Made by a program: the position numbers and the translations under genes. Below the pieces are notes generated by a model. It worked only from the letters and a program-made list of their open reading frames with translations. It ran no database searches and was not told the origin of the DNA. This document shows positions 1 to 64,000 of a stretch of 64,000 bases of DNA, piece by piece. The stretch is from Salinicola corii (GTDB lineage Bacteria > Pseudomonadota > Gammaproteobacteria > Pseudomonadales > Halomonadaceae): positions 248,001 through 312,000 of the forward strand of contig NZ_VTPX01000004.1 of the NCBI RefSeq assembly GCF_008298015.1, written 5' to 3'. Each line of letters starts with the position of its first letter. Positions within the stretch are counted from its first letter, which is position 1.

Positions 1-284
1 GCGTCTACCACGAGAAGGACCGCGTCCGCCTCAAGCTCGCCCTGCGCGGAAAGCGTCTCGGTTTCTCCCTGATCGAGATCCGCGAAGTGCTCGATCTTTA
101 TGACACCCGCCACGACGGCAGCATCCGCCAACTCGAGCGCCTGCTCGAGATCCTCGCCGATAAACGCGCCAACCTCGAACGCCAGCTCGAAGACATCCGC
201 GTCATGCAGCGGGAGCTGGATCAGGTCGAAGAGCGGTGCAAAGGCGCGTTGGAGGAGTTGAAGGCGGCGGAAAAGAGTTCTTGA
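1..284 (+). CDS. liuR: LiuR, MerR-family regulator of BCAA catabolism (C-terminal part; gene starts before the window)
   Basis: The reading frame is open from base 3 to the TGA at 282-284. It encodes the end of a MerR wing-helix domain (VYHEKDRVRLKLALRGKRLG) followed by a long charged dimerisation helix. This pattern is typical of LiuR, the MerR-type repressor of leucine/isovalerate degradation genes. The HTH lies outside the window. The identification is supported by the liu operon on the other side of the island and by LiuR-like palindromes at 14641, 18448 and 27638. The gene runs towards liuE, so before the island was inserted liuR and liuE were probably convergent neighbours. Confidence 0.85.
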   Translation, partial: VYHEKDRVRLKLALRGKRLGFSLIEIREVLDLYDTRHDGSIRQLERLLEILADKRANLERQLEDIRVMQRELDQVEERCKGALEELKAAEKSS

Positions 285-311
285 GCATGGCTTATACCTG
301 GAAGCTCACCA

Positions 312-584
312 TCAAGACCGCCGATTTTCCTCGACATCATCAGCCAGCCAGACCTTGATCAGCGACTGATAAGGCATATCCCGCTTGTTGGCTTCGATCT
401 TGATGCGATCCAGTAGTGATTCCGGCAACCTCAAAGAGATTGTCTTGGTCGATGGCTTCAGGTTGGGAAGCGCGGCACGCTTAGCCTGGTTCCAGTCCAC
501 ATAGTCGGTGGAGTCGTGGCTTTCCCAGAACGCACGCTCTTCCGCTTCACTCTTGAACTCAGGCGTCGTCTTGGTTTTGCTCAT
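312..584 (-). CDS. brnA: BrnA-like antitoxin
   Basis: This 90-aa protein has a basic, Trp-containing N-terminal half and a C-terminal ribbon-helix-helix-like segment (TKTISLRLPESLLDRIKIEA, about residues 46-65, followed by the second helix). That is the layout of BrnA/CopG-type antitoxins. It follows brnT and overlaps its end by 26 nt, the canonical toxin-first order of BrnTA. A strong ribosome binding site (AGGAGAGGAGG) sits just upstream of the ATG at 584. BrnA proteins neutralise BrnT and repress their own operon by binding a promoter palindrome. A matching palindrome is present at 876-894. Confidence 0.85.
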   Translation of the reverse strand: MSKTKTTPEFKSEAEERAFWESHDSTDYVDWNQAKRAALPNLKPSTKTISLRLPESLLDRIKIEANKRDMPYQSLIKVWLADDVEENRRS

Positions 585-870
585 AAATCCTCCTCTCCTT
601 ACGGTGCATGGCTCGGGCCGAGATAACTCGAATCAGCGTACCGGCTGCACGCAAGGTGAACGTGATGTGTAGCTGACGATGGTCGTCCGTGATGCCGAGG
701 GCATGATATCGAGGTTCGTCTTGGCTGTGTCTGGTATCTTCGACCATCAGCAGTGGCTGATTGAAAAACACCTGTTCCGCTTCGGATTGGCGTACGCCGT
801 GCTTGTCCGCACTTTTGCGGGCATTGCCCTCGTCCCAGTCGAAGCCGGTAATCTGCGCCAAATCGATCAT
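559..870 (-). CDS. brnT: BrnT-like ribonuclease toxin
   Basis: This 103-aa protein has the BrnT signature: an N-terminal FDWDEGNARKSADKHGV segment, then AEQVFFNQ, a middle stretch with DEPRYHALGITDDHRQLHI, and a C-terminal IRVISARAMHRKERRIYE. BrnT toxins are RelE-fold ribonucleases of type II toxin-antitoxin systems. The protein looks full length and intact. No clear Shine-Dalgarno precedes the ATG at 870, and the AT-rich promoter palindrome sits only a few bases upstream, so the transcript may have a very short leader. The pair lies between two copies of the liuR 3' end, which suggests it arrived together with that duplication. Confidence 0.85.
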   Translation of the reverse strand: MIDLAQITGFDWDEGNARKSADKHGVRQSEAEQVFFNQPLLMVEDTRHSQDEPRYHALGITDDHRQLHITFTLRAAGTLIRVISARAMHRKERRIYEQNQDDA

Positions 871-875
871 ATTTT

Positions 876-894
876 GTATATTGCCATAATATAC
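876..894. promoter_or_regulatory. Palindromic operator/promoter of brnTA
   Basis: A perfect 7-bp inverted repeat GTATATT-N5-AATATAC lies directly upstream of brnT in an otherwise GC-rich region, and it contains TATATT-like -10 elements on the minus strand. BrnA-type antitoxins autoregulate by binding such a palindrome, so this is the probable autorepression site (inference). Confidence 0.6.
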
Positions 895-929
895 ATGGCA
901 TGCAAGCAGTGCCTTCCGAGCGCTTCGGC

Positions 930-1198
930 AAGGACCGCGTTCGCCTCAAGCTCGCCCTGCGCGGCAAGCGCCTGGGTTCTCGCTGATCGAGATTCGCGAA
1001 GTGCTCGACCTCTACGACACCCGCCACGACGGCAGCATCCGCCAACTCGAACGCCTGCTCGAGATCCTCGCCGACAAACGCGCCAACCTCGAACGCCAGC
1101 TCGAAGACATCCGCGTCATGCAGCGTGAGCTGGATCAGGTCGAAGAACGGTGCAAGGGCGCGTTGGGGGAGTTGAGGGCGGCGGAACAGGGTCACTGA
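930..1198 (+). pseudogene. Second, frameshifted copy of the liuR 3' end
   Basis: Bases 930-1195 are a close copy, by eye about 90% identical, of bases 15-281 (the liuR 3' end). It starts at AAGGACCGCGT and reaches the end of the gene. One T is missing near 977 (GGTTCT instead of GGTTTCT), which breaks the reading frame. Nothing resembling the liuR HTH region lies upstream; instead there is the brnTA promoter. It is a non-functional fragment left by a duplication or recombination event. From 1001 onward the frame is open (65 residues) and could be mis-annotated as a small protein. Confidence 0.85.
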
Positions 1199-1255
1199 GC
1201 TACGGTTCTGCTCTGCGGCTCCTTCGATGGTAGTCAATCTGCACGGAGCAACGGC

Positions 1256-1639
1256 ATGCAACATGACCTGGAAGCCAACAAGCACAATGCGATCGCCTTC
1301 TATCGCACGGCTTATCTCGGTGATCCTAACCTTGCCGTCGCGACTTATGTGGGTGCCGATTACATCCAGCACAACCCGGTAGTGGGTAATGGAAAGCAGG
1401 CGTTCATCGATTACTTCACGGCAATGGCAGAGCAGTATCCCGGGAAGGAAATCGAGTTCGTGCGCGCGGTGGCCGAAGCCGATCTGGTATCTCTCCACAC
1501 GCACCAGACCTGGCCCGGCGGCGATGAGTACGTCACGATGGATTTTTTCCGTTTCGGCGACAACGGCAAGATCGTAGAACACTGGGATTCCATCCAGAGA
1601 ATTCCGCATGAAACCAAGAACGGAAACCTGATGTACTGA
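1256..1639 (+). CDS. SnoaL-like / NTF2-superfamily protein
   Basis: This 127-aa protein has the SnoaL/NTF2-like pattern: an N-terminal helix (ANKHNAIAFYRTAYLGDP), YIQHNP at about residues 43-48, a middle helix (QAFIDYFTAMAEQYPGKEIE) and a strand pair (DLVSLHTHQTWPGGDEYVTMDFFRF) ending in GKIVEHWDSIQRIP. Cone-shaped α+β folds of this family include ester cyclases, small hydrolases and isomerases. The substrate cannot be told from sequence. It stands alone after the liuR fragment, in an accessory region, so it may be part of the imported material. Confidence 0.75.
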   Translation: MQHDLEANKHNAIAFYRTAYLGDPNLAVATYVGADYIQHNPVVGNGKQAFIDYFTAMAEQYPGKEIEFVRAVAEADLVSLHTHQTWPGGDEYVTMDFFRFGDNGKIVEHWDSIQRIPHETKNGNLMY

Positions 1640-2145
1640 GTACCGGCGGGCTAGCGCTTCAATCTGGCCGTTCCCGTGACGGTAAGCGGCCAGTGACCCT
1701 CCTAATTCCTGAATGATCTTCGTCTTCTGACGCGACAACGCCGGCCTCTCGAGCCACGATTGATTAATGCTTTCGTGGCGTTGTTTCTAATGTAACTATT
1801 GGTTACTGTGCGTAGAACAGCACAAGAAATGGCTTACAGAGTCACAAGCTCATAAGGGACAGCCGCGTTGGGATGATGGGAAACATCGTCATCCTCCATG
1901 GCGGGCGGTAGCGTGGCGGATTTCGTCAAAAGCCAACCGAAAGGGCCTCCACCGAATAACTGTATCTATGCATAGTCATGTCAGATTGTGCAAAACGTGC
2001 GAGCATGCGAATTCTGCATAACGCGCCGAATTATTCTGAGCATTATTCAAAATCAATGGGTTAGGTGTGAAAGAGCGTGCTAAATAAGATTATTCAACGC
2101 GCGAGCTTGTTCAAGTGGCTAAACGAGCGCGCTATCTAATACCCA
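1640..2145. other. Gene-free stretch at the entry to the AT-rich cassette region
   Basis: No convincing gene is seen. Composition changes from GC-rich to AT-rich at about 1980. An imperfect hairpin (CCACGA ... TCGTGG, extended by ACAACG ... CGTTGT) lies at about 1733-1795. A GGGTTAGGTG motif near 2056 resembles an integron core site (GTTRRRY) and is preceded by TAAC about 40 nt upstream, so a decayed attC or attI-like site is possible but not established. Confidence 0.4.
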
Positions 2146-2157
2146 TTGGGCAGGTAT

Positions 2158-2940
2158 ATGGAACATAGCACTCCGAAAAGGGTCTTTCTCGATAATTGTA
2201 TTTTCAGTATTAGCGACACTGTGCGAGGCTCGCAAAAACCTCATCAGATTTATTGGGGTGGAGAAAAGCATACAGTGCAGATTTCTGGGTTTGAGGGAAA
2301 GCCATTGCCTAAGGAATCTGAACCTTGGAAGAGAGAGCAGGTTAAATGCATGACGACAATTGGCAGACTGGCAAGACAGGACGTTATCGCTTTGTCGTCT
2401 TACATGGAAACCATGTTTGAGGGGTGGAAGCGTCCTGGATCATTTCCTGCGACCGCCATTGGCAATGTCTTTAACGGGGTAGAGGTTGAGCACGTAGATG
2501 CCGCCGTTGAGAGGTCGTACTTTTTTCAATCCTCATTGGATGAGTATATTGATAGCCAGAGCATGATAAAATTTTGCAAATGGCTATTGGCTATCGATCC
2601 GAATGTCTTAATTGAAAAAGTTACTCAGGTAAAGGATTTGCCAAGCTTTCTAGTGGCCAATCTGCGGAACGTTAAAAGATTCGGCGAGCTTTGCAAGGGG
2701 TTGTCTGAGAAACAGTACCCGGATGCATTTCACCTATGGACGGCTGAGGTTAATGGTGCAGATTGTTTCTTAACAATTGATAAAAAATTCATTCATGTGA
2801 TGACTGAAACGAATCGGTCAGAGCTGCCTTGCCCACCATTGTCACCTTCTCAACTGCTTAATCAACTAGGAATAGATGAGCGAGATCCCCTTGAATACAC
2901 GGAGGGTGTCTTCTATGACATTTCTGGTAGGCGCGGGTAA
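2158..2940 (+). CDS. PIN-domain-like protein in an integron-type cassette
   Basis: This 260-aa protein is AT-rich compared with the chromosome. Its ends resemble PIN-like nucleases: VFLDNCIFS near the N-terminus (Asp12) and a C-terminal YPDAFHLWTAEVNGADCFLTIDKKF segment in pieces typical of PIN motifs (DAxHxxTA, about Asp189; GADxFLTxDKxF, about Asp208). The middle part is not recognised. PIN proteins are often RNases in toxin-antitoxin or defence settings, but no antitoxin is adjacent. The gene is followed 6 nt later by an attC-like site, so it is probably a cassette cargo gene. A TTG 12 nt upstream could also be the start; the ATG is preferred. Confidence 0.65.
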   Translation: MEHSTPKRVFLDNCIFSISDTVRGSQKPHQIYWGGEKHTVQISGFEGKPLPKESEPWKREQVKCMTTIGRLARQDVIALSSYMETMFEGWKRPGSFPATAIGNVFNGVEVEHVDAAVERSYFFQSSLDEYIDSQSMIKFCKWLLAIDPNVLIEKVTQVKDLPSFLVANLRNVKRFGELCKGLSEKQYPDAFHLWTAEVNGADCFLTIDKKFIHVMTETNRSELPCPPLSPSQLLNQLGIDERDPLEYTEGVFYDISGRRG

Positions 2941-2946
2941 CAGGAG

Positions 2947-3018
2947 GCCTAACAATGCGGTCCACGGGACGTTAACTACGCTGCGCTCCGTTGCCGCCCA
3001 TTACCGCTGGCGTTATGT
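2947..3018 (+). other. attC-like recombination site (integron cassette), site 1
   Basis: The site starts with GCCTAAC (R''-like) and ends with GTTATGT (R'-like). Between them lie arms that pair when folded (TAAC, GCGGT, GGG on the left against CCC, ACCGC, GTTA on the right) with an offset of one base, as in the extra-helical-base architecture of attC. It lies directly after a stop codon and before the next cassette gene, as expected. Confidence 0.75.
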
Positions 3019-3036
3019 TCAAAGAGGAGAATGACG

Positions 3037-3270
3037 ATGCCTAGGAAAACACATCATGTAGTTCCGAATCCTGAAGGCGGATGGGATTTAAAAAAAGGTG
3101 GTGGTGAACGGGTCATCAAGCACTTTGACACAAAACAAGATGCGGTTGACTATGGCCGAGATGTCAGTAGGAATCAGGGCTCGGAGTTTGTGATCCATAA
3201 AAAAGATGGGGACATCCAAAATACGGATAGTCATGGTAATGATCCAATGCCACCGAAGGATAAAAAATAG
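3037..3270 (+). CDS. DUF2188-like small protein
   Basis: This 77-aa basic protein begins PRKTHHVVPNPEGGWDLKKG and continues with a KQDAVDYGRDVSRNQGSEFVIH segment, the pattern of DUF2188 proteins (HVVP..GGW...; A..YA...A...G.E...H..DG..). The function of the family is unknown. The ATG at 3037 is chosen over the one at 3031 because the ribosome binding site GAGGAG ends 7 nt before 3037 but only 1 nt before 3031. It sits directly after attC-like site 1, so it is the first gene of the following cassette. Confidence 0.75.
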   Translation: MPRKTHHVVPNPEGGWDLKKGGGERVIKHFDTKQDAVDYGRDVSRNQGSEFVIHKKDGDIQNTDSHGNDPMPPKDKK

Positions 3271-3540
3271 TCGTTAAAAATGAGTGTGCTTAGGCCGACA
3301 GGGGTAGCAGGTTGGGTTCGATTCCCCTGGCGTTTGTTGGCTCCATGGCTCTTTTATTAACTTTACTGAGATACATCAGCGTAAACGTGTTCCTGCCGGC
3401 CACCAGCAACAGTAAAAGGGGGTGTCTATGGTGAAAGTATTAACTGACCGAACTCGCGTTTTTTAAGCTCCATGTTCGAAACGATGTGGGCTATCGGAGT
3501 CGGCGGCGTTGTCGGACACCTGTCTGCTTAAGCGCACTCA
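3271..3540. other. Gene-free stretch within the cassette array
   Basis: No supported gene is visible. It contains a CAGGGG ... CCCCTG stem around GGGTTCGATTCCCC (about 3298-3330) that superficially recalls a tRNA T-arm, without a plausible acceptor stem. It may be the degraded remainder of one or more cassettes. A 26-codon open frame from 3281 has no clear ribosome binding site. Confidence 0.4.
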
Positions 3541-3542
3541 GA

Positions 3543-3627
3543 ACATAGCAATTACAGGCACGGCGACAGTTACTACATTGCGGCTTCGCCCCCATTCCGT
3601 AACTGCGCGTGCTGTGCGGCATTATAT
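3543..3627 (+). other. Degenerate attC-like hairpin, site 2
   Basis: Long imperfect arms GCACGGCGACAGTTAC (3558-3573) and GTAACTGCGCGTGC (3599-3612) pair with one bulge. The flanks also pair loosely (ACATAGC..ACAG against CTGT..ATTATAT). The TAAC and GTTA core triplets are degenerate. Position, size and the bulged-stem layout match an attC site before the next cassette gene. Confidence 0.5.
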
Positions 3628-3657
3628 CGGTGAGTCAATTCTTATCAAGGGGGAAAC

Positions 3658-4266
3658 ATGGGACTACCAAGCACCTACACAAACGCTTACGGGAAGTTGG
3701 GTGAGTTTTTTCACAGGCTCAGAGATGGCCAGGCTCCGGAACGTTTTACTCAGGAACACTTGAAAGACCTAGGGTACACATCAAAGAATCACCGGGCTTT
3801 CATTCCTATCATGAAATCACTTGGTTTTTTGACTCCTGATGGTCAGCCAACGAACCGGTACAACGAATATCGAAGTCATTCAAGCTCTCAAAGGGTGATG
3901 GCAGAAGCCCTTAAAGATGCATATTCGGACATATTTCTTATCAAATCTCATCCAACACCAGCCGACAAGCCAGCAATAGAAGGTAAGTTTAAGAGCTATC
4001 ACAATGTTAGTGACAGTGTTGCAAAAATAATGACAAGCACCTTTTTTGCACTGCTGAATTTAGCGGATTTAAATGCCCTTAATAAATCAAAACCCGTAGA
4101 GCCGGAAAATGCTAGCACTGAAGACCAACAAGCGAAACCTGAGAGTGGTGTTCAGCCACCGGTTCTTGGTGGGCTTCATTACAATATTCAAATACACCTA
4201 CCTGCGACCAAGGATGTAGAAGTTTATAACGCAATTTTCAAGTCTCTCAAGGAGAATTTGTATTGA
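3658..4266 (+). CDS. DUF5343-like protein, first gene of a two-gene cassette
   Basis: The 202-aa protein begins MGLPSTYTNAYGKLGEFFHR and contains a winged-helix-like N-terminal half (residues 1-75, with LGFLTPDGQPTNRYNEYR) followed by a helical segment (SQRVMAEALKDAYSDIF ... SDSVAKIMTSTFFALLNLADL). This matches the DUF5343 pattern as I know it. A Pro/Glu-rich linker and a short C-terminal strand (LHYNIQIHLPATKDVEVYNAIFKSLKENLY) follow. A strong ribosome binding site (AAGGGGGA) precedes the ATG. The stop overlaps the next start (TTGA), so the two genes are translationally coupled. DUF5343 genes are often found beside abortive-infection or HEPN genes; function here is inferred only from that. 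Confidence 0.7.
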   Translation: MGLPSTYTNAYGKLGEFFHRLRDGQAPERFTQEHLKDLGYTSKNHRAFIPIMKSLGFLTPDGQPTNRYNEYRSHSSSQRVMAEALKDAYSDIFLIKSHPTPADKPAIEGKFKSYHNVSDSVAKIMTSTFFALLNLADLNALNKSKPVEPENASTEDQQAKPESGVQPPVLGGLHYNIQIHLPATKDVEVYNAIFKSLKENLY

Positions 4267-4844
4267 AATATAAAGACTTAAGAGACTATCTTTTTCGCGG
4301 TCTTTTGTTTGAAGCAGAAGCCACTTCTTTCCAAAAAGCTGGTATCCAGGTCGGTGCTGATCAAACTGCTTCAGAGCAACAGCTATTGACTGAAGCCTTA
4401 GCGCCTTTTCCGGTAAACCTCAGAAATAGTGCACTCGAAATGGCAAGACTCTACTCAGTACTATTTGCGTTTGAGAATCATGTGAGGGGGTTTATAAGGG
4501 AAACGCTCTCTGAGGCGGAAGGAAGCGATTGGCTAGATAAATTGCCTAGAAAGGTGAGAGATTTCGCGGAAAAGCGTCAGAAAACCGCTATGGGGGACTC
4601 ATGGTTAGAAGGAGAGAAAACTGACCTTCTAGGTTTCATCGATTTCGGTCATCTCTCACAGATAATCGTTGAGAAGTGGGAGCATTTTCAGGACGTTATG
4701 CCTTCGCAGCATTGGCTGAAACAGAGAATGGACGAGCTTGAGAAATCTAGAAACTTTGTAGCTCATAATAGAGCGCTGCTGCCTAGCGAGTACCAACGAA
4801 TGTATATGTACATTGCTGACTGGAATCGTGTTGTCGGGCTTTAG
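4263..4844 (+). CDS. Swt1-like HEPN-domain protein (putative RNase/toxin)
   Basis: This 193-aa, mostly helical protein has a C-terminal HEPN signature: LEKSRNFVAHNRALLPSEY with Arg163 and His168 giving the R-X4-H motif. The preceding helices (ALEMARLYSVLFAFENHVRGFIRETL) also fit the Swt1-type HEPN family. Active HEPN proteins are metal-independent RNases found in toxin-antitoxin and abortive-infection systems. The start is a TTG overlapping the stop of the DUF5343 gene. The pair forms one cassette that ends in attC-like site 3, so it is a candidate mobile defence or TA module (inference). Confidence 0.7.
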   Translation: MKYKDLRDYLFRGLLFEAEATSFQKAGIQVGADQTASEQQLLTEALAPFPVNLRNSALEMARLYSVLFAFENHVRGFIRETLSEAEGSDWLDKLPRKVRDFAEKRQKTAMGDSWLEGEKTDLLGFIDFGHLSQIIVEKWEHFQDVMPSQHWLKQRMDELEKSRNFVAHNRALLPSEYQRMYMYIADWNRVVGL

Positions 4845-4922
4845 ATATAACAATCGGCTGAACCGCGACCGATTTTCCGCCGCTTTGCGGCTCCAAATCG
4901 ACGCGTGAGCCGTGCGTTAGCT
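4845..4922 (+). other. attC-like recombination site, site 3
   Basis: The site begins at ATATAAC immediately after the HEPN stop codon and ends with GTTAGCT. The inner arms pair well (CGGCT..CGCG..CGAT on the left against ATCG..CGCG..AGCCG on the right) with a one-base offset. An additional GCCGC-TTT-GCGGC apical hairpin is present. This is the clearest attC site in the array. Confidence 0.8.
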
Positions 4923-4931
4923 GGAGAAAGG

Positions 4932-5330
4932 ATGCAAGAGTTTCGAGTTCAGTCATCAGAAACAGAAGCTGAATTAATTTTTTTCGGCGTCAATGGCGAT
5001 AATTTCTCAGTGGCATTCTCGTCGGGTACGGTCAATTGCCAGAGGGAAGTGTGGGCCTACACCGATGCACATGGACTTGCAAATCTATTCGAATGGATGG
5101 CATCGCAAAGTAAACCTTGGAGAACATTGGAAGGATGGGAATCTATTGAAGGTGAGTTCAAGTTTTATGTCAGCTGCAACGCACGCGGGAACATAATCTT
5201 TGACATGGAGATGAACCATTTGGGTGGTGTTGAAGAATGGCGGGTGAAAACCCAACTCAAGTCTGAGTTTGGCCAACTTCCTAGCCTCGCCAAGAAGGCT
5301 CGAGCTTTCTTTGGCCCATCGCCAAGCTAA
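4932..5330 (+). CDS. DUF6228-like protein in a cassette
   Basis: This 132-aa protein begins MQEFRVQSSETEAELIFFG and continues with strands and a helix (DAHGLANLFEWMASQSKPW), then LEGWESIEGEFKFYVSCNARGNIIFDMEM and a final helix (QLPSLAKKARAFF). This resembles the DUF6228 family of unknown function. The ATG at 4932 is chosen because GGAGAAAGG lies just upstream; longer in-frame versions would run into attC-like site 3. The stop codon overlaps the next attC-like arm, as is common for cassette genes. Confidence 0.65.
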   Translation: MQEFRVQSSETEAELIFFGVNGDNFSVAFSSGTVNCQREVWAYTDAHGLANLFEWMASQSKPWRTLEGWESIEGEFKFYVSCNARGNIIFDMEMNHLGGVEEWRVKTQLKSEFGQLPSLAKKARAFFGPSPS

Positions 5331-5384
5331 CCAGGCGGTCGATGGGAGCGCTTTTCCGCGCCGCTTTCATCTGTCGCCTTCAGC
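5326..5384 (+). other. Degenerate attC-like hairpin, site 4 (end of the array)
   Basis: GCTAAC at 5326-5331 overlaps the DUF6228 stop codon. Arms AGGCGGTCGATGGGAGCGC (5333-5351) and 5358-5379 pair imperfectly. The distal core is CTTCAGC instead of GTTRRRY, so this site is decayed and probably recombination-deficient. It marks the return to chromosomal GC content. Confidence 0.5.
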
Positions 5385-5486
5385 TGATGGGGGCTCGCAA
5401 TTTTGTGACACCTGCGCCAACCTGCCACTCTGGCTGCCAGCTCGCGCAGTCACGACCATGCACGCGGGATAAACCGAGTACTGACG

Positions 5487-6032
5487 ATGGATTGGCTGAC
5501 ATTCATTTCGAGCCTAGTCCGGTCGCTGGCCTGGCCGGTGTTCGCACTGATTCTCGCGCTTCTCTTCCGCGACCAGATCCTGCAGTTTGGATCCTTCATC
5601 AAGAAGCTGCGTGCTGGGCCTATCGAGGCCGAGTTCGAACACGACCTCGAACAGCTGCGCTCACTGTCGCCGGGTCGGGTTGACGTCGTGAGCGCGCGTG
5701 CCGGTGAAGCGGAGACATTTCTTACCGAGTTGGCCGAGCGCCATCCCCGTACGGCCATACTGGAGGCGTGGACTCGACTGGAGCGCGCAGCCCGCACGTC
5801 GCTGTCGTCACAGGAGAGCGAAGATGGTAGCCCGGGCGAGGTATCAGCGGTTCGGCTGCCGGAGCTGCTGGTGCGGGCAGGCCTGATCGATCAGCCACAG
5901 GTAACGCTGTATCACGAGCTTCGGCGTCTGCGTCGTGAGGTGGCTCGCGATCTCGATCCGACGAACGAGGCGGCACGAATCTATGTCGAGTTGTCTCGCG
6001 CGCTTCAATCCCAGCTAGATCGCGGAGCCTAG
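5487..6032 (+). CDS. Single-pass membrane protein with a degenerate HEPN-like C-terminus
   Basis: This 181-aa protein has one N-terminal membrane helix (about residues 5-27, SSLVRSLAWPVFALILALLF), a basic juxtamembrane segment, an acidic linker and a helical C-terminal domain ending LYHELRRLRREVARDLDPTN. Relatives I recall read LRxLRNxxAH at this place. Here the expected His is Arg, so an RNase-type active site would be missing. GC content matches the chromosome. No partner gene is adjacent. Function is unknown; a sensory or structural role is as likely as a toxin role. Confidence 0.6.
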   Translation: MDWLTFISSLVRSLAWPVFALILALLFRDQILQFGSFIKKLRAGPIEAEFEHDLEQLRSLSPGRVDVVSARAGEAETFLTELAERHPRTAILEAWTRLERAARTSLSSQESEDGSPGEVSAVRLPELLVRAGLIDQPQVTLYHELRRLRREVARDLDPTNEAARIYVELSRALQSQLDRGA

Positions 6033-6051
6033 AGTGGTTGAACCATGATGA

Positions 6052-6116
6052 CTAGCGCGCCGCCAACGCCACGTCCACCTTCGACCAATTTGGCCTGCCG
6101 AGTGTCAGCGTCAGGA
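6052..6116 (-). pseudogene. Copy A of the liuE 3' terminus
   Basis: Read on the minus strand this segment encodes LGRPNWSKVDVALAAR and then a TAG stop. It aligns with the genuine LiuE C-terminus [16 protein letters not shown] at 7703-7750. It is diverged rather than identical, so it is not a recent tandem duplicate of the resident gene. Nothing else of liuE is attached. It borders the methyltransferase gene on its left side. Confidence 0.75.
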
Positions 6117-6134
6117 TTAACCGCGGGGAATGAG

Positions 6135-6830
6135 ATGAACCAGGACGAGATCAAGGCGCTATTCGACCAGCAGGCGGCAAGCTACGACCAGCAGTGGGCC
6201 AAGACGTCACCGATTCGGAATTGCCTGCATCTATTGCTGGGGTCGTTGTTCGCGAATTTGCCGGCGGAGGCACGAATTCTCTGTGTCGGGGTGGGGACGG
6301 GCGATGAGCTGTTCTATCTCGCCTCACAGCATCCTGGTTGGCGTTTTACGGCCGTGGAGCCGTCGGGGCGGATGCTCGACGTCTGTCGGGAAAGGGCCGA
6401 GCAGGAAGGCGTGACGTCTCGCTGCACCTTCCATGAGGGGTATCTAGCGTCACTCCCCACCGCCGAGCTACACGATGCGTCGACCTGCCTGCTCGTCTCG
6501 CAGTTCATCACGAATCTCGACGAACGCTCCGGTTTCTTCCGTGGCATTGCCGAGAAGCTCAAATCGGGTGGCGTTCTCGCGAGCGCCGACCTGGCGTCAG
6601 ACATCGCGTCACCCGAATATGACGTACTGCTTCACGCGTGGATGAACATGATGTCCGCGGCCGATGTCTCCGAAGAGATGATGGCGCGGATGCGCTATGC
6701 CTATGCGCATGATGTCGGTGTGCTACCGCCAGCGCGGATTGCCTCGATCATTGAAGACGGCGGCTTCGAACTTCCGGTGCCGTTTTTCCAGGCGGGGTTG
6801 ATCCATGCATGGCTTTCCCGCCGGGCTTGA
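6135..6830 (+). CDS. Class I SAM-dependent methyltransferase
   Basis: This 231-aa protein has the Rossmann methyltransferase layout: FDQQAASYDQQWAK at the N-terminus, motif I ILCVGVGTGDELFYLA (about residues 48-63), an acidic residue after strand 2 (AVEPSGRMLDVCRERA), DASTCLLVSQFI as motif IV and a post-motif LKSGGVLASADLASD. It belongs to the methyltransferase type 11/12-like group; the substrate is unknown. The ATG at 6135, preceded by GGGGA, is chosen because upstream in-frame codons overlap the liuE fragment. The gene lies between two liuE 3'-end copies and was probably imported as one unit with one of them. Confidence 0.85.
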   Translation: MNQDEIKALFDQQAASYDQQWAKTSPIRNCLHLLLGSLFANLPAEARILCVGVGTGDELFYLASQHPGWRFTAVEPSGRMLDVCRERAEQEGVTSRCTFHEGYLASLPTAELHDASTCLLVSQFITNLDERSGFFRGIAEKLKSGGVLASADLASDIASPEYDVLLHAWMNMMSAADVSEEMMARMRYAYAHDVGVLPPARIASIIEDGGFELPVPFFQAGLIHAWLSRRA

Positions 6831-6890
6831 GTGAATACCCCTCTACCCCTGGAAGAAATTCCTGTAAATAACTGATTTTGATCTGGTTTT

Positions 6891-6977
6891 TTATGGAGAG
6901 GTTCGCTTCGCCGCCAGCGCCACCCCCGCCTTCGACCGGTTCGACTTGCCGATGGCGTCGCCGAGCCAGGGCGTAGC
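6891..6977 (-). pseudogene. Copy B of the liuE 3' terminus
   Basis: The minus strand reads ATPWLGDAIGKSNRSKAGVA followed by LAAKRTSP and a TAA stop. It aligns along about 28 codons with the genuine LiuE end ([28 protein letters not shown]). Nucleotide identity is very high over the last 45 bases and falls upstream, so the copy comes from a related but different liuE allele. It separates the methyltransferase unit from the toxin-antitoxin unit. Confidence 0.8.
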
Positions 6978-7001
6978 ATTCACCTCCGCTTTTGATATTT
7001 A

Positions 7002-7016
7002 TACGGCTTTGCCGTA
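7002..7016. promoter_or_regulatory. Palindromic operator of the higBA-like operon
   Basis: A perfect inverted repeat TACGGC-TTT-GCCGTA lies 11 bp upstream of the toxin start, just after an AT-rich TTTGATATTTATAC stretch that could hold the -10 element. This is the usual place for antitoxin autorepression (inference). Confidence 0.5.
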
Positions 7017-7026
7017 CATTTGCGTA

Positions 7027-7337
7027 ATGCTATTCATCGAAACCTCCACGTTCACCAAGCTGTTGCCAAGCTACCTCACGGACGAAGAGTACCGCGGGCT
7101 GCAAACGTATCTTTTGCAGAAGCCGGATGCTGGCGATCTCATCAAAGGCTCGTCTGGTGTGCGTAAGGTTCGGTGGGCTCCAACCGGTTCCGGCAAGAGC
7201 GGCGGTGTCAGGGCAATTTACTACTGGAAAAATCCGATCACGAGATATGGATGCTGACGCTTTACGGTAAATCGGAGCGTGCCAGCATTCCTGGCCATAT
7301 GCTCAAGCAGATAGCGGAGGCGATCAAAAATGGGTGA
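7027..7337 (+). pseudogene. RelE/HigB-family toxin, frameshifted
   Basis: The frame opens with MLFIETSTFTKLLPSYLTDE and keeps RelE/HigB features (YRGLQTYLLQKPDAGDLI, GVRKVRWA, GVRAIYYW), but stops at 7255-7257. A second frame resumes at once with DHEIWMLTLYGKSERASIPG and HMLKQIAEAIKNG, ending in a TGA at 7335-7337. Adding one A to the A5 run at 7228-7232 restores a continuous ~103-aa toxin. The antitoxin start overlaps this restored end by 8 nt, which confirms that the second frame is the true end. The toxin is therefore inactivated unless slippage or a sequencing error explains the missing base. Confidence 0.8.
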
Positions 7338-7617
7338 GAGAAATATTGGGGCCGAGATCCTCGAAGGCATCCAGGAAATCAAACAGTTCAAGAAAGGCAA
7401 GCTGGCGCTGCGAACGCAGGAGCTTTCAGAGCCCTCGCCGCCCAAGGCGATCCGGTTGAAGCTGAAACTGTCGCAATCCGCCTTTGCCGGCCTGATGGGT
7501 GTCAGCGTGCGAACGCTTCAGGACTGGGAGCAGGGGCGGCGGGAGCCGCAAGGGCCGGCAGTGGCACTACTGCGCATTGCTGAGCAGCACCCGGAAGTCT
7601 TCGAAAAGCTGCATTGA
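7330..7617 (+). CDS. HigA-like XRE-family antitoxin
   Basis: The 95-aa protein has a C-terminal helix-turn-helix: IRLKLKLSQSAFAGLMGVSVRTLQDWEQG, given in parts, at about residues 40-68, followed by RREPQGPAVALLRIAEQHPE. This is the HigA/NadS type of antitoxin that follows a RelE/HigB toxin. It would neutralise the toxin and repress the operon at the palindrome near 7002. It looks intact while its toxin is frameshifted. A strong terminator hairpin follows at 7652. Confidence 0.8.
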   Translation: MGERNIGAEILEGIQEIKQFKKGKLALRTQELSEPSPPKAIRLKLKLSQSAFAGLMGVSVRTLQDWEQGRREPQGPAVALLRIAEQHPEVFEKLH

Positions 7618-7651
7618 ACGAAGTGATGTGCCACTTCCAACGGATAATGTC

Positions 7652-7690
7652 AGGCCTCGAGTCAGATCACTGACTCGGGGCCTTTTGCTT
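7652..7690 (+). terminator. Rho-independent terminator, possibly bidirectional
   Basis: Arms AGGCC-T-CGAGTCA and TGACTCG-G-GGCCT surround a GATCAC loop and are followed by TTTTGCTTT. It ends the antitoxin transcript and lies directly after the liuE stop on the other strand, where the T-tract is weak. Confidence 0.75.
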
Positions 7691-8602
7691 TCAGCGGCTC
7701 GTTCGCTTCGCCGCCAACGCCACACCCACCTTCGACCGATTCGGTCTGTCGAGGGTCTGTGTTATCCACACCCCTGTCTCTGCCAAGTTATCCAGATCCA
7801 CGCCGCTGTCGATGCCGAGGCCGTTGAGCAAGTAGATCACGTCTTCGGTGGCGACGTTGCCGGTGGCGCCCTTGGCGTAGGGGCAGCCGCCGAGTCCGGC
7901 GACGGCGCTGTCGATCACGCCGATGCCCTCTTCGAGCACGGCGTAGAGATTGGCCAGCGCCTGGCCGTAGGTGTCGTGGAAGTGGGCGGCGAGCTTGTCC
8001 CTGGGGATATCTCGGCTCACGGCGTCGAGCAGGCGCTTGGCCTTGAGCGGGGTGCCGACGCCGATGGTGTCGCCCAGCGAGATCTCGTAGCAGCCCATCT
8101 CGTACAGCGCCCGGGAGACCTCGGCGACCCGCTGGGGGGCGATGTTGCCTTCGTAGGGGCAGCCGAGCACGCAGGAGACATAGCCGCGCACGCGCACGTT
8201 CGACTCACGGGCGCGTTCGATCACCGGGGCGAAGCGCTCCAGTGACTCGGCGATGGAGCAGTTGATGTTCTTCTGGGAGAAGGCTTCGCTCGCCGCTGCG
8301 AAAACGGCGACCTCTTCGACGCCGCACGCCAGCGCGGCCTCCAGCCCTTTGAGATTGGGCGTAAGCGCGGAGTAGATCACACCCGGCCGGCGGCGAATGC
8401 CGGTCATCACCTCGCGGTGATCCGCCATCTGCGGCACCCATTTGGGCGAGACGAAACTCGCCGCTTCGATCCGTTTGAGCCCCGCCGCGCCGAGCCGGTC
8501 GATCAGTTCCAGTTTGGCGCCCGTGGCGATGGGTTCGGCTTCGTTCTGCAGCCCGTCCCGCGGGCCGACCTCGACGATACTCACTCGCTTCGGCACACCC
8601 AT
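7691..8602 (-). CDS. liuE: Hydroxymethylglutaryl-CoA lyase
   Basis: LiuE cleaves HMG-CoA to acetoacetate and acetyl-CoA, the last step of leucine degradation. The 303-aa protein has the DRE-TIM-type N-terminus [15 protein letters not shown] (about residues 7-21), the metal-site region [14 protein letters not shown] and the HMG-CoA lyase signature [20 protein letters not shown] with the catalytic Cys near residue 240. The ATG at 8602 follows liuD after 1 nt and has a GAGGGGG ribosome binding site; an in-frame upstream start would add 16 residues inside liuD. It is the last gene of liuABCDE. Two diverged copies of its 3' end lie in the neighbouring island. Confidence 0.95.
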
Positions 8603-8603
8603 C

Positions 8604-10688
8604 TCACACCCCCTCAGTCGCGTCGGCAGTGGCGAACGCCAGTAGCTCATCCCCCTGCGCCACGGCGTCGCCCACCTTGAAGTGAAACGCTTCCACCGCG
8701 CCGGCGGCGGGGGCGCTCAGGGTGTGCTCCATCTTCATCGCTTCTACCACCACCAGCGGCGTGCCTTTCTCCACCGTCTGGCCGGGTTCGACCAGCAGCG
8801 CCACCACAGTGCCGTGCATGGAGGCGGTCAGCCTGGCTTCGACCTCATGCGGCAGATGATCGACCCGGTCCGAGCGCCGCCAGATCAGGCGGGACTCGAA
8901 GCCGGCGGCGGTGAGGATGATCGTTTCGCCATCCAGAGTGGGATCGGTGTGCGCCAGCAGGCGACGGCGATGGCCATCCAGGGTGATCGCCACGGCGTCA
9001 CCGTCGAGCCGCTGCAGGCGGCCTTCGAGATGCTGCTCGCCGTCTCGGTCCACGCTCAGTTGCCAAGTCGATTGCGAGGCAGAGCGTGTCGCGGTCACGG
9101 GGATCGGCGGCGCGCCCTCGGCCTCGGCAAATGCCAGTCGAACGTGCTGCGGGGCGTTGAGCCGCCAGCCGTCACGGCGCTCCCACGGTGAACGTTCATC
9201 GCTGGCTCGATCCAACTGGTCGAGCGCCACCAGCGCGGCGCAGGCGAACTCCGCGTTGGAGACCGGTTCACTCGCGAACAGCGCGTTGTGGTGGTGTTCG
9301 ATAAAGCGGGTGTCGAGCCGGGCGGCGATGAAATCCGGATGCGTCACCAGCCGCTGCAGAAAACGGCGGTTGGTGGTCACGCCGGAGACATCCAGCGCAG
9401 CCAACGCACGATCCATCTCTGCCAGGGCCTGGCCGCGATCCTCGCCGTGAACGATCAGCTTGGCCAGCATCGGGTCGTAGTGCATCGAGACGTCATCGCC
9501 GGCCTCGACGCCGCTATCCAGGCGTACGCGATCCGATGTCAGGTCGCCAGCGTTCAGGTCGAGACCGAACCGCTCTAGCGTGCCGGTGGCGGGCAGAAAG
9601 TCGTTGTCCGGATCCTCGGCGTAGAGCCGCGCTTCGATGGCGTGGCCGGTGAGCGTCAGCGCGTCCTGGCTTTTGGGCAGCGGCAGCCCGGCGGCCACGC
9701 GCAGCTGCCACTCGACCAGATCCTCGCCGGTGATCATCTCGGTCACCGGGTGCTCGACCTGCAGCCGGGTATTCATCTCCATGAAGAAGAACGGCGAGCC
9801 GCTCTCCTGCGCGGTTTCGGCGGCGGCATCCAGCAGGAACTCCACCGTCCCGGCGCCGACATAACCGATCTCCTGGGCGGCGCGGACGGCAGCTTCGCCC
9901 ATTTGCTGGCGCAGTACGGGGGGCAGGTCGGGGGCCGGTGCTTCTTCCAGCACCTTCTGGTGGCGGCGCTGCACGCTGCAGTCGCGCTCGAACAGGTAGA
10001 CACCGTTGCCTTGGCTATCGCAGAACACCTGCACTTCGACGTGGCGCGGCTGGGTCAGGTACTTCTCGATCAGCATGCGCTCGTCGCCGAAGGCGGCGCG
10101 AGACTCCCGGCGGCAGCCGTCGAGGGCGGCCTGAAACTCGCGGTCGGACTCGACCACCCGCATGCCCTTGCCACCGCCGCCGGCGCTGGCTTTCAGCAGT
10201 ACCGGATAGCCGATCTTGCCGGCTTCCTCCCGGAGCAGTTCGTCCTCCTGCGCCTCGCCGTGGTAGCCGGGCACCAGCGGCACGCCGGCCTTAAACATGC
10301 GCGCCTTGGCCGACGCCTTGTCGCCCATGGCGGCGATGGCGCTGGCCGGCGGCCCGACGAAGATGATCCCGGCAGCCTCGCAGGCGGCGACGAAGTCGGC
10401 GTTCTCGGAGAGAAACCCGTAGCCCGGATGGATGGCGTCGGCGCCGCTGCGCTGGGCGGCGGCGATGACCTTGTCGATATCGAGATAGCTCTCCCGCGCG
10501 GGGGCGGGGCCGAGGCGCACGGCCTCGTCGGCCTCGCGCACGTGGCGCGCGTTGGCGTCGGCATCGGAGTAGACGGCAATGGTGCGAAGCCCCAGACGGC
10601 GGGCGGTGCGCATCACGCGGCAGGCGATCTCGCCGCGGTTGGCGATCAGCACCGAACGTAGCGGGCGAGGCGCATTTGTCAGGCTCAT
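8604..10688 (-). CDS. liuD: 3-Methylcrotonyl-CoA carboxylase, biotin-containing α subunit
   Basis: The 694-aa protein carries biotin carboxylase domains ([20 protein letters not shown] at the start, ATP-grasp Gly-rich loop [11 protein letters not shown], catalytic region [15 protein letters not shown]), a middle BT-like region and a C-terminal biotinyl domain with VEAMKMEH (biotinylated Lys near 652). It pairs with LiuB to carboxylate 3-methylcrotonyl-CoA. The LiuB partner and operon context separate it from propionyl-CoA carboxylase α. Its start overlaps the liuC stop by 4 nt (ATGA) and its stop lies 1 nt before liuE. Confidence 0.93.
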
Positions 10689-11548
10689 GAGCGCGGTTCC
10701 TTGTTGTCCGAATGGCCGTCTTTATGCCTGTGGGCATCTCCGGTGGGCTGCCAGGCGGGCGGGCGCTTGTCGAAGAAGGCGGCGAGTCCCTCCTGACCTT
10801 CGCGGCTGACCCGCAGTTCGCTGATCGTGCGACAGCAGCGCTCACGGGTGGCATCGGAACCGGGATCCTGGTCGACCCGGGCCAGCAGCGCCTTGGTGGC
10901 GCGCTGGGCCTGGGGCGAGGCGGCGAGCAGCCGATCGATCGTCTGGTCGATGTGGATATCCAGCTCCTGCCCATCCACCACCTCATGCACCAGGCCCAAG
11001 GACTGCGCGGTGGCGGCGTCGATCACCTCGGCGGTGAGCGCGTAGCGGCGCATCTGGCGCGGGCCGATGGCGCGCTGAACATAGGGGCTGATCACCGCCG
11101 GCGAGAGGCCGATACGCACTTCCGACAGGCAGAACGTCGCTCTTTCTGAGGCGATCACCACGTCGCAGCAGGCGGCAAGCCCCACCGCGCCGCCGTAGGC
11201 TGCGCCTTGCACCCGGCACAGCGTCGGGCAGGGCAGCTCGTCCAGCTGCTGCATCAGCCGCGCCAGCTCGCGGGAATCCTTGAGGTTGTCGTCGAAGTCG
11301 TAGTCGACCATGCGCTTCATCCAGTGCAGATCCGCCCCGGCGGAGAAGTGCTTGCCGTCGGATGCCAGCACCACCAGCCGCACCTCGTCGCGCTCGGCCA
11401 GCGCGTGCAGGCGTTCGAGATGGGCGTTGAGCTCGCTGATCAACGCATCGTCGAAGGCGTTGTGAACCTCGGGCCGATCCAGCGTCAGCCGCGCGACGCC
11501 GCGGGAGTCGATGGTCAAACGAGTGAAGCTATCGGATATGGCTGCCAT
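10685..11548 (-). CDS. liuC: Methylglutaconyl-CoA hydratase
   Basis: This 287-aa crotonase-fold protein has the oxyanion-hole segments KHFSAGADLHWMKRM (about residues 70-84) and QGAAYGGAVGLAACCD. The DLHWMKRM motif is characteristic of methylglutaconyl-CoA hydratase. It hydrates 3-methylglutaconyl-CoA to HMG-CoA between the LiuBD and LiuE steps. The C-terminus has an unusually polar extra tail ([20 protein letters not shown]). The start lies after an intergenic segment with heptamer repeats; the stop overlaps liuD. Confidence 0.92.
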   Translation of the reverse strand: MAAISDSFTRLTIDSRGVARLTLDRPEVHNAFDDALISELNAHLERLHALAERDEVRLVVLASDGKHFSAGADLHWMKRMVDYDFDDNLKDSRELARLMQQLDELPCPTLCRVQGAAYGGAVGLAACCDVVIASERATFCLSEVRIGLSPAVISPYVQRAIGPRQMRRYALTAEVIDAATAQSLGLVHEVVDGQELDIHIDQTIDRLLAASPQAQRATKALLARVDQDPGSDATRERCCRTISELRVSREGQEGLAAFFDKRPPAWQPTGDAHRHKDGHSDNKEPRS

Positions 11549-11572
11549 GGCGGCCTCTCATGATCATGTTGG

Positions 11573-11614
11573 CTTCGAGCTTCGAGCTTCGAGCTTCGAG
11601 CTTCGAGCTTCGAG
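11573..11614. repeat. Heptamer tandem array, 6 × CTTCGAG
   Basis: Six perfect head-to-tail copies of CTTCGAG lie in the liuB-liuC intergenic gap, followed by a decayed tail (CTTCTCG ... GCTCGAAGC). The unit is a variant of those at 13279, 42131 and 58097. Confidence 0.95.
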
Positions 11615-11660
11615 CTTCTCGTGGCTCGCTGCCCGTCGCTCGAAGCTGGGCGCGAAACGC

Positions 11661-13268
11661 CTACATCCTAAACACGCCGAATCTTGTCTCTTCGACTTCT
11701 GCATTCATCGCGGCGGAGAGCGCCAGGCCGATCACGTCGCGGGTCTGCAGCGGGTCGATCACGCCGTCGTCCCACAGCCGGGCGCTGGCGTAGTAGGGGT
11801 GGCCCTGGCGTTCGTACTGTTCGCGAATCGGCGCCTTGAACGCCGCTTCCTCGTCTTCCGGCCAGGCGCTGCCGTCGCGTTCGAGCTGCTCGCGCTTCAC
11901 CTGGGCCAGCACGTTGGCGGCCTGCTCGCCGCCCATTACCGAGATGCGCGCATTGGGCCACATGAACAACAGGTTCGGATCATAGGCACGACCGCACATG
12001 CCGTAGTTGCCGGCGCCGAAGCTGCCGCCGATCAGCACGGTGAACTTGGGCACCTTGGCACAGGCCACGGCGGTGACCAGCTTGGCGCCGTGCTTGGCGA
12101 TGCCCTCCTGCTCGTACTTGGAGCCGACCATGAAGCCGGTGATGTTCTGTAGAAAGATCAGCGGGATCTGGCGCTGGGCGCAGAGTTCGATGAAGTGCGC
12201 GCCCTTCTGCGCCGACTCCGAGAACAGCACCCCGTTGTTGGCGACGATACCCACCGGATGGCCGCACCAGTGGGCGAAGCCGGTGACCAGGGTGTCGCCG
12301 TAGTAGCGCTTGAACTCGTCGAAGTCGGAGTCGTCCACCAGCCGTGCGATCACCTCGCGGACGTCATACGGCTTGCGCAGGTCGGTGCCGACGATGCCGT
12401 AGAGCTCCGACGGGTCGAGCCGCGGCGGCGCGGATTTTTTCATCGCCAACTGGCCGCTCTTGTGCCAGTTGAGACGGGAAACCGCGCGACGGGCGAGCTG
12501 CAGCGCGTGGGCGTCGTTCTCGGCGTAGTGGTCGACCACGCCGCTGATCTTGGCATGGACGTCGGCGCCGCCCAGGTCCTCGGCGCTGATGGTCTCGCCG
12601 GTGGCGGCCTTCACCAGCGGCGGGCCGCCGAGAAAGATGGTGCCCTGGCCGCGCACGATGATCGATTCGTCGGCCATCGCCGGCACGTAGGCGCCACCGG
12701 CGGTGCAGGAGCCCATCACCACCGCGATCTGCGGGATGCCCGCGGCGGAGAGCGTGGCCTGGTTGTAGAAGATGCGGCCGAAGTCGTCATGGTCGGGGAA
12801 GACCTCGTCCTGTTCGGGCAGGTAGGCACCGCCGGAGTCCACCAGGTAGAGGCAGGGCAGCCGATGCTTGCGGGCGATCTCCTGGGCGCGAAGATGCTTC
12901 TTCACCGTCAGCGGGAAGTAGGTGCCGCCCTTGACCGTGGCGTCGTTGGCGACGATCACGCACTCCACGCCGCTGACCCGGCCGATGCCGGCGACCACCC
13001 CGGCGGCGGGTACCTGGGAGTCGTAGACCTCGTGCGCCGCCAGGGCGCCGATCTCCAGAAACGCCGAGCCCTCGTCGAGCAGATGGTCGATCCGGTCGCG
13101 GACGAACAGCTTGCCGCGGGACTCGTGCCGCGCGCGGGCCTTGTCGCCGCCGCCTTGGGCGATGCTGGCGGTCAGGTCGCGCAGCTTGTCGACTTCGCTC
13201 CGCAGCGCCGCCTCGTTGGCCTGGAAGGCTTCCGTGCGGGGGTTGATCTGGCTACTCAGTATGGCCAT
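11661..13268 (-). CDS. liuB: 3-Methylcrotonyl-CoA carboxylase, carboxyltransferase β subunit
   Basis: The 535-aa protein is a full-length acyl-CoA carboxyltransferase with N- and C-terminal crotonase-like lobes: [60 protein letters not shown] and, in the C-lobe, [20 protein letters not shown] and [18 protein letters not shown]. The motif set matches MCC-β rather than propionyl-CoA carboxylase β. It forms the MCC holoenzyme with LiuD. About 110 bp with heptamer repeats separate it from liuC, and about 160 bp, nearly all heptamer array, from liuA. Confidence 0.95.
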
Positions 13269-13278
13269 GGAAATCCTC

Positions 13279-13390
13279 TTACGAGCTACGAGCTACGAGC
13301 TACGAGCTACGAGCTACGAGCTACGAGCTACGAGCTACGAGCTACGAGCTACGAGCTACGAGCTACGAGCTACGAGCTACGAGCTACGAG
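13279..13390. repeat. Heptamer tandem array, 16 units of (C/T)TACGAG
   Basis: One TTACGAG is followed by 15 perfect copies of CTACGAG (13286-13390) between liuB and liuA. It is the longest heptamer array in the window and is probably length-variable between strains. It lies within the liu operon, about 10 bp upstream of the liuB start, so it forms the leader of the liuB cistron and occupies its ribosome-binding region. Confidence 0.95.
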
Positions 13391-13426
13391 CAGTTCGAGG
13401 CTCGAAGCCCGAAGCTCGATACTGAT

Positions 13427-14596
13427 TTATGCCGATTCCGCGAACAGTTCGCGCCCGATCAACATCCGCCGTATCTCGCTGGTGCCGGCGCCGATCTCGT
13501 AGAGCTTGGCGTCGCGCAGCAGCCGCCCGGTGGGGTATTCGTTGATATAGCCGTTGCCGCCGAGCAGTTGGATGGCGTCCAGCGCCATCTGGGTCGCCTT
13601 CTCGGCGCAGTAGAGAATCACCCCGGCGGCGTCCTTGCGGGTGGCGCGGCCGCGGTCGCAGGCGCCGGCCACCGCATAGAGATAGGCGCGGCAGGCGTTG
13701 AGCGTGGTGTGCATGTCGGCGAGCTTGCCCTGCACCAGCTGGAATTCGCCGATGGGCTGGCCGAACTGTTTGCGTTCGTGGACGTAGGGCACCACCACGT
13801 CCAGGCACGCCTGCATGATGCCGACAGGCCCGGCGGCGAGCACCGTGCGCTCGTAGTCGAGCCCGCTCATCAGCACTTTCACGCCGCGATTCTCCTCGCC
13901 CAGCACGTTCTCCGCCGGTACCTGGCACTCCTCGAATACCAGCTCGCAGGTGTTGGAGCCGCGCATGCCCAGTTTGTCGAGCTTCTGGGCGGTGGAGAAA
14001 CCGGCAAACCCCTTCTCGATCAGAAAGGCGGTGATGCCCTTGGCGCCGGCCTCGGGGTCGGTCTTGGCATAGACCACCAGCACGTCGGCGTCGGGGCCGT
14101 TGGTGATCCACATCTTGTTGCCGTTGAGCACGTAGTGATCGCCGTGCCTGTCGGCGCGCAGGCTCATCGAGACCACGTCCGACCCGGCGCCGGGCTCGGA
14201 CATCGCCAGTGCCCCCACGTGCTCGCCGCTGATCAGCTTGGGCAGGTACCTGGCCTTCTGCTCGGGCGTAGCGTTGAGCTTGATCTGGTTGACGCAGAGG
14301 TTGGCATGGGCGCCGTAGGAGAGCCCCACCGAGGCGCTGGCCCGGGAGATCTCCTCCATGGCGATGCAGTGGGCCAGATAGCCCATGCCGCTGCCACCAT
14401 CCTCCTCGCCGACGGTGATTCCCAGCAGGCCCATGTCGCCGAACTTCTGCCACAGATCCGCGGGGAAGGCGTTGTCATGGTCGATCTGGGCCGCGCGCGG
14501 GGCGATCTCGTCCCGGGCGAAGGCGTTGACCTGCTCGCGCAGCATGTTCAGCTCGTCGGCGAGCCCGAAATCCAGCTCGGTGTAGGGGGCGTGCAT
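13427..14596 (-). CDS. liuA: Isovaleryl-CoA dehydrogenase
   Basis: LiuA oxidises isovaleryl-CoA to 3-methylcrotonyl-CoA, the first committed leucine step after BkdAB. The 389-aa acyl-CoA dehydrogenase has ACD motifs [15 protein letters not shown] and a C-terminal [19 protein letters not shown]. The catalytic base region matches isovaleryl-CoA dehydrogenases ([27 protein letters not shown]). The ATG at 14596 is chosen because GCGAGG precedes it and the longer frame runs into the LiuR palindrome at 14641. It is the first gene of the liu operon. Confidence 0.93.
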
Positions 14597-14640
14597 GGTG
14601 GCATCCTCGCTGTCGGGTACAGCTTCTTTGTCTTGATACG

Positions 14641-14656
14641 TTGACGTTAACGTCAA
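14641..14656. promoter_or_regulatory. LiuR-type palindrome upstream of liuA
   Basis: A perfect 16-bp palindrome TTGACGTTAACGTCAA lies 45 bp upstream of the liuA start. MerR-type LiuR regulators bind palindromes with ACGT half-sites in this class of bacteria (from memory). Two near-identical sites occur at 18448 and 27638. Confidence 0.75.
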
Positions 14657-14705
14657 TATTCAGATGCGGCTAGAGCCCCTCGACCATGGTCTTAGGAGAT
14701 GCCGC

Positions 14706-15173
14706 TCATCGAATGCCCTTCGGGTGGCTGACCGCCTCACGATCCAGCAGCAGGATCTTGCCGTTGGCCTCGGCGACGACCTCGTCGCGCTGATTGCGGC
14801 AACTACCCGCCAGCACCGCGATACCGCCGCGATGCCTGGGCTTGGGAACCAGCTCGGCGATCCGCCAGTTCACCGTCAGGGTGTCACCCGCGAAGACCGG
14901 GGAGAGAAAGCGGCAGTCGTGCTCCAGATAGGCCTCGGCGGTGGCGTAGAAGAACATGCCGATGGAGGCGGTCATGTAGGCCGAGGTCATCGGCCCGTGC
15001 AGAATGCGCTGGCCGAAGCGTGTCCGTTTGGCGAAGGCCTCGTTGCTGTGCAGCGGGTTGAAGTCGCCGAACAGGCCACAGGCCTGGACGATATGCGCCT
15101 CGGTGATGGTCAGGGTCTGACCGAAGGTGTCATCGACGGCGATCTCGTCGAAGGCGTTGCCGATAAAGTTCAT
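14706..15173 (-). CDS. MaoC-family hot-dog dehydratase
   Basis: The 155-aa protein has the MaoC/(R)-hydratase signature GDFNPLHSNEAFAKRTRFGQ (about residues 36-55, with the Asp/His catalytic pair) followed by RILHGPMTSAYMTASIG. Such proteins hydrate enoyl-CoA or dehydrate hydroxyacyl-CoA. It is the last gene of the GntP-ligase-MaoC operon, 31 nt after the ligase. With LiuR-like sites on both sides of this operon, the likely substrate is a branched short-chain acyl-CoA (inference). Confidence 0.85.
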   Translation of the reverse strand: MNFIGNAFDEIAVDDTFGQTLTITEAHIVQACGLFGDFNPLHSNEAFAKRTRFGQRILHGPMTSAYMTASIGMFFYATAEAYLEHDCRFLSPVFAGDTLTVNWRIAELVPKPRHRGGIAVLAGSCRNQRDEVVAEANGKILLLDREAVSHPKGIR

Positions 15174-15204
15174 GCGGTCACTCCAGGGCGCGGAAGGGGC
15201 GTGT

Positions 15205-16875
15205 TCATGGGGTCTCGTCGCGATCCAGCGTTCTCAGTGCCTTGCGCACGATCTTGCCGGTGGCGGTCATCGGGAATTCGTCGATGAAGTGGATCTCGCG
15301 CGGGTACTCGTGGGCCGCCAGGCGCGAGCGCACGTGCTGCTGCAGCGTCTCCACCAGTGCCGGGGTGGGTTCCCAGTCCTCGGCGAGCACCACGTAGGCG
15401 GCCACGATCTCGGTGCGCAACTCGTCCGGCTTGCCCACCACGGCGGCCATGCGCACCGCCGGGTGGCCCAGCAGACAGTTCTCGATGGGCGCCGGGCCGA
15501 TGCGGTAGCCGGCGCTGGTGATGACGTCGTCGTCGCGGCTGAGGAAGGTGAAGTAGCCCTCGGCATCGCGAAAGCCCATGTCGCCGGTCAGCAGCCACTC
15601 GCCGGCGAACTTGGCCGCGGTCGCCTCCGGCTTCTGCCAGTAGTGCAGGAACATCACCGGATCCGGCGAGCGCACCGCGATATGGCCGGTCTCGCCATCG
15701 GCGAGACGCTGGCCCTCGGCATCGACGATGGCCAGCTCGTGCCCCGGCACCGCCTTGCCGATCGCGCCGGGGCGGTGCACGTCGAGCGACGCGCAGGCCG
15801 ACAGCACCATGTTGCATTCGGTCTGGCCGTAGAACTCGTTGATGGTGACACCGAAGGTCTCCCGCCCCCACGCCAGCAGCGCTTCGCCCAGGGACTCGCC
15901 ACCGCTGGCGACGCTGCGCACGTCGAGCCGCCAGCGGCGTTGCGGCTGCTTGACACGGCGCATCAGCTTGAGCGCGGTCGGCGGCAGGAACAGGTTGCGC
16001 ACGCGGTGGCGCTCGATCAGCGCGAACGCCGCCTCGGGCGAGAACTTGAGCATGCGGTGGGCGACGATCGGCACCGCGTGGTAGAGCGACGGCAGCAGCA
16101 CGTCGAGCAGGCCGCCGATCCAGGCCCAGTCGGCCGGCGTCCAGAAACGGTCGCCGGGCTGCGGCAACAGGTCGTGGGATATCTCCACCCCCGGCAGGTG
16201 GCCGAGCAGCACCCGGTGGCCATGTACCGCACCCTTGGGGCTGCCGGTGGTGCCGGAGGTGTAGATGATCAGCGCCGGGTCGTCGGCGCGGGTATCGCGG
16301 GTGACGAAGGCGTCGCTGGCGGCGGCCAGCTCGGCGTGGAAGTCGAGCGCGTCAGCGGTGGGCCGGCCCGCCCCGGGCGCGGCATCGACGGTGTAGATCG
16401 CGGTCAGCGCCGGCAGCTGGTGGCGGATCTCGTCGAGCGTCGCCATGCCGCGCGCATCGCTGACGATGGCGCGCATGCCACAGTCGGCGAGCCGGTGGTG
16501 CAGCGCCTCCGGGCCGAACAGGCTGAACAGCGGCACCGCGATCACCCCCAGCTTGAAGCAGGCCAGATGCGCCAGCGCGGTTTCGTGGCGCTGGGGCAGC
16601 AGCACACCGACGCGGTCACCGGGCTGAATGCCGTGGGCGGCCAGGCTGTTGGCCAGCCGGTTGGCGCCGAGCTTGAGTTCCAGGAAGGTGATCTCGCGGG
16701 CGCTGCCGTCGTCGTGGACTTCGATCATCGCCAGGCGCTCCGGGTCCTCCGCCCAGCGGTCGCAGCAGACGCTGGCGATATTGAACTGCGCCGGCACCTC
16801 CCACGCGAAGTCATCGTAGAGGCGGTCGTACTCGACCCCTGGCGTCAGCAGTGCGGTAGGTTGGGCGTCGTTCAT
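15205..16875 (-). CDS. AMP-dependent acyl-CoA synthetase (short/medium, probably branched-chain)
   Basis: This 556-aa adenylate-forming enzyme has the P-loop-like motif LIIYTSGTTGSPKGAVHGH (about residues 200-218), the A5 motif NEFYGQTECNMV, GDMGFRDAEGYF, and the C-terminal catalytic Lys motif MTATGKIVRKAL. It converts an acid, ATP and CoA to acyl-CoA. It resembles medium-chain or acetoacetate-type ligases; the exact acid cannot be read from sequence. It starts 4 nt after the gntP stop, so the permease and ligase are co-transcribed, a logical uptake-activation pair. Confidence 0.85.
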   Translation of the reverse strand: MNDAQPTALLTPGVEYDRLYDDFAWEVPAQFNIASVCCDRWAEDPERLAMIEVHDDGSAREITFLELKLGANRLANSLAAHGIQPGDRVGVLLPQRHETALAHLACFKLGVIAVPLFSLFGPEALHHRLADCGMRAIVSDARGMATLDEIRHQLPALTAIYTVDAAPGAGRPTADALDFHAELAAASDAFVTRDTRADDPALIIYTSGTTGSPKGAVHGHRVLLGHLPGVEISHDLLPQPGDRFWTPADWAWIGGLLDVLLPSLYHAVPIVAHRMLKFSPEAAFALIERHRVRNLFLPPTALKLMRRVKQPQRRWRLDVRSVASGGESLGEALLAWGRETFGVTINEFYGQTECNMVLSACASLDVHRPGAIGKAVPGHELAIVDAEGQRLADGETGHIAVRSPDPVMFLHYWQKPEATAAKFAGEWLLTGDMGFRDAEGYFTFLSRDDDVITSAGYRIGPAPIENCLLGHPAVRMAAVVGKPDELRTEIVAAYVVLAEDWEPTPALVETLQQHVRSRLAAHEYPREIHFIDEFPMTATGKIVRKALRTLDRDETP

Positions 16876-16879
16876 CGGC

Positions 16880-18265
16880 TCAAAAACTCCCGAACAGGGT
16901 GCCCAGGGTGATCACCGCGACCAGCGTGATCATCGGCACCACGATGGTGACCATGGCGATGTTGGGATAGGACTGGCGGTGGGTGAGGCCGCAGATCGCC
17001 AGCAGCGTGATCACCGCGCCGGAGTGAGGCAGCGTGTCCATGCCGCCGGCGGCGATGGTGGCGACCCGGTGCAGCAGTTCGGGGTTGAGACCGACCGCGT
17101 TGGCCATGCGCAGGTAGTCGTCGCCGAGCACGCTGAGCGCGATGCTCATGCCGCCGGAGGAGGAACCGGTGATGGCGGCCAGCACGTTCATCGACACCGC
17201 CTCGGAGATCAGCGGGTTGCCGGGGGCGAGGCCGAGCACCGCATCGCGGATGACCACGAAGCCGGCCAGGCTGGCGATCACCGCGCCGTAACCCACTTCG
17301 GAGGCGGTGTTGAACACCGGCAGCATCGAGCCGAAACAGCCCTTGTTGATGGTCTCCTTGAGGTCCGCCCAGTGCCGCCAGCGGGTGACGACCAGCCAGG
17401 CGCAGGAGATCAGCAGTGCGATGATGATCGCCCACAGCCCGAGCATCGAGTTGGGGTCGAGGGCGCCGAAGCGCGCTTCCGGCAGCTGCGAGAAATCGAG
17501 GCTCGGCAGAATCCAGTAGGTCAGCAGGCCGTTGAGCAGGATCACCATCACCAGCGGCGTGAAGGCAGCGACGGTACCGATGACGGGTACCTCGGCGATG
17601 TCTATCTTCTCGTTGGGGTGATGGCCGTAGTCCTCGCCCTGGCGCATCGCCTTGCTGGCGCGGGACTGCAGCCACCAGGTGCCAAGCCCCAGCATCAGAC
17701 AGCCGGCGATGATGCCGAGGCCCGGCGCGGCGAAACTGGTGGTCTGGAAGAACGGAATCGGGATCGCGTTCTGGATCGCGGGCGTCCCCGGCAGCGCGGT
17801 CATGGTGAAGGTGAACGAACCCAGCGCGATGGCACCGGGGATCAGCCGCTTGGGCGTGCCGGTCTCGCGGAACAACGCCGCCCCGATGGGGAAGACCGCG
17901 AACGCCACCACGAACAGCGACACGCCGCCGTAGGTCAGGATGGCGCAGGCCAGCACCACGGTCAGCACCACGTGGCGGGTGCCGAGACGCTTGATGATCC
18001 AGTTGGCGATGGCATGCGCGGCGCCGGAATCGGCCATCAACTGGCCAAACAGGGCGCCGAGGATGAACAGCGGGAAGAACTTGATCAGATAGCCGCCGAG
18101 TGCACTCATGAAGGTGTCGGTGTAGATCGGCAGCAGCAGCCCGGCTTCCCCGGACAGCAGCACCGCCAGCGACGCCATCAGCGGTGCCAGCAGCAGCACG
18201 GTGATGCCGCGATAGGCGAGGACGATCAGCAGGATCAGCGAGACAACGATAGCCAGTGTGCTCAT
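16880..18265 (-). CDS. GntP-family permease
   Basis: This 461-aa integral membrane protein has about 12 hydrophobic segments and GntP-type motifs (LGGYLIKFFPLFILGALFGQ, LPGTPAIQNAIP, SSSGGMSIALSVLG, GGMDTLPHSGAVITLL). GntP carriers import gluconate or other hydroxy/keto acids by proton symport. The neighbouring acyl-CoA ligase and MaoC hydratase argue for a short organic acid of the BCAA pathways rather than gluconate (inference). It is the first gene of its operon; a LiuR-like palindrome lies 183 bp upstream. Confidence 0.85.
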   Translation of the reverse strand: MSTLAIVVSLILLIVLAYRGITVLLLAPLMASLAVLLSGEAGLLLPIYTDTFMSALGGYLIKFFPLFILGALFGQLMADSGAAHAIANWIIKRLGTRHVVLTVVLACAILTYGGVSLFVVAFAVFPIGAALFRETGTPKRLIPGAIALGSFTFTMTALPGTPAIQNAIPIPFFQTTSFAAPGLGIIAGCLMLGLGTWWLQSRASKAMRQGEDYGHHPNEKIDIAEVPVIGTVAAFTPLVMVILLNGLLTYWILPSLDFSQLPEARFGALDPNSMLGLWAIIIALLISCAWLVVTRWRHWADLKETINKGCFGSMLPVFNTASEVGYGAVIASLAGFVVIRDAVLGLAPGNPLISEAVSMNVLAAITGSSSGGMSIALSVLGDDYLRMANAVGLNPELLHRVATIAAGGMDTLPHSGAVITLLAICGLTHRQSYPNIAMVTIVVPMITLVAVITLGTLFGSF

Positions 18266-18447
18266 GGGTCGATGGCCTTGGTCGGAGCTCCGTCACCATG
18301 ACGGGTAGCGAGAGCATTGTTGTGAATGGACGTTGCTGAAAACGAGGGTTTCTGTGGATAAGTAGTGGGTAAGTCCCGGTAAGGGTGTGAATAAGCACGC
18401 CTGCCCGATTCGGGACCACGTCGAGACGAGATGACGATAGGTATTGA

Positions 18448-18463
18448 TTAACGTTAACGTCAA
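18448..18463. promoter_or_regulatory. LiuR-type palindrome between gntP and menI
   Basis: TTAACGTTAACGTCAA differs from the perfect palindrome at 14641 by one base. It sits between the divergent gntP operon (183 bp away) and the thioesterase gene (73 bp away), so it could control either or both. Confidence 0.7.
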
Positions 18464-18535
18464 CGTGTTAATACGAGAACTAGCCTAAAGAGGGAGGCGT
18501 CGCCTCCTTCATTGTTATCACCGGAGACCCCTGCC

Positions 18536-18961
18536 ATGCCGATCTGGAAACGCGAATCATCCCTGGAGGCGCTCGAAGCCGAGTGCCGCGACACGCTGGT
18601 CGCGCATATCGGTATCGAGTTCACCGAGCTGGGTGACGACTGCCTGCGCGGACGCATGCCGGTGGATGCGCGCACCCACCAGCCCTACGGCCTGCTCCAC
18701 GGCGGCGCCTCGGTGGTGCTGGCGGAGACGCTGGGCAGCATTGCGGCGAACCTTTGCCTGGCCGACGAGAGCAAGATGGCGGTGGGCCTGGAGATCAACG
18801 CCAACCACGTGCGCGCGGTGCGCCAGGGCTGGGTCGAGGGGTGCGCCCGGCCGCTGCATATCGGTGGCACCACCCAGCTGTGGGAGATCCGCATCGAGGA
18901 CGAGCGCGGCCGGCTGGTGTGCATGTCGCGGCTGACCATGGCGGTGGTCAATCGGGGCTGA
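18536..18961 (+). CDS. Hot-dog acyl-CoA thioesterase (MenI/YdiI-like)
   Basis: The 141-aa protein closely follows the E. coli YdiI/MenI pattern: IWKRESSLEALEAECRDTLV, GRMPVDARTHQPYGLLHGGA (about residues 40-59) with the catalytic SVVLAETLGS, then VGLEINANHVRAVRQGWVEG. YdiI hydrolyses DHNA-CoA and other acyl-CoAs in menaquinone synthesis. In an organism with the ubiquinone genes seen here a broader acyl-CoA role is as likely. The ATG at 18536 is chosen by homology. It is divergent from gntP and shares the LiuR-like palindrome region. Confidence 0.88.
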   Translation: MPIWKRESSLEALEAECRDTLVAHIGIEFTELGDDCLRGRMPVDARTHQPYGLLHGGASVVLAETLGSIAANLCLADESKMAVGLEINANHVRAVRQGWVEGCARPLHIGGTTQLWEIRIEDERGRLVCMSRLTMAVVNRG

Positions 18962-19001
18962 CTCACTGACGCCGCCAACGCAGAGCCGAACGCGCGGGTT
19001 G

Positions 19002-19361
19002 CTACGCTTCGCGCTGTTCCAGCATGGCGGCGATCGTCTCGGTGTGTTGATCTCCCCAACTGCACAGTGGCCTGAGCGCTTCGCACAGGCTGTGGCCAAG
19101 CGGCGTCAGTGCGTAATCCACGCGGGGAGGAATCTCCCCGTGATCCGTCCGCGACACGACGCCATCCCGCTCCAGCATCTTGAGCTGCTGAATCAGCATC
19201 TTGTGACTGATGCCACGGACGCTGCGCTTCAGTTCGCCGTAGCGCAGTGAGCCACCCGCCAGGAAGTGGAGGATAAGCGGCTTCCACTTGCCGCCCACGA
19301 CGTGGAGCGTGGCGTCGAGGCCACAGATGAAAGGCGAGGGTGCCAAGGTTTTCTCGTTCAT
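19002..19361 (-). CDS. HxlR-family transcriptional regulator
   Basis: The 119-aa winged-helix protein has the HxlR signature: CGLDATLHVVGGKWKPLILH (about residues 13-32), then RYGELKRSVRGISHKMLIQQ, LKMLERDGVV and YALTPLGHSL. HxlR proteins respond to electrophiles, quinones or oxidants and usually control a divergent gene. Here it is divergent from an SDR oxidoreductase. The 86-bp gap has ATACTTACCAAAAGGTGCAT near 19365, with an ACC-AAAA-GGT core, as a plausible operator. The ATG at 19361 is chosen over 19385. Confidence 0.88.
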   Translation of the reverse strand: MNEKTLAPSPFICGLDATLHVVGGKWKPLILHFLAGGSLRYGELKRSVRGISHKMLIQQLKMLERDGVVSRTDHGEIPPRVDYALTPLGHSLCEALRPLCSWGDQHTETIAAMLEQREA

Positions 19362-19447
19362 TTTGATACTTACCAAAAGGTGCATACTTGTAGAAAAGAA
19401 TGTTAATTCTTAACCTGCCTCCTTCTCAATACCAGGAGTGCAGACGG

Positions 19448-20182
19448 ATGGGTAAGCTACAGGGAAAGACCGCCGTGATCACCGGCGGCGCATCGGGCAT
19501 CGGCCTGGCCACGGCGAAGCGCTTCACGGCGGAGGGGGCGTTCGTCTATCTCTTCGGGCGCAGACAGGAAGCGCTCGACGCGGCAGTGGCCGAACTCGGC
19601 TCCCATGCGCGTGCCGTCCGGGGCGACGTCACGAAATCGGCAGATCTCGATCGCCTGTTCTCGGCGGTGAAATCCGAAAGGGGCAGTCTCGATATCCTGT
19701 TCGCGAACGCCGGGGTCGGTGAGCTGGTGGCCCTCGGTGCGATCACACCCGAGCATTTCGACCATACTTTCGATATCAACGTCAGGGGAACGCTGTTCAC
19801 GGTGCAAAAAGCGCTGCCTTTGATGCCAGCCGGCAGTTCGATCATTCTGACGGGGTCAACGGTGGGCGTGACAGGAACGCCGGCAATGAGCGTCTACAGC
19901 GCCTCCAAGGCGGCCGTTCGCAACCTCGCCAGGAGTTGGGCCCTGGATCTCCGAGGCAGCGGTATTCGGGTTAATGTGCTCTCTCCCGGCCTGACGGAGA
20001 CGGACACAGTGAAAGGGCTACTGAACGACGACATCCTCACCGGCCAGATGCAGGCAACGCCACTTGGACGGATGGGGGATCCCGCCGAAACGGCTGCGGT
20101 AGCCGCGTTTCTCGCCTCCAGTGACAGTAGCTACATGACTGGTGGCGAAGTCTTCGTCGATGGCGGCTACGCCCAGGTATAG
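19448..20182 (+). CDS. SDR-family oxidoreductase
   Basis: The 244-aa protein is a classical short-chain dehydrogenase: cofactor loop AVITGGASGIGLATAKRF (residues 9-26), NAG motif LFANAGVGE, catalytic Ser (TGSTVG) and YSASKAA (Tyr-x3-Lys), ending YMTGGEVFVDGGYAQV. It is divergent from the HxlR regulator, a pair often seen for quinone/aldehyde-responsive SDR genes, so it is probably repressed by it. The substrate is unknown. The ATG at 19448 is chosen because MGKLQGKTAVITGG is the typical start. Confidence 0.88.
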   Translation: MGKLQGKTAVITGGASGIGLATAKRFTAEGAFVYLFGRRQEALDAAVAELGSHARAVRGDVTKSADLDRLFSAVKSERGSLDILFANAGVGELVALGAITPEHFDHTFDINVRGTLFTVQKALPLMPAGSSIILTGSTVGVTGTPAMSVYSASKAAVRNLARSWALDLRGSGIRVNVLSPGLTETDTVKGLLNDDILTGQMQATPLGRMGDPAETAAVAAFLASSDSSYMTGGEVFVDGGYAQV

Positions 20183-20268
20183 CGTCATCATCGAGTGCGA
20201 TCATCATGGGATGGCAATCCGACGGGGTTGGCTGCCTGGATCGCAGTGCGAGACGACTTGACGGTTGA

Positions 20269-22023
20269 TCAGGCCGTGTCCGATGGCGACTCCAACCCCA
20301 GTTCGTGACTGGTGGCCTGGCGCATCCGGAATTTCTGCACCTTGCCGCTGACGGTCATCGGGAATTCGTCGACGAACCGGACGTAGCGCGGGATCTTGTG
20401 GTGGTCGATACGGTCACGGCAGTAGTCGCGGATCGCCTCCTCGTCGAGCTCGGCGCCTTCCACCAGCCGGACCCATACCGCCACCGCCTCACCGTACCTG
20501 TGGTCCGGCACGCCGAACACCTGGGCGTCGGAGATCGCCGGGTGGGTGTAGAGAAACTCCTCGATCTCGCGCGGGTAGAGGTTCTCGCCGCCGCGGATGA
20601 TCATGTCCTTGATGCGTCCGGTGATGGCGACGAAGCCGTCGTCGTCCATCATTGCCAGGTCGCCGCTGTGCATCCAGCCCTGCGCATCGATCGACTGGTG
20701 GGTGGCTGCGTCGTTGTCCCAGTAGCCGAGCATCACGCTGTAGCCGCGGGTGCAAAGTTCGCCGCTGGTGCCGCGCGGGACCACCTGGTCGCTGGCTGGG
20801 TCGACGATCTTCACCTCCAGGTGTGGGTGAATGGTGCCGACGGTGGCCACGCGCTTGGCCAACGGGGCGTCAGGCCGGGTCTGCAGGCTCACCGGACTGG
20901 TCTCGGTCATGCCGTAGGCGATGGTGACGTCCTGCATGTGCATGCGCTCGATCACCCGCTTCATCACCTCGATGGGGCAGTTGGAACCGGCCATGATGCC
21001 GGTGCGCAGGCTGGAGAGATCGAAGCGCGCGAACTCGGGATGCTCGAGTTCGGCGATGAACATCGTCGGCACGCCATAGAGCGCCTGGGCGCGCTCGGCT
21101 TCCACCGCGCGCAGCGTCGCCTCGGGGTCGAAACCGTCGTTGGGATAGATCGCGGTGGCGCGGTGCGACAGGCACGCCAGATTGCCCATCACCATGCCGA
21201 AGCAGTGATAGAGCGGTACCGGGATCACCACCCGCTCGCCGGGGTGCAGATTCATCCCGCCACCGACGAAGTAACCGTTGTTGAGAATGTTGTGATGGGT
21301 CAGCGTCACCCCCTTGGGCGCGCCGGTGGTGCCGGAGGTGTACTGGATGTTGATCGGATCGTCGAACTGCAATTCGGCCTGCCGCTTCGCCAACCGCTCG
21401 GCGGAGATGCCGTCGGCGAGGGTAGCCAGCTCGTTCCAGTGCCACATGCCTGGTGTGGCGAGTTCAGGGTCGAGACAGACCACCTGCCTGAGTCGGGGCA
21501 GGCTAGCGCAGTCGAGTCGGCGCTGCTCGTCGATGGGGACGTCGCGTAGCTCCGGGGCGAGCTGGCAGAGGATATCGACGTAATGTGACTTGATCTCGCC
21601 GCTGGCCCGATAGGCGCCCTGCAGTACCAGGACGGACAGGCCGGACTGGGTGAGCGCGTGTTCGAGTTCGTGGGCGCGATAGCTCGGGTTGAGATCGACC
21701 AGGATCGCGCCGATCTTGGCCGTCGCCAGCTGGGTAAGCGCCCACTCCGCACAGTTGAGCGACCAGATGCCGACCCGGTCGCCGCGCTCGACCCCCAGCG
21801 CCAGCAGGGCGCGGGCGATGCGGTCGGCCTCCGCGCGCAGCTCGGCGTAGGTGTAGCGCAGATTCTGATGGCAGCTCACCAGCGCCTCGCGGTCGGGGCA
21901 GTCGCTGGCGGCGGCGTCGAGGCAGTCGCCGATGGTCAGGCCCAGCAGTGGCCGGTCGCTGGTGCCACTGACGTAGCTGGGTTGGTGGCTGTGGTTGGCG
22001 CTGGCAGGCCCGGTCATCGTCAT
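20269..22023 (-). CDS. AMP-binding acyl-CoA synthetase (FadD-like)
   Basis: This 584-aa protein has the adenylation motifs [47 protein letters not shown]-type segment and C-terminal [14 protein letters not shown] with the catalytic Lys. It activates a fatty or branched acid to acyl-CoA. It is the last gene of the isoleucine/valine-type operon, 54 nt after the thiolase, so a branched or 2-methyl short-chain acid is a reasonable substrate guess. The ATG at 22023 has AGGGGAGAT directly upstream. Confidence 0.88.
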
Positions 22024-22077
22024 ATCTCCCCTGAAGTGGATGTCGTGCGGCAGGGATGCCGGCACTCGCGTCTGCGG

Positions 22078-23268
22078 CTACGCGAGCCGTTCGATGCCGA
22101 CCGCCGTGGCCTCGCCGCCGCCGATACAGATCGCCGCCACGCCCCGGGTCAGGCCGTGATGGGTGAGCGCGTTGAGCAGCGTGACCAGAATCCGTGCGCC
22201 GGAGGCGCCGATCGGGTGGCCCAGGGCGCAAGCGCCGCCGTGCACGTTGACCCGCTCGTGGTCGAGATCGAGTTCTCGCATCGCCGCCATTGCCACCACC
22301 GCGAAGGCTTCGTTGATCTCGTAGAGATCGACGCTCTCTCGCGTCCAGCCGAGGCGCTGGTAGAGCTTGCGCACGGCGTGGATCGGCGCCACCGGAAAGT
22401 CGCCCGGGCGCATGGCGTGGCTGGCGTGGCCGTGGAGGCGCGCCAGCGGGGTCAGCCCCTGGCGCTCGGCCTCGCGCTGGCGCATCAGTACCAGCGCCGC
22501 GGCGCCATCGGAGATCGAGCTCGAGTTGGCGGCGGTGACGCTGCCGCCGTCGCGAAAGGCGGGCTTGAGCTGGGGGATGCGCTCGAGATTGGCCTTGTGG
22601 GGCTGTTCGTCCTGGTCGACCCGGCGGGTGTCGCGGCCGGCGGGGGCGTCGAGGGCGACGATCTCCTTGGCAAAGACGCCGCTCTCGATCGCCTGGCGGG
22701 CGCGGGTCAGCGAGGCGATGGCGTAGGCATCCTGGGCCTCGCGGCCGAAGCCGAAGGCCTGGGCGCACGCCTCGGCGTAGGTGCCCATCAGCCGCCCTGG
22801 CTCGTAGGCGTCCTCGAGCCCGTCGAGGAACATGTGATCGAGCACCTGGGCATGCCCCATGCGCAGCCCTGTCCGCGCCTTGGGCAGCAGGTAGGGGGCG
22901 TTGCTCATGCTCTCCATGCCGCCGGCGATGGCGTGGGCTGCGTGACCCAGCGACAGCGTGTCGAACGTCTGCATCACCGCCTTCATGCCGGAGCCGCACA
23001 TCTTGTTGACGGTGGTGCAGGGCGTCGACTCGGCCAGGCCCGCGCCGAGTGCCGCCTGGCGCGCCGGCGCCTGGCCCTGCCCGGCGGGGAGCACGCAGCC
23101 CATGATCAGCTCGTCGAGGCTGTCGGGCGCCAGCCGGGCCTGTTCGAGGGCGCCGCGAATCGCCGTCGCACCCAGCTGCGGGCAGGCAAGCCCGCCCAGG
23201 GCGCCCTGGAAGGCGCCCATCGGCGTGCGCTTGGCGCCGACGATGACGATCGGGTCTGGGGTGTTCAT
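22078..23268 (-). CDS. Acetyl-CoA C-acyltransferase (thiolase)
   Basis: The 396-aa thiolase has the three catalytic elements: [14 protein letters not shown] with the nucleophilic Cys (about residue 90), EINEAFA, and [17 protein letters not shown] / [11 protein letters not shown] with the second Cys. Biosynthetic and degradative thiolases look alike. In this operon it most likely cleaves 2-methylacetoacetyl-CoA (isoleucine pathway) to acetyl-CoA and propionyl-CoA. It is separated from the SDR gene by the palindromic element at 23305-23447. Confidence 0.9.
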
Positions 23269-23304
23269 AGTCTGCTCTCCCATACTGGTGAGGGATCGAT
23301 GCTC

Positions 23305-23447
23305 AGAGGGTGTTTACAAAATGCCTGCGCTCGACAATACGGCGTTGAAATCGACCTCAAAATACTCATTTACCCCTTGTAAACTCCGCTTTTTCGGCCG
23401 ATTTCGCCTTGTCTTGTCTTCGCTCGTCGAATTTGTAAACACCCTCT
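23305..23447. repeat. Long palindromic intergenic element, copy 1
   Basis: A 143-bp imperfect palindrome ends in perfect 16-bp inverted arms AGAGGGTGTTTACAAA / TTTGTAAACACCCTCT. The core (CTGCGCTCGA..., GTTGAAATCG..., CTCATTTAC-GTAAACTCCGC, CTTCGCTCG) is shared with the element at 31605. It lies between the SDR and thiolase genes of one operon. It could be a mobile repeat (MITE-like) or an mRNA stem that separates cistrons. Confidence 0.85.
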
Positions 23448-23457
23448 CAGTCGTTTT

Positions 23458-24228
23458 TCACCGCGCACTCATGCGAATGCCGCCATCGAGACGAATCACC
23501 TCGCCATTGAGATAGCGGTTCTCCAGGATCTGGCAGGCCAGCGCGGCGTACTCCTCGGCGTGGCCCATGCGCGGCGGGAACGGCACCTTGGCGTTGAGGC
23601 TCTCGCGCACCTCCTCAGGCATGCCCTGCATCATGGCGGTGTCGAAGATGCCGGGGGCGATCGCCATCACCCGGATGCCCGAGCTGGCCAGCTCGCGGGC
23701 GGCGGGCAGGGTCAGCCCGACCACGCCGGCCTTGGAGGCGGCGTAGGCGGCCTGGCCGATCTGGCCCTCGAAGGCGGCCACCGAGGCGGTGTTGATCACC
23801 ACCCCGCGCTCGCCGTCGTCCTCCGTCGCCGGGTTCTCCTGCATCGCCGCCACCGCCAGGCGCAGCATGTTGAAGGTGCCGATCAGATTGATGTCGACCA
23901 CCCGGCGGAAGCGTTCGAGGTCGTGCACGCCGCGCTTGCCGTGGATCTTCTCCGCCGGCGCCACTCCGGCGCAGTTGATCAGCCCATGGAGGGCGCCGAA
24001 GTGGTCGCGGGTGGCGGCGATCACCCGCTCGGCATCCGCCGCCTGGGTGACATCGGCGGTCACCGCCAGGGCGTTCGCCCCCAGTGACTCGGCCTGGGTC
24101 CGCGCCGCCGTCTCATCATGGTCGGCCAGGGTCACGCAGGCCCCGGCCGCGATCAGCCGCTGGGCGGTGGCGGCGCCCAGCCCGGAGCCGCCGCCGGTGA
24201 CGATGAAGGTGCGTTCAGTCAGTTGCAT
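23458..24228 (-). CDS. SDR 3-hydroxyacyl-CoA dehydrogenase, probably 2-methyl-3-hydroxybutyryl-CoA dehydrogenase
   Basis: The 256-aa protein has the SDR cofactor loop FIVTGGGSGLGAATAQRLIA, NCAGVAPAEKIHGKRGVHDL, catalytic Ser (NTASVAAFEGQ), YAASKAGVVGLTLPAAREL and the ILENRYLNGEVIRLDGGIRM end. These are the hallmarks of HSD17B10-type 3-hydroxy-2-methylbutyryl-CoA dehydrogenases. It would act in the isoleucine branch before the thiolase. The ATG at 24228 has AAGGAA upstream and overlaps the end of the preceding hydrolase gene by 14 nt. Confidence 0.88.
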   Translation of the reverse strand: MQLTERTFIVTGGGSGLGAATAQRLIAAGACVTLADHDETAARTQAESLGANALAVTADVTQAADAERVIAATRDHFGALHGLINCAGVAPAEKIHGKRGVHDLERFRRVVDINLIGTFNMLRLAVAAMQENPATEDDGERGVVINTASVAAFEGQIGQAAYAASKAGVVGLTLPAARELASSGIRVMAIAPGIFDTAMMQGMPEEVRESLNAKVPFPPRMGHAEEYAALACQILENRYLNGEVIRLDGGIRMSAR

Positions 24229-25378
24229 GAGTCGGTTCCTTCTCTGCAGGCCGATCGGCGAGATCCCGCAGGGGATGACCATCACGATCCCACGAGGAAA
24301 CGAAGCAGGCCGCGATATCGGCGCCGAGCACTTCGCCGTGGGCGTGCTGCCATCGGGGATTCTTGTCCTTGTCGATCAGCAGTGCCCGGACACCTTCGCC
24401 GAGATCGCCGTGGGCGGCACAGGCCAGCGACAGATCCAGCTCGCTACGCAGCGTTTCGGCCAGCGATACGCGCCGGCAGCGGGCCAGCTGGCGTAGGATC
24501 AGCCGCGCCGAGAGCGGCGAGCCGGCGGCTAGGTTGCGCGCGGCACGGGCGATCCAGGGGTCGTCGCTGTCGCCGGCGGCGATGATGTTGTCGATCAGCG
24601 CTTCGTCGCTGTCGGCGTCGGTCAGCGCGGCGATTGCCTCCTGCCGCGGTGCGACCTCGGCGGCCGGGGCGAGCTCGCGGCTCGCCGCGGCGTGGGCGCG
24701 CAGCACCCGTTCGAGTGCCGGGCGCGGGCGGGACCAGTCGGCATCGAGCAGGTCGTCGATCACCGCGTCGCGGCGCTCGGCGTCAATAAGACGGTCGGCG
24801 AGACCGACGAACAGGGCGTCGCTGGCGTTGAGGCGGGCGCCGGTCAGGCCGAGGAAGGTGCCGCTGGCCCCCGGCATGCGGTTCAGGAACCAGCTGGCGC
24901 CCACGTCCGGATAGAGGCCGATGGTGATCTCCGGCATCGCCAGCATCGAGCGCGGCGTCACCACCCGGTGCGAGGCGCCGGCCATGAGGCCGATACCGCC
25001 GCCCATGACGATGCCGTCGCCCCAGGCGACGATGGGCTTGGGGTAGGCGTGCAGGGCGTGGTCGAGGCGGTACTCGTGGGTGAAGTAGCGTGCCACGAAG
25101 CCATCCGCGGCCTCCGGGTCACGGCCGGTGTGGCCTTCGGCGATGGCGCGATGGAGGGCAACCACGTCGCCGCCGGCGCAGAACGCCTTGTCGCCGGCAC
25201 CCTCCAGCCACAGGGCGACCACCGTCGGGTCTTTGGCCCAGGCGTCGATCTGCACCTGGATGGCATCGATCATCGCCAGCGACAGCGCGTTGAGGCTCTT
25301 GGGGGCATCGAGGGTGATGCGTCCGAGGCGGTGGCCGTCGGCGGTGGCCAGGGTATCGAAGCGCACGGGCTCGCTCAT
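24215..25378 (-). CDS. 3-Hydroxyisobutyryl-CoA hydrolase
   Basis: The 387-aa crotonase-fold protein has KAFCAGGDVVALHRA (about residues 65-79), PIVAWGDGIVMGGGIGLMAG and MPEITIGLYPDVGASWFLNR. The length and the GDVVALH and PDVGAS motifs identify the HIBCH type rather than a hydratase. It hydrolyses 3-hydroxyisobutyryl-CoA in valine degradation, and HIBCH enzymes also accept 3-hydroxypropionyl-CoA. The start overlaps the preceding hydratase stop by 4 nt (ATGA). Confidence 0.93.
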   Translation of the reverse strand: MSEPVRFDTLATADGHRLGRITLDAPKSLNALSLAMIDAIQVQIDAWAKDPTVVALWLEGAGDKAFCAGGDVVALHRAIAEGHTGRDPEAADGFVARYFTHEYRLDHALHAYPKPIVAWGDGIVMGGGIGLMAGASHRVVTPRSMLAMPEITIGLYPDVGASWFLNRMPGASGTFLGLTGARLNASDALFVGLADRLIDAERRDAVIDDLLDADWSRPRPALERVLRAHAAASRELAPAAEVAPRQEAIAALTDADSDEALIDNIIAAGDSDDPWIARAARNLAAGSPLSARLILRQLARCRRVSLAETLRSELDLSLACAAHGDLGEGVRALLIDKDKNPRWQHAHGEVLGADIAACFVSSWDRDGHPLRDLADRPAEKEPTHATD

Positions 25379-26259
25379 GCCTGGTCTCCGTCGCGGCTGT
25401 CGTCGCCTGCGCCCGGGGTCGGGTTCTCGCGCCAGCGCGGCGGGCGCTTGTCGAGGAAGGCGCCGATGCCCTCGCCCGGGGCGGCGGTGTCGAACAGTTC
25501 CATGAACAGCTCGCGCTCCATGCGGTAGCCGTGGGGCAGGCCGTGGTCGCGGGCGTTCATGATCAGGCGCTTGCAGCGGTCCAGGGCTTGCGGGCTCTGG
25601 CCGGTGCTGCGCTCGGCCAGTTCGAGCGCGCTGGCGAAAGCCTGGCCAGCGTCGACCAGCTCCTCGACCAGGCCGATGGTCAGGGCGCGCTCGGCGTCGA
25701 TGCGCTCGCCGCACAGAATCATGCGCTTGGCCCAGCCCTCGCCCACCAGCCACGGCAGGTGCTGGGTGCCGCCGGCGCAGGGCAGCAGCCCCACCTTGGC
25801 CTCCGGCAGTGCCAGCTGCGCCTGACGCTCGGCGATGCGGATGTCGCAGGCCAGCGCGCACTCCAGCCCACCGCCCATGGCGTAGCCGTTGATCGCGGCG
25901 ATGGTGACCCCGGGGTAGGCGCTCAGGGTCTCGAAGGCGCGCCCGAAGCGGGTCGCCATCTCCAGCGCGGTGGCCTTGCCCTCGGTGAAGCGCTTGAGGT
26001 CGGCCCCGGCGGAGAAGAACTTGTCGCCGGCGCCGGTGATCACCAGCGCCGGCGGCTGGGGCTCGGCCGCCAGCACGTCGAGATGGTCGGCGAGTGCCGT
26101 CAGCGAGCCTTCGTGCCAGGTGTTGGCGGGCGGGTTGTCGATGGTCAGCACGGCGATGGCGCCGTGGCGCTCCAGGCGCAGGCCGTCGGCCGACGGCGTC
26201 TCTCTTGGCGTCTCTTGCGGCGTCGCGCCCGGCTGGGGGGCGGTGTGACGGTCGGTCAT
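25375..26259 (-). CDS. Enoyl-CoA hydratase (probably methacrylyl/tiglyl-CoA)
   Basis: The 294-aa crotonase has KFFSAGADLKRFTEGKAT, AAINGYAMGGGLECALACD with the oxyanion hole, and LPEAKVGLLPCAGGTQHLPW carrying a catalytic Glu. The N-terminus has a 25-residue Pro/Thr-rich extension (PQPGATPQETPRETPSADG) not usual for the family. It lies between the acyl-CoA dehydrogenase and the HIBCH-type hydrolase, with ATGA overlaps on both sides, so it probably hydrates methacrylyl-CoA or tiglyl-CoA. Confidence 0.9.
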   Translation of the reverse strand: MTDRHTAPQPGATPQETPRETPSADGLRLERHGAIAVLTIDNPPANTWHEGSLTALADHLDVLAAEPQPPALVITGAGDKFFSAGADLKRFTEGKATALEMATRFGRAFETLSAYPGVTIAAINGYAMGGGLECALACDIRIAERQAQLALPEAKVGLLPCAGGTQHLPWLVGEGWAKRMILCGERIDAERALTIGLVEELVDAGQAFASALELAERSTGQSPQALDRCKRLIMNARDHGLPHGYRMERELFMELFDTAAPGEGIGAFLDKRPPRWRENPTPGAGDDSRDGDQA

Positions 26260-27422
26260 GTCGAGATCTCCAGGTCGTCCTTGTCGAGCAGGCGGCGGGC
26301 GATCACCAGGCGCATGATCTCGTTGGTGCCTTCGAGAATCTGGTGCACCCGGCAGTCGCGAACGTGGCGCTCCAGCGGGTAGTCGCGCAGGTAGCCGTAG
26401 CCGCCGTGGAGCTGCAGGGCCTCGTTGCAGATGGCGAAGCCCTGGTCGGTGGCGAAGCGCTTGGCCATGGCGCAGTAGAGCGTGGCGTCGGGGTCGCCGC
26501 GGTCGAGCTTGCTCGCCGCCAGACGCACCATCTGGCGCGCGGCGACGAGCTGGGTGGCCATGTCGGCGAGCTTGAACTGCAGCGCCTGGAAGCTGGCCAG
26601 CGGACGGCCGAACTGCTGGCGCTCGTTCAGGTAGCGGTGGGCGGTGGTGAGCGCGGCCTGGGCGGTGCCGACGGAGCAGGTGGCGATGTTGATGCGTCCG
26701 CCGTCGAGGGCGCGCATGGCGATACGGAAGCCCTCGCCCTCCTCGCCGAGACGATGATCCGCCGGCACGCGCACGCCGTCGAAGCTGATCGCCCGGGTGG
26801 GCTGGCTATTCCAGCCCATCTTCTCCTCCTTCTTGCCGTAGTCGATACCCGCCGTGTCCGCTGGCACGGCGAAGGCGGAGATGCCGTCGGCGCCGCTGTC
26901 CGGTGCGCCGGTGCGGGCCATCACCACCAGCAACTGGGTATCGCCGGCGCCGGAGATGAACATCTTGTTGCCGTCGATCACGTAGGCGTCGCCGTCGCGG
27001 TGCGCGCGGGTGCGCAGCGAGGCGGCATCGGAGCCGGCGTTGGGCTCGGTGAGGCAGTAGGAGCCCAGCGTCTCGCCGGCGAGCATCGGCGGCAGCCAGG
27101 TCTCTCGGACCGCGTCGCCGGCGTAGCTGGCCAGGATCCAGTTGACCATGTTGTGAATGGTCAGAAAGGCGGTGGTGGAGGTGCAGCCCTGGGCCAGCTC
27201 CTCAATGATCAGGGTCGAATCGAGCCGGCTCAGGCCCAGCCCGCCGGCGGCCTCCGGGGTGTACAGGCCGCAGAAGCCGAGTTCGCCGGCCTGGCGTATC
27301 GTCTCCACCGGAAAGATGCTTTGGGCATCCCATTCGGCGGCGTAGGGCGCCAGCTCGCGGCGCGAGAACTGGCGTGCCGCTTCCCGGTAGGCCTGCTGGT
27401 CGTCGTTGAGTTCGAAGTCCAT
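26256..27422 (-). CDS. Acyl-CoA dehydrogenase, probably isobutyryl-/2-methylbutyryl-CoA
   Basis: The 388-aa ACD has SYCLTEPNAGSDAASLRTRA, FISGAGDTQLLVVMARTG, the catalytic-region LQLHGGYGYLRDYPLERHVR and DCRVHQILEGTNEIMRLVIA. It opens the operon for Ile/Val acyl-CoA degradation. The ATG at 27422 is chosen because MDFELNDDQQAYREAARQF is the usual start. A LiuR-like palindrome lies 216 bp upstream, between this operon and bkdA1. Confidence 0.9.
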   Translation of the reverse strand: MDFELNDDQQAYREAARQFSRRELAPYAAEWDAQSIFPVETIRQAGELGFCGLYTPEAAGGLGLSRLDSTLIIEELAQGCTSTTAFLTIHNMVNWILASYAGDAVRETWLPPMLAGETLGSYCLTEPNAGSDAASLRTRAHRDGDAYVIDGNKMFISGAGDTQLLVVMARTGAPDSGADGISAFAVPADTAGIDYGKKEEKMGWNSQPTRAISFDGVRVPADHRLGEEGEGFRIAMRALDGGRINIATCSVGTAQAALTTAHRYLNERQQFGRPLASFQALQFKLADMATQLVAARQMVRLAASKLDRGDPDATLYCAMAKRFATDQGFAICNEALQLHGGYGYLRDYPLERHVRDCRVHQILEGTNEIMRLVIARRLLDKDDLEIST

Positions 27423-27637
27423 GGGTAACGGAATTCCCTCGGTGGCCGCGCCGGAGAGACTGCGCGGGCGGGTGGGCCCGCGAGGCATGCAGGGCGCCGC
27501 GGCGTCGATGTGCCTGACAAGGCGTTTGGCGTGCCGGATCGGGTAGCCGGTACGCCTCGTTGCTCTGTTCTAGCGATGCCCTCCGGGGCGGGACAATAGG
27601 ACCTAGTGCTAAACGACCAAGGTAGGATGGCGACGAG

Positions 27638-27653
27638 TTGACATTAACGTCAA
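27638..27653. promoter_or_regulatory. LiuR-type palindrome between the acd and bkd operons
   Basis: TTGACATTAACGTCAA is one base away from the perfect palindrome at 14641. It is 60 bp upstream of bkdA1 and in the divergent gap to the acyl-CoA dehydrogenase operon, so both could be co-regulated with liuABCDE. Confidence 0.72.
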
Positions 27654-27712
27654 GGTCAGGTGTTGAAAGCCGCTCATAAGGCGTTCCGAATTCTCGGCCC
27701 AGGAAGCGTCAC

Positions 27713-28921
27713 ATGAAGACGACCCGATCCACGGCAAAACCCGTCCACAAGCCGGTCTTTGCCAATGGCGACGATATCCAGATTCCCGTATTCACGCTGC
27801 TCAAGCCGGATGGCACCGCTTATGCCGGGGCGGGCAAGCCAACGCTCGACGAAGCGACCGCGCGGCGCGTCTACCGCGCCATGCTCTACACCCGCGTGCT
27901 CGACGAGCGCATGATGGCGGCCCAGCGACAGGGGCGGCTCAGTTTCTACATGCAGTGCACCGGCGAGGAGGCCGCGGTGGTCGGCAGTACGGCGGCGCTG
28001 GACGACGCCGACATGATCATGGCCCAGTACCGCGAGCAGGGAGCGCTGGCCTATCGCGGCTTCACCACCGACGAGTTCATGAACCAGCTGTTCGGCAACG
28101 AGCGCGATACAGCTCACGGTCGCCAGATGCCGATCCACTACGGCTCGCGGGATCTCCACTACCTGACGATCTCCTCGCCGCTGGCGACCCAGATTCCCCA
28201 GGCCACCGGCTACGCCTACGGTCAGAAGCTGGCCGGCCAGGGCCACTGCACGCTGGCGATCTTCGGCGAGGGCGCGGCCTCGGAAGGGGATTTCCATGCG
28301 GCGCTCAACATGGCCTCGGTGCACAAGGTGCCGGTGATCTTCCTGTGCCGCAACAACGGCTACGCCATCTCGACCCCGGTCACCGAGCAGTTTGCCGGCG
28401 ACGGGGTCGCTGCCCGCGCCTTCGGCTATCGCATGCAGTCGATCCGGGTCGATGGCAACGACATCCTGGCGGTATTCGAAGCGACCCGCGAGGCCCGGCG
28501 GCTGGCGGTGGAGCACAACGAACCGGTGCTGATCGAGGCGATGACCTATCGGCTGGCGGCTCACTCCTCCTCCGACGACCCGTCCGGCTATCGCAGCAAG
28601 AAGGAGGAGGAGGCGTGGCACAAGAAGGATCCGCTGCGCCGGATGCAGCGTTGGCTGATCGATCGTGGCTGGTGGACCGAGGACGAAGAGCGCGAGCTGA
28701 CCGAGTCGCTGCGCCGTGAGGTGCTCGACGGCATGAAGCAGGCCGAGAAGCGTCGCCCACCGGCGCTGGCCACGCTGATCAGCGATGTCTACGCCGAGAC
28801 TCCCCCGCTGCTGCGCGAGCAGCTCGAGACGTTGAAAGCGCATATCGTCCGTCACCCCGAGGCCTATCCCAGGAGTGCGCCGTGGCTGGATGACAGCACC
28901 GAGAAGGAGGGCCAGGCATGA
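27713..28921 (+). CDS. bkdA1: Branched-chain 2-oxoacid dehydrogenase E1 α
   Basis: The 402-aa protein has the E1α pattern [20 protein letters not shown], the [11 protein letters not shown] thiamine-diphosphate motif (residues 185-195) ending with CRNN (212-215), and the phosphorylation-loop-like [16 protein letters not shown]. It decarboxylates branched 2-oxoacids from Leu, Ile and Val with E1β. The stop overlaps the bkdA2 start by 4 nt (ATGA). Confidence 0.95.
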
Positions 28922-29895
28922 GTCGGATGAATCTGCTCCAGGCCGTCAATAACGCGCTGGATACCGCCATGGCCTCGGATGACCGGGTGCTCTGCTTCGG
29001 CGAGGATGTGGGGGTGTTCGGCGGCGTGTTCCGCGCCACCAGCCACCTGCAGGAGAAGTACGGCCGCGAGCGCTGCTTCAACACCCCGCTGGTGGAGCAG
29101 GGTATCGTCGGCTTCGCCAACGGTCTGGCCGCCCAGGGCTCGGTGCCGGTGGCCGAGATCCAGTTTGCCGACTACATCTTCCCCGCCTTCGATCAACTGG
29201 TGAACGAGACCGCCAAGTTCCGCTATCGCTCCGGCAGCCTGTTCGATGTCGGCGGCCTGACCGTGCGCGCGCCCTACGGCGGCGGCATCGCCGGTGGCCA
29301 CTACCATTCGCAATCGCCGGAGGCCTATTTCGCCCACACGCCGGGGCTGACCGTGGTGGTGCCGCGCAATCCGCACCAGGCCAAGGGGCTGTTGCTGGCC
29401 TCGATCCGTTCGCCGGACCCGGTGCTCTTCTTCGAGCCCAAGCGCCTCTATCGTGCGTCGGTGGGCGAGGTGCCCGACGACGATTACGAACTGCCGCTGC
29501 GCCAGGCGGAGGTGGTCCAGGAGGGCAGCGACATCACGCTGCTGGCCTGGGGGGCGCAGATGGAGGTGATCGAACAGGCCGCCGACATGGCCGGGAAGGA
29601 GGGCGTCTCCTGCGAGCTGATCGATCTTCGCACCATCGTGCCGTGGGATGTCGAGACCGTGGTCGAATCGGTGCTCAAGACCGGACGGTTGATCGTCAGT
29701 CACGAGGCGCCGCTGACCGGCGGATTCGCCGCCGAGGTCGCCGCCACCATCCAGAACCGCTGTTTCCTCTATCTGGAGTCGCCGATCGAGCGCGTCACCG
29801 GGCTCGATACGCCGTTCCCGCTGACGCTCGAGAAAGAGTACATGCCGGGGCCGTTGAAGGTGCTCGACGCCATCCACCGCACGATGGATTTCTAG
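28918..29895 (+). CDS. bkdA2: Branched-chain 2-oxoacid dehydrogenase E1 β
   Basis: The 325-aa transketolase-like protein contains [77 protein letters not shown] and the C-terminal [16 protein letters not shown]. It forms the α2β2 E1 with BkdA1. It lies 13 nt before bkdB. No E3 (lpd) gene follows in this window, so E3 is presumably shared with another complex elsewhere. Confidence 0.95.
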
Positions 29896-29908
29896 GAGAG
29901 GAGGCGAG

Positions 29909-31606
29909 ATGAGCGATTTCCTGCTGCCCGATATCGGCGAAGGCATCGTCGAGTGCGAAGTGGTGAAGTGGCTGGTCAGCGAGGGCGATACCATCGCCGA
30001 GGACCAGCCTGTCGCCGAGGTGACCACCGACAAGGCCCTGGTGGAGATCCCCGCTCCCGAGGCCGGGCGCGTCACGCGGCTCTATGTCCGCGAAGGGGAG
30101 ACGGCCCGGGTCCACGCGCCGCTGTTCGCCATCGAGAGCGTCGACGAGCGCGCCCGGTCCGACGCTGGCGCTCGATCCAACCATGACTCCCGATCCGACC
30201 ACGATGCTCGGCCACCTGAACCGATCGCCGCCACGCCCGAAGACGAAGCCCCGCAGCCGCCCGGACCGGAAGCCGGGGAGACGGAACCGGCGGCATCGAA
30301 GGATTTCATACTGCCCGACCTGGGCGAAGGGATCGTCGAGTGCGAGGTGGTGGCCTGGCGTGTCGAGGAGGGCGACGAGATCGCCGAGGATCAGCCGGTG
30401 GTCGAGGTCAGCACCGACAAGGCGGTGATGGAGATCACCGCCCCGGAGGCGGGGCGGCTGGTGCGGCGGTATTGCCAGCTCGACGAGGTTGCCAGGGTGC
30501 ACTCGCCGCTGTTCGCGTACGTGCCCCAGGCCAGCGGCAGCACTGACGAATGCAGCGATACCGACGCCATGGCGACCGGCACTGTTCCACGTGAAACCCA
30601 CGCCGAGCCCCACCCGGCCCCGGCTCATCGCGTGGATAGCGGGGCCGAGTCGCGGTCAGCCGCCCGCTCGGCGCGGGATGACGCCGGCCGGAGACGCATC
30701 CCCGCCAGCCCGGCGGTACGCCGGCGGGTGCGCGAGCTCGGGGTCCGTCTCGAGGAGATTCCCGGTAGCGGCAAGGATGGCCGGGTGCTCAAGGAGGATG
30801 TGCTGGCGTTTCGGCAGCAACAGGAAAAGCAGGAGCAGCGCCCCAGGCAGGCCGAAGCGGCGGACCATCGGCTCACGACGGCTGCCGATGCTGCCTCCAG
30901 CGGCGAACGCGTCGAGCCGCTTCGCGGCGTACGTGCCGTGATGGCCAGGCGGATGAGCGAAGCGGCGTCGACGATTCCGCATTTTGCCTACGGCGACGAG
31001 TTCGACGTCACCGAGCTGCTGGCGTTGCGGGAGCGCCTGAAGGGCGATTTCGAGGCGCGCGACGAGCGGCTGACGCTGATGCCGCTGCTGATGAAGGCGC
31101 TGGCCCTGGCGGTGATGGAGTTTCCCTTGCTCAACTGCCGGCTCAATGCGGCAGCCGATGCCATCCACTACCAGGACGGCTGCCATGTCGGCATGGCGGT
31201 GGACAGCGCCAACGGCCTGCTGGTGCCCAACGTCAAGCATGTCGAGCGGCTTAGCCTACGCGAAGTGGCGAGCGAAGTGGAGCGCCTGACCCGGGCCGCT
31301 CGCGACGGACGGGTCGAACCGGCCGATCTCAAGGGCGGCACCATCAGCATCTCCAACATCGGCGTGCTGGGCGGCACCCATGCCATGCCGATCATCAACG
31401 CGCCGGAGGTGGCGATCGTCGCCCTCGGCCGCGTCCAGCGGCTGCCGCGCTTCGATGCCGAGGGGCGGGTAGTGGCGCGCTCGATCATGACCGTGACCTG
31501 GTCCGGCGACCACCGGGTGCTGGATGGCGGCACCATGGCGCGTTTCTGCAATCGCTGGAAGGGGTATCTGGAGGCACCGGAAACCATGCTTGCCGACCTG
31601 CGCTAG
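29909..31606 (+). CDS. bkdB: Dihydrolipoyl acyltransferase E2 with two lipoyl domains
   Basis: The 565-aa E2 has two lipoyl domains (EVTTDKALVEI with Lys42, EVSTDKAVMEI with Lys171), Asp/Glu/Pro-rich linkers, an E3-binding domain RIPASPAVRRRVRELGVRLE (about 263-299) and the catalytic domain with SGDHRVLDGGTMARF (His535, Asp539). Many branched-chain E2 proteins have one lipoyl domain; two nearly identical ones suggest an internal duplication (LPDIGEGIVECEVVKW vs LPDLGEGIVECEVVAW). The palindromic element at 31605 begins at its stop codon. Confidence 0.93.
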   Translation: MSDFLLPDIGEGIVECEVVKWLVSEGDTIAEDQPVAEVTTDKALVEIPAPEAGRVTRLYVREGETARVHAPLFAIESVDERARSDAGARSNHDSRSDHDARPPEPIAATPEDEAPQPPGPEAGETEPAASKDFILPDLGEGIVECEVVAWRVEEGDEIAEDQPVVEVSTDKAVMEITAPEAGRLVRRYCQLDEVARVHSPLFAYVPQASGSTDECSDTDAMATGTVPRETHAEPHPAPAHRVDSGAESRSAARSARDDAGRRRIPASPAVRRRVRELGVRLEEIPGSGKDGRVLKEDVLAFRQQQEKQEQRPRQAEAADHRLTTAADAASSGERVEPLRGVRAVMARRMSEAASTIPHFAYGDEFDVTELLALRERLKGDFEARDERLTLMPLLMKALALAVMEFPLLNCRLNAAADAIHYQDGCHVGMAVDSANGLLVPNVKHVERLSLREVASEVERLTRAARDGRVEPADLKGGTISISNIGVLGGTHAMPIINAPEVAIVALGRVQRLPRFDAEGRVVARSIMTVTWSGDHRVLDGGTMARFCNRWKGYLEAPETMLADLR

Positions 31607-31748
31607 GGACCGCTGGAAAACTGGCTGCGCTCGATCAACCATTGTTGAAAATCGGCTCAATATGCTCATTGACAACCCGGTCAACTCCGCTATTTCGCCA
31701 ATTTTCGCCGCGTTTGATCTTCGCTCGCCGACTTTTCGAGCGGCCCCT
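31605..31748. repeat. Long palindromic intergenic element, copy 2
   Basis: This 144-bp element has the same layout and core as 23305-23447 (CTGCGCTCGA at +20, GTTGAAAATCG, GCTCATTGAC..GTCAACTCCGC, CTTCGCTCG). Its outer arms AGGGACCGCTGGAAAA / TTTTCGAGCGGCCCCT differ from those of copy 1 in about half of the positions but still pair with each other (14 of 16). It starts at the bkdB stop codon and may separate it from the kinase gene. Confidence 0.85.
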
Positions 31749-31802
31749 TGCATCGGGCGATACAGCCAATGACCTGAACCTAAACCATGAGTGCCATAGC
31801 CT

Positions 31803-33611
31803 ATGGGGGCGGAATCGACGGAGCTGCAGCAGTTCTATATCCCCGAGGAGCAGTCGGTCTATCTGCTCAGCCAGAGCCAGGCGCGGCAGCTGCGCGAGTG
31901 GATCGAGCGCTGCCGCCGCCAGCTCGCCCAGGTCGGCTATCGCGAGGTCGAGCTGGTCGGCAAGGGGGCCTACGGCTTCGTCTTCGCGGGCATCGATGGC
32001 GCCGGCGACAGCCACGTGTTCAAGTTCACCCGCCAGAACCTGCCGCAGTCGTTCCACGAGCGCCTCGAGGAGGAGGCGTTCATGCTCGAGCAGGTGGATC
32101 ATCCCCGCGTTCCCAAACTGATCGCCTACCGCACCCTGCGCCATCAGGCGATGCTGGTGATGGCGCGCGCGCCGGGTATCAACCTGGAGGAGTTCTCGCT
32201 GCGCGAAGGTCGTCTGGCGCCGCGCCTGGTGATCAAGATCGCGGCGCAGCTGGCGGATATCCTGCGCACGCTGCGCCGAGAGTCCGCCGAGGGGCGACTC
32301 GTGGTGCACGGGGATATCAAGCCCTCGAACCTGATGTTCGATGCACGAACCGAACAGATCGCGCTGATCGACTGGGGCTCGTCGGTCTTTGCCCAGCTCG
32401 ATGCCGAGGGCCAGTTCCTGTCGCGCAACGTGATGGAGCTGATGTCCGCCGACCTGCAGCACACCAACGCCCGCATGGGTGATGTGTACTACATCGGCGA
32501 GGAGCAGCTCGAGGGCGCGCTGTCGTCGCCGCGCTTCGACGAGCAGGGCGTCGCCGCGACCCTCTATGCGCTCGCCACCGCGCAATCCAGCCGCTTCGGT
32601 CGCGAGACGATCCCGGCCACCTCGCTGGGGTTGCCGATCGAGTTCGCCCGGGTGCTGGATGCGATGTTGAGCGAGGATCCCGCGCTGCGTCGCCGGGCCG
32701 GAGACTACTTTCTCCAGCACATGCCGCGGATTGCCCGCACGATCCTGCGGGAGACTGCGGCATCGCCGGAAACTCCGCTGGTGCCGGTGTGGGTGCGCTC
32801 GCTGGAGCAGGAGATCGAGACGGTTGTCTACAGCTCGCGCAAGGCGTTCCTGCGTGACGACCACCGTCAGGACGACGAGCGCAACGACACCCTGAGCGCT
32901 GTCAACGATGTTCAGCTCGATCGCTACTACAAGCACTTCATGCAGGGCATGGGCGATCTCGAGAAAGCGTTCCTGGTAGCGGTGGGGCGACTGGGTAAGT
33001 ATCCGGTGGTGGGCGGTCTGGCGGTGCGCTGGAGCGACACCGGCGTCGAACTCGACACGATCCTTAGCCTCAACGAACCGTCGTTCCGGACGGCCTTCGT
33101 CGCGGCGGTGAACAACATGGTCACTCTGGCCCGCGCGATCCGCCGACGCGATGGCGTGTTCAAGGCGTGCCTGTTCAACGCCCGGCGTACCCTCCACGTC
33201 GACCGCGACGATGCCGCTCGGCCGTTCGTGCCCGACGCGGCCTGCGCGATTCCCTACGAGGTCAGCCCGACGCCGGAGCTGGAAGACGCCAGCCGCGAAC
33301 ACTCCTACTTCGAGGACGGTCCGGATCCCGAGGAGTTCCTGCGGCTACCGCCGGTGATGATCGAGGCGCTGTCGCGACTCAATGCCATCCATCACACCGG
33401 GATGATCATCTTCGAGGCGTTGCCGACCCACCTGAAGATCCACAGCTACTACCGCCTGCTCGATCCGGCCCGGGAGGACGAGTTTCGCGACTGCCTGGAG
33501 ACGCTGCTGGTGGCGGTACCGCAGATCGACGGGCTGGGCGTTTCCGGCTACATGAAGATGCCCTACAAGAACACGCGACATTTCGCGCATCGAACGCGGC
33601 TTTCCGAATAG
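31803..33611 (+). CDS. Protein kinase-like protein with a large uncharacterised C-terminal region
   Basis: The 602-aa protein has a kinase N-lobe (glycine loop GKGAYGFVF at 53-61, Lys74 in HVFKFTR), catalytic loop VVHGDIKPSNLMFD (His169-Asp171) and LIDWGSS (Asp190) in place of the DFG motif. HGD instead of HRD and DWG instead of DFG are common in atypical bacterial kinases and phosphotransferases. Residues after about 320 form a long region (KAFLRDDHRQDDERNDTLSA, HYF-rich end LKIHSYYRLLD, VSGYMKMPYKNTRHF) that I do not recognise. It is single, between bkdB and a transporter gene; no substrate can be inferred. Confidence 0.75.
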   Translation: MGAESTELQQFYIPEEQSVYLLSQSQARQLREWIERCRRQLAQVGYREVELVGKGAYGFVFAGIDGAGDSHVFKFTRQNLPQSFHERLEEEAFMLEQVDHPRVPKLIAYRTLRHQAMLVMARAPGINLEEFSLREGRLAPRLVIKIAAQLADILRTLRRESAEGRLVVHGDIKPSNLMFDARTEQIALIDWGSSVFAQLDAEGQFLSRNVMELMSADLQHTNARMGDVYYIGEEQLEGALSSPRFDEQGVAATLYALATAQSSRFGRETIPATSLGLPIEFARVLDAMLSEDPALRRRAGDYFLQHMPRIARTILRETAASPETPLVPVWVRSLEQEIETVVYSSRKAFLRDDHRQDDERNDTLSAVNDVQLDRYYKHFMQGMGDLEKAFLVAVGRLGKYPVVGGLAVRWSDTGVELDTILSLNEPSFRTAFVAAVNNMVTLARAIRRRDGVFKACLFNARRTLHVDRDDAARPFVPDAACAIPYEVSPTPELEDASREHSYFEDGPDPEEFLRLPPVMIEALSRLNAIHHTGMIIFEALPTHLKIHSYYRLLDPAREDEFRDCLETLLVAVPQIDGLGVSGYMKMPYKNTRHFAHRTRLSE

Positions 33612-33836
33612 CGGGGAGTGAGTCGTCCGTGCCCGGTAGCGAGCATGGTGCATTCTGCGCAACCTTTGCGTTTTCGGGACGCTTTACACCTATTTTGGAC
33701 GGTTTCAAGGAGGAAAAAGGGAAGAAACGGGTTCGAGCCGTTATAATTCGCGCGGACAAGAGAAGCCCGTCCGCGTGCCTGGCGCCGTCACGGGGCGCTG
33801 CGGGTTTCCGACAACAGCAATACTGATGGTGAATTC

Positions 33837-35183
33837 ATGGCCAAACAATCCCATACCCATGCGCAGTGGTCCTCCCGTACGGCCTTCGTTCTGGCAGCGA
33901 CCGGTTCGGCCGTGGGACTCGGTAATATCTGGAAGTTCCCCTACATGGTGGGCGACAGCGGCGGCGCCGTCTTCGTGCTCGTCTACTTGGTCTGCATCGC
34001 GTTGATCGGTCTGCCGATCCTGGTTTCCGAATGGCTGCTGGGCCGACGTGGGCAGTCCAACCCGATCAACACCATGCAGAAGCTCGGCCGCGATTCGAAG
34101 CTCTCGCCGGACTGGGTGCTGGTGGGGATCGCCGGTGTGCTGGGCTCGTTTCTGATCCTCTCTTTCTACAGCGTGGTGGGCGGTTGGTCGCTCAACTATA
34201 CCTGGAGCACGCTGACCGGCGACCTTGGTCAGTCCAGCGGCGTCAGCGTGGGTGACTACTTCACCACCCTGCTGGGTCAGCCGGGCACGCTGCTGTTCTG
34301 GCACACGCTGTTCATGCTGGTCACCTTCGGTATCGTCGCAGGTGGCGTCAAGGGGGGCCTGGAGCGCGCGGCCAAGTGGCTGATGCCGCTGCTGATCGTG
34401 GCGCTGGTCGTGCTGATCGGCTTCGGCATGTCAACCTCGGGCTTTGGTCAGGCGGCCGAGTTCATGTTCTCGCCCGACTGGAGCAAGCTCAACGGTGGTG
34501 TCATTCTCGCTGCGCTGGGACACGCCTTCTTCACGCTGTCGCTGGGCATGGGGATCATGATGGCCTACGGCTCCTACCTGGGTCAGGAGGTCGATCTGAT
34601 CAAGACCGCGCGCACCGTGGTGATTCTGGATACGGTCATCGCGCTCGGCGCCGGCATGGCGATCTTTCCGGTGGTGTTCGCCAACGGCCTGGATCCGAGC
34701 GCCGGACCGGGGCTGCTATTCGTGACCCTGCCGCTGGCCTTCATCGACATGCCCTGGGGGTTGGCGTTCGGTACGATTTTCTTCGCGCTGCTGACCGTGG
34801 CCGCGGTGACCTCGGCGATCTCGCTGCTGGAGCCGGTGACGGAATTCCTGGAGGAGCGCACCCCGCTGTCGCGTGTTGCCTCGGCTTTCGTCGCGGCGCT
34901 TGCGACCTGGGCGCTGGGTATTGCCGCGCTGCTGGCGTTCAACGTCTGGTCCGGCTTCCAACCGTTCGGCTTCAACGTCTTCGACCTGCTCGACGCGCTC
35001 ACCAGCAAGCTGATGCTACCGCTGACGGGGTTGGCCGCGATCGTCTTCACGGCGTGGTTCCTGGATAGTGAAGGCGTCAAGCAGGAACTGGGGTTGGGGC
35101 CGAAAGGGCGCGTGCTGTGGCACTATGTATCGCGTTATGTTGCGCCAATCGGCGTGGTCGTGGTGTTTTTCAATAGCTTATAA
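33837..35183 (+). CDS. Sodium:neurotransmitter symporter (NSS) family transporter
   Basis: The 448-aa membrane protein starts with the NSS signature WSSRTAFVLAATGSAVGLGN IWKFPYMVGDSGGAVF (given in two parts), the Na+/substrate-binding TM1, and has about 11-12 membrane segments, including LGHAFFTLSLGMGIMMAYGS (TM6) and TSAISLLEPVTEFLEE. Bacterial members (LeuT, MhsT, Tyt1 type) take up amino acids with Na+. A TATAAT at 33742-33747 could be its -10 element, without a good -35. A hairpin at 35251 lies between it and the convergent small gene. Confidence 0.92.
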   Translation: MAKQSHTHAQWSSRTAFVLAATGSAVGLGNIWKFPYMVGDSGGAVFVLVYLVCIALIGLPILVSEWLLGRRGQSNPINTMQKLGRDSKLSPDWVLVGIAGVLGSFLILSFYSVVGGWSLNYTWSTLTGDLGQSSGVSVGDYFTTLLGQPGTLLFWHTLFMLVTFGIVAGGVKGGLERAAKWLMPLLIVALVVLIGFGMSTSGFGQAAEFMFSPDWSKLNGGVILAALGHAFFTLSLGMGIMMAYGSYLGQEVDLIKTARTVVILDTVIALGAGMAIFPVVFANGLDPSAGPGLLFVTLPLAFIDMPWGLAFGTIFFALLTVAAVTSAISLLEPVTEFLEERTPLSRVASAFVAALATWALGIAALLAFNVWSGFQPFGFNVFDLLDALTSKLMLPLTGLAAIVFTAWFLDSEGVKQELGLGPKGRVLWHYVSRYVAPIGVVVVFFNSL

Positions 35184-35250
35184 CGGACCCCGCCACGTCT
35201 CGAGGCGTGATGGGTGCTTCCCCGTCGGAGAGGGTTCCGGTGGGGCAGGC

Positions 35251-35280
35251 AGCGGCCGTTGTCCTAGGGCAACGGCCGCT
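35251..35280. terminator. Strong hairpin between convergent genes
   Basis: A perfect 11-bp inverted repeat AGCGGCCGTTG / CAACGGCCGCT lies 67 bp after the NSS transporter stop and 46 bp after the end of the convergent small gene. No T-tract follows on either strand, so it is a weak candidate intrinsic terminator or an RNA-stabilising stem. Confidence 0.5.
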
Positions 35281-35326
35281 GATCGTTGGGGCGGGGGCTT
35301 CGGCCGACCGGGTGCTATTCGGGCAG

Positions 35327-35515
35327 CTATTCAGGTAATTCTGCGATCTCTTCCGCCAACTGGCGCTTCTCCTGGCGCTGCTCGATGCCGCGCCGGGCCT
35401 TGAGATATCGCACGGCTGCCCTGCGCTTGCGCCGCTCGTGCTCGCTGACTTCCAACGTCATGAAAATATCGAGAATTTCGCTCTTCAGGGTGTGAAGATG
35501 TTCGATGTCCTTCAT
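35327..35515 (-). CDS. Small basic coiled protein of unknown function
   Basis: This 62-aa protein (MKDIEHLHTLKSEILDIFMT ... RKRRAAVRYLKARRGIEQRQ) is almost entirely helical, with a hydrophobic N-terminal third and a strongly charged C-terminal helix. CAGGAGA is placed 8 nt before the ATG, and codon use matches the chromosome, which supports a real gene. The RR-x-LxxRRxIEx-KxLxxEI pattern is reminiscent of the small PA3496-type proteins, but that is a guess. Confidence 0.55.
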   Translation of the reverse strand: MKDIEHLHTLKSEILDIFMTLEVSEHERRKRRAAVRYLKARRGIEQRQEKRQLAEEIAELPE

Positions 35516-35731
35516 TGATCGAATCTCCTGGCATCCTCGGAACTGTCGGTTTCGCGCCCGACATGCATACTATACTCAACTTTACAAGACAATGACGATC
35601 CACTTTTTTCATGCTTTCAACGCGCCGTGTCGGCGTGTTCCGCCAGCCCGACTCGGGCATACTAGGTTTCGAACTCCTGATCGAAATCCAAAGAAGCGAG
35701 ACCGCCTGATGTCGCCATTCGAGGGCCAGCC

Positions 35732-36589
35732 ATGAGTCGTTCGCTGTTCGATGAATTGCGCGTTCACATGGATCGTCTGCGTCGTTCCGAGCAGAAGGTG
35801 GCGCGCTTCGTGCTGCGCAATCCGGAAGAGGTGATCCTGATGCGGATCACCGATCTGGCCAGCGAGGCGCAGGTCAGCGAGCCTACGGTAGTGCGCTTCT
35901 GCCGCGCCATGGGCATGGCCGGGTTCCAGGAGTTCAAGCTGAAGCTGGCGCAGATGATGGCCAAGGGCAGCCAGTACGCCCAGTTCACCATGAACGATGG
36001 CGACAGCGTGGCCGAGTTCTCCCATGGCATCTTCGACAGCACCATCGAGACGCTGGAGCGGGTTCGTGATGGCCTGGACAACGAGGCGCTGGGCAAGGCG
36101 ATCGCCGCGCTGGCGGTCGCCAACCGGGTCGAGTTCTACGGTTACGGCGCCTCGGGGGTGGTCGCGGCCGACGCCCAGCACAAGTTCTTCCGCCTGCAAA
36201 TCCAGACTTCCGCTTACTCCGATCCGCACATGCAGGCGATGTCCGCCGCCACGCTGAAGGCGGGCGACGTGGTGGTGGCGATCTCCCAGACCGGCCGCAC
36301 CCGGGCGCTGATCGCCAGTGCCAAGACCGCCGTCAAGGCCGGTGCCACCGTGATTGGCCTGTGCCCCAGCGATTCACCGCTGGCTCGCGAGGTGACCCTG
36401 TCGTTGCCGGTGGATGTCCAGGAAGATACCGAGGTCTACATTCCGATGACCTCGCGCATCGCCCACCTTTTGACCATCGACGTGCTCGCCGTCGGCGTGG
36501 CCAAGAACCGTGGCCCGCAGATCACCGATCAGCTCAAGGCGATCAAACGCAGCCTCGGTTCGCTGAGAGTCTCCAACAGCGTTTCCTGA
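35732..36589 (+). CDS. hexR: HexR-type RpiR-family regulator
   Basis: The 285-aa protein has an N-terminal RpiR HTH (RRSEQKVARFVLRNPEEVIL, ITDLASEAQVSEPTVVRFCR, residues 17-58) and a C-terminal SIS domain (EFYGYGASGVVAADAQHKFF, VVVAISQTGRTRALIASAKT). The whole sequence matches HexR, which represses central sugar genes (zwf, edd, gap and others) and senses 2-keto-3-deoxy-6-phosphogluconate. None of these target genes is adjacent in this window. The TTTACAAGACAATGAC region upstream might hold an operator. Confidence 0.88.
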   Translation: MSRSLFDELRVHMDRLRRSEQKVARFVLRNPEEVILMRITDLASEAQVSEPTVVRFCRAMGMAGFQEFKLKLAQMMAKGSQYAQFTMNDGDSVAEFSHGIFDSTIETLERVRDGLDNEALGKAIAALAVANRVEFYGYGASGVVAADAQHKFFRLQIQTSAYSDPHMQAMSAATLKAGDVVVAISQTGRTRALIASAKTAVKAGATVIGLCPSDSPLAREVTLSLPVDVQEDTEVYIPMTSRIAHLLTIDVLAVGVAKNRGPQITDQLKAIKRSLGSLRVSNSVS

Positions 36590-36681
36590 TTTTTCTGCCA
36601 ACACCTCGCATTGTCTGCGATAAACCTGTGGATTTTCACGAGAGCCATGCTTTCGAGGGCGGGTTTTTGGACTCCATAATA

Positions 36682-36697
36682 CTGTATATATAGACAG
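36682..36697. promoter_or_regulatory. LexA (SOS) box upstream of imuA
   Basis: CTGTATATATAGACAG matches the gammaproteobacterial LexA consensus CTGT-N8-ACAG with an AT-rich centre. It is 124 bp upstream of imuA and explains damage-inducible control of imuA-imuB-dnaE2. Confidence 0.85.
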
Positions 36698-36821
36698 TAA
36701 TCGGGGTTGTGAGCGACACTGAAGACATCGATTCTTTATATCTGGTCGTCGCCATGTCTCTTCATCACGCTTTCCATCACTTCGGCATACCGGCTTCGCG
36801 ATCCTGCGGGAGAGTGTGGCG

Positions 36822-37433
36822 ATGAGCGGTCTGGAGTCGCTGCTCGACAGCCGCCAGGTCTGGCGTGCCCAGACCGGCGTCGATAGTGATCGTGGCGAGG
36901 CGGTTGCCAGCGGGCACGCCGAACTCGATGCGCTCCTGCCGGGTGGTGGTTGGCCTTCGGCCGCGATCAGCGAGCTGCTGTCGGCCGGCGCCGGCAATGG
37001 GGAACTGGCCCTGCTATGGCCGGTGCTCTCGCGAATGACACGGGAAGGCAGGCCGATAGTGCTGGTTTCGCCACCGGGGGCGCCGTACCCGGCGGCGTGG
37101 CGTCGTGCGGGGGTGGTACTGGAGCAGTGTCACTGGTTGGACGTGCAAGGGCGCGAGGCGCTCTGGGCGACGGAGCAGTGTTTGCGCGCCGGCTGTTGTG
37201 GGGCGGTCGTGGCCTGGCTGCCGCAGGTCAATAATCGTCTCATGCGCCGGTTGCAGGTGGCGGCGGCAAGCGGGAACACGCTGGCCTTCGTTCATCGACC
37301 GCTGGCGAAAGTGACCGAGGCATCGCCGGCGCCGCTGCGGCTGCGGCTGCACCGGCATGCCGAGCTGGAAATCCTCAAGTGTCGCGGCGGCTTTGCACCT
37401 TCGCGGCGGATCGCCTTCGGCGGCGGGACGTGA
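36822..37433 (+). CDS. imuA: ImuA, RecA/SulA-like mutasome component
   Basis: The 203-aa protein is the SulA/RecA-like ImuA: ELDALLPGGGWPSAAISELL (about residues 30-49), LVSPPGAPYPAAWRRAGV, LWATEQCLRAGCCGAVVAWL and LPLRL-type strands. ImuA is the first member of the ImuA-ImuB-DnaE2 damage-induced mutagenesis system and helps couple it to RecA. The ATG at 36822 is chosen over a GTG 6 nt earlier. The next gene starts 4 nt after its stop. Confidence 0.88.
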   Translation: MSGLESLLDSRQVWRAQTGVDSDRGEAVASGHAELDALLPGGGWPSAAISELLSAGAGNGELALLWPVLSRMTREGRPIVLVSPPGAPYPAAWRRAGVVLEQCHWLDVQGREALWATEQCLRAGCCGAVVAWLPQVNNRLMRRLQVAAASGNTLAFVHRPLAKVTEASPAPLRLRLHRHAELEILKCRGGFAPSRRIAFGGGT

Positions 37434-37437
37434 CCAC

Positions 37438-38952
37438 GTGCGCTGGGTCTGTCTGCTGTTTCCGCGTCTGGCGCTGGAGGGTGCATTGCGCCGCCGCCCC
37501 GATCCCGAGGCCCCATTCGCGCTGATCGACGGGCCGGTAGCGCGCCAATGTATCCGCGCTGCCAATCGCGCCGCTCGCCAGCGGGGTGTCAGGCCCGGGC
37601 AGGCACTGGGCTTCGCCGAAGCGCTGATTAACGCGCCGCTTTTTAAGGCGCCCGACGCCGCGCCGCTTTCCAAGGCGCCCAACTCCGCGCCAGATAGGTG
37701 GTCTCGATCCGGTTCGAGTCAGCGGCTCGAGACGGCACTCTTCGATGTCGACTCGGTAGAGCGCTGGCGCCGACGGCTGGCGACCTGGGCCTACGGTTTC
37801 AGCGCCCAGGTCAGCCTTCACTATCCGCATGCGCTGGTGTTCGAAATCGCCAGCAGTCTCGAGTTGCTCGGCCCCTGGCCACGGCTGGAGGCGCGTCTGC
37901 GCGCGGAACTCGGCGAGCTCGGCTTTTCGCATCGACTGGTGATCGCCCCCAACCCGGCGGCAGCGCGGGTACTGGTCAACGTCCATGACGGGCTGGCGGT
38001 GGACGACACCGGGCTGGAGTCGGCGTTGGCAACGCTGCGTCTCGATCGGGCGGGACTAGCGAGCATCGATTCCGACCGTGACATCTTGCAGACCCTGAAC
38101 CGCAGCGGTTTCCAGCGCCTGGGCGAGTTGTTCGCCCTGCCGCGCAGCGCCCTGGCCCGACGTTTCGGTGGTGACCTGATGCGCCACCTGAGCGAACTGC
38201 GTGGAGAGTGGCCGCTGGCGCTGGATTACCACCGCCCGACGCCGAGGTTTTCCCGCACCTTCGAATTCGATCAACCGGTGCATGCCATTGCTGGCCTGGC
38301 CTTCCCGCTAAAGCGCCTGTTGCAGGAACTGAGCGTGTTCCTGATCGGCCAGGATGCCGGTGTCGAGCGGTTTCGTCTGCAGTTCGGCCTGGAGGGGGGT
38401 AGCGTGCAGCATGTCGGGATCGGGCTGCTGGCGGTACAGCGCGACCCTGACATGTTGCTCGAGCTGACCCGTGCCCACCTGGAGCGCGTGCGTCTCGAAG
38501 GCCCCGTGCTCTCGCTGACGCTCTTCGCGCCTCGGCTCTCCGACTATGCGCCGACACGACGGGAGTTGCTGGAGGGGCCGGCGCGCCAGGCCCAGGCCTG
38601 GGCGGCACTGCACCAGCGTCTGGTGGCACGGCTGGGAGAATCGGCGCTCAGGCCGCTGGTCGAACATCGCGAGCATCGTCCGGAGATGGCGGTGCTGAAC
38701 GGTGCCGGGCCACGGGCGCGCGATGCCAGCGCCGGCCCGTCGCGTCCCGGCTGGCTCGTCCCTGCGCCGCAGCGCTGCGACGGCGACGTAGTGCAACTGC
38801 TGGCAGGGCCGGAGCGCATCGAGAGCGGCTGGTGGGACGGTGGCGACATCCGGCGCGACTACTACCTGGCCCAGTGGGTCGATGGTCGCCACGCCTGGGT
38901 CTGGTGCGAGCCGGGGCGGCAGGGCTGGTATCTGCACGGGTGGTTCGGATGA
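37438..38952 (+). CDS. imuB: ImuB, catalytically degenerate Y-family polymerase
   Basis: The 504-aa protein starts [18 protein letters not shown], the Y-family N-terminus in which ImuB lacks the catalytic acidic residues, and continues with [33 protein letters not shown] (finger/thumb) and a little-finger-like half. ImuB is a bridge that binds the β-clamp, ImuA and DnaE2. The start is GTG 37438. Residues near 66-85 contain a duplicated [18 protein letters not shown] stretch encoded by a 27-bp tandem repeat. The stop overlaps dnaE2 by 4 nt (ATGA). Confidence 0.87.
37633..37691 (+). repeat. 27-bp tandem repeat inside imuB
   Basis: Two 27-bp units beginning GCGCCGCTTT and differing at a few bases lie head to tail (37633-37659 and 37660-37686), followed by a partial third (GCGCC). 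The repeat is in frame and adds an Ala/Pro/Lys linker to ImuB. Confidence 0.8.
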
Positions 38953-41900
38953 ACGACGCGACCGCCTACGCCGAGCTGCACTGCCTTTCCGCGTTCAGCT
39001 TCCAGCGTGGGGCCTCCACCGCGGATGAACTGTTCGAGCGCGCCGCACGGCACGGCTATCGCGCCTTGGCGATCACCGACGAAGCCACGCTGGCCGGCAT
39101 CGTGCGCGGCTGGCAGGCGGCGCGTGAGTACGGCATCGACCTGATCGCCGGCGCGGAGTTTCGTACCGAATGCGGCATCAAGCTGGTGCTGCTGGTGGAG
39201 AATCGGCGTGGCTACGAGGCGCTATGTGGCTTGATCACCCGCGTTCGCGGCCGCGCGCCCAAGGGCGAGTATCGGCTGCTCGCAACGGATCTCGGCGGAC
39301 TCGATGGCGGTGACGGCCTGTTCGCGCTGTGGGTTCCCGACGCCGTGCCGGATCGTGAGGTGGGCGAGCGGCTGGCCAGCGTCTTTCCCGACCGGCTGTG
39401 GCTGGCGGTGGAGCTTCACTATGGTTTCGAGAACGGTTGCGACAACGCGGCGCGCCTGGCCCAACTGCAGGCGCTGGCCGCCGAGCTGGGCATTCCGGCA
39501 GTGGCGACAGGGGACGTTCATATGCATGCGCGGGGCCGGCGGGCGCTGCAGGATTGTCTCACCGCGATTCGTCATCACCACAGCGTGTTCGAGGCGGGGA
39601 ATACCCTGTTTGCCAATGGCGAGCGCCATCTACGCAGCCGTGACGCGCTGTCCGCGATCTATCCCGCCGGGCTGATGGCCGAGAGCGTGGCACTGGCGGC
39701 GCGCTGCCGTTTCGATCTCGGCGAACTCGAGTACACCTACCCCCACGAGGTAGTGCCGGACGGCAAAACCCCGGCCGAATGGCTGCGCGAACTGACGGCC
39801 AGAGGCTGCCAGCGGCGATGGTCGGATGGCGTGCCGGAGAAGGTTGCCAGGCAGATCGATTACGAACTCACGCTGATCGAGGAGCTCGGCTACGAGCACT
39901 ATTTCCTCACCGTGCACGACATCGTCGACTTCGCTCGGCGGCAGCAGATCCTGTGCCAGGGGCGCGGCTCGGCGGCCAACTCGGCGGTCTGCTACGCGCT
40001 GGGGATCACCGAGATCGATCCGTCGCACACGGCGCTGCTGTTCGAGCGCTTCATCTCCCGTGAGCGCGACGAACCGCCGGACATCGATGTCGATTTCGAA
40101 CACGAGCGCCGCGAAGAGGTGATCCAGTACGTCTTCCGCCGCTACGGGCGGCACCGGGCGGCGCTGACCGCCGTGGTCAGCCATTACCATGCCGCCGGGG
40201 CGATACGGGATATCGGCCGGGCGCTGGGTTTCGCGCCGGAGCGGATCGATCGGCTAGCCCGCTGTGCCGGGCGCTGGACCGATCACATACCCGACGAGGC
40301 GCGGCTGCGCGAGCAGGGCTTCGAGCCCGACGAGCCAGCACTGCAACGGCTGCTGGTGCTGGCCGGCACGCTCATCGGCTTTCCGCGCCATCTCTCCCAG
40401 CATCCGGGTGGCTTCGTGATTTCGGATGCGCCGCTGCAGACGCTGGTGCCGGTGGAAAACGCCGCCATGCCGAAGCGCACCGTGATCCAGTGGGACAAGG
40501 ACGATCTCGACCTGGTCGGCCTGCTCAAGGTGGATGTGCTCTCGCTGGGCATGCTGACGGTGCTGCGGCGAAGCCTCGATCTGCTGCGCCGGCATCGCGG
40601 ACTCGACTACGAGCTGGCGACGATTCCCAAGGCGTGCGACGAGACCTACGCCATGATCCAGCGCGCCGACACCATCGGCGTGTTCCAGATCGAATCCCGC
40701 GCGCAGATGGCGATGCTGCCGCGGCTCAGGCCGGCCAAGTTCTACGACCTGGTGATCGAAGTGGCGATCGTGCGCCCCGGGCCGATCCAGGGCGACATGG
40801 TTCACCCCTACCTCCGGCGGCGTCACGGCGAGGAGCCGATCACCTATCCGTCACAGGCATTCAAGGACGCCTTCGAACGCACCCTGGGCGTGCCGCTGTT
40901 CCAGGAACAGGTGATGGCACTGGCGGTGGAAGCGGCGGGTTACAGCCCCGGCGAGGCGGACCAACTGCGGCGCTCGATGGCGGCGTGGAAGCGCCACGGC
41001 GGGCTCGAACCCCATCGCCAGCGGATCGTCGAGGGCATGCTCGAACGCGGCTACGCAAGAGAGTTCGCCGAGCGCATCTTCGAGCAGATCAAGGGCTTCG
41101 GCAGCTACGGCTTTCCCGAATCCCACGCCGCCAGTTTCGCCCTGCTTACCTACGCCAGCTGCTGGTTCAAGTGTCACGAGCCGGCAATCTTCGCCTGCGC
41201 CCTGATCAACAGCTGGCCAATGGGCTTCTATTCGCCGGACCAGGTGCTGCAGGACGCCCGCCGCCATGGCGTCGAAGTGCGCCCGGTCGACATTCGCGAG
41301 AGCCAGTGGGAGAGCACGCTGGAACCCGCGCCCCCGAGTTCTAATAAAAACAGCTCTGATGGAGAAAATTCTGGTAGAAAGAGCAGCGGGGCGCTGGCGA
41401 TCCGGCTCGGTCTGCACATGATCAAGGGACTCGCCGAGAGCGACGGCGAACGGCTGCTGGCGGCGCGCGACATGCCGGACTGCGATAGCGTCGAGCGCCT
41501 GGCGGCAAGATCCGGGGTCAAGCGGGCGGTGCTCTCGCGGCTCGCCGATGCCGGCGCGCTGGAGGGGTTGGCCGGTGATCGTCATCGGGCGCGCTGGGCC
41601 ACGGCCGGTGTCGAGGCATCGCTGCCGCTGTTTTCCCAAAGTGGTATCGAGGTCGATAGCGAAGAGGAGACGCTCGCGCTACCGGCCATCGAGGTCGGCG
41701 AGGCGATCAAGGCGGACTACGCTGCGCTCGGCACCACGCTGGGGCCGCATCCGATGTCGCTGCTGCGCCAGCGCTACCGCTCGGAGGGGGCCCGCGGTCT
41801 GGGCGGCGTGATGGACTCGAAACGCCTCGCCGAGCTGCCGAGCGACATCGGCGTGGCGATCACCGGGCTGGTGGTCGGGCGGCAGCGTCCCGGTTCCGCC

Positions 41901-42128
41901 AAGGGGGTGACTTTTCTCACCCTCGAGGACGAATTCGGCATGGTCAATGTCGTGGTCTGGCCGCGGCTGGCCGTGCGCTATCGCCGTATCCTGCTCGAAT
42001 CCCGACTGCTGCGGGTGACCGGCAGGCTGGAGAGCCAGGAGGGCGTGCGCCACATCATCGCCAAACGTCTGGTCGACCTTACCGGCCTGCTTGAGGGGCT
42101 GAGTACGCGCAGCCGGGATTTTCACTGA
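38949..42128 (+). CDS. dnaE2: DnaE2, error-prone DNA polymerase III α-like
   Basis: The 1059-aa protein has an N-terminal PHP domain ([20 protein letters not shown]), the polymerase core ([40 protein letters not shown] with acidic catalytic residues) and a C-terminal OB-fold ([20 protein letters not shown]). DnaE2/ImuC is the polymerase of the SOS mutasome. Residues 797-813 ([17 protein letters not shown]) form an AT-rich, low-complexity insertion not typical for the family. The ATG at 38949 overlaps the imuB stop. Confidence 0.93.
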
Positions 42129-42130
42129 TC

Positions 42131-42162
42131 CGAGCTACGAGCTACGAGCTACGAGCTACGAG
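42131..42162. repeat. Heptamer tandem array, 4 × CTACGAG
   Basis: Four perfect copies of CTACGAG (42135-42162) preceded by a partial unit lie 3 bp after the dnaE2 stop. The rest of the dnaE2-zapG gap (to 42419) shows no supported gene. Confidence 0.92.
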
Positions 42163-42419
42163 CGAAAGGAAAGCGTAAAACGTCACGACCGGCTTCAGGC
42201 CGCCTTGGAGCGACAGTGAGCGTAAATCGAAACGGGGACCGGCGAGTCGCGAGCCACTGGCCGAGCGGGGCTGAACTATGGTTAGGTGCTGAACTGGGAT
42301 TGGGTATTGAACCAACCCGCCGCGCGACCTGTCTTCAATCATGGTGCGGCAAAGACCGATGATGACGTTTGTCTTTCAATCACTTGAATTGTCTTTCAAT
42401 CATAAGAGGCGGCTGAGTT

Positions 42420-43028
42420 ATGGAGAGCATTGGCGTAGGGCCCTGGATTGCCATCGCGGTAGCCGTGGGCGCCGTTGGCGTATTGGTCGGCTACTGGCTG
42501 GGTACCAAGATGGGTGGCCACAACACCGAACCGATGCGCGAACTCAACCGCGAACACACCGCCTACAAGGAAGACGTGCGTGAGCATTTCGAGCAGGTCT
42601 CCGCGACCATGACCCGCATGGTGGAGGACTACCGCGAGATGTATCAGCATGTCGCCAAGGGGGCCGAGAAGCTCGCCGACATGCATCACGAGACGGTGAT
42701 CGAGCCGCCGCCCAAGCCCGAGGCAATCACCCAGGAGAGGCCGACCGACGGCAAGGAGCGCGATACCTCGACTGCCGACGAAAACCGCGAGACAGCGACA
42801 GCGGCGACCTCCACCGCTTCTCCCGCATCGGCTTCCCGGGCAACGGATCCAGCAAAGACGTCCTCGGCAACGGCGGCCACGGCGTCCGGCGCGGCGGCGA
42901 AATCCTCCGCGTCCCCCTCGGCGACCGGTGCCGCTGGCTCCGGGGCGGCGTCATCCGCGTCCGCGCGCCCGCAGGACGCGGCGATCCGCGCCGCCGCCGA
43001 GGATGCCGCCACGGCGCAGAAGCGCTGA
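42420..43028 (+). CDS. zapG: ZapG/YhcB (DUF1043) family protein
   Basis: The 202-aa protein has an N-terminal membrane helix (WIAIAVAVGAVGVLVGYWLG, residues 9-28), then a coiled-coil (REHFEQVSATMTRMVEDYRE MYQHVAKGAEKLADMH, in parts) typical of YhcB/ZapG, which acts in envelope and cell division functions. The C-terminal half is an Ala/Ser/Thr-rich disordered tail (SASPSATGAAGSGAASSASA) much longer than in E. coli YhcB (132 aa). It is a single gene before uvrD. Confidence 0.85.
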   Translation: MESIGVGPWIAIAVAVGAVGVLVGYWLGTKMGGHNTEPMRELNREHTAYKEDVREHFEQVSATMTRMVEDYREMYQHVAKGAEKLADMHHETVIEPPPKPEAITQERPTDGKERDTSTADENRETATAATSTASPASASRATDPAKTSSATAATASGAAAKSSASPSATGAAGSGAASSASARPQDAAIRAAAEDAATAQKR

Positions 43029-43140
43029 CCTTACCCGCGCCAGTCAGCCGTCGCGGGCGTCATGTCAGGTGGAGCGGGCCGGCTATGTTAAGCTGGCGCG
43101 CTCTTCTCTATTTCCAGCAGCAGGCCCCGCACGGTTCCCA

Positions 43141-45381
43141 ATGGATGATGTCTCGCCACTAATCGACTCCCTCAACGCCAATCAGCGCGAGGCCGTCGCT
43201 GCGCCGCCCGGCAACATGCTGGTGCTGGCCGGTGCCGGCTCGGGCAAGACCCGGGTGCTGGTGCACCGTATCGCCTGGCTGATGCAGGCCGAGGGCGTGT
43301 CTCCCTACGCCATTCTGGCGGTGACCTTCACCAACAAGGCCGCCCGCGAGATGCGGACGCGTCTCGAGGCGCTGCAGGGCGCGACGCTGCGCAACATGTG
43401 GGTCGGCACCTTCCACTCCATCGCCCACCGCCTGCTGCGAACCCACTGGCACGATGCCCGTCTGCCCCAGCATTTCCAGATCATCGACAGCGACGACCAG
43501 CTGCGGCTGGTCAAGCGCCTGCTGCGGGACCACAACGTCGACGACGAGCGCTATCCGCCCAAGCAAGTGCAGTATTTCATCGGTGGCTGCAAGGAGGAGG
43601 GGCTGCGTCCGCAGCAGGTGGCGACCCACGGCGACCCGTACATGGCCAAGATGGTCGAGCTCTACGAACTCTATCAACTGACCTGCGAACGCGGCGGGCT
43701 GGTCGACTTCGGCGAGCTGCTGCTGCGCAGTCTGGAACTGCTGCGCGATACGCCGGCGCTGCTCAAGCACTACCGCGAGCGCTTCGGCCATATCCTGGTC
43801 GACGAGTTCCAGGACACCAATACCCTGCAGTACGCCTGGTTGAAATTGCTGGCCGGCGTTGATGGCAATGGGGGGAGCGATGACCATCGTGCGGCCATGA
43901 TCGTGGTCGGCGACGACGATCAGTCGATCTACGGCTGGCGCGGGGCCAAGGTCGAGAACATTCGCCGTTTCGAGAGCGAGTTCGCCGACACCCGGACCGT
44001 GCGTCTGGAGCAGAACTATCGTTCCACCAGCGCCATTCTGGACGCTGCCAATGCGCTGATCAGTCACAACAGCGGGCGCATGGGCAAGGAGCTGTGGACT
44101 GACGGCGATGCCGGCGACAAGATCTCCGTCTATGCCGGCTTCAACGATCTCGACGAGGCGCGTTTCATCGTCGATACCATTGGCGAGCAGGGGCGCAACG
44201 GTTTCGCGCGCCGCGAGATGGCGATTCTCTACCGCTCCAATGCCCAGTCCCGGGTGATCGAGGAGGCGCTGATCCGCAGCGGCGTGCCGTATCGCATCTA
44301 CGGCGGCCAGCGATTCTACGAACGCCTCGAGATCAAGAATGCGCTGGCTTATCTGCGGCTGCTGCTCAACCGCGAGGACGACGCTTCGCTGGAACGGGTG
44401 ATCAACGTGCCGCCTCGCGGGATTGGCACGCGTACGGTGGAGATCCTGCGTGGTCGTGCCCGCGACACCAACGTGTCGCTGTGGCAGGCGCTGCACGACA
44501 GCCTGAGCGACGGCAAGCTCAAGGGCCGCGCCGGCAATGCGATCAACGCCTTCGCCGAGCTGATCGAACGCCTCGATATCGACACCGCTGGCATGGCGCT
44601 GTACGAAATCATCGATCACGTCATTCAGATTTCCGGTCTGATCGATCATCACCGCAGCGAGAAGGGCGAGAAAGGTCAGGCGCGGGTCGAGAACCTCGAG
44701 GAGCTGATCAACGCGGCGCGGGCGTTCTCGCAGAATGCGCAGGCCAACCCGGTCGACCTGCAGGAGGTCGGCGAAGGCGCTGCGGCGCTGGAGCCATTCC
44801 TGGCCGAGGCGGCGCTCAATGCTGGCGATCACGAAGCCGATGAGTTCGAGGACTGCGTGCAGATGATGACGCTGCACTCGGCCAAGGGGCTGGAATTCCC
44901 GGTGGTGTTCGTGGCTGGCATCGAGGAGGGTCTGTTCCCGCACAAGATGTCGTTGGAAGAGCCGGGACGCCTCGAGGAGGAGCGCAGACTCTGTTACGTC
45001 GGCATGACCCGCGCCATGCGCAAGCTCTATCTGACCTATGCCGAGATCCGTCGGCTGCACGGCCGCGAAACGATGGCGCGACCGTCGCGTTTCCTGCGGG
45101 AAGTGCCCGAGGAGCTGCTCGAGGAAGTGCGCCTGCGCGGCCAGATATCGCGACCGGTGACGTCCCGGCCGGACGTTGGCCCGGCACGCCAGCAGGGCAT
45201 CGAAGGCGGCGGCGATCTGCCATCGCTGTCGCTTGGCCAGCGCGTCAGTCATCCGCTGTTCGGCGAGGGCGTGATCCTCGATGCCGAGGGCGAAGGAGCG
45301 CGGGCCCGGGTGCATGTCAGTTTCGAGGGCGAGGGCGACAAGTGGCTGGTACTGGGGTTCGCCAAACTGACCCCGCTGTGA
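43141..45381 (+). CDS. uvrD: DNA helicase II (UvrD)
   Basis: The 746-aa SF1 helicase has Walker A LAGAGSGKTRVL (residues 29-40), motif Ia VTFTNKAAREMRTR, motif II LVDEFQDTN, motif III GDDDQSIYGWRGA, motif IV QNYRST, motif V LHSAKGLEFPVVF and motif VI YVGMTRAM, in that order. It acts in nucleotide excision and mismatch repair. The ATG at 43141 begins MDDVSPLIDSLNANQREAV, the usual UvrD start. The upstream gap has no obvious LexA box. The C-terminal end RVSHPLFGEGVILDAEGEG is the UvrD/PcrA Tudor-like domain. Confidence 0.95.
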   Translation: MDDVSPLIDSLNANQREAVAAPPGNMLVLAGAGSGKTRVLVHRIAWLMQAEGVSPYAILAVTFTNKAAREMRTRLEALQGATLRNMWVGTFHSIAHRLLRTHWHDARLPQHFQIIDSDDQLRLVKRLLRDHNVDDERYPPKQVQYFIGGCKEEGLRPQQVATHGDPYMAKMVELYELYQLTCERGGLVDFGELLLRSLELLRDTPALLKHYRERFGHILVDEFQDTNTLQYAWLKLLAGVDGNGGSDDHRAAMIVVGDDDQSIYGWRGAKVENIRRFESEFADTRTVRLEQNYRSTSAILDAANALISHNSGRMGKELWTDGDAGDKISVYAGFNDLDEARFIVDTIGEQGRNGFARREMAILYRSNAQSRVIEEALIRSGVPYRIYGGQRFYERLEIKNALAYLRLLLNREDDASLERVINVPPRGIGTRTVEILRGRARDTNVSLWQALHDSLSDGKLKGRAGNAINAFAELIERLDIDTAGMALYEIIDHVIQISGLIDHHRSEKGEKGQARVENLEELINAARAFSQNAQANPVDLQEVGEGAAALEPFLAEAALNAGDHEADEFEDCVQMMTLHSAKGLEFPVVFVAGIEEGLFPHKMSLEEPGRLEEERRLCYVGMTRAMRKLYLTYAEIRRLHGRETMARPSRFLREVPEELLEEVRLRGQISRPVTSRPDVGPARQQGIEGGGDLPSLSLGQRVSHPLFGEGVILDAEGEGARARVHVSFEGEGDKWLVLGFAKLTPL

Positions 45382-45552
45382 ACCCGTCATCGTCACGAAG
45401 TTGCAACAATTTCATGCGATGATCGCCGTCATAGGTGTCTCTACGCCTGTCGCGTCCAGGCCATCGAAGACCGATTGTCGATGGCAGACTCAGCTGCCCA
45501 AGCCACCGTGTCAGATACGTCAACGCCCCCAGACAAGCCGTCGGAGTCACGC

Positions 45553-46287
45553 ATGGATATCACCAGCGATACCCACAGTCAGCACATCTCGCAGCAGTAC
45601 AACCAGGATCTCGAGACCATCAAGACCCAGCTGATGGCCATGGGCGGACTGGTCGAGAAGCAGCTCCAGGAAGCCCTTGCGGCCCTGCTGGAGGGCGATA
45701 GCCAACTGGCTATCCGGGTGCGCGACAACGATACCAGCGTCAACGACATGCAGCTCAAGATCGACGAGGAGTGTGTGCGGATTCTGGCGCGTCGCCAGCC
45801 GGCCGCCTCCGATCTGCGCCTGGTCATTGCGGTCATCCGGGCCACCAACGATCTCGAACGGATGGGCGATGAAGCCAACAAGATCGCGCGCAATGCGCTC
45901 GATCTTATCGAATCGGGGCGCATCCCCCAGGGCAGTGTGGAGATCCGCCATATCAGTGAGCACGTGCGCAGCATGCTGCGTGATTCGCTGACCGCCTTCG
46001 CGCGTTTCGATACCGAACTGGCCTTGAAGGTGGTTCAGGAAGACGCCTCGGTGGATAGCGAGTACACCACTGCCATGCGATCGCTGGCGACCTTCATGAT
46101 GGAAGACTCTCGCTCCATCGGTGGCGTGCTGAGCGTCATGACGGTACTGCGCGCGCTGGAGCGGATCGGCGATCACGCCGACAACCTGGCCGAGCACGTC
46201 ATCTATCTGGTGAAGGGACGCGACATTCGCCATACCTCGGTGGAGGAGCTCGACCGGGAAGACCTGGGGCGAAGCGACAAGCGCTAA
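45553..46287 (+). CDS. phoU: Phosphate signalling regulator PhoU
   Basis: The 244-aa all-helical protein has two PhoU repeats: DLRLVIAVIRATNDLERMGD EANKIAR (about residues 72-98) and SVMTVLRALERIGDHADNLA (about 195-214), with the E/D-x-x-RxGD metal-binding pattern in each. PhoU links the Pst transporter and PhoR. Here it is separated from phoBR by about 6 kb and no pst genes are in the window. The ATG at 45553 with GGAG upstream is chosen; an alternative ATG at 45481 would add 24 residues. Confidence 0.92.
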   Translation: MDITSDTHSQHISQQYNQDLETIKTQLMAMGGLVEKQLQEALAALLEGDSQLAIRVRDNDTSVNDMQLKIDEECVRILARRQPAASDLRLVIAVIRATNDLERMGDEANKIARNALDLIESGRIPQGSVEIRHISEHVRSMLRDSLTAFARFDTELALKVVQEDASVDSEYTTAMRSLATFMMEDSRSIGGVLSVMTVLRALERIGDHADNLAEHVIYLVKGRDIRHTSVEELDREDLGRSDKR

Positions 46288-46400
46288 AGGCCCCGGTCTC
46301 GCCGTCTGGTGATCGCGATCGGTCAGGATTGACGCCGCGCTGGAGGGACTTGTGTTAGCGTGTCGATCACGCAACACTTTGTCTGGTCGACGGATTCAGC

Positions 46401-47129
46401 ATGATCTACTCCCTGCAAGCGATTATCCAAGGCACGCGCCTGGTGTTCGAACCCGGGCTGCGCCGCTTCGTGATCGGTCCGATTCTGGTCAACCTGCTGC
46501 TGTATGGCGGCACGCTCTTCTATCTCTTCGAAAATTTCGGCGGCTGGCTCGACTACGGCATGCGCCAGATACCCGGCTGGCTAACCTGGCTCGAGTGGCT
46601 GATCTGGCCGCTGCTGGTCGTTGCCCTGGCGCTGATCGTCTTCTTCACTTTCACCCTGGTCTCCAATCTGATCGCGGCGCCGTTCTACGGCTTTCTGGCC
46701 GAGAAGGTGGAAACCCGGGTCACCGGGCGGCCACCGAGCGACGAGCGCGGGCTGATGAAGGCTGGCGTCGATGCGCTGGGGCGCGAACTGATCAAGCTTG
46801 GCTATATTCTGCCGCGCATGGCGGTGCTGTTCCTGCTGGGATTCGTGCCGGGACTGAATCTGATCACCCCCTTTCTGTGGGCGGCGTTTTCGGCCTGGAT
46901 GATGGCCGTCCAGTATCTCGATTACCCGATGGACAACAATCAGGTTGGTTTCACCGACATGCTCCGCCGCCTGCGCGCGCACTGGTGGCCGACGTTGACC
47001 TACGGCGCCTGCATGTCGGTGGCGACCTGGGTGCCGGTGCTCAACCTGGTTCTGCTGCCCGGCGGCGTTGCCGGTGGCGTCATGCTGTGGGATCGCTTCT
47101 ATCGCCCCATGGTACCGGCCACCCGTTGA
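46401..47129 (+). CDS. cysZ: Sulfate transporter CysZ
   Basis: The 242-aa membrane protein has four main hydrophobic segments (RRFVIGPILVNLLLYGGTLF, WPLLVVALALIVFFTFTLVS, YILPRMAVLFLLGFVPGLNL, WVPVLNLVLLPGGVAGGVML) and the CysZ motifs LVSNLIAAPFYGFLAEKVE and YLDYPMDNN. It imports sulfate for cysteine synthesis. It is single; no cys genes are adjacent. Confidence 0.9.
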   Translation: MIYSLQAIIQGTRLVFEPGLRRFVIGPILVNLLLYGGTLFYLFENFGGWLDYGMRQIPGWLTWLEWLIWPLLVVALALIVFFTFTLVSNLIAAPFYGFLAEKVETRVTGRPPSDERGLMKAGVDALGRELIKLGYILPRMAVLFLLGFVPGLNLITPFLWAAFSAWMMAVQYLDYPMDNNQVGFTDMLRRLRAHWWPTLTYGACMSVATWVPVLNLVLLPGGVAGGVMLWDRFYRPMVPATR

Positions 47130-47338
47130 TAGCGAGCTGCAGGCGCACGCCGACGGAAGCCGGGATCGACAAGAAAAATGGCGAGTGGGGTTGAAAGCTG
47201 CCGTGGGGCACGCCATCTAGGCTAGACGATAGGGAGATTTGCCGAAGCCGTGAAACCGGTTCAGCCAATGCTTCGGAAAATTTTTTTAAATCAAGATGAT
47301 ATATCAACGTAGCAACGCTTTTCCTCAGCCGAGCTTGC

Positions 47339-47368
47339 TTGACACCGTGAGGCGTTGCTCACTATTTT
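47339..47368 (+). promoter_or_regulatory. σ70-type promoter of sodA
   Basis: TTGACA (47339-47344) is separated by 18 bp from TATTTT (47363-47368), 59 bp upstream of the sodA ATG. The ~60 bp before it are strikingly AT-rich (TTTTTTTAAATCAAGATGAT), a place where iron- or redox-responsive control would be expected, though no exact Fur box is evident. The stretch from the cysZ stop (47129) to this promoter shows no gene. Confidence 0.65.
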
Positions 47369-47427
47369 GATTCACCCGAGAGGCGCCCACGTCGGGCAAT
47401 GCCTCCTCATGAAAGGGAGTTTTGATC

Positions 47428-48039
47428 ATGGCTCATAGCTTACCGTCGCTACCCTACGCATATGACGCGCTGGAACCCAAGATCGACGCGATGACGATGG
47501 AGATTCACCACACTCGTCACCATCAGACCTACATCAACAACCTCAACGCCGCGCTGGAAGGCACGGGGCTCGAGGAGGTGCCGGTCGACAAGCTGATGGC
47601 CGATATCGACAAGGTGCCGCAGGACAAGCGCCAGGCTGTCATCAACAACGGTGGCGGCCATGCCAACCACTCCCTGTTCTGGACCGTCATGTCCAAGGAC
47701 GGCGGTGGCGAGCCGACCGGCAAGGTGGGCGAAGCCATCCAGAGCGAGCTGGGCGGTTACGACGCTTTCAAGGAAGAGTTCAAGAAAGCGGCCACCGGTC
47801 GTTTCGGTAGCGGCTGGGCCTGGCTGGTGGTGACGCCGGAGAAGAAGCTCAAGGTCATCAACACCCTGAACCAGGACAGCCCGCTGATGGAAGGGCTGAC
47901 GCCGATTCTGGGGCTGGACGTTTGGGAACACGCCTACTACCTGAAGTATCAGAACAAGCGTCCGGACTACATCGCGGCGTTCTTCGACGTCATCAACTGG
48001 GATGAAGTCAACCGTCGCTATGCCGAAGCCATCGCCTGA
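47428..48039 (+). CDS. sodA: Superoxide dismutase, Mn-type
   Basis: The 203-aa SOD has the metal ligands His27 (MEIHHTRHH), His81 (ANHSLFW), Asp164 and His168 ([20 protein letters not shown]). NQDSPLM and the [21 protein letters not shown] block are typical of MnSOD rather than FeSOD. It dismutates superoxide in the cytoplasm. ATG 47428 follows GGGAG; a TTG 6 nt upstream is unlikely. A good promoter lies at 47339 and a hairpin follows at 48073. Confidence 0.93.
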
Positions 48040-48072
48040 TCGCCAGGCCGATGTTACCGGCGTAAGCCGTCC

Positions 48073-48103
48073 CAAGATGCCTCCGCTCACCGGGGGCATC
48101 TTG
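48073..48103 (+). terminator. Hairpin after sodA
   Basis: Arms CAAGATGCC / GGCATCTTG with a 13-nt loop lie 34 bp after the sodA stop. No T-tract follows, so termination is likely but not certain. Confidence 0.55.
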
Positions 48104-48217
48104 CGTTGATTCCCGCCTCTGCAAGGATTCCCCCCTCAGCGGCTTTTCTGGTACGCTGACCGCGCTGGCGTCCTGCCGGCTCAGTTCATCGACCCACCCT
48201 CGCGACGATCCGACACC

Positions 48218-49276
48218 ATGACTGCACAACGCTGCGACGCCACGCTGACGCTCACCGATGTAAATGATTTTCGATTGCGCCTGATAGCGTTTCTGGATGA
48301 GTACGACGTGGCCTATCGCAGCGACGAGCGCCAGGTGGCGATCGACCTGCCGGGTGGGGAAGCGCGCTTCTCGGTGAGCCGGGTCGGTCTTCACCTCGAG
48401 GCCGAAGCCGACGCGAGGGACGGCCTGGAAACGCTGCGCGGGATCATCGAACACTACGTCGCGCTGTTCGCCGGCGAGAACGCACTGCCGCTGCACTGGC
48501 ATGGAGACGTAGTGGCGGCGCCGACCTTTGCCAACTTCCGCGAGATGCGGGTGGCCCGGATCGAGGAGCTGAGCCCCAGCATCCGCCGCCTGACGCTGAC
48601 CGGCGAAAATCTGGCGCGCTTCGATCACCCCGAAGAGTGGCACGTGCGGCTGCATTTTCCGCCGCCCGGGATCGACCGCCCCCAGTGGCCGCGCCCCACG
48701 GCGGAAGGCGGTACCCAGTGGCCGCCGGAAGATCGACGGGCCGAGATTCGCTACTACACCATCCGCCGTCTGGACGTCGCCAGCGGCGAGGTGGATATCG
48801 ATTTTCTGCTGCACGAAGCGCCGGGGCCGGGGGGCGATTTCGCCCGCCGGGCCAAGCCGGGGGACATCTGCGGCATGGCCGGCCCCTACGGCCGGGGCGT
48901 TGCCGAGGCGTCGCACTATCTGCTGGCCGGTGACGAGACCGCCATTCCCGCCATCGCACGATTGCTGGAAACGCTGCCGGCGAGCGCGCAGGTCGAGGCG
49001 TGGCTGGAGGTCGAATCGCCGGTGGATGAGCTGGAGCTGCCGGTCGCCGATCACTGCCGCATCAGCTGGCGTCACCGCTGTCGTGGCCACGCACCCAGCG
49101 AGCAGCTCGCCGCGGCGGTGGTCGAGGCGATGCCCGACACCCGCGACGATCTGTTCGTCTGGTTCGCTGGCGAAGCCGATGTCAGCCAGTGCCTGAGAAA
49201 ACGGCTCAAGCAGGAGTTCGGGCTGCAGAAGGGGCAGCATCTGGTCACCGGCTACTGGAAACGAGAAAGCGCCTAG
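48218..49276 (+). CDS. DUF2218-SIP fusion, siderophore-interacting flavoprotein
   Basis: The 352-aa protein has an N-terminal DUF2218-like domain (RLIAFLDEYDVAYRSDERQV ... LRGIIEHYVALF, about residues 20-88) fused to a SIP/ViuB-type ferric-siderophore reductase (ARIEELSPSIRRLTLTGENL, RYYTIRRLD for FAD binding, GPGGDFARRAKPGDICGMAG, LLAGDETAIPAI, VWFAGEADVS). It probably reduces ferric siderophores or ferric citrate in the cytoplasm. It stands alone after sodA; no siderophore transport genes are nearby. Confidence 0.87.
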   Translation: MTAQRCDATLTLTDVNDFRLRLIAFLDEYDVAYRSDERQVAIDLPGGEARFSVSRVGLHLEAEADARDGLETLRGIIEHYVALFAGENALPLHWHGDVVAAPTFANFREMRVARIEELSPSIRRLTLTGENLARFDHPEEWHVRLHFPPPGIDRPQWPRPTAEGGTQWPPEDRRAEIRYYTIRRLDVASGEVDIDFLLHEAPGPGGDFARRAKPGDICGMAGPYGRGVAEASHYLLAGDETAIPAIARLLETLPASAQVEAWLEVESPVDELELPVADHCRISWRHRCRGHAPSEQLAAAVVEAMPDTRDDLFVWFAGEADVSQCLRKRLKQEFGLQKGQHLVTGYWKRESA

Positions 49277-49288
49277 CTTCGTTCGTGA

Positions 49289-50134
49289 CTAACGGCCACG
49301 CTCCAGTACCAGCAGCGGGTCGATGCGGGTATCGAACCAGTTCATGCCCCAGTGCAGGTGGGGCCCGGTGGCGCGCCCGGTGGAACCCACCGCGCCGATC
49401 ACCTCTCCCTGTTCGACGCGATCGCCGACCTTCACGTCGATCCGCGAGAGGTGCAGGAAGTTGGAGCTGATGCCGTAACCGTGATCGAGCAGCACCGTAC
49501 CGCCGGTCAGATAGAGATCGTCGGCAAAGGTGATCACGCCGCTGGCCGGCGCCTTGACCGGTGTACCCTCGGCGGCGGCGATGTCCATGCCCGAGTGCGC
49601 CGAGCCCGGCGCGCCGTTGTAGATACGCTGATTGCCGAAACGCCCGCTAATGCGCCCTTCCACCGGCCAGATGAAGGTCTGGGTGAAACCCACCCGGTCG
49701 TCGTTGCGCGCACGCTCGGCGCTGACGGCGGCCTGCTCGCGCTGGATACGCCGGGCGATCTCCGGCGGCGGCGAGACGGTCCTGGGTGGTACGCCGTCGA
49801 TGCGTTCGGTCGGCCAGTCCCGCGGCGTGATCGCGACCGCGACGTTCTGCTGGCGGCCATCCGGCGTGGTGATCGACACCGTCTGACGACCGCTGGCATC
49901 GCGCCCGACGCCGAACACCACGGTGCCGTAACCGGTGACCCTGAGATCGTGCCCCGCCACCGAGACCTGGCTGCCGGGCGGCACTCGACCGATCACCATC
50001 GAGCCCTGTTGGACGCTGTCGGGGAAGGTGATCGGAACCGTATCGGCGTGTGTCTCGAGCGTGACGCCCGCCAGCAGCAGCATGAACACGATGGCGCCGA
50101 CGAGTCGACGCCACGAGAGGAAGGAAGGGATCAT
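49289..50134 (-). CDS. M23 (LytM-type) peptidase, secreted
   Basis: The 281-aa protein has a signal peptide (residues 1-33, RRLVGAIVFMLLLAGVTLET-HA), an Ig-like middle part and a C-terminal LytM domain with the zinc ligands in HSGMDIAAAEG and GPHLHWGMNW (HxH). Such peptidases cut peptidoglycan cross-links in the periplasm. ATG 50134 is chosen since it places the hydrophobic core at the usual distance. It is convergent with the SIP gene. Confidence 0.88.
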   Translation of the reverse strand: MIPSFLSWRRLVGAIVFMLLLAGVTLETHADTVPITFPDSVQQGSMVIGRVPPGSQVSVAGHDLRVTGYGTVVFGVGRDASGRQTVSITTPDGRQQNVAVAITPRDWPTERIDGVPPRTVSPPPEIARRIQREQAAVSAERARNDDRVGFTQTFIWPVEGRISGRFGNQRIYNGAPGSAHSGMDIAAAEGTPVKAPASGVITFADDLYLTGGTVLLDHGYGISSNFLHLSRIDVKVGDRVEQGEVIGAVGSTGRATGPHLHWGMNWFDTRIDPLLVLERGR

Positions 50135-50236
50135 GACCACCTGTCGGCACTCCGTATCTCGGGATGCCGCCACCATAACCCGAGGCGGTGGTGGAGGAAA
50201 CGCTGACGGGAGACCGGACCGAGTCGAGAGAGTCGC

Positions 50237-51907
50237 CTAAAACGACTCCCACTCGTCGTTATCGCTCGGCGTCGAACGTGTCGCGGTCGCGACTCCCGGC
50301 GATGACGTCATCGCCAATGTCGGTGTCGTGGTCGAGGGAGACGGCGAACGATAGCGCGACACCCTCTCGTCGTATTCGACGTCGGCGATCTTGAACCCGG
50401 CCAATGCCCGTTCCAGCATCGCCACCTGCGCATTGAGCGTGGCGGCGGCGGCCGATGCCTGCTGCACCAGCGAGGCGTTCTGCTGGGTGACGTGATCCAT
50501 CTGCACCACGGCCTCGTTGACCTGGTCGATACCGTTGGACTGTTCGCCGGAGGCGATCGAGATCTCCTCGATCAGGTCGGTCATGCGGGCGACCGAATCC
50601 ACGGCGCGACGAATGGTCTCGCCGGCCTGCTCGACGATCTCGGAGCCGGCATCGATCCTGCGATTCGAGGCGTCGATCAGCTCTCGGATCTCGCGGGAGG
50701 CATCGGCGCTGCGGCTGGCCAGCGTACGGACTTCATTGGCGACGACCGCGAACCCCCTACCCTGCTCGCCGGCTCGGGCGGCTTCCACGGAGGCGTTGAG
50801 CGCCAGGATATTGGTCTGGAAGGCGATCGAGTCGATCACGCCGACGATCTCGGTGACCCGACGCGAACTGTCGGTGATGCCCTGCATGGTCGAGACGACC
50901 TGATCCATCATCTCGCCGCCCTCTGCGGCGGTGTTGCGCGCCTCGCCGGCCAGGCCGCTGGCCTGGCGGGCGTTGTCGGCGTTCTGGCGCACCGTCTGGG
51001 TCAGTTCCTCCATGCTGGAGGCGGTCTCACCGATGGACGCCGCCTGCTGCTCGGTTCGCGCGGCCAGGTCCTGATTGCCGCTGTGAATCTGGCCCACGCC
51101 GACGGTGATGGTGGTCGAGGCGTGGCGAACGTTGGCCATCGATTCGGCCAGGTGAATCCGCATGCCCTCGATGGCCGCTAGCAGACTGCGCCGGTCGCCG
51201 GATTTGACCTGCAACGCGGTGGTGAGATCGCCCTCGGCCATGCCCCGGATCGCATCGCGCGCCTGGCGCGGATCGCCCCCCAGGTCGCCCAGCACGTTGC
51301 GGATGATCCAGCCCATGAGCAGCGTGATGATGATGCCGATGACACCGGCGATCAGGCTCATCTTCAACACGCCGGCCCAGAATGCGTGCTGGATGTCGCT
51401 GATATAGACGTTGGCGGCGAGATACCAGTCCCACTCGGGGACGTAGCGCACGTAGTTGAGGCGCGATACGTCCTGGCCATCGGCATTGGTGGAGGTGTAC
51501 TCCAGCGTGCCGTCGTCGGGGGAGTCCGCCAGCGCCTTGAGCTCGCGATAGAAGTAGACGCCGTTGTCGTCGCGGAAACCGCTCATGTCCGTGCCGATGT
51601 CGCGCTTGGGGTGATAGACCAGATGAATGTCGCTGTCGAAGGCGTAGACATAGCTGCCGTCGAGATCCAGCGCCGACAGGTCCCTGCGCGCAAAGTCCTT
51701 GGCGGCGTCTTCGGAGAACTCGTCATCGTTGGCGCGCTGGACATAGCGCTCGACCAGCGTCTGGGCGCTGGCCACGAAGCTCTTGAGACTGCTGACGCGC
51801 TCGGCCATCAGCGTCTCGCGCTTTTCCAGGGCCATCCAGCCCACCAGAATCAGCATGCCCAGCCACATCAGGCCAACCGTGATCCAGAGTTTTCGTCGCA
51901 TCGTCAT
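50237..51907 (-). CDS. Methyl-accepting chemotaxis protein with Cache domain
   Basis: The 556-aa receptor has TM1 ([20 protein letters not shown]), a periplasmic single-Cache domain ([46 protein letters not shown]), TM2 ([18 protein letters not shown]), HAMP and a signalling domain with the highly conserved hairpin tip ([37 protein letters not shown], given here as one known motif in parts: [28 protein letters not shown]). The last residues NDEWESF resemble the NWETF-type CheR tether. The start at 51907 (ATG) is chosen over a TTG at 51940. Confidence 0.9.
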
Positions 51908-52043
51908 CTTCAGGGGCGTCCTTTTCTTCGCGAGAAGCAATTCATATAAACAACTAGTAGCTATGAACCGACCTCGTTATCGGCCGGGGACGCCGAAGAT
52001 TGAGCGGGTATCGAAGGAGAGCGCCAAAAAAGGAGGGGATTGG

Positions 52044-53396
52044 TCAGGCTGACGTCGACGTATCGGAGGAGGGGGAGGTCGGCAGTGCGGGCGCCACGCG
52101 CGCCGCCGGGAACACGCAGCGGAAGCGCGCGCCGAGCCCCGGACGGCTGACGATTTCCAGGCTGGCGTCGTGACGCAGCAGCACGTGCTTGACGATGGCC
52201 AGGCCCAGTCCCGTACCGCCGGTGGCGGCGCTGCGACCCTTGTCGACGCGATAGAAGCGCTCGGTCAGCCGCGGGATATGGATGGGGTCGAAACCGTCGC
52301 CGTTGTCTTCCACTTCGATGGCGGAGCCGTCGTGCCAGGGCTTCCAGCGTAAGGTGATGGTACTGCCTGCCGGCGTGTAGCGAACGGCGTTGAAGACCAG
52401 GTTGGAGACGGCGCTGCGTATCTCCTTGGTGTTCGCCAGCAACTGCCGTGGCTCTTCGGTTTCTATCGACAACTGGTGGTGTTCCGCGCTCAACTCGCGG
52501 GCATCGGCGGCGATGCTGTCGAGAAGCGAGGGCACGTCGAGAGTGTCGCGATCGTCATCGGGGCTGTCGATCTCGAGGCGTGACAACAGCAGCAGATCTT
52601 CGACCAAGTTCTGCATGCGGGTGGTCTGTGCCTGCATCTGGTCGAACCCGCGCTGCCAGCGTTGGGGCAACTGATCGACATGATCCGAATAGGTTTCGAG
52701 ATAGCCGGCCAGCACTGTCAGCGGTGTGCGCAGTTCATGGGAAACGTTGGCGACGAAGTCGCGTCGCATCATTTCCAGTTGGTGCAGTCGGGTCACGTCC
52801 CGCGCCATCAGTAGGCGTTCGTTGTCGCCGAACAGCGTAAGATGGAACTGCAGGGTACGATTGGCCTGGACCGGGGAAGGAATCAGCAGTGGCTCGCGGT
52901 AGTCGCCCGTCTCGAAATAGGCGATGAAACGGGGATCGCGCAGGAAGTTGGTGATCGGCTGCCCGCGATCGTGATCGGGCTGCAGACCGAGCATGTCGCA
53001 GGCAGCGCTGTTCCACCATTCAAGATCGCCCTGGGGATCCAGCATCACCACGCTGTCGCGCATCGCCTCGCAGGAGTCCTGAATCCGCCGCAGGATGTCG
53101 CGCAGTCGCTGCTGTAGCTGGGTCTGCGCTTTCTGATAGTGGTACAGGCGATCGAACAGATCGCCCCATACGCCGGTGCCGGGTGGCGGCGCCTCGCGGG
53201 GATTCTTCAACAGCCAGACGTAGAGCAGCCGCACGTGGCGCAGGTGCAGGAACACGTAGAGCCCGAGACCGGCCGCCAGTCCCCACCCCATTCCGGCGAG
53301 CAGGTGGCCGCCCAACTCGCCGAGCAACAGCCCCATCGCGCCAAGCCCGAACAGCATGTAGCCGAGGCGCCACAGTTCGTTGATCCAGTAGCGCAC
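52044..53396 (-). CDS. phoR: Phosphate regulon histidine kinase PhoR
   Basis: The 450-aa protein has two N-terminal membrane helices (about 11-50), a PAS domain (EAMRDSVVMLDPQGDLEWWN), the H box FVANVSHELRTPL with His220, N box (AVSNLVFNAVRYTPAG) and G boxes (VEDNGDGFD, GGTGLGLAIVKHVL). The order and the short N-terminus match PhoR. It lies 8 nt after phoB and is co-transcribed. Confidence 0.93.
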   Translation of the reverse strand: MRYWINELWRLGYMLFGLGAMGLLLGELGGHLLAGMGWGLAAGLGLYVFLHLRHVRLLYVWLLKNPREAPPPGTGVWGDLFDRLYHYQKAQTQLQQRLRDILRRIQDSCEAMRDSVVMLDPQGDLEWWNSAACDMLGLQPDHDRGQPITNFLRDPRFIAYFETGDYREPLLIPSPVQANRTLQFHLTLFGDNERLLMARDVTRLHQLEMMRRDFVANVSHELRTPLTVLAGYLETYSDHVDQLPQRWQRGFDQMQAQTTRMQNLVEDLLLLSRLEIDSPDDDRDTLDVPSLLDSIAADARELSAEHHQLSIETEEPRQLLANTKEIRSAVSNLVFNAVRYTPAGSTITLRWKPWHDGSAIEVEDNGDGFDPIHIPRLTERFYRVDKGRSAATGGTGLGLAIVKHVLLRHDASLEIVSRPGLGARFRCVFPAARVAPALPTSPSSDTSTSA

Positions 53397-53404
53397 GTCC
53401 TGAC

Positions 53405-54094
53405 TTACTCCCTGATCGAAAAGCGGTAGCCGGTGCCGCGCACGGTCTGGACCAGATGCTGGTGCGCTTCACCCAAGGATTTGCGCAAGCGCCGAATGTG
53501 TACGTCTACGGTACGCTCTTCCACATACACATTGCCGCCCCAGACCTGATCCAGCAACTGGCTGCGGGTGTAGGCACGTTCCTGGTGGGTCATGAAGAAC
53601 TGCAGCAGGCGATACTCGGTCGGGCCAATCTCCAGTGCGCCGCCGTTGGAAGTGACGCGATGGCTGGAGGGATCGAGCCGTAGCCCGTCGACCTCGACCG
53701 CTTCCTCGATACCCGGCGGCGTGGCCCGGCGTAGTACCGCCTTGAGACGTGCCACCAGCTCGCGTGGCGAAAACGGCTTGGTGATGTAATCGTCGGCGCC
53801 AGCTTCCAGCCCTTGAACCTTGTTGTCCTCTTCCCCCTTGGCGGTGAGCAGGATGATCGGCATTTCGGCGGTGGCTTCCTCGCGCTTCAGACGGCGCGCG
53901 AGTTCGATGCCGCTGGTGCCGGGCATCATCCAGTCGAGCAGAATCAGGTCGGGTTTCTGGTCCAGCGCCATGGCGTGGCCGGTCTGGGCGTTGTCGGCTT
54001 CCAGCACGCGATAATCGGCCATTTCCAGGGCGACGGCGATCATTTCGCGGATGGATGCTTCGTCGTCAACGATGAGTACGGTCTTGGAGCTCAT
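53405..54094 (-). CDS. phoB: Phosphate regulon response regulator PhoB
   Basis: The 229-aa OmpR-family regulator has a receiver domain with Asp10/Asp11, phosphoacceptor Asp54 (LILLDWMMPG) and Lys about 104 (DYITKPF), and a winged helix with EYRLLQFFMTHQERAYTRSQ LLDQVWG and VDVHIRRLRKSL. ATG 54094 has GAGG upstream. A Pho box at 54202 suggests positive autoregulation. Confidence 0.95.
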   Translation of the reverse strand: MSSKTVLIVDDEASIREMIAVALEMADYRVLEADNAQTGHAMALDQKPDLILLDWMMPGTSGIELARRLKREEATAEMPIILLTAKGEEDNKVQGLEAGADDYITKPFSPRELVARLKAVLRRATPPGIEEAVEVDGLRLDPSSHRVTSNGGALEIGPTEYRLLQFFMTHQERAYTRSQLLDQVWGGNVYVEERTVDVHIRRLRKSLGEAHQHLVQTVRGTGYRFSIRE

Positions 54095-54201
54095 GCGCAA
54101 TGCCTCGAGTGAGCCGCCGGTCAGCTTTCTTGCGTGGCGTCGATGACACCATCGGGCGTAGCTTCCGGCCGTGACAGAACGGTGACGATTACATCGTGAA
54201 A

Positions 54202-54221
54202 ATATGACATTGATATGACAG
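54202..54221 (-). promoter_or_regulatory. Pho box upstream of phoB
   Basis: The minus strand reads CTGTCATATCAATGTCATAT, two 11-bp-spaced TGTCAT repeats matching the Pho box consensus. It is 108 bp upstream of the phoB start and consistent with PhoB autoactivation; more TGTCAC-like repeats follow downstream. Confidence 0.8.
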
Positions 54222-54239
54222 TCACGCCAATCTCGCCAT

Positions 54240-55136
54240 TCAAGTCGGTGGCCACAGGGTAAGCATCAGCCCCGCGAACAGCAGCAGCCCGGACCAGAAA
54301 TTGTTGAGAAAGGCGCGAAAGCAGGCGTCGCGCTCGCGTTCCCGGATCAGGCACTGCTGATAGACGAAGGTGGCCGCCATCGCGGCCAGGCCCAGCCAGA
54401 AGAATCCACCCAGTTGCGTCCGCATGCCGGTCCAAACCAGCAACGCCAGCGTCAGCAACTGCAGCAGACCGATGATCCGCTTGTCCCACTGGCCGAACAG
54501 CCGTGCGGTGGACTTGATCCCGATCTTGATGTCGTCGTCGCGATCGACCATCGCGTATTGGGTGTCGTAGGCCACGGTCCAGGCAATGTTGGCGAGAAGC
54601 AGCAACCAGGCTTCCAACGGTACCTCGCGGCTCACCGCCATGAACGCCATCGGGATGCTCCACGAGAACGCCATGCCCAGCACCACCTGCGGCAGATGGG
54701 TGTAGCGCTTCATGAACGGATAGATCGCCGCCAGCGCGACGCCAACGAAGGAGAGCAGCACGGTGGCCAGGTTGGTGAAGCAGACCAGCACGAATGCCAG
54801 CACCACCAGACCCGCGAACAGGATCCTGGCCTCCTGCTCGCTGATCCGTCCGGTCGCCAGCGGGCGCTCCCGGGTCCGCTTGACGTGGCCGTCCAGATGA
54901 CGGTCGGCATAGTCGTTGACGACGCAGCCGGCGGCTCGCATCAGATAGACACCGAGCACGAAGATGATCAGCGTGGCGCGATCCGGCAGACCGTCGGCCG
55001 CCAGCCACAGCGCCCACAGCGTCGGCCACATCAGCAGCCAGGTGCCGATCGGCTTGTCGAGTCGCGTCAGGCGCAGGAAATCGGGCAGGCGGGCAAGGCC
55101 GCGAGGGAGAGCGGAGGAGGGACCAGCGCTGGGCAT
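54240..55136 (-). CDS. ubiA: 4-Hydroxybenzoate polyprenyltransferase
   Basis: The 298-aa membrane enzyme has both Asp-rich prenyl-diphosphate-binding motifs, [15 protein letters not shown] (about residues 74-88) and [20 protein letters not shown], and eight or more membrane helices. It attaches the polyprenyl chain to 4-hydroxybenzoate in ubiquinone synthesis. The ATG at 55136 with GGAG upstream is chosen. It follows ubiC on the same strand after 125 bp. Confidence 0.95.
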
Positions 55137-55261
55137 ACGAAGCTCCGAAACGGCAAAAACGACAAGATCTGAAATCGCCACCGACTTTACTGCAACGGCG
55201 GTCTCGCTTCGAGGCCTGGGATCGCCGTTCAAGTCCTGGGTCCCGTTCGGCGGATCCTGGT

Positions 55262-55834
55262 TCAGGTTGGAGAAAGGCCGAGATCCTCGGCCATCTCACG
55301 TTGAAAGCACTCCTGGACCAGCAACTGGATACCGCCATGGCGAAAGCGCGAACGACGTAGCCAGAGGCCTTCGCCAGGGGGCGATACCCGCGCCACTTCG
55401 ATCGGGTCGCGTTCGAGATCGTGCTGCGCGAACAGCCAGCTGCCCAGCGAACGCTCCCCCAGCGTGCGCAGACGACGACAGCCGATGCGATCCAGCGGGG
55501 CGACCGAGCGCGCCGCCACCCACGGCCGCTCGCCGCTCATCAGCATGACCTCGCGTATCCAGGCGACGTCGGTATGTGCCAGACCCAACGCAAGCGCCTC
55601 GTCGCGTCGTGGTCGTTCGATGCCCTGGTGTACCAGCCTGACCCGAAAGGGGCGCTCGGAGGCCGCGATCAGCCGCGCGGTAAGCGAGTCGGTGGAGGCC
55701 ACCCACTGCCACCAGGCGGCGCTCATGCGAGGGCGTCGCGTGGCTGCGGGGGCCCAGCGAGTCCATCGCCAGGATCGTTCGGAGGGCGACAGGGCATGGC
55801 AGTGACAGGTTGAGGGCACGCGAAGCGACTCCAT
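55262..55834 (-). CDS. ubiC: Chorismate pyruvate-lyase
   Basis: The 190-aa protein has the UbiC motifs [20 protein letters not shown], the Arg/Glu active-site residues around [20 protein letters not shown], and the terminal [16 protein letters not shown]. It makes 4-hydroxybenzoate from chorismate and supplies UbiA. The start at 55834 is chosen by family length; the ATG three bases earlier (55837) is equally possible. Confidence 0.88.
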
Positions 55835-55953
55835 CATGACGCACCAGGAAAGCGCAGCGTCGTGGAAAAAGCCATGAACCACCGGACGGCGCGGGTCGAA
55901 GGCGGCGTAGTGTACCATGAGGCCTCAAGACGACCGACCGAACGAGCCCCGTA

Positions 55954-57156
55954 ATGAGTCAATCCGATCACTCCACCGCCCCCCTGACGATCGTCGGCAC
56001 CGGGATGGCCGGTGTGGGCCTGGCCCGAGCCATTCGGAGCCGTGATGGCGAGCGGCCGATCACCCTGATCGGTGCCGATAGCGGCGACGAGTACACTAAG
56101 CCGCTGCTCTCCAGTGCGTTTGCCAAGCGCCAGACGGCGCAATCGCTGGTCATGCGCGATGCAGTGGGCCTGGCCGCGACGCTGCGGGCGCGGGTTCGTA
56201 CCCATACCACCGTGGATGCCATCGAGACCGACGACCATCGGTTGAGGATCGGCGCCGAAGTTCTGCCCTATGGCCAACTGGTGCTGGCGACCGGCGCCGC
56301 GCCATGGCAGCCGTTCGAGGTGGCATCCTCGCTGCACGGCAGGATATTCCAGATCAATGATCTCGATGACTACCGTCGCTTGCGCGGCGTGCTGGATCGT
56401 CATCCCGGGCGCCAGGCCCGCATCGCCATCATCGGCGCTGGCCTGGTGGGGTGCGAGTTCGCCAATGACCTGCATGCAGGGGGGCACCGGATCGCCCTGA
56501 TCGCGCCCGAGACGACGCCGCTCTCACGTCTGCTGCCGCCACCGTTGGGGCGGGCACTGGGCGAGGCCTTCGCCGAAGCCGGCATTCTCGGTTATTTCGA
56601 ACGTCAGGTCTCGGCACTTCACGACAATGGCGAGGGCGTGACTCTGGTACTGGACGACGGTGAAGCGCTGGAAGCGGACCTGGTGCTGGTCGCGACGGGG
56701 CTGCGTCCACGCACGGCACTTGCCGAGGTGGCGGGGCTGGCGGTCTCGCCAGCCGGTATCCTGACCGACCGGCGGCTCGCGACCAGCGCGCCGAACGTCT
56801 TCGCGCTGGGTGACGTTGCCTGTGTCGACGGTCTCGATGCTCCGGCCGGCGGCTTGAGTGCCATGTACGTTCAGCCGCTGCAGGCCGCTGTCAAAGCGCT
56901 GGCGGCAACGCTCACCGGCACACCCACCGAGGTGGCCTACGGCGCCTGGCCGGTGGTGGTCAAGACACCGCTGTTGCCGATTGTCGCACTACCGCCGCGC
57001 GAGGTCCCCCATCATTGGCGGATAGAGGGGGAGGCCAGTGATTTCAGCGCCTTGGCCGAGGATGAGGGGGGGCGGTTGCTGGGTTTTGCGCTGACCGGCC
57101 GCTGCGTTCGTCGTAAAGTCGAACTGGCGCGAGCTGCCCCCCCGTTGCTAGGCTAG
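55954..57156 (+). CDS. FAD/NAD(P)-dependent oxidoreductase (rubredoxin reductase-like)
   Basis: The 400-aa protein has an FAD dinucleotide fold (LTIVGTGMAGVGLARAIRSR), an NAD-binding fold (RIAIIGAGLVGCEFANDLHA), ATG motif (LVLATGAAPW), and the FAD-binding NVFALGDVACVDG. The overall sequence resembles rubredoxin-NAD+ reductases; no rubredoxin gene is adjacent, so the electron acceptor is unknown. It starts 35 bp from the divergent ubiC region. Confidence 0.85.
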   Translation: MSQSDHSTAPLTIVGTGMAGVGLARAIRSRDGERPITLIGADSGDEYTKPLLSSAFAKRQTAQSLVMRDAVGLAATLRARVRTHTTVDAIETDDHRLRIGAEVLPYGQLVLATGAAPWQPFEVASSLHGRIFQINDLDDYRRLRGVLDRHPGRQARIAIIGAGLVGCEFANDLHAGGHRIALIAPETTPLSRLLPPPLGRALGEAFAEAGILGYFERQVSALHDNGEGVTLVLDDGEALEADLVLVATGLRPRTALAEVAGLAVSPAGILTDRRLATSAPNVFALGDVACVDGLDAPAGGLSAMYVQPLQAAVKALAATLTGTPTEVAYGAWPVVVKTPLLPIVALPPREVPHHWRIEGEASDFSALAEDEGGRLLGFALTGRCVRRKVELARAAPPLLG

Positions 57157-57324
57157 CTCCGGTGGCTACGGTTATGTAAGCCATGAATCGTCACCTGATG
57201 CTGGACAAACCGCGCCCCGAGCGGCTTATTATGCGTTCGGAGGGCATTTCCCTCATCGAGAACAACAACTCGTTTAAGATGCGAGGTGTGTCAGGTGACG
57301 CCATAGCCAAACTAGGAGGGCTCT

Positions 57325-57600
57325 ATGCGTAAGCCAGAACTCGCTGCGGCGATTGCCGAGCGTGCGGATCTTTCGAAGGACAAGGCCAGTCAGGTGTTGA
57401 ACGTCATTCTCGACGAAATCACCGGTACGGTTTCCAAAGGTAGCGATGTCACTTTGATCGGTTTCGGTTCATTTACGGTTCGCGAGCGCGCCGCACGGAC
57501 GGGTAAAAACCCGCAAACTGGCAAGCCGTTGAATATCCCGGCCAGCAAGACCGTGGCCTTCAAGCCCGGCAAGGCTCTCAAGGACGCCGTCAGCAAGTAA
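57325..57600 (+). CDS. HU-family DNA-binding protein
   Basis: The 91-aa protein is a typical HU: MRKPELAAAIAERADLSKDK at the start and GFGSFTVRERAARTGKNPQT GKPLNIPASKTVAFKPGKALKD (in parts) with the conserved NP turn of the DNA-binding arm. AGGAGGG precedes the ATG. Organisms of this kind often have more than one HU; the close match is to the β-type. It is single. Confidence 0.92.
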   Translation: MRKPELAAAIAERADLSKDKASQVLNVILDEITGTVSKGSDVTLIGFGSFTVRERAARTGKNPQTGKPLNIPASKTVAFKPGKALKDAVSK

Positions 57601-57739
57601 GGTGTAATTCGGGTTTCGAATTCCCGAGTCGCTCATCCGCCAATGAGCGCAACGATAGCCGATCCGTCCCGATGCTGGCGGGTCGGCATTCTTCCACACG
57701 ATGCATCCCCTACTCTGATGATCGGTCGTGCGAGGTGGC

Positions 57740-58096
57740 ATGAAGCTCAAGTTGATGCTCTGGTGGCTGGGCGTGATGCTCAAGCGCGCACGGTCGCGCA
57801 AGGCGGCGTTTCGCGAGAGCCTGGAGAAATTCCAGCGATTCGATTGGGGCGTTGCCACGGAAGACCTGTCGATTGCCCGTCATTATCGAATGACCCCGCA
57901 AGCCGTCCACAGCGACACCGGTCTGCCGGTGGACCTGACGCTGGAACTGCGCTTCCGTGACGCCGATAGTGCCACGCGCTTTCTGCGCAAGCCTTCGCAG
58001 CGTGCTTTTCGCGAAGGGCTGTTCGATGGTCGATTGCGTCTGGTGGGCGACTCCCGCGATCTGGAGCGATTGCAGGGCCTGCTGAAGTATCTCTAG
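57740..58096 (+). CDS. Small protein of unknown function
   Basis: The 118-aa basic protein begins MKLKLMLWWLGVMLKRARSR, a short amphipathic/hydrophobic helix followed by helices and strands (DWGVATEDLSIARHYRMTPQ, VDLTLELRFRDADSATRFLR, EGLFDGRLRLVGDSRDLERL). It is unrecognised; the last part (FDGRLRLVGDSRDL) loosely recalls sterol-carrier-type folds but that is speculative. GAGG precedes the ATG and codon use fits, supporting a real gene. Confidence 0.55.
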   Translation: MKLKLMLWWLGVMLKRARSRKAAFRESLEKFQRFDWGVATEDLSIARHYRMTPQAVHSDTGLPVDLTLELRFRDADSATRFLRKPSQRAFREGLFDGRLRLVGDSRDLERLQGLLKYL

Positions 58097-58145
58097 CCAC
58101 GAGCCACGAGCCACGAGCCACGAGCCACGAGCCACGAGCCACGAG
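58097..58145. repeat. Heptamer tandem array, 7 × CCACGAG
   Basis: Seven perfect copies of CCACGAG follow the stop of the small unknown gene directly. It is a variant of the CTACGAG and CTTCGAG units found at 13279, 42131 and 11573. Confidence 0.95.
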
Positions 58146-58186
58146 GCCGGCAACGCCCCTGTCGCCGGTATCGCCTCACGCCCGTG

Positions 58187-58900
58187 TCACTGCTGCAACA
58201 GGGCTGGCAGGTCGAAGACCAGAACTTCGGCATCCTCTCCCTTTTCCAGCACGACCCCCGGCTCATCCACGAGCATCAGCGCGTCGCCGCCCTCGAGGCG
58301 CTGGCCGTTGGCCTCTATACCGCCCTTCACTACGTGGACATAGCTTTGGCGCCCCTTCTTCAGCGTCAGTTCCGCACGCTCGTCGCCATCCAGCAGCGAT
58401 GCGTAGATGAGCGCGTCCTGTTGCAGCGTGAGCGAGCCCTCGCGGCCATCGGGCGACAGGATCAGACAGAGCCGGCCGCGCTTGTCCACCTCGGTGAAAT
58501 CCTTCTCGGCGTAGTGCGGGGTCAGGCCACGCGCCCGCGGGAAGAGCCAGATCTGCAGGAAGTGGACCGGCTCGCTGGCGGAGTGATTGAACTCGCTGTG
58601 CTCGACCCCGCTGCCGGTGGTCATGATCTGCACCCGGCCGGGGCCGATCGCCGAGCCGTTGCCCAGGGTGTCACGGTGGGCCAGTTCGCCGCTCAGCACG
58701 TAGGAGAAGATCTCCATGTCCTGATGACCGTGCTGGCCGAAGCCCTGCCCGGACGCCACGCGGTCCTCGTTGATGACCCGAAGCACGCTGAAGTGGACGT
58801 GCTTCGGGTCGTGATAGCCGGCGAACGAAAACGAGTGATAGCTCTTGAGCCAGCCGTGATCGGCATAACCGCGCTCGTTACCGCGTCGAATCGTCAACAT
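58187..58900 (-). CDS. Pirin-family protein (quercetin dioxygenase-like)
   Basis: The 237-aa bicupin has the pirin signature SYHSFSFAGYHDPKHVHFSV, the metal ligands in GQHGHQDMEIFSYVLSGELA (HxH...E) and VEHSEFNHSASEPVHFLQIW. This is the YhhW/pirin type, with quercetinase activity in some members. ATG 58900 is chosen by homology. The upstream region carries two direct repeats (58971, 59013) that could be operators. Confidence 0.88.
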   Translation of the reverse strand: MLTIRRGNERGYADHGWLKSYHSFSFAGYHDPKHVHFSVLRVINEDRVASGQGFGQHGHQDMEIFSYVLSGELAHRDTLGNGSAIGPGRVQIMTTGSGVEHSEFNHSASEPVHFLQIWLFPRARGLTPHYAEKDFTEVDKRGRLCLILSPDGREGSLTLQQDALIYASLLDGDERAELTLKKGRQSYVHVVKGGIEANGQRLEGGDALMLVDEPGVVLEKGEDAEVLVFDLPALLQQ

Positions 58901-58970
58901 GACTTGTCTCCTCTCGTCTGCTGGGCGCTGCAAGCTTCAGCTTGGCGCAATGGAGACAGTTTATCGCCTA

Positions 58971-59023
58971 TATAATCGAACAAAAGCGCGTTTTTATGCG
59001 CATATACGTGCTTAAAATCGAAC
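58971..59023. promoter_or_regulatory. Direct repeats upstream of the pirin gene
   Basis: TATAATCGAAC (58971-58981) and TAAAATCGAAC (59013-59023) are 42 bp apart, four helical turns, in an otherwise AT-rich gap between the pirin gene and trpA. They could be paired regulator sites and include a -10-like element for pirin on the minus strand. No regulator gene is adjacent. Confidence 0.4.
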
Positions 59024-59041
59024 GATAGGGCGCGCTCAGGA

Positions 59042-59911
59042 TTAACCTCTCCGGGCACCCTGAATCGACTCGGCCAGTTTCCGCGTCAGCGTCAATGCTC
59101 CTTCCACGCCTGTCTCGGCGAGCCGCTCGACCAACGCGCTGCCGACGACAACGGCATCGGCAATCCTGGCGACCGTAGCCGCCGTGTCGCCATCGCGCAC
59201 GCCAAAGCCGACCGCGACAGGCAGGGGCGACTGTCGCTTGAGCTCGATGAGCGATTCGCCCAGCGAAGCCGCGATATCGGATCGCCGGCTACCGGTCACA
59301 CCATTGAAGGCGATGCGATAGACGAAGCCATCGCCCTGGGCGAGCAGTGCCGGCAATCGTCCGGGCGGTGTGGTCGGCGCCACCAGCGGAATCCGCGCCA
59401 GGCCCAGGTCGCGTGCCTTGGCCGTCAGTGCGGCGCCGTGCTCCGGCGGCAGGTCGACCAGGATCAGTCCATCGACGCCGGCCTCTGCCGCCGCTTGCAG
59501 AAAGCGATCCTCGCCGCAGCGCTGGAGCGGATTGAGATAGCCCATCAGCACGACCGGGGTGTCGTCATCGCGTCGCCGAAAATCGCGCACCATCTCCAAG
59601 GTGCGCGCCAATGTCTGGCCCTTCGCCAGGGCGCGCTGGCCGGCGCGTTGAATGGCCACACCGTCGGCCATCGGGTCGCTGAACGGCATGCCCAGTTCGA
59701 TGACATCGGCGCCCGCTGCCGGCAGCCGGGCGAGCAGGTCGCGGCTGGTTGCGGGATCGGGGTCCCCGGCCATCACGTAGGTCACCAGCGCGGCGCGATC
59801 CTCGACACGTAGTGCCGCGAAACGACGCGCCAGGCGCGAGTCGGTGTTCGGAGAGACGTGGTTCTGGGTTTCGGTCTTCAGCGTCTCGGTCTTCGACGAT
59901 AGCGCGTTCAT
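59042..59911 (-). CDS. trpA: Tryptophan synthase α subunit
   Basis: The 289-aa TIM-barrel protein has the active-site region [20 protein letters not shown] (Glu and Asp) and [20 protein letters not shown], then [20 protein letters not shown] and [20 protein letters not shown]. It converts indole-3-glycerol phosphate to indole and glyceraldehyde-3-phosphate. The N-terminus has about 20 extra residues ([20 protein letters not shown]). The ATG at 59911 overlaps the trpB stop by 4 nt. Confidence 0.95.
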
Positions 59912-61233
59912 GATTCGACCTCCTCGGGCATCAGGTGGCGGGTGATGGTGTCCATGTCCTTGTCGCCGCGACCGCTCAAGCAGACCACGATGGTCTGGTC
60001 CGCTTCCTGCCTTGCGGCCAACCGCCCGGCGTGATGGAGCGCGTGGGACGACTCCAGGGCGGGCAGGATGCCCTCCAGCCGGCAACACAGTCCCACCGCT
60101 TCCAGTGCTTCGTCGTCGGTTACCGCGACGTAGCTTGCCCGACCGCTGTCGTGCAGATGCGCATGCTCGGGGCCGATACCGGGATAATCGAGACCGGCGG
60201 AGATCGAGTGCGCGTCGCGAATCTGGCCGTCGTCGTCCTGCAGCAGGTAAGTGCGATTGCCATGCAGAATGCCGGGGGAACCGCCGTTAAGGCTGGCGGC
60301 ATGGCGGCCGCTCTCCAACCCTTCTCCGGCCGCTTCGACCCCGACCATGACGACCGCGTCGTCGAGGAAGGCGTGAAACAGCCCCATGGCATTGGAGCCG
60401 CCGCCGACGCAGGCGATCAGCGTATCCGGCAGGCGGCCCCGCGCCGTCAGCAGCTGTGCGCGCGTCTCGATACCGATCACCGCCTGGAAATCCCGCACCA
60501 TGCGTGGATAGGGCGCCGGCCCCGCCACGGTACCGATGATGTAGAAAGTGTCGTCGACGTTGGTCACCCAGTCCCGCAGCGCCTCGTTCATGGCATCCTT
60601 GAGCGTCGCCGTGCCGCTGTGGACAGGCACGATCTCGGCGCCGAGCAGGCGCATGCGCTGCACGTTGGGCTGCTGGCGTTCGATATCGGTCGCGCCCATG
60701 TAGACCACGCAGCCGAGGCCGAGCCGCGCGGCCACCGTGGCGACGGCGACGCCGTGCATGCCGGCGCCGGTTTCGGCGATCAGCCGCTGGCGCCCCATGC
60801 GTTGTGCCAGCAAGGCCTGGCCCAAGGCGTTGTTGATCTTGTGCGCGCCGGTGTGATTGAGATCCTCGCGCTTCAAATAGATCTGCGCGCCGCCGAAATG
60901 TTCGGTCAGGCGCTCGGCGAAGTAGAGCGGCGTGGCGCGGCCAACGTAATCGCGACGCAACTCGTTCAGGCGTTCCTGAAAAGCGGGATCGACGCGGGCG
61001 GCGTCGTAGGCGGCTTCGATCTCGCCGATCAGCGGCATCAGCGTCTCGGCGACATAGCGTCCGCCGTAGCCCTGGTTCAACTGAGTGCCGTGGCCATCGC
61101 CCGGGCTGCCACCAAAAAATTTCCGGGAGAAATTTTTGACGTCGCGGCAGCGACGGCCCGAAGGGTGACCGCCAGGGACGGCGGGTACAAAAAAGCCGTT
61201 CTCGTCGGGAAGAGTCTTCAGTGTCGAGTTCAT
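59908..61233 (-). CDS. trpB: Tryptophan synthase β subunit with an N-terminal insertion
   Basis: The 441-aa PLP enzyme has the PLP-Lys motif [37 protein letters not shown] and [15 protein letters not shown]. It condenses indole with serine. Between DENGFF and [12 protein letters not shown], which are contiguous in most TrpB, residues 16-56 are extra ([20 protein letters not shown]...). This segment contains a perfect palindrome at 61115-61137 and GC-rich palindromes, so it looks like an in-frame repeat insertion. The rest of the protein is intact. It is divergent from trpI. Confidence 0.93.
61115..61137. repeat. Palindrome inside the trpB insertion
   Basis: AAAAATTTC-CGGGA-GAAATTTTT, a perfect 9-bp inverted repeat, lies within the extra N-terminal segment of trpB, next to GTCGC-GGCA-GCGAC (61141-61154). 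Both are unlike the surrounding coding composition. Confidence 0.8.
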
Positions 61234-61316
61234 CAGTCAGATCCGGTCGATCGATTCGATGCCCTCAGATTAGGCTGGAGGCGAGTGGGGGAAAATCGAT
61301 AAACTCTCCATATCAT

Positions 61317-61331
61317 GTGAGAAAACCTCAC
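61317..61331. promoter_or_regulatory. TrpI operator between trpB and trpI
   Basis: GTGAG-AAAAC-CTCAC is a perfect 5-bp inverted repeat in the 115-bp divergent gap. TrpI of pseudomonads binds GTGAG-N5-CTCAC-type sites and activates trpBA in response to indoleglycerol phosphate. A second, half-like site (AATGAGAGG) follows. Confidence 0.72.
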
Positions 61332-61348
61332 CTAATGAGAGGATCGAG

Positions 61349-62314
61349 ATGGCCACGCTACCGTCTCTCAACGCGTTACGCGCCTTCGAAGCCACGGCCC
61401 GCCTGGGTAGCGTCAGCGCGGCCGCCGACGAACTTCATGTCACCCACGGTGCGGTGAGTCGTCAACTTCGGACGCTGGAGCATCATTTCGGCGTCGAGCT
61501 GTTCGAGAAGTCCGGGCGCGGGCTCGTGCCGACGAATCACGGTCGCACGCTATACCCTGCCGTCGGTGAGGCTTTCTCACGCTTGAACGAAGGTTGCACG
61601 GCACTGACGCGCCATCTCGACGAGGCGCCGTTCACGCTGGCCTGTCCCGGCAGTTTGCTGGCGCGCTGGCTGATTCCACGGCTCGACCAGCTCAATGCCG
61701 ACCTGCCCGAGCTTCGCCTGCGGGTGGTCTCCAGCGAGAACGAGCTTGATCCGCGTCGCGAGGATGTCGATGCCACGCTGCGTTTCGCTGCGCCGCCCTG
61801 GCCCAACGACATGGCGGTGATCCCGCTGATCCCGGAACGCATCGTTGCCGTAGCGACGCCGGAGATCTGGACGACGGCAGCGAAGGACTCGGCCCATGCC
61901 ATGCTCCAACGCCTCACGCTGCTGGATACGGCGTCGCGGCCGCAAGCCTGGCCCGAATGGGCGGCCGCCATGGGCGTCGATGATGTGACGCTGGCCACGG
62001 CACGCGACGAGGGGCGCAGTTTCGAGCATCTCTACTATCTGCTGGAAGCGGCGCTGGCGGGGCTGGGTGTCGCCATCGCGCCGCAGTTGTTGGTGGCGGG
62101 CGAGCTACGCCAAGGGCGGCTGGTGGCACCGTGGCCCACGATCGAGACCGATGCGTCGCTGGGGCTGTGGCTGGCGCCCGGCGTCGATGCTCGGCGAGGC
62201 GAGCGCCTCGCCGAGTGGTTGCGCCGCGAGCTGAGTCAAGGCGTCGGCGCAAGGGGAAAGCCACCGGAGGACGATCAGCGGTCGGAGCCGTCCCCGAGTG
62301 ACTCGGCGCGCTGA
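61349..62314 (+). CDS. trpI: TrpI, LysR-family activator of trpBA
   Basis: The 321-aa LysR regulator has the HTH ATLPSLNALRAFEATARLGS VSAAADELHVTHGAVSRQL (in parts, residues 2-40) and an effector domain beginning FTLACPGSLLARWLIPRLDQ, the pattern of TrpI. It is divergent from trpBA with the expected inverted-repeat operator between. The 3' end overlaps the convergent GntR gene by 40 nt. Confidence 0.92.
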   Translation: MATLPSLNALRAFEATARLGSVSAAADELHVTHGAVSRQLRTLEHHFGVELFEKSGRGLVPTNHGRTLYPAVGEAFSRLNEGCTALTRHLDEAPFTLACPGSLLARWLIPRLDQLNADLPELRLRVVSSENELDPRREDVDATLRFAAPPWPNDMAVIPLIPERIVAVATPEIWTTAAKDSAHAMLQRLTLLDTASRPQAWPEWAAAMGVDDVTLATARDEGRSFEHLYYLLEAALAGLGVAIAPQLLVAGELRQGRLVAPWPTIETDASLGLWLAPGVDARRGERLAEWLRRELSQGVGARGKPPEDDQRSEPSPSDSAR

Positions 62315-63012
62315 CGATAGAGCTCGCTGGTTCGAGTGAGGTGGTCGCGCATCGCCTGCTCCGCGGCGTCGGGATCGTTGTCGGCCAGGCAGTCGACGAT
62401 CTGATGGTGCTCGCGAAGGGAGACGTCTTCCGCCCCGCGGAAACTGACGATGCCGAGATGATAGTCCTTCAGCCAGTGGAGCATGGCGCGAGCCGTCGCC
62501 GAGAAGATCGGGTTGCCGGTCATGTCGGCGATTGCGCTGTGAAACGCCATGTCGCACTCGATGAAGGCATCGCCGCGTTGGCTCCGCTGCATGTCGTCGA
62601 TCAATCCGCGCAGTTTGTCGATATCGTCGGGCGTCGCCCGGGTCGCGGCCATCCGTACCATGCCGGCCTCGAAGAACAGTCGTGCCTGCTTGAGGTGGTC
62701 GATGTTCTCGGCATCGTCGTCGAGCAGAAAGCGGGCAGTGGTGTCGAACTGGGAGATCATCGAGTGAACGGTGACTTCGCTGACCCGCGCTCGCTCGCCG
62801 TGGTTGATGGTGATCCTGCCCATCGCGGCGAGTTGCTGCATGGCTTCGCGGATTGCCGGCCGGCCTACGCCGTAGAGCGCCATCAGTTCCCGTTCGGGCG
62901 GCAGTTGATCGCCGGGTTGCAGCTTCTGTGCACGGATCAGCGCCAGCAAGCGTTCCAGCACTTCGTCCGATAGCTTGCGTCGGCGGATCGGACCTGCAGC
63001 GATGTCATTCAT
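62275..63012 (-). CDS. GntR-family regulator (FadR/FCD subfamily, NanR-like)
   Basis: The 245-aa protein has a winged HTH (LQPGDQLPPERELMALYGVG RPAIREAMQQLAAMG, in parts, residues 32-65) and a C-terminal FCD domain with the metal-binding pattern (FHSAIADMTGNPIFSATARA, EHHQIVDCLADNDPDAAEQA MRDHL). FCD regulators usually control sugar-acid or carboxylate catabolism. The divergent or downstream target could be the Gfo/Idh/MocA gene, which shares its direction. The 3' end overlaps trpI. Confidence 0.87.
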   Translation of the reverse strand: MNDIAAGPIRRRKLSDEVLERLLALIRAQKLQPGDQLPPERELMALYGVGRPAIREAMQQLAAMGRITINHGERARVSEVTVHSMISQFDTTARFLLDDDAENIDHLKQARLFFEAGMVRMAATRATPDDIDKLRGLIDDMQRSQRGDAFIECDMAFHSAIADMTGNPIFSATARAMLHWLKDYHLGIVSFRGAEDVSLREHHQIVDCLADNDPDAAEQAMRDHLTRTSELYRQRAESLGDGSDR

Positions 63013-63118
63013 GAATCTTCCTGTTCTCGAGTACGGAGTGGCCGTCGATCGAACCCATGTCAGGACGTAGGATAATCGCTTCGGCGATCGACAGAACAGT
63101 CGCCTGCCCGAACTCGCC

Positions 63119-64000
63119 CTAGCGGTTCCAGCGTTCGGGAATCACGCTCTGGTGCGTTGCCGCCGCCTCGTAGGCCGCTTCGACCAGCGCCAGGGTGTTG
63201 TAGTTGTCCTCGCCGCGGGTCTCGATCGGGCGGTTTTGCCGATACGCTTCGAGCCAGTCGGCCTGAAAGGCGAGCACGCTGGCCTGGATCGGTACCCATG
63301 GTGATTCACTCCAGGCAGGCGGCTCGGGCCGGACCGTCTGCACCACGCAGTGGCCCCCGGTATCGTGGATCTCGAGGACGAAATCCTGGCGCAGGCGCAG
63401 CGAGCCGTGGACGCCGTCGACCTCGATCAGACTCTGCGGGAACGGATCGTCGGCGAGCCGGGTGGCATAGCTGCAATCGACGACGGAGGTGATGCCGTCG
63501 TCGTGTTGCAACATCAGGGTGGCGACGTCTTCACCCGCGATCGCGGCGTTGATCCGCGTGGTCTCGCAACTCAACCGCGCCACCTCGCCGAACAGGGCGC
63601 GGGCGATATCCAGCACATGAATGCCCAGGTCCTCGAGGATGAAGCGTTCCGCCCGGGCCAGATAGGGCTGGGCCGCGTAGACATCGAAACCGCTGCGATA
63701 ACTGATGCGGCCAAAGAAGGGGCGGCCGATTCGCCCGCTGCGCAGCGTCTCGATCGTCTGGCGAACCGCATGTTGCCAGCGGAAGTTCTCGTGGATGCCG
63801 AGGCTCACCCTGCTCGCCGAGCACTGCGCGATCAATCGGCTGGCGTTCTCCAGCGAGCCGGCGAAGGGCTTCTGGCAGATGATATCGACGCCATGGCGGG
63901 CCGCCAGCGGGACCAGCGCCGCATGGGAGGGCGTGGTGGTGGCGATATCCACGAAGTCCAGCTCCCCGGCGAACGCGGCGAACAGGGTTTCCGCCTCGGT
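63119..64000 (-). CDS. Gfo/Idh/MocA-family oxidoreductase (3' part; cut by the window edge)
   Basis: The frame is open to the window end. It has FVDIATTTPSHAALVPLAAR, the catalytic-region HGVDIICQKPFAGSLENASR (EKP-type motif as QKP), HENFRWQHAVRQTIE, ILEDLGIHVLDIARALFGEV with the conserved His, and a C-terminal sugar-dehydrogenase fold. Members are NAD-dependent dehydrogenases of sugars and inositol. The N-terminal Rossmann fold lies outside the window. It lies just upstream of the GntR gene on the same strand, about 105 bp apart. Confidence 0.87.
   Translation of the reverse strand, partial: TEAETLFAAFAGELDFVDIATTTPSHAALVPLAARHGVDIICQKPFAGSLENASRLIAQCSASRVSLGIHENFRWQHAVRQTIETLRSGRIGRPFFGRISYRSGFDVYAAQPYLARAERFILEDLGIHVLDIARALFGEVARLSCETTRINAAIAGEDVATLMLQHDDGITSVVDCSYATRLADDPFPQSLIEVDGVHGSLRLRQDFVLEIHDTGGHCVVQTVRPEPPAWSESPWVPIQASVLAFQADWLEAYRQNRPIETRGEDNYNTLALVEAAYEAAATHQSVIPERWNR

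Follow-up and report, generated by a model that had tools for sequence, protein, structure and literature searches.

The junction between liuR and liuE is an insertion point that has been used repeatedly in Salinicola, and at its centre stands a chromosomal integron without an integrase. The gap between the two genes is probably a sedentary integron that lost its integrase, has its arrays swapped by homologous recombination and bears gene-end modules on its outside. In the window, the stretch of 64,000 nucleotides of S. corii DNA analysed here, the 3' part of the intact liuR for a MerR-like regulator lies at 1-284 on the forward strand (full gene G000:C25:247883-248284, stop at window position 284) and carries the gene-end version that goes with BrnTA. 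The intact liuE for hydroxymethylglutaryl-CoA (HMG-CoA) lyase occupies 7691-8605 on the reverse strand (NCBIfam NF004283, above cut-off). A previous sequence-only reading had described the two genes as convergent with about 7.4 kb of accessory DNA between them, and the gene positions confirm this. The neighbourhood also held in relatives: wherever both genes were on one contig, liuR adjoined liuE (12 of 12 Salinicola genomes), and at 68 liuR-bearing loci outside the genus no liuE was present in the flanking DNA covered. The flanking genes were constant and the gene content between them varied in all 12 species with an unbroken gap, genome G005 being judged by size and attI only; loci L025 and L031 had contig breaks inside the gap. 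The window contains no tRNA gene, which rules out a tRNA as integration target.

The integron extends from about 1740 to 5330 and consists of a conserved leader, attI, cassettes on one strand and three attC sites. The leader (1740-2145, forward strand) was delimited by alignment with 11 relatives and G002; it comprises the region 3' of intI, with intI itself deleted, a sequence at 1960-1975 which we take to be LexA-box-like, and attI. It was matched in 18 of 18 Salinicola genomes and lay at the gap in all 14 genomes with liuR and liuE. Leader and attI of the window have their homologue in the intI-attI region of G002, and remnants of the intI start were present in L025 and L028. The attI of the window is a predicted site with an altered crossover motif, GTTA reading ATTG at 2145-2148; the motif is intact in most aligned relatives. 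A promoter scan of the leader yielded a single promoter-like site, located on the minus strand, and shuffled sequences gave as many. Four cassettes follow on the forward strand. Cassette 1 (2146-3015) encodes a 264-aa ORF with no match in Pfam, PADLOC or NCBIfam and ends in an attC at 2950-3015 (E 2.3e-9). Cassette 2 (3016-3624) carries a DUF2188 / PDC-S16 gene (3031-3270; Pfam, PADLOC) and an attC at 3546-3624 (E 3.6e-7). DUF5343 and Swt1-like HEPN proteins, assigned to PDC-M34A/B (3658-4266, 4263-4844; Pfam, PADLOC), are encoded in cassette 3 (3625-4919), whose attC at 4848-4919 was one seed of the covariance model. The last cassette (4905-5330) encodes a DUF6228 protein (Pfam) with a homologue in L032, and no attC is recognisable behind it. 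Part of the array cargo is made up of candidate virus-defence genes.

The three attC sites, found by covariance model, lie within 2.0 kb. A search pattern with strict textbook core sites had no matches, and relaxed versions succeeded. Twelve strict attC sites were counted in 43.9 kb of array DNA versus none in 91.8 kb outside, with a mean of 0.25 and a maximum of 2 in 20 rounds of shuffling; the cassette borders for these counts and for the ORF comparison were drawn by hand from alignments. All cassette ORFs were on the forward strand, five of five in the window and 45 of 45 over 12 species. The 45 ORFs in the 12 arrays, picked like those of the other homologue comparisons greedily by length and homology rather than by a gene finder, included only two homologous pairs.

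Modules linked to gene ends flank the array. The outer module at liuR is a BrnTA toxin-antitoxin pair on the reverse strand (312-870; BrnT 559-870, CopG/BrnA-like antitoxin 312-584; Pfam), with relatives in L024 and L025 and, reduced by the loss of BrnT, in L028. Inward of it lies a displaced liuR 3' end (930-1198, forward strand; nt 133 to stop), 92-93 % identical to liuR and of the version linked to SnoaL, and then the inner module, a SnoaL-like protein (1256-1639, forward strand; Pfam) with homologues in L024, L026, L029, L030 and L032. The right border of the array is formed by orf181 (5487-6032, forward strand), a gene to which Pfam, PADLOC and NCBIfam scans assigned no family; of the 12 species whose gap is unbroken, 10 have it, and it was not seen in L028 and L029. 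Beyond it two displaced liuE 3' ends on the reverse strand enclose a SAM-dependent methyltransferase gene (6135-6830, forward strand; Pfam; homologues in L026, L030, L032 and L035): the orf181-linked version at 6058-6106 (86 % identity, E 9e-10) and the methyltransferase-linked version at 6901-6943 (91 % identity, E 8e-11). Outermost at liuE is a toxin-antitoxin-like pair (7030-7617, forward strand), recognised by ORF comparison. Its toxin-like part looks frameshifted, two window ORFs (7030-7257 and 7173-7337) matching one 126-aa ORF of L033, and had no NCBIfam match; the HTH antitoxin-like protein (7330-7617) is NadS/MqsA-like, below the NCBIfam cut-offs. Of the sequence-only reading, the second liuR end and the BrnTA and methyltransferase units were correct, and both extra liuE ends are real, a few bases away from 6052 and 6891 where it had put them. 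Of its "higBA-like" pair there remains an antitoxin-like gene beside a toxin-like ORF, with the different affiliation and the apparent frameshift given above.

The gene-end copies exceed chance. Additional pieces were looked for in 14 loci (E up to 1e-4), the queries being liuR and, for eight further genes, the final 400 nt. This yielded nine pieces for liuR, spread over seven of the 14 loci, ten for liuE in nine of the 12 loci holding this gene, and one in 80 gene-locus cases for seven neighbouring control genes (mltA, L029). Such copies are found in the majority of Salinicola species and are near-absent for the controls; no gene-end remnants were found in L034 and G005. On both sides the version of a gene end goes with the adjoining module, the module labels being assigned by hand from ORF matches, with some copies unlabelled.

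A search of the gap for an integrase came back empty, in agreement with the sequence-only reading. The window genome presented no match to TIGR02249 above the cut-off and none to the integrase piece of G002. Among 18 Salinicola genomes only G002 had an IntI above the cut-off, split over two frames and apparently frameshifted, and the other 17 were without full integrase. The locus is therefore not a complete chromosomal integron; with at least two close attC sites, as the published two-site rule asks, no integrase beside them and a single cassette orientation it is a CALIN, a cluster of attC sites lacking integrase. Cassettes might still be inserted and removed at attI in trans, by an integrase encoded on a plasmid or on DNA entering from relatives with a retained intI, homologous recombination then being mere background. 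The crossover motif, intact in most aligned relatives, is consistent with this, as is the occurrence in 77 of 275 family genomes of integrases closely related to that of G002; according to PMC12444791, a functional IntI can mobilise CALINs in trans. We regard such action in trans as unlikely, since a full integrase is missing from 17 of the 18 genomes, the remaining copy is split over two frames, the motif of the window itself is changed, and the exchange of orf181 and leader would stay unaccounted for.

Array swapping by homologous recombination is the most likely explanation. At the right border, the identity of orf181 ranged from 87.7 to 93.2 % in 45 species pairs and had a Spearman correlation of 0.24 with that of DUF72, whereas the identity of pdxY tracked DUF72 at 0.94, the species pairs not being independent in either correlation. 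As orf181 is equally similar between close and distant species, the borders appear to recombine freely. In three close pairs the identity fell beside the array. The divergent tract is not sharply limited to the array, since liuD of L026/L030, counted as "far", was also low (92.5 %) and liuR stayed high in L034/L035 (96.6 %) and L033/G005 (96.3 %). Between the window and L024, BrnTA and half of the displaced liuR end were identical in 775 of 778 positions versus 255 of 270 in the intact liuR 3' part, which is one recent exchange bounded in or beside the liuR copies; with DUF72 at 98.1 % the mosaic extends past the modules. On the flank tree, which has three weak nodes (47, 57, 61) and is built on three adjacent, possibly themselves recombining genes, BrnTA is patchy: present in L025 and not L027, in L028 and not L032, in the window and L024 and not L026/L030. 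Genes for ComEC and DprA are present. A purely vertical history, with single ancestral acquisitions, chance duplication of gene ends and differences arising by loss and fast drift, would suit the modules common to close relatives in the same order (window/L024; L026/L030). It is nevertheless improbable: the independence of orf181 identity from species divergence largely refutes it, unless the flank genes rather than orf181 are anomalous, the intact gene is less similar between the window and L024 than the neighbouring BrnTA and liuR remnant, and the patchiness of BrnTA also speaks against it, even if clean excision between repeats could mimic this pattern.

The displaced ends of liuR start at nt 55, 107, 112, 133 (two), 145, 152 and 162, those of liuE at about nt 719 to 863; the liuE piece of L028 covers nt 719-758 and stops short of the gene end. 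A fixed att point within liuR or liuE was rejected on account of these scattered positions. Phage-like elements and SCC integrate in gene 3' ends and restore the gene, with e14/icd and SCC/rlmH as type cases of site-specific islands, and each module here brings a new gene end and displaces the old one; that the outer modules are such elements or their remains is very improbable, given the lack of a single crossover point and of any recombinase gene among 40 Pfam-scanned gap proteins, a subset of the gap ORFs. An att site accounts for the centre of the gap and not for the outer modules. Repeated entry by gene-end recombination, as proposed by the sequence-only reading, stands for the outer modules, which go with gene-end copies, but not for the central 3.4 kb or so, an integron cassette array at attI that this reading had missed. 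The idea that BrnTA and liuR remnant were joined once, at a founding junction common to all species, did not hold up: the window agrees with L024, the junction of L025 has another start and 25 additional bases, and L028 has lost BrnT. Either more than one founding event or subsequent decay therefore has to be supposed.

The history of the locus may be pictured as follows. Leader, attI and attC cassettes have been kept between liuR and liuE after the loss of intI; the central genes were presumably captured by the now-lost integrase or arrived with an array. Comparisons between species suggest that arrays are now exchanged as blocks via RecA-type homologous recombination in shared borders, probably liuR/leader on the left and orf181/liuE on the right. 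The outer modules would have come with the donor's own liuR or liuE 3' end: judging from the anatomy, one side may have recombined in the core gene while the other joined within the recipient's copy, whose old end would thereby be left behind and pushed inward. Homology-facilitated illegitimate recombination has this combination of one homologous and one non-homologous junction. Once a module lies between two gene-end copies, its later gain or loss would need only homologous recombination between them. The benefit may be the gain of small toxin-antitoxin and candidate defence genes with liuR and liuE undamaged, a guess from the cargo.

New is the combination of an integrase-less integron with recombination anchored in gene ends; each part is known in kind. 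Hotspots without mobile elements, described in PMC5635113, lack an integrase, vary in the genes enclosed by one pair of core genes and recombine in the flanks. In Salinicola the gap in addition keeps old core-gene ends in readable order and has an integron at its centre, in contrast to such hotspots and to the Neisseria "minimal mobile elements", which likewise hold varied genes between core genes and recombine in the flanks. Old gene ends displaced behind a newly acquired module are known from the orphan C-terminal modules of CDI/Rhs systems; unlike there, the duplicated ends in Salinicola belong to two metabolic genes outside the cargo function. Replacement of cassette arrays without integrase, recA-dependent and via conserved ends, was reported in PMC3410848 for integrons of class 1 studied in a laboratory host. 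Whole-array replacement through conserved ends is proposed here as well, in this case for a naturally occurring chromosomal array that has lost its integrase and whose exchange is deduced from comparison. Literature searches found no paper on Salinicola and integrons (subscription papers were outside the search), only a carbonic anhydrase paper for Halomonas with integron integrase and gene cassette, and no paper for minimal mobile elements when narrowed by two added terms. The accessible part of a paper on integrons of halophiles mentioned neither genus.

The closest counterpart is the ilvD integron of Xanthomonas, a CALIN or degenerate integron with a fixed chromosomal place across the genus, an integrase often lost or broken and remaining attC cassettes; PMC12444791 describes such integrase-less arrays as frozen, usually identical among strains that share one broken intI. 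Salinicola species without integrase, however, differ in almost all cassettes, and they keep attI and frame the array with gene-end modules. We tentatively suggest, as a possibility somewhat short of even, that the genus still uses its integron after the loss of the integrase: attI, leader and borders would serve as landing zones, arrays of candidate defence genes would be swapped as blocks across species, and small modules framed by duplicated core-gene ends would become cassettes independent of a recombinase of their own. At this locus it can be tested whether an integron keeps evolving by ordinary recombination alone. The stack of gene ends also records in readable form the order in which small toxin-antitoxin and candidate defence modules reached a single site, and it offers a possible route of spread for genes without any recombinase.

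The 3' end of liuR lies at position 284 of the window (G000:C25:248001-312000) and liuE occupies 7691-8605 on the opposite strand. Both genes occur in 14 of the 18 genomes searched in the genus, the same 14 for each gene and the window's genome counted. In each of the 12 genomes with both on a single contig the two are neighbours in convergent orientation, separated by 5.0-9.7 kb. The named relatives of the window's genome are Salinicola. Near 68 further liuR-relative loci outside the genus (L036-L103) no liuE was found at E < 1e-5 in the flanking DNA searched (at most 10 kb per side), thus the arrangement was seen only in the Salinicola group. From left to right the gap comprises liuR, optional modules, a leader, a block of low-G+C genes on the plus strand, orf181, optional modules and liuE; orf181 was not seen in the gaps of two relatives (L028, L029).

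The centre of the gap is an integron cassette array. Scanning 12 gaps with strict structural criteria revealed 12 attC sites, all of them within the 43.9 kb of array DNA and none within the 91.8 kb around it; over 20 rounds of dinucleotide shuffling, the array DNA produced 0.25 sites on average and never more than 2. A covariance model built from 10 of the 12 strict sites and one site of the Salinicola genome G002 obtained 35 matches at E <= 1 in 18 sources, some overlapping. The window's three sites, at 4848-4919 (a seed of the model), 2950-3015 (E 2.3e-9) and 3546-3624 (E 3.6e-7), share one orientation, and the model detected none elsewhere in the 64 kb. An unfiltered covariance search of positions 1-12000 yielded no additional credible attC, therefore the last cassette (DUF6228) is without a recognisable site.

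Between the left-side modules and the cassette block, the gaps contain a conserved leader, roughly 400 bp long, that aligns with the surroundings of the integron integrase gene (intI) of G002. Relative to G002 its order is a part 3' of intI, a gap in place of intI, a LexA-box-like sequence, and attI, ending with CTAATACCTGTTA. Remnants of the intI start are present in L025 (59 nt) and L028 (56 nt). The crossover motif of the window is ATTG, not GTTA. All 18 genomes contain one or more matches to the leader, and all 14 with liuR and liuE have it at the liu locus; the match in G010 is on the contig carrying the partial liuR end. That no integrase gene is seen in the gap, as the sequence-only reading had noted, was borne out: Pfam scans of 10 gap proteins from the window and 30 from relatives named no integrase, recombinase or transposase among the 40, and TIGR02249 was above cut-off in one of the 18 genomes, G002, which is without liuR and liuE. 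There the integrase gene is split over two frames; at E <= 1e-55 its open 293-aa piece had matches in 77 of the 275 genomes of the family, the other 17 Salinicola genomes all being without one. A second platform place, next to a gene identified by eye as pepD-like, was found in G002, G003 and G007, with intI cut to approximately 260 nt in the latter two; in G014 an attI and the pepD-like gene are present. Several platforms lacking an integrase seem to exist in the genus. The window's genome has two further attI-core-like sequences, separated by 1.3 kb (L143 2178-2237 and 3554-3623, G000:C6), with upstream sequence unlike intI and similar ones in G003, G005, G008, G009 and G011. Truncated integron integrase starts adjoin attI-like sequences in L146, L144, L158 and L149 (G007, G003, and G004 with two copies), and G005 has a truncated start as well.

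The cargo differs between species. All 45 cassette ORFs of at least 75 aa in 12 arrays are on the plus strand, and homologues between arrays are limited to four of them, forming two pairs. By family name, part of the cargo falls into candidate defence families: three of ten scanned window proteins strongly match the candidate families PDC-S16 and PDC-M34A/B, and four of ten cassette proteins of relatives match such families, six having no match. The four are an OLD-like ATPase and a TIR protein (PDC-S35) in L027, PDC-M36A in L028 and a putative RT_UG14 defence reverse transcriptase at L034 13136-14605 (full-length match, E 2e-209). The loci L026 and L030, 98.0-99.3 % identical in mltA, pdxY and DUF72, have zero cassette ORFs in common (two versus four). 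Beside the array their identity falls to 93.2 % in liuR, 94.5 % in SnoaL and 92.1 % in orf181, and the methyltransferase is back at 99.3 %. Two other pairs, L034/L035 and L033/G005, show the drop in orf181 (90.3 and 91.5 %) and none in liuR (96.6 and 96.3 %). Near-versus-far Fisher tests for the three pairs gave 4.5e-7, 9e-11 and 1.7e-5, with liuD (92.5 % in L026/L030) classed as far. In the 45 pairings of 10 species, orf181 identity remains within 87.7-93.2 %, DUF72 ranging from 98.1 down to 78.7 %; the Spearman coefficient between the two is 0.24 (P 0.11), versus 0.94 between the control pdxY and DUF72. Judged from these identities, the border gene orf181 behaves as if common to the whole genus, a pattern that fits exchange by homologous recombination. 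Genes for ComEC and DprA were above cut-off and would permit DNA uptake. According to PMC3410848, arrays were replaced in this manner in Acinetobacter baylyi in the absence of an integrase, and PMC5635113 describes exchange via flanking core genes as a mode for hotspots.

The gap and its gene-end copies noticed in the sequence-only reading were confirmed: sequence searches located one extra liuR end at 930-1198 and two extra liuE ends at 6058-6106 and 6901-6943. When 14 loci were searched with liuR and with the terminal 400 nt of eight further genes, nine extra liuR pieces were detected in seven of 14 loci and ten extra liuE pieces in nine of the 12 loci that have liuE, compared to one piece in 80 gene-locus cases for seven control genes. 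Partial liuR ends occur in eight of 14 species once the second contig of G010 is included, partial liuE ends in nine of 12 species with an unbroken gap (BLAST), the counted L028 piece being internal. Comparison of liuE copy ends added a 24-nt remnant in L033 outside the BLAST count; no gene-end remnant was found in L034 and G005. The scattered start points of the displaced ends speak against integration at a single fixed site. A partial copy of the mltA 3' end, 77 % identical, is present in the upstream flank of the liu locus of L029 (6398-6486), and the phenomenon may extend to another gene. In Salinicola socius (L032 10001-10402) the liuR at the intact position stops early with a different C-terminus, adjoining a module with a GYF_2-domain protein that is also found in L035.

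The last codons and post-stop bases of each copy are associated with the identity of the adjacent module. Among 22 liuR copies, the ending GGGTCACTGA was observed in six of six adjoining SnoaL and in none of 16 others; all four copies adjoining BrnTA have a common post-stop sequence, to which that of the unlabelled partial liuR of L031 is related. Among 21 liuE copies, GCGAAGCGAACCTCT was present in four of four adjoining the methyltransferase and in 0 of 17 others, and CGCGCTAG in seven of seven adjoining orf181, plus G005. BrnTA, patchily distributed on the flanking-gene tree, is located outside SnoaL in the window and L024 and outside the leader in L025 and L028; the methyltransferase is outside orf181 in the window, L026, L030, L032 and L035. 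In the window the TA-like pair is outermost; its toxin-like ORF (7030-7337) looks frameshifted, L033 having one open 126-aa frame. In L034 liuE directly adjoins orf181, and liuR is immediately followed by the leader in L027 and L033, which is probably the older state. Between the window and L024, 775 of 778 positions agree across BrnTA plus the first half of the displaced liuR end, against 255/270 in the intact liuR 3' part, 358/377 in SnoaL, 217/243 in the leader and 190/250 in the attI part. Module and remnant were therefore recently common to both, and the edges of this stretch fall within or beside the liuR copies. The pair is also 98.1 % identical in DUF72, thus the mosaic extends further.

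Homology-facilitated illegitimate recombination joins DNA with homology on one side only. Most likely, a module entered together with the gene end of its donor and was joined inside the gene of the recipient, whose old end would have been left displaced; the paired ends would then let modules be gained or lost via homologous recombination. Repeated entry anchored in the two gene ends, as originally suggested, holds for the outer modules, which go with their own gene-end versions, but not for the centre, which is an integron array. The locus resembles a CALIN in its integrase-less cassette array, but differs by the retained attI and the gene-end-anchored modules as frame. The liuR-liuE junction of Salinicola is a CALIN-type integron with a kept attI and species-different cargo, framed by gene-end-anchored modules.
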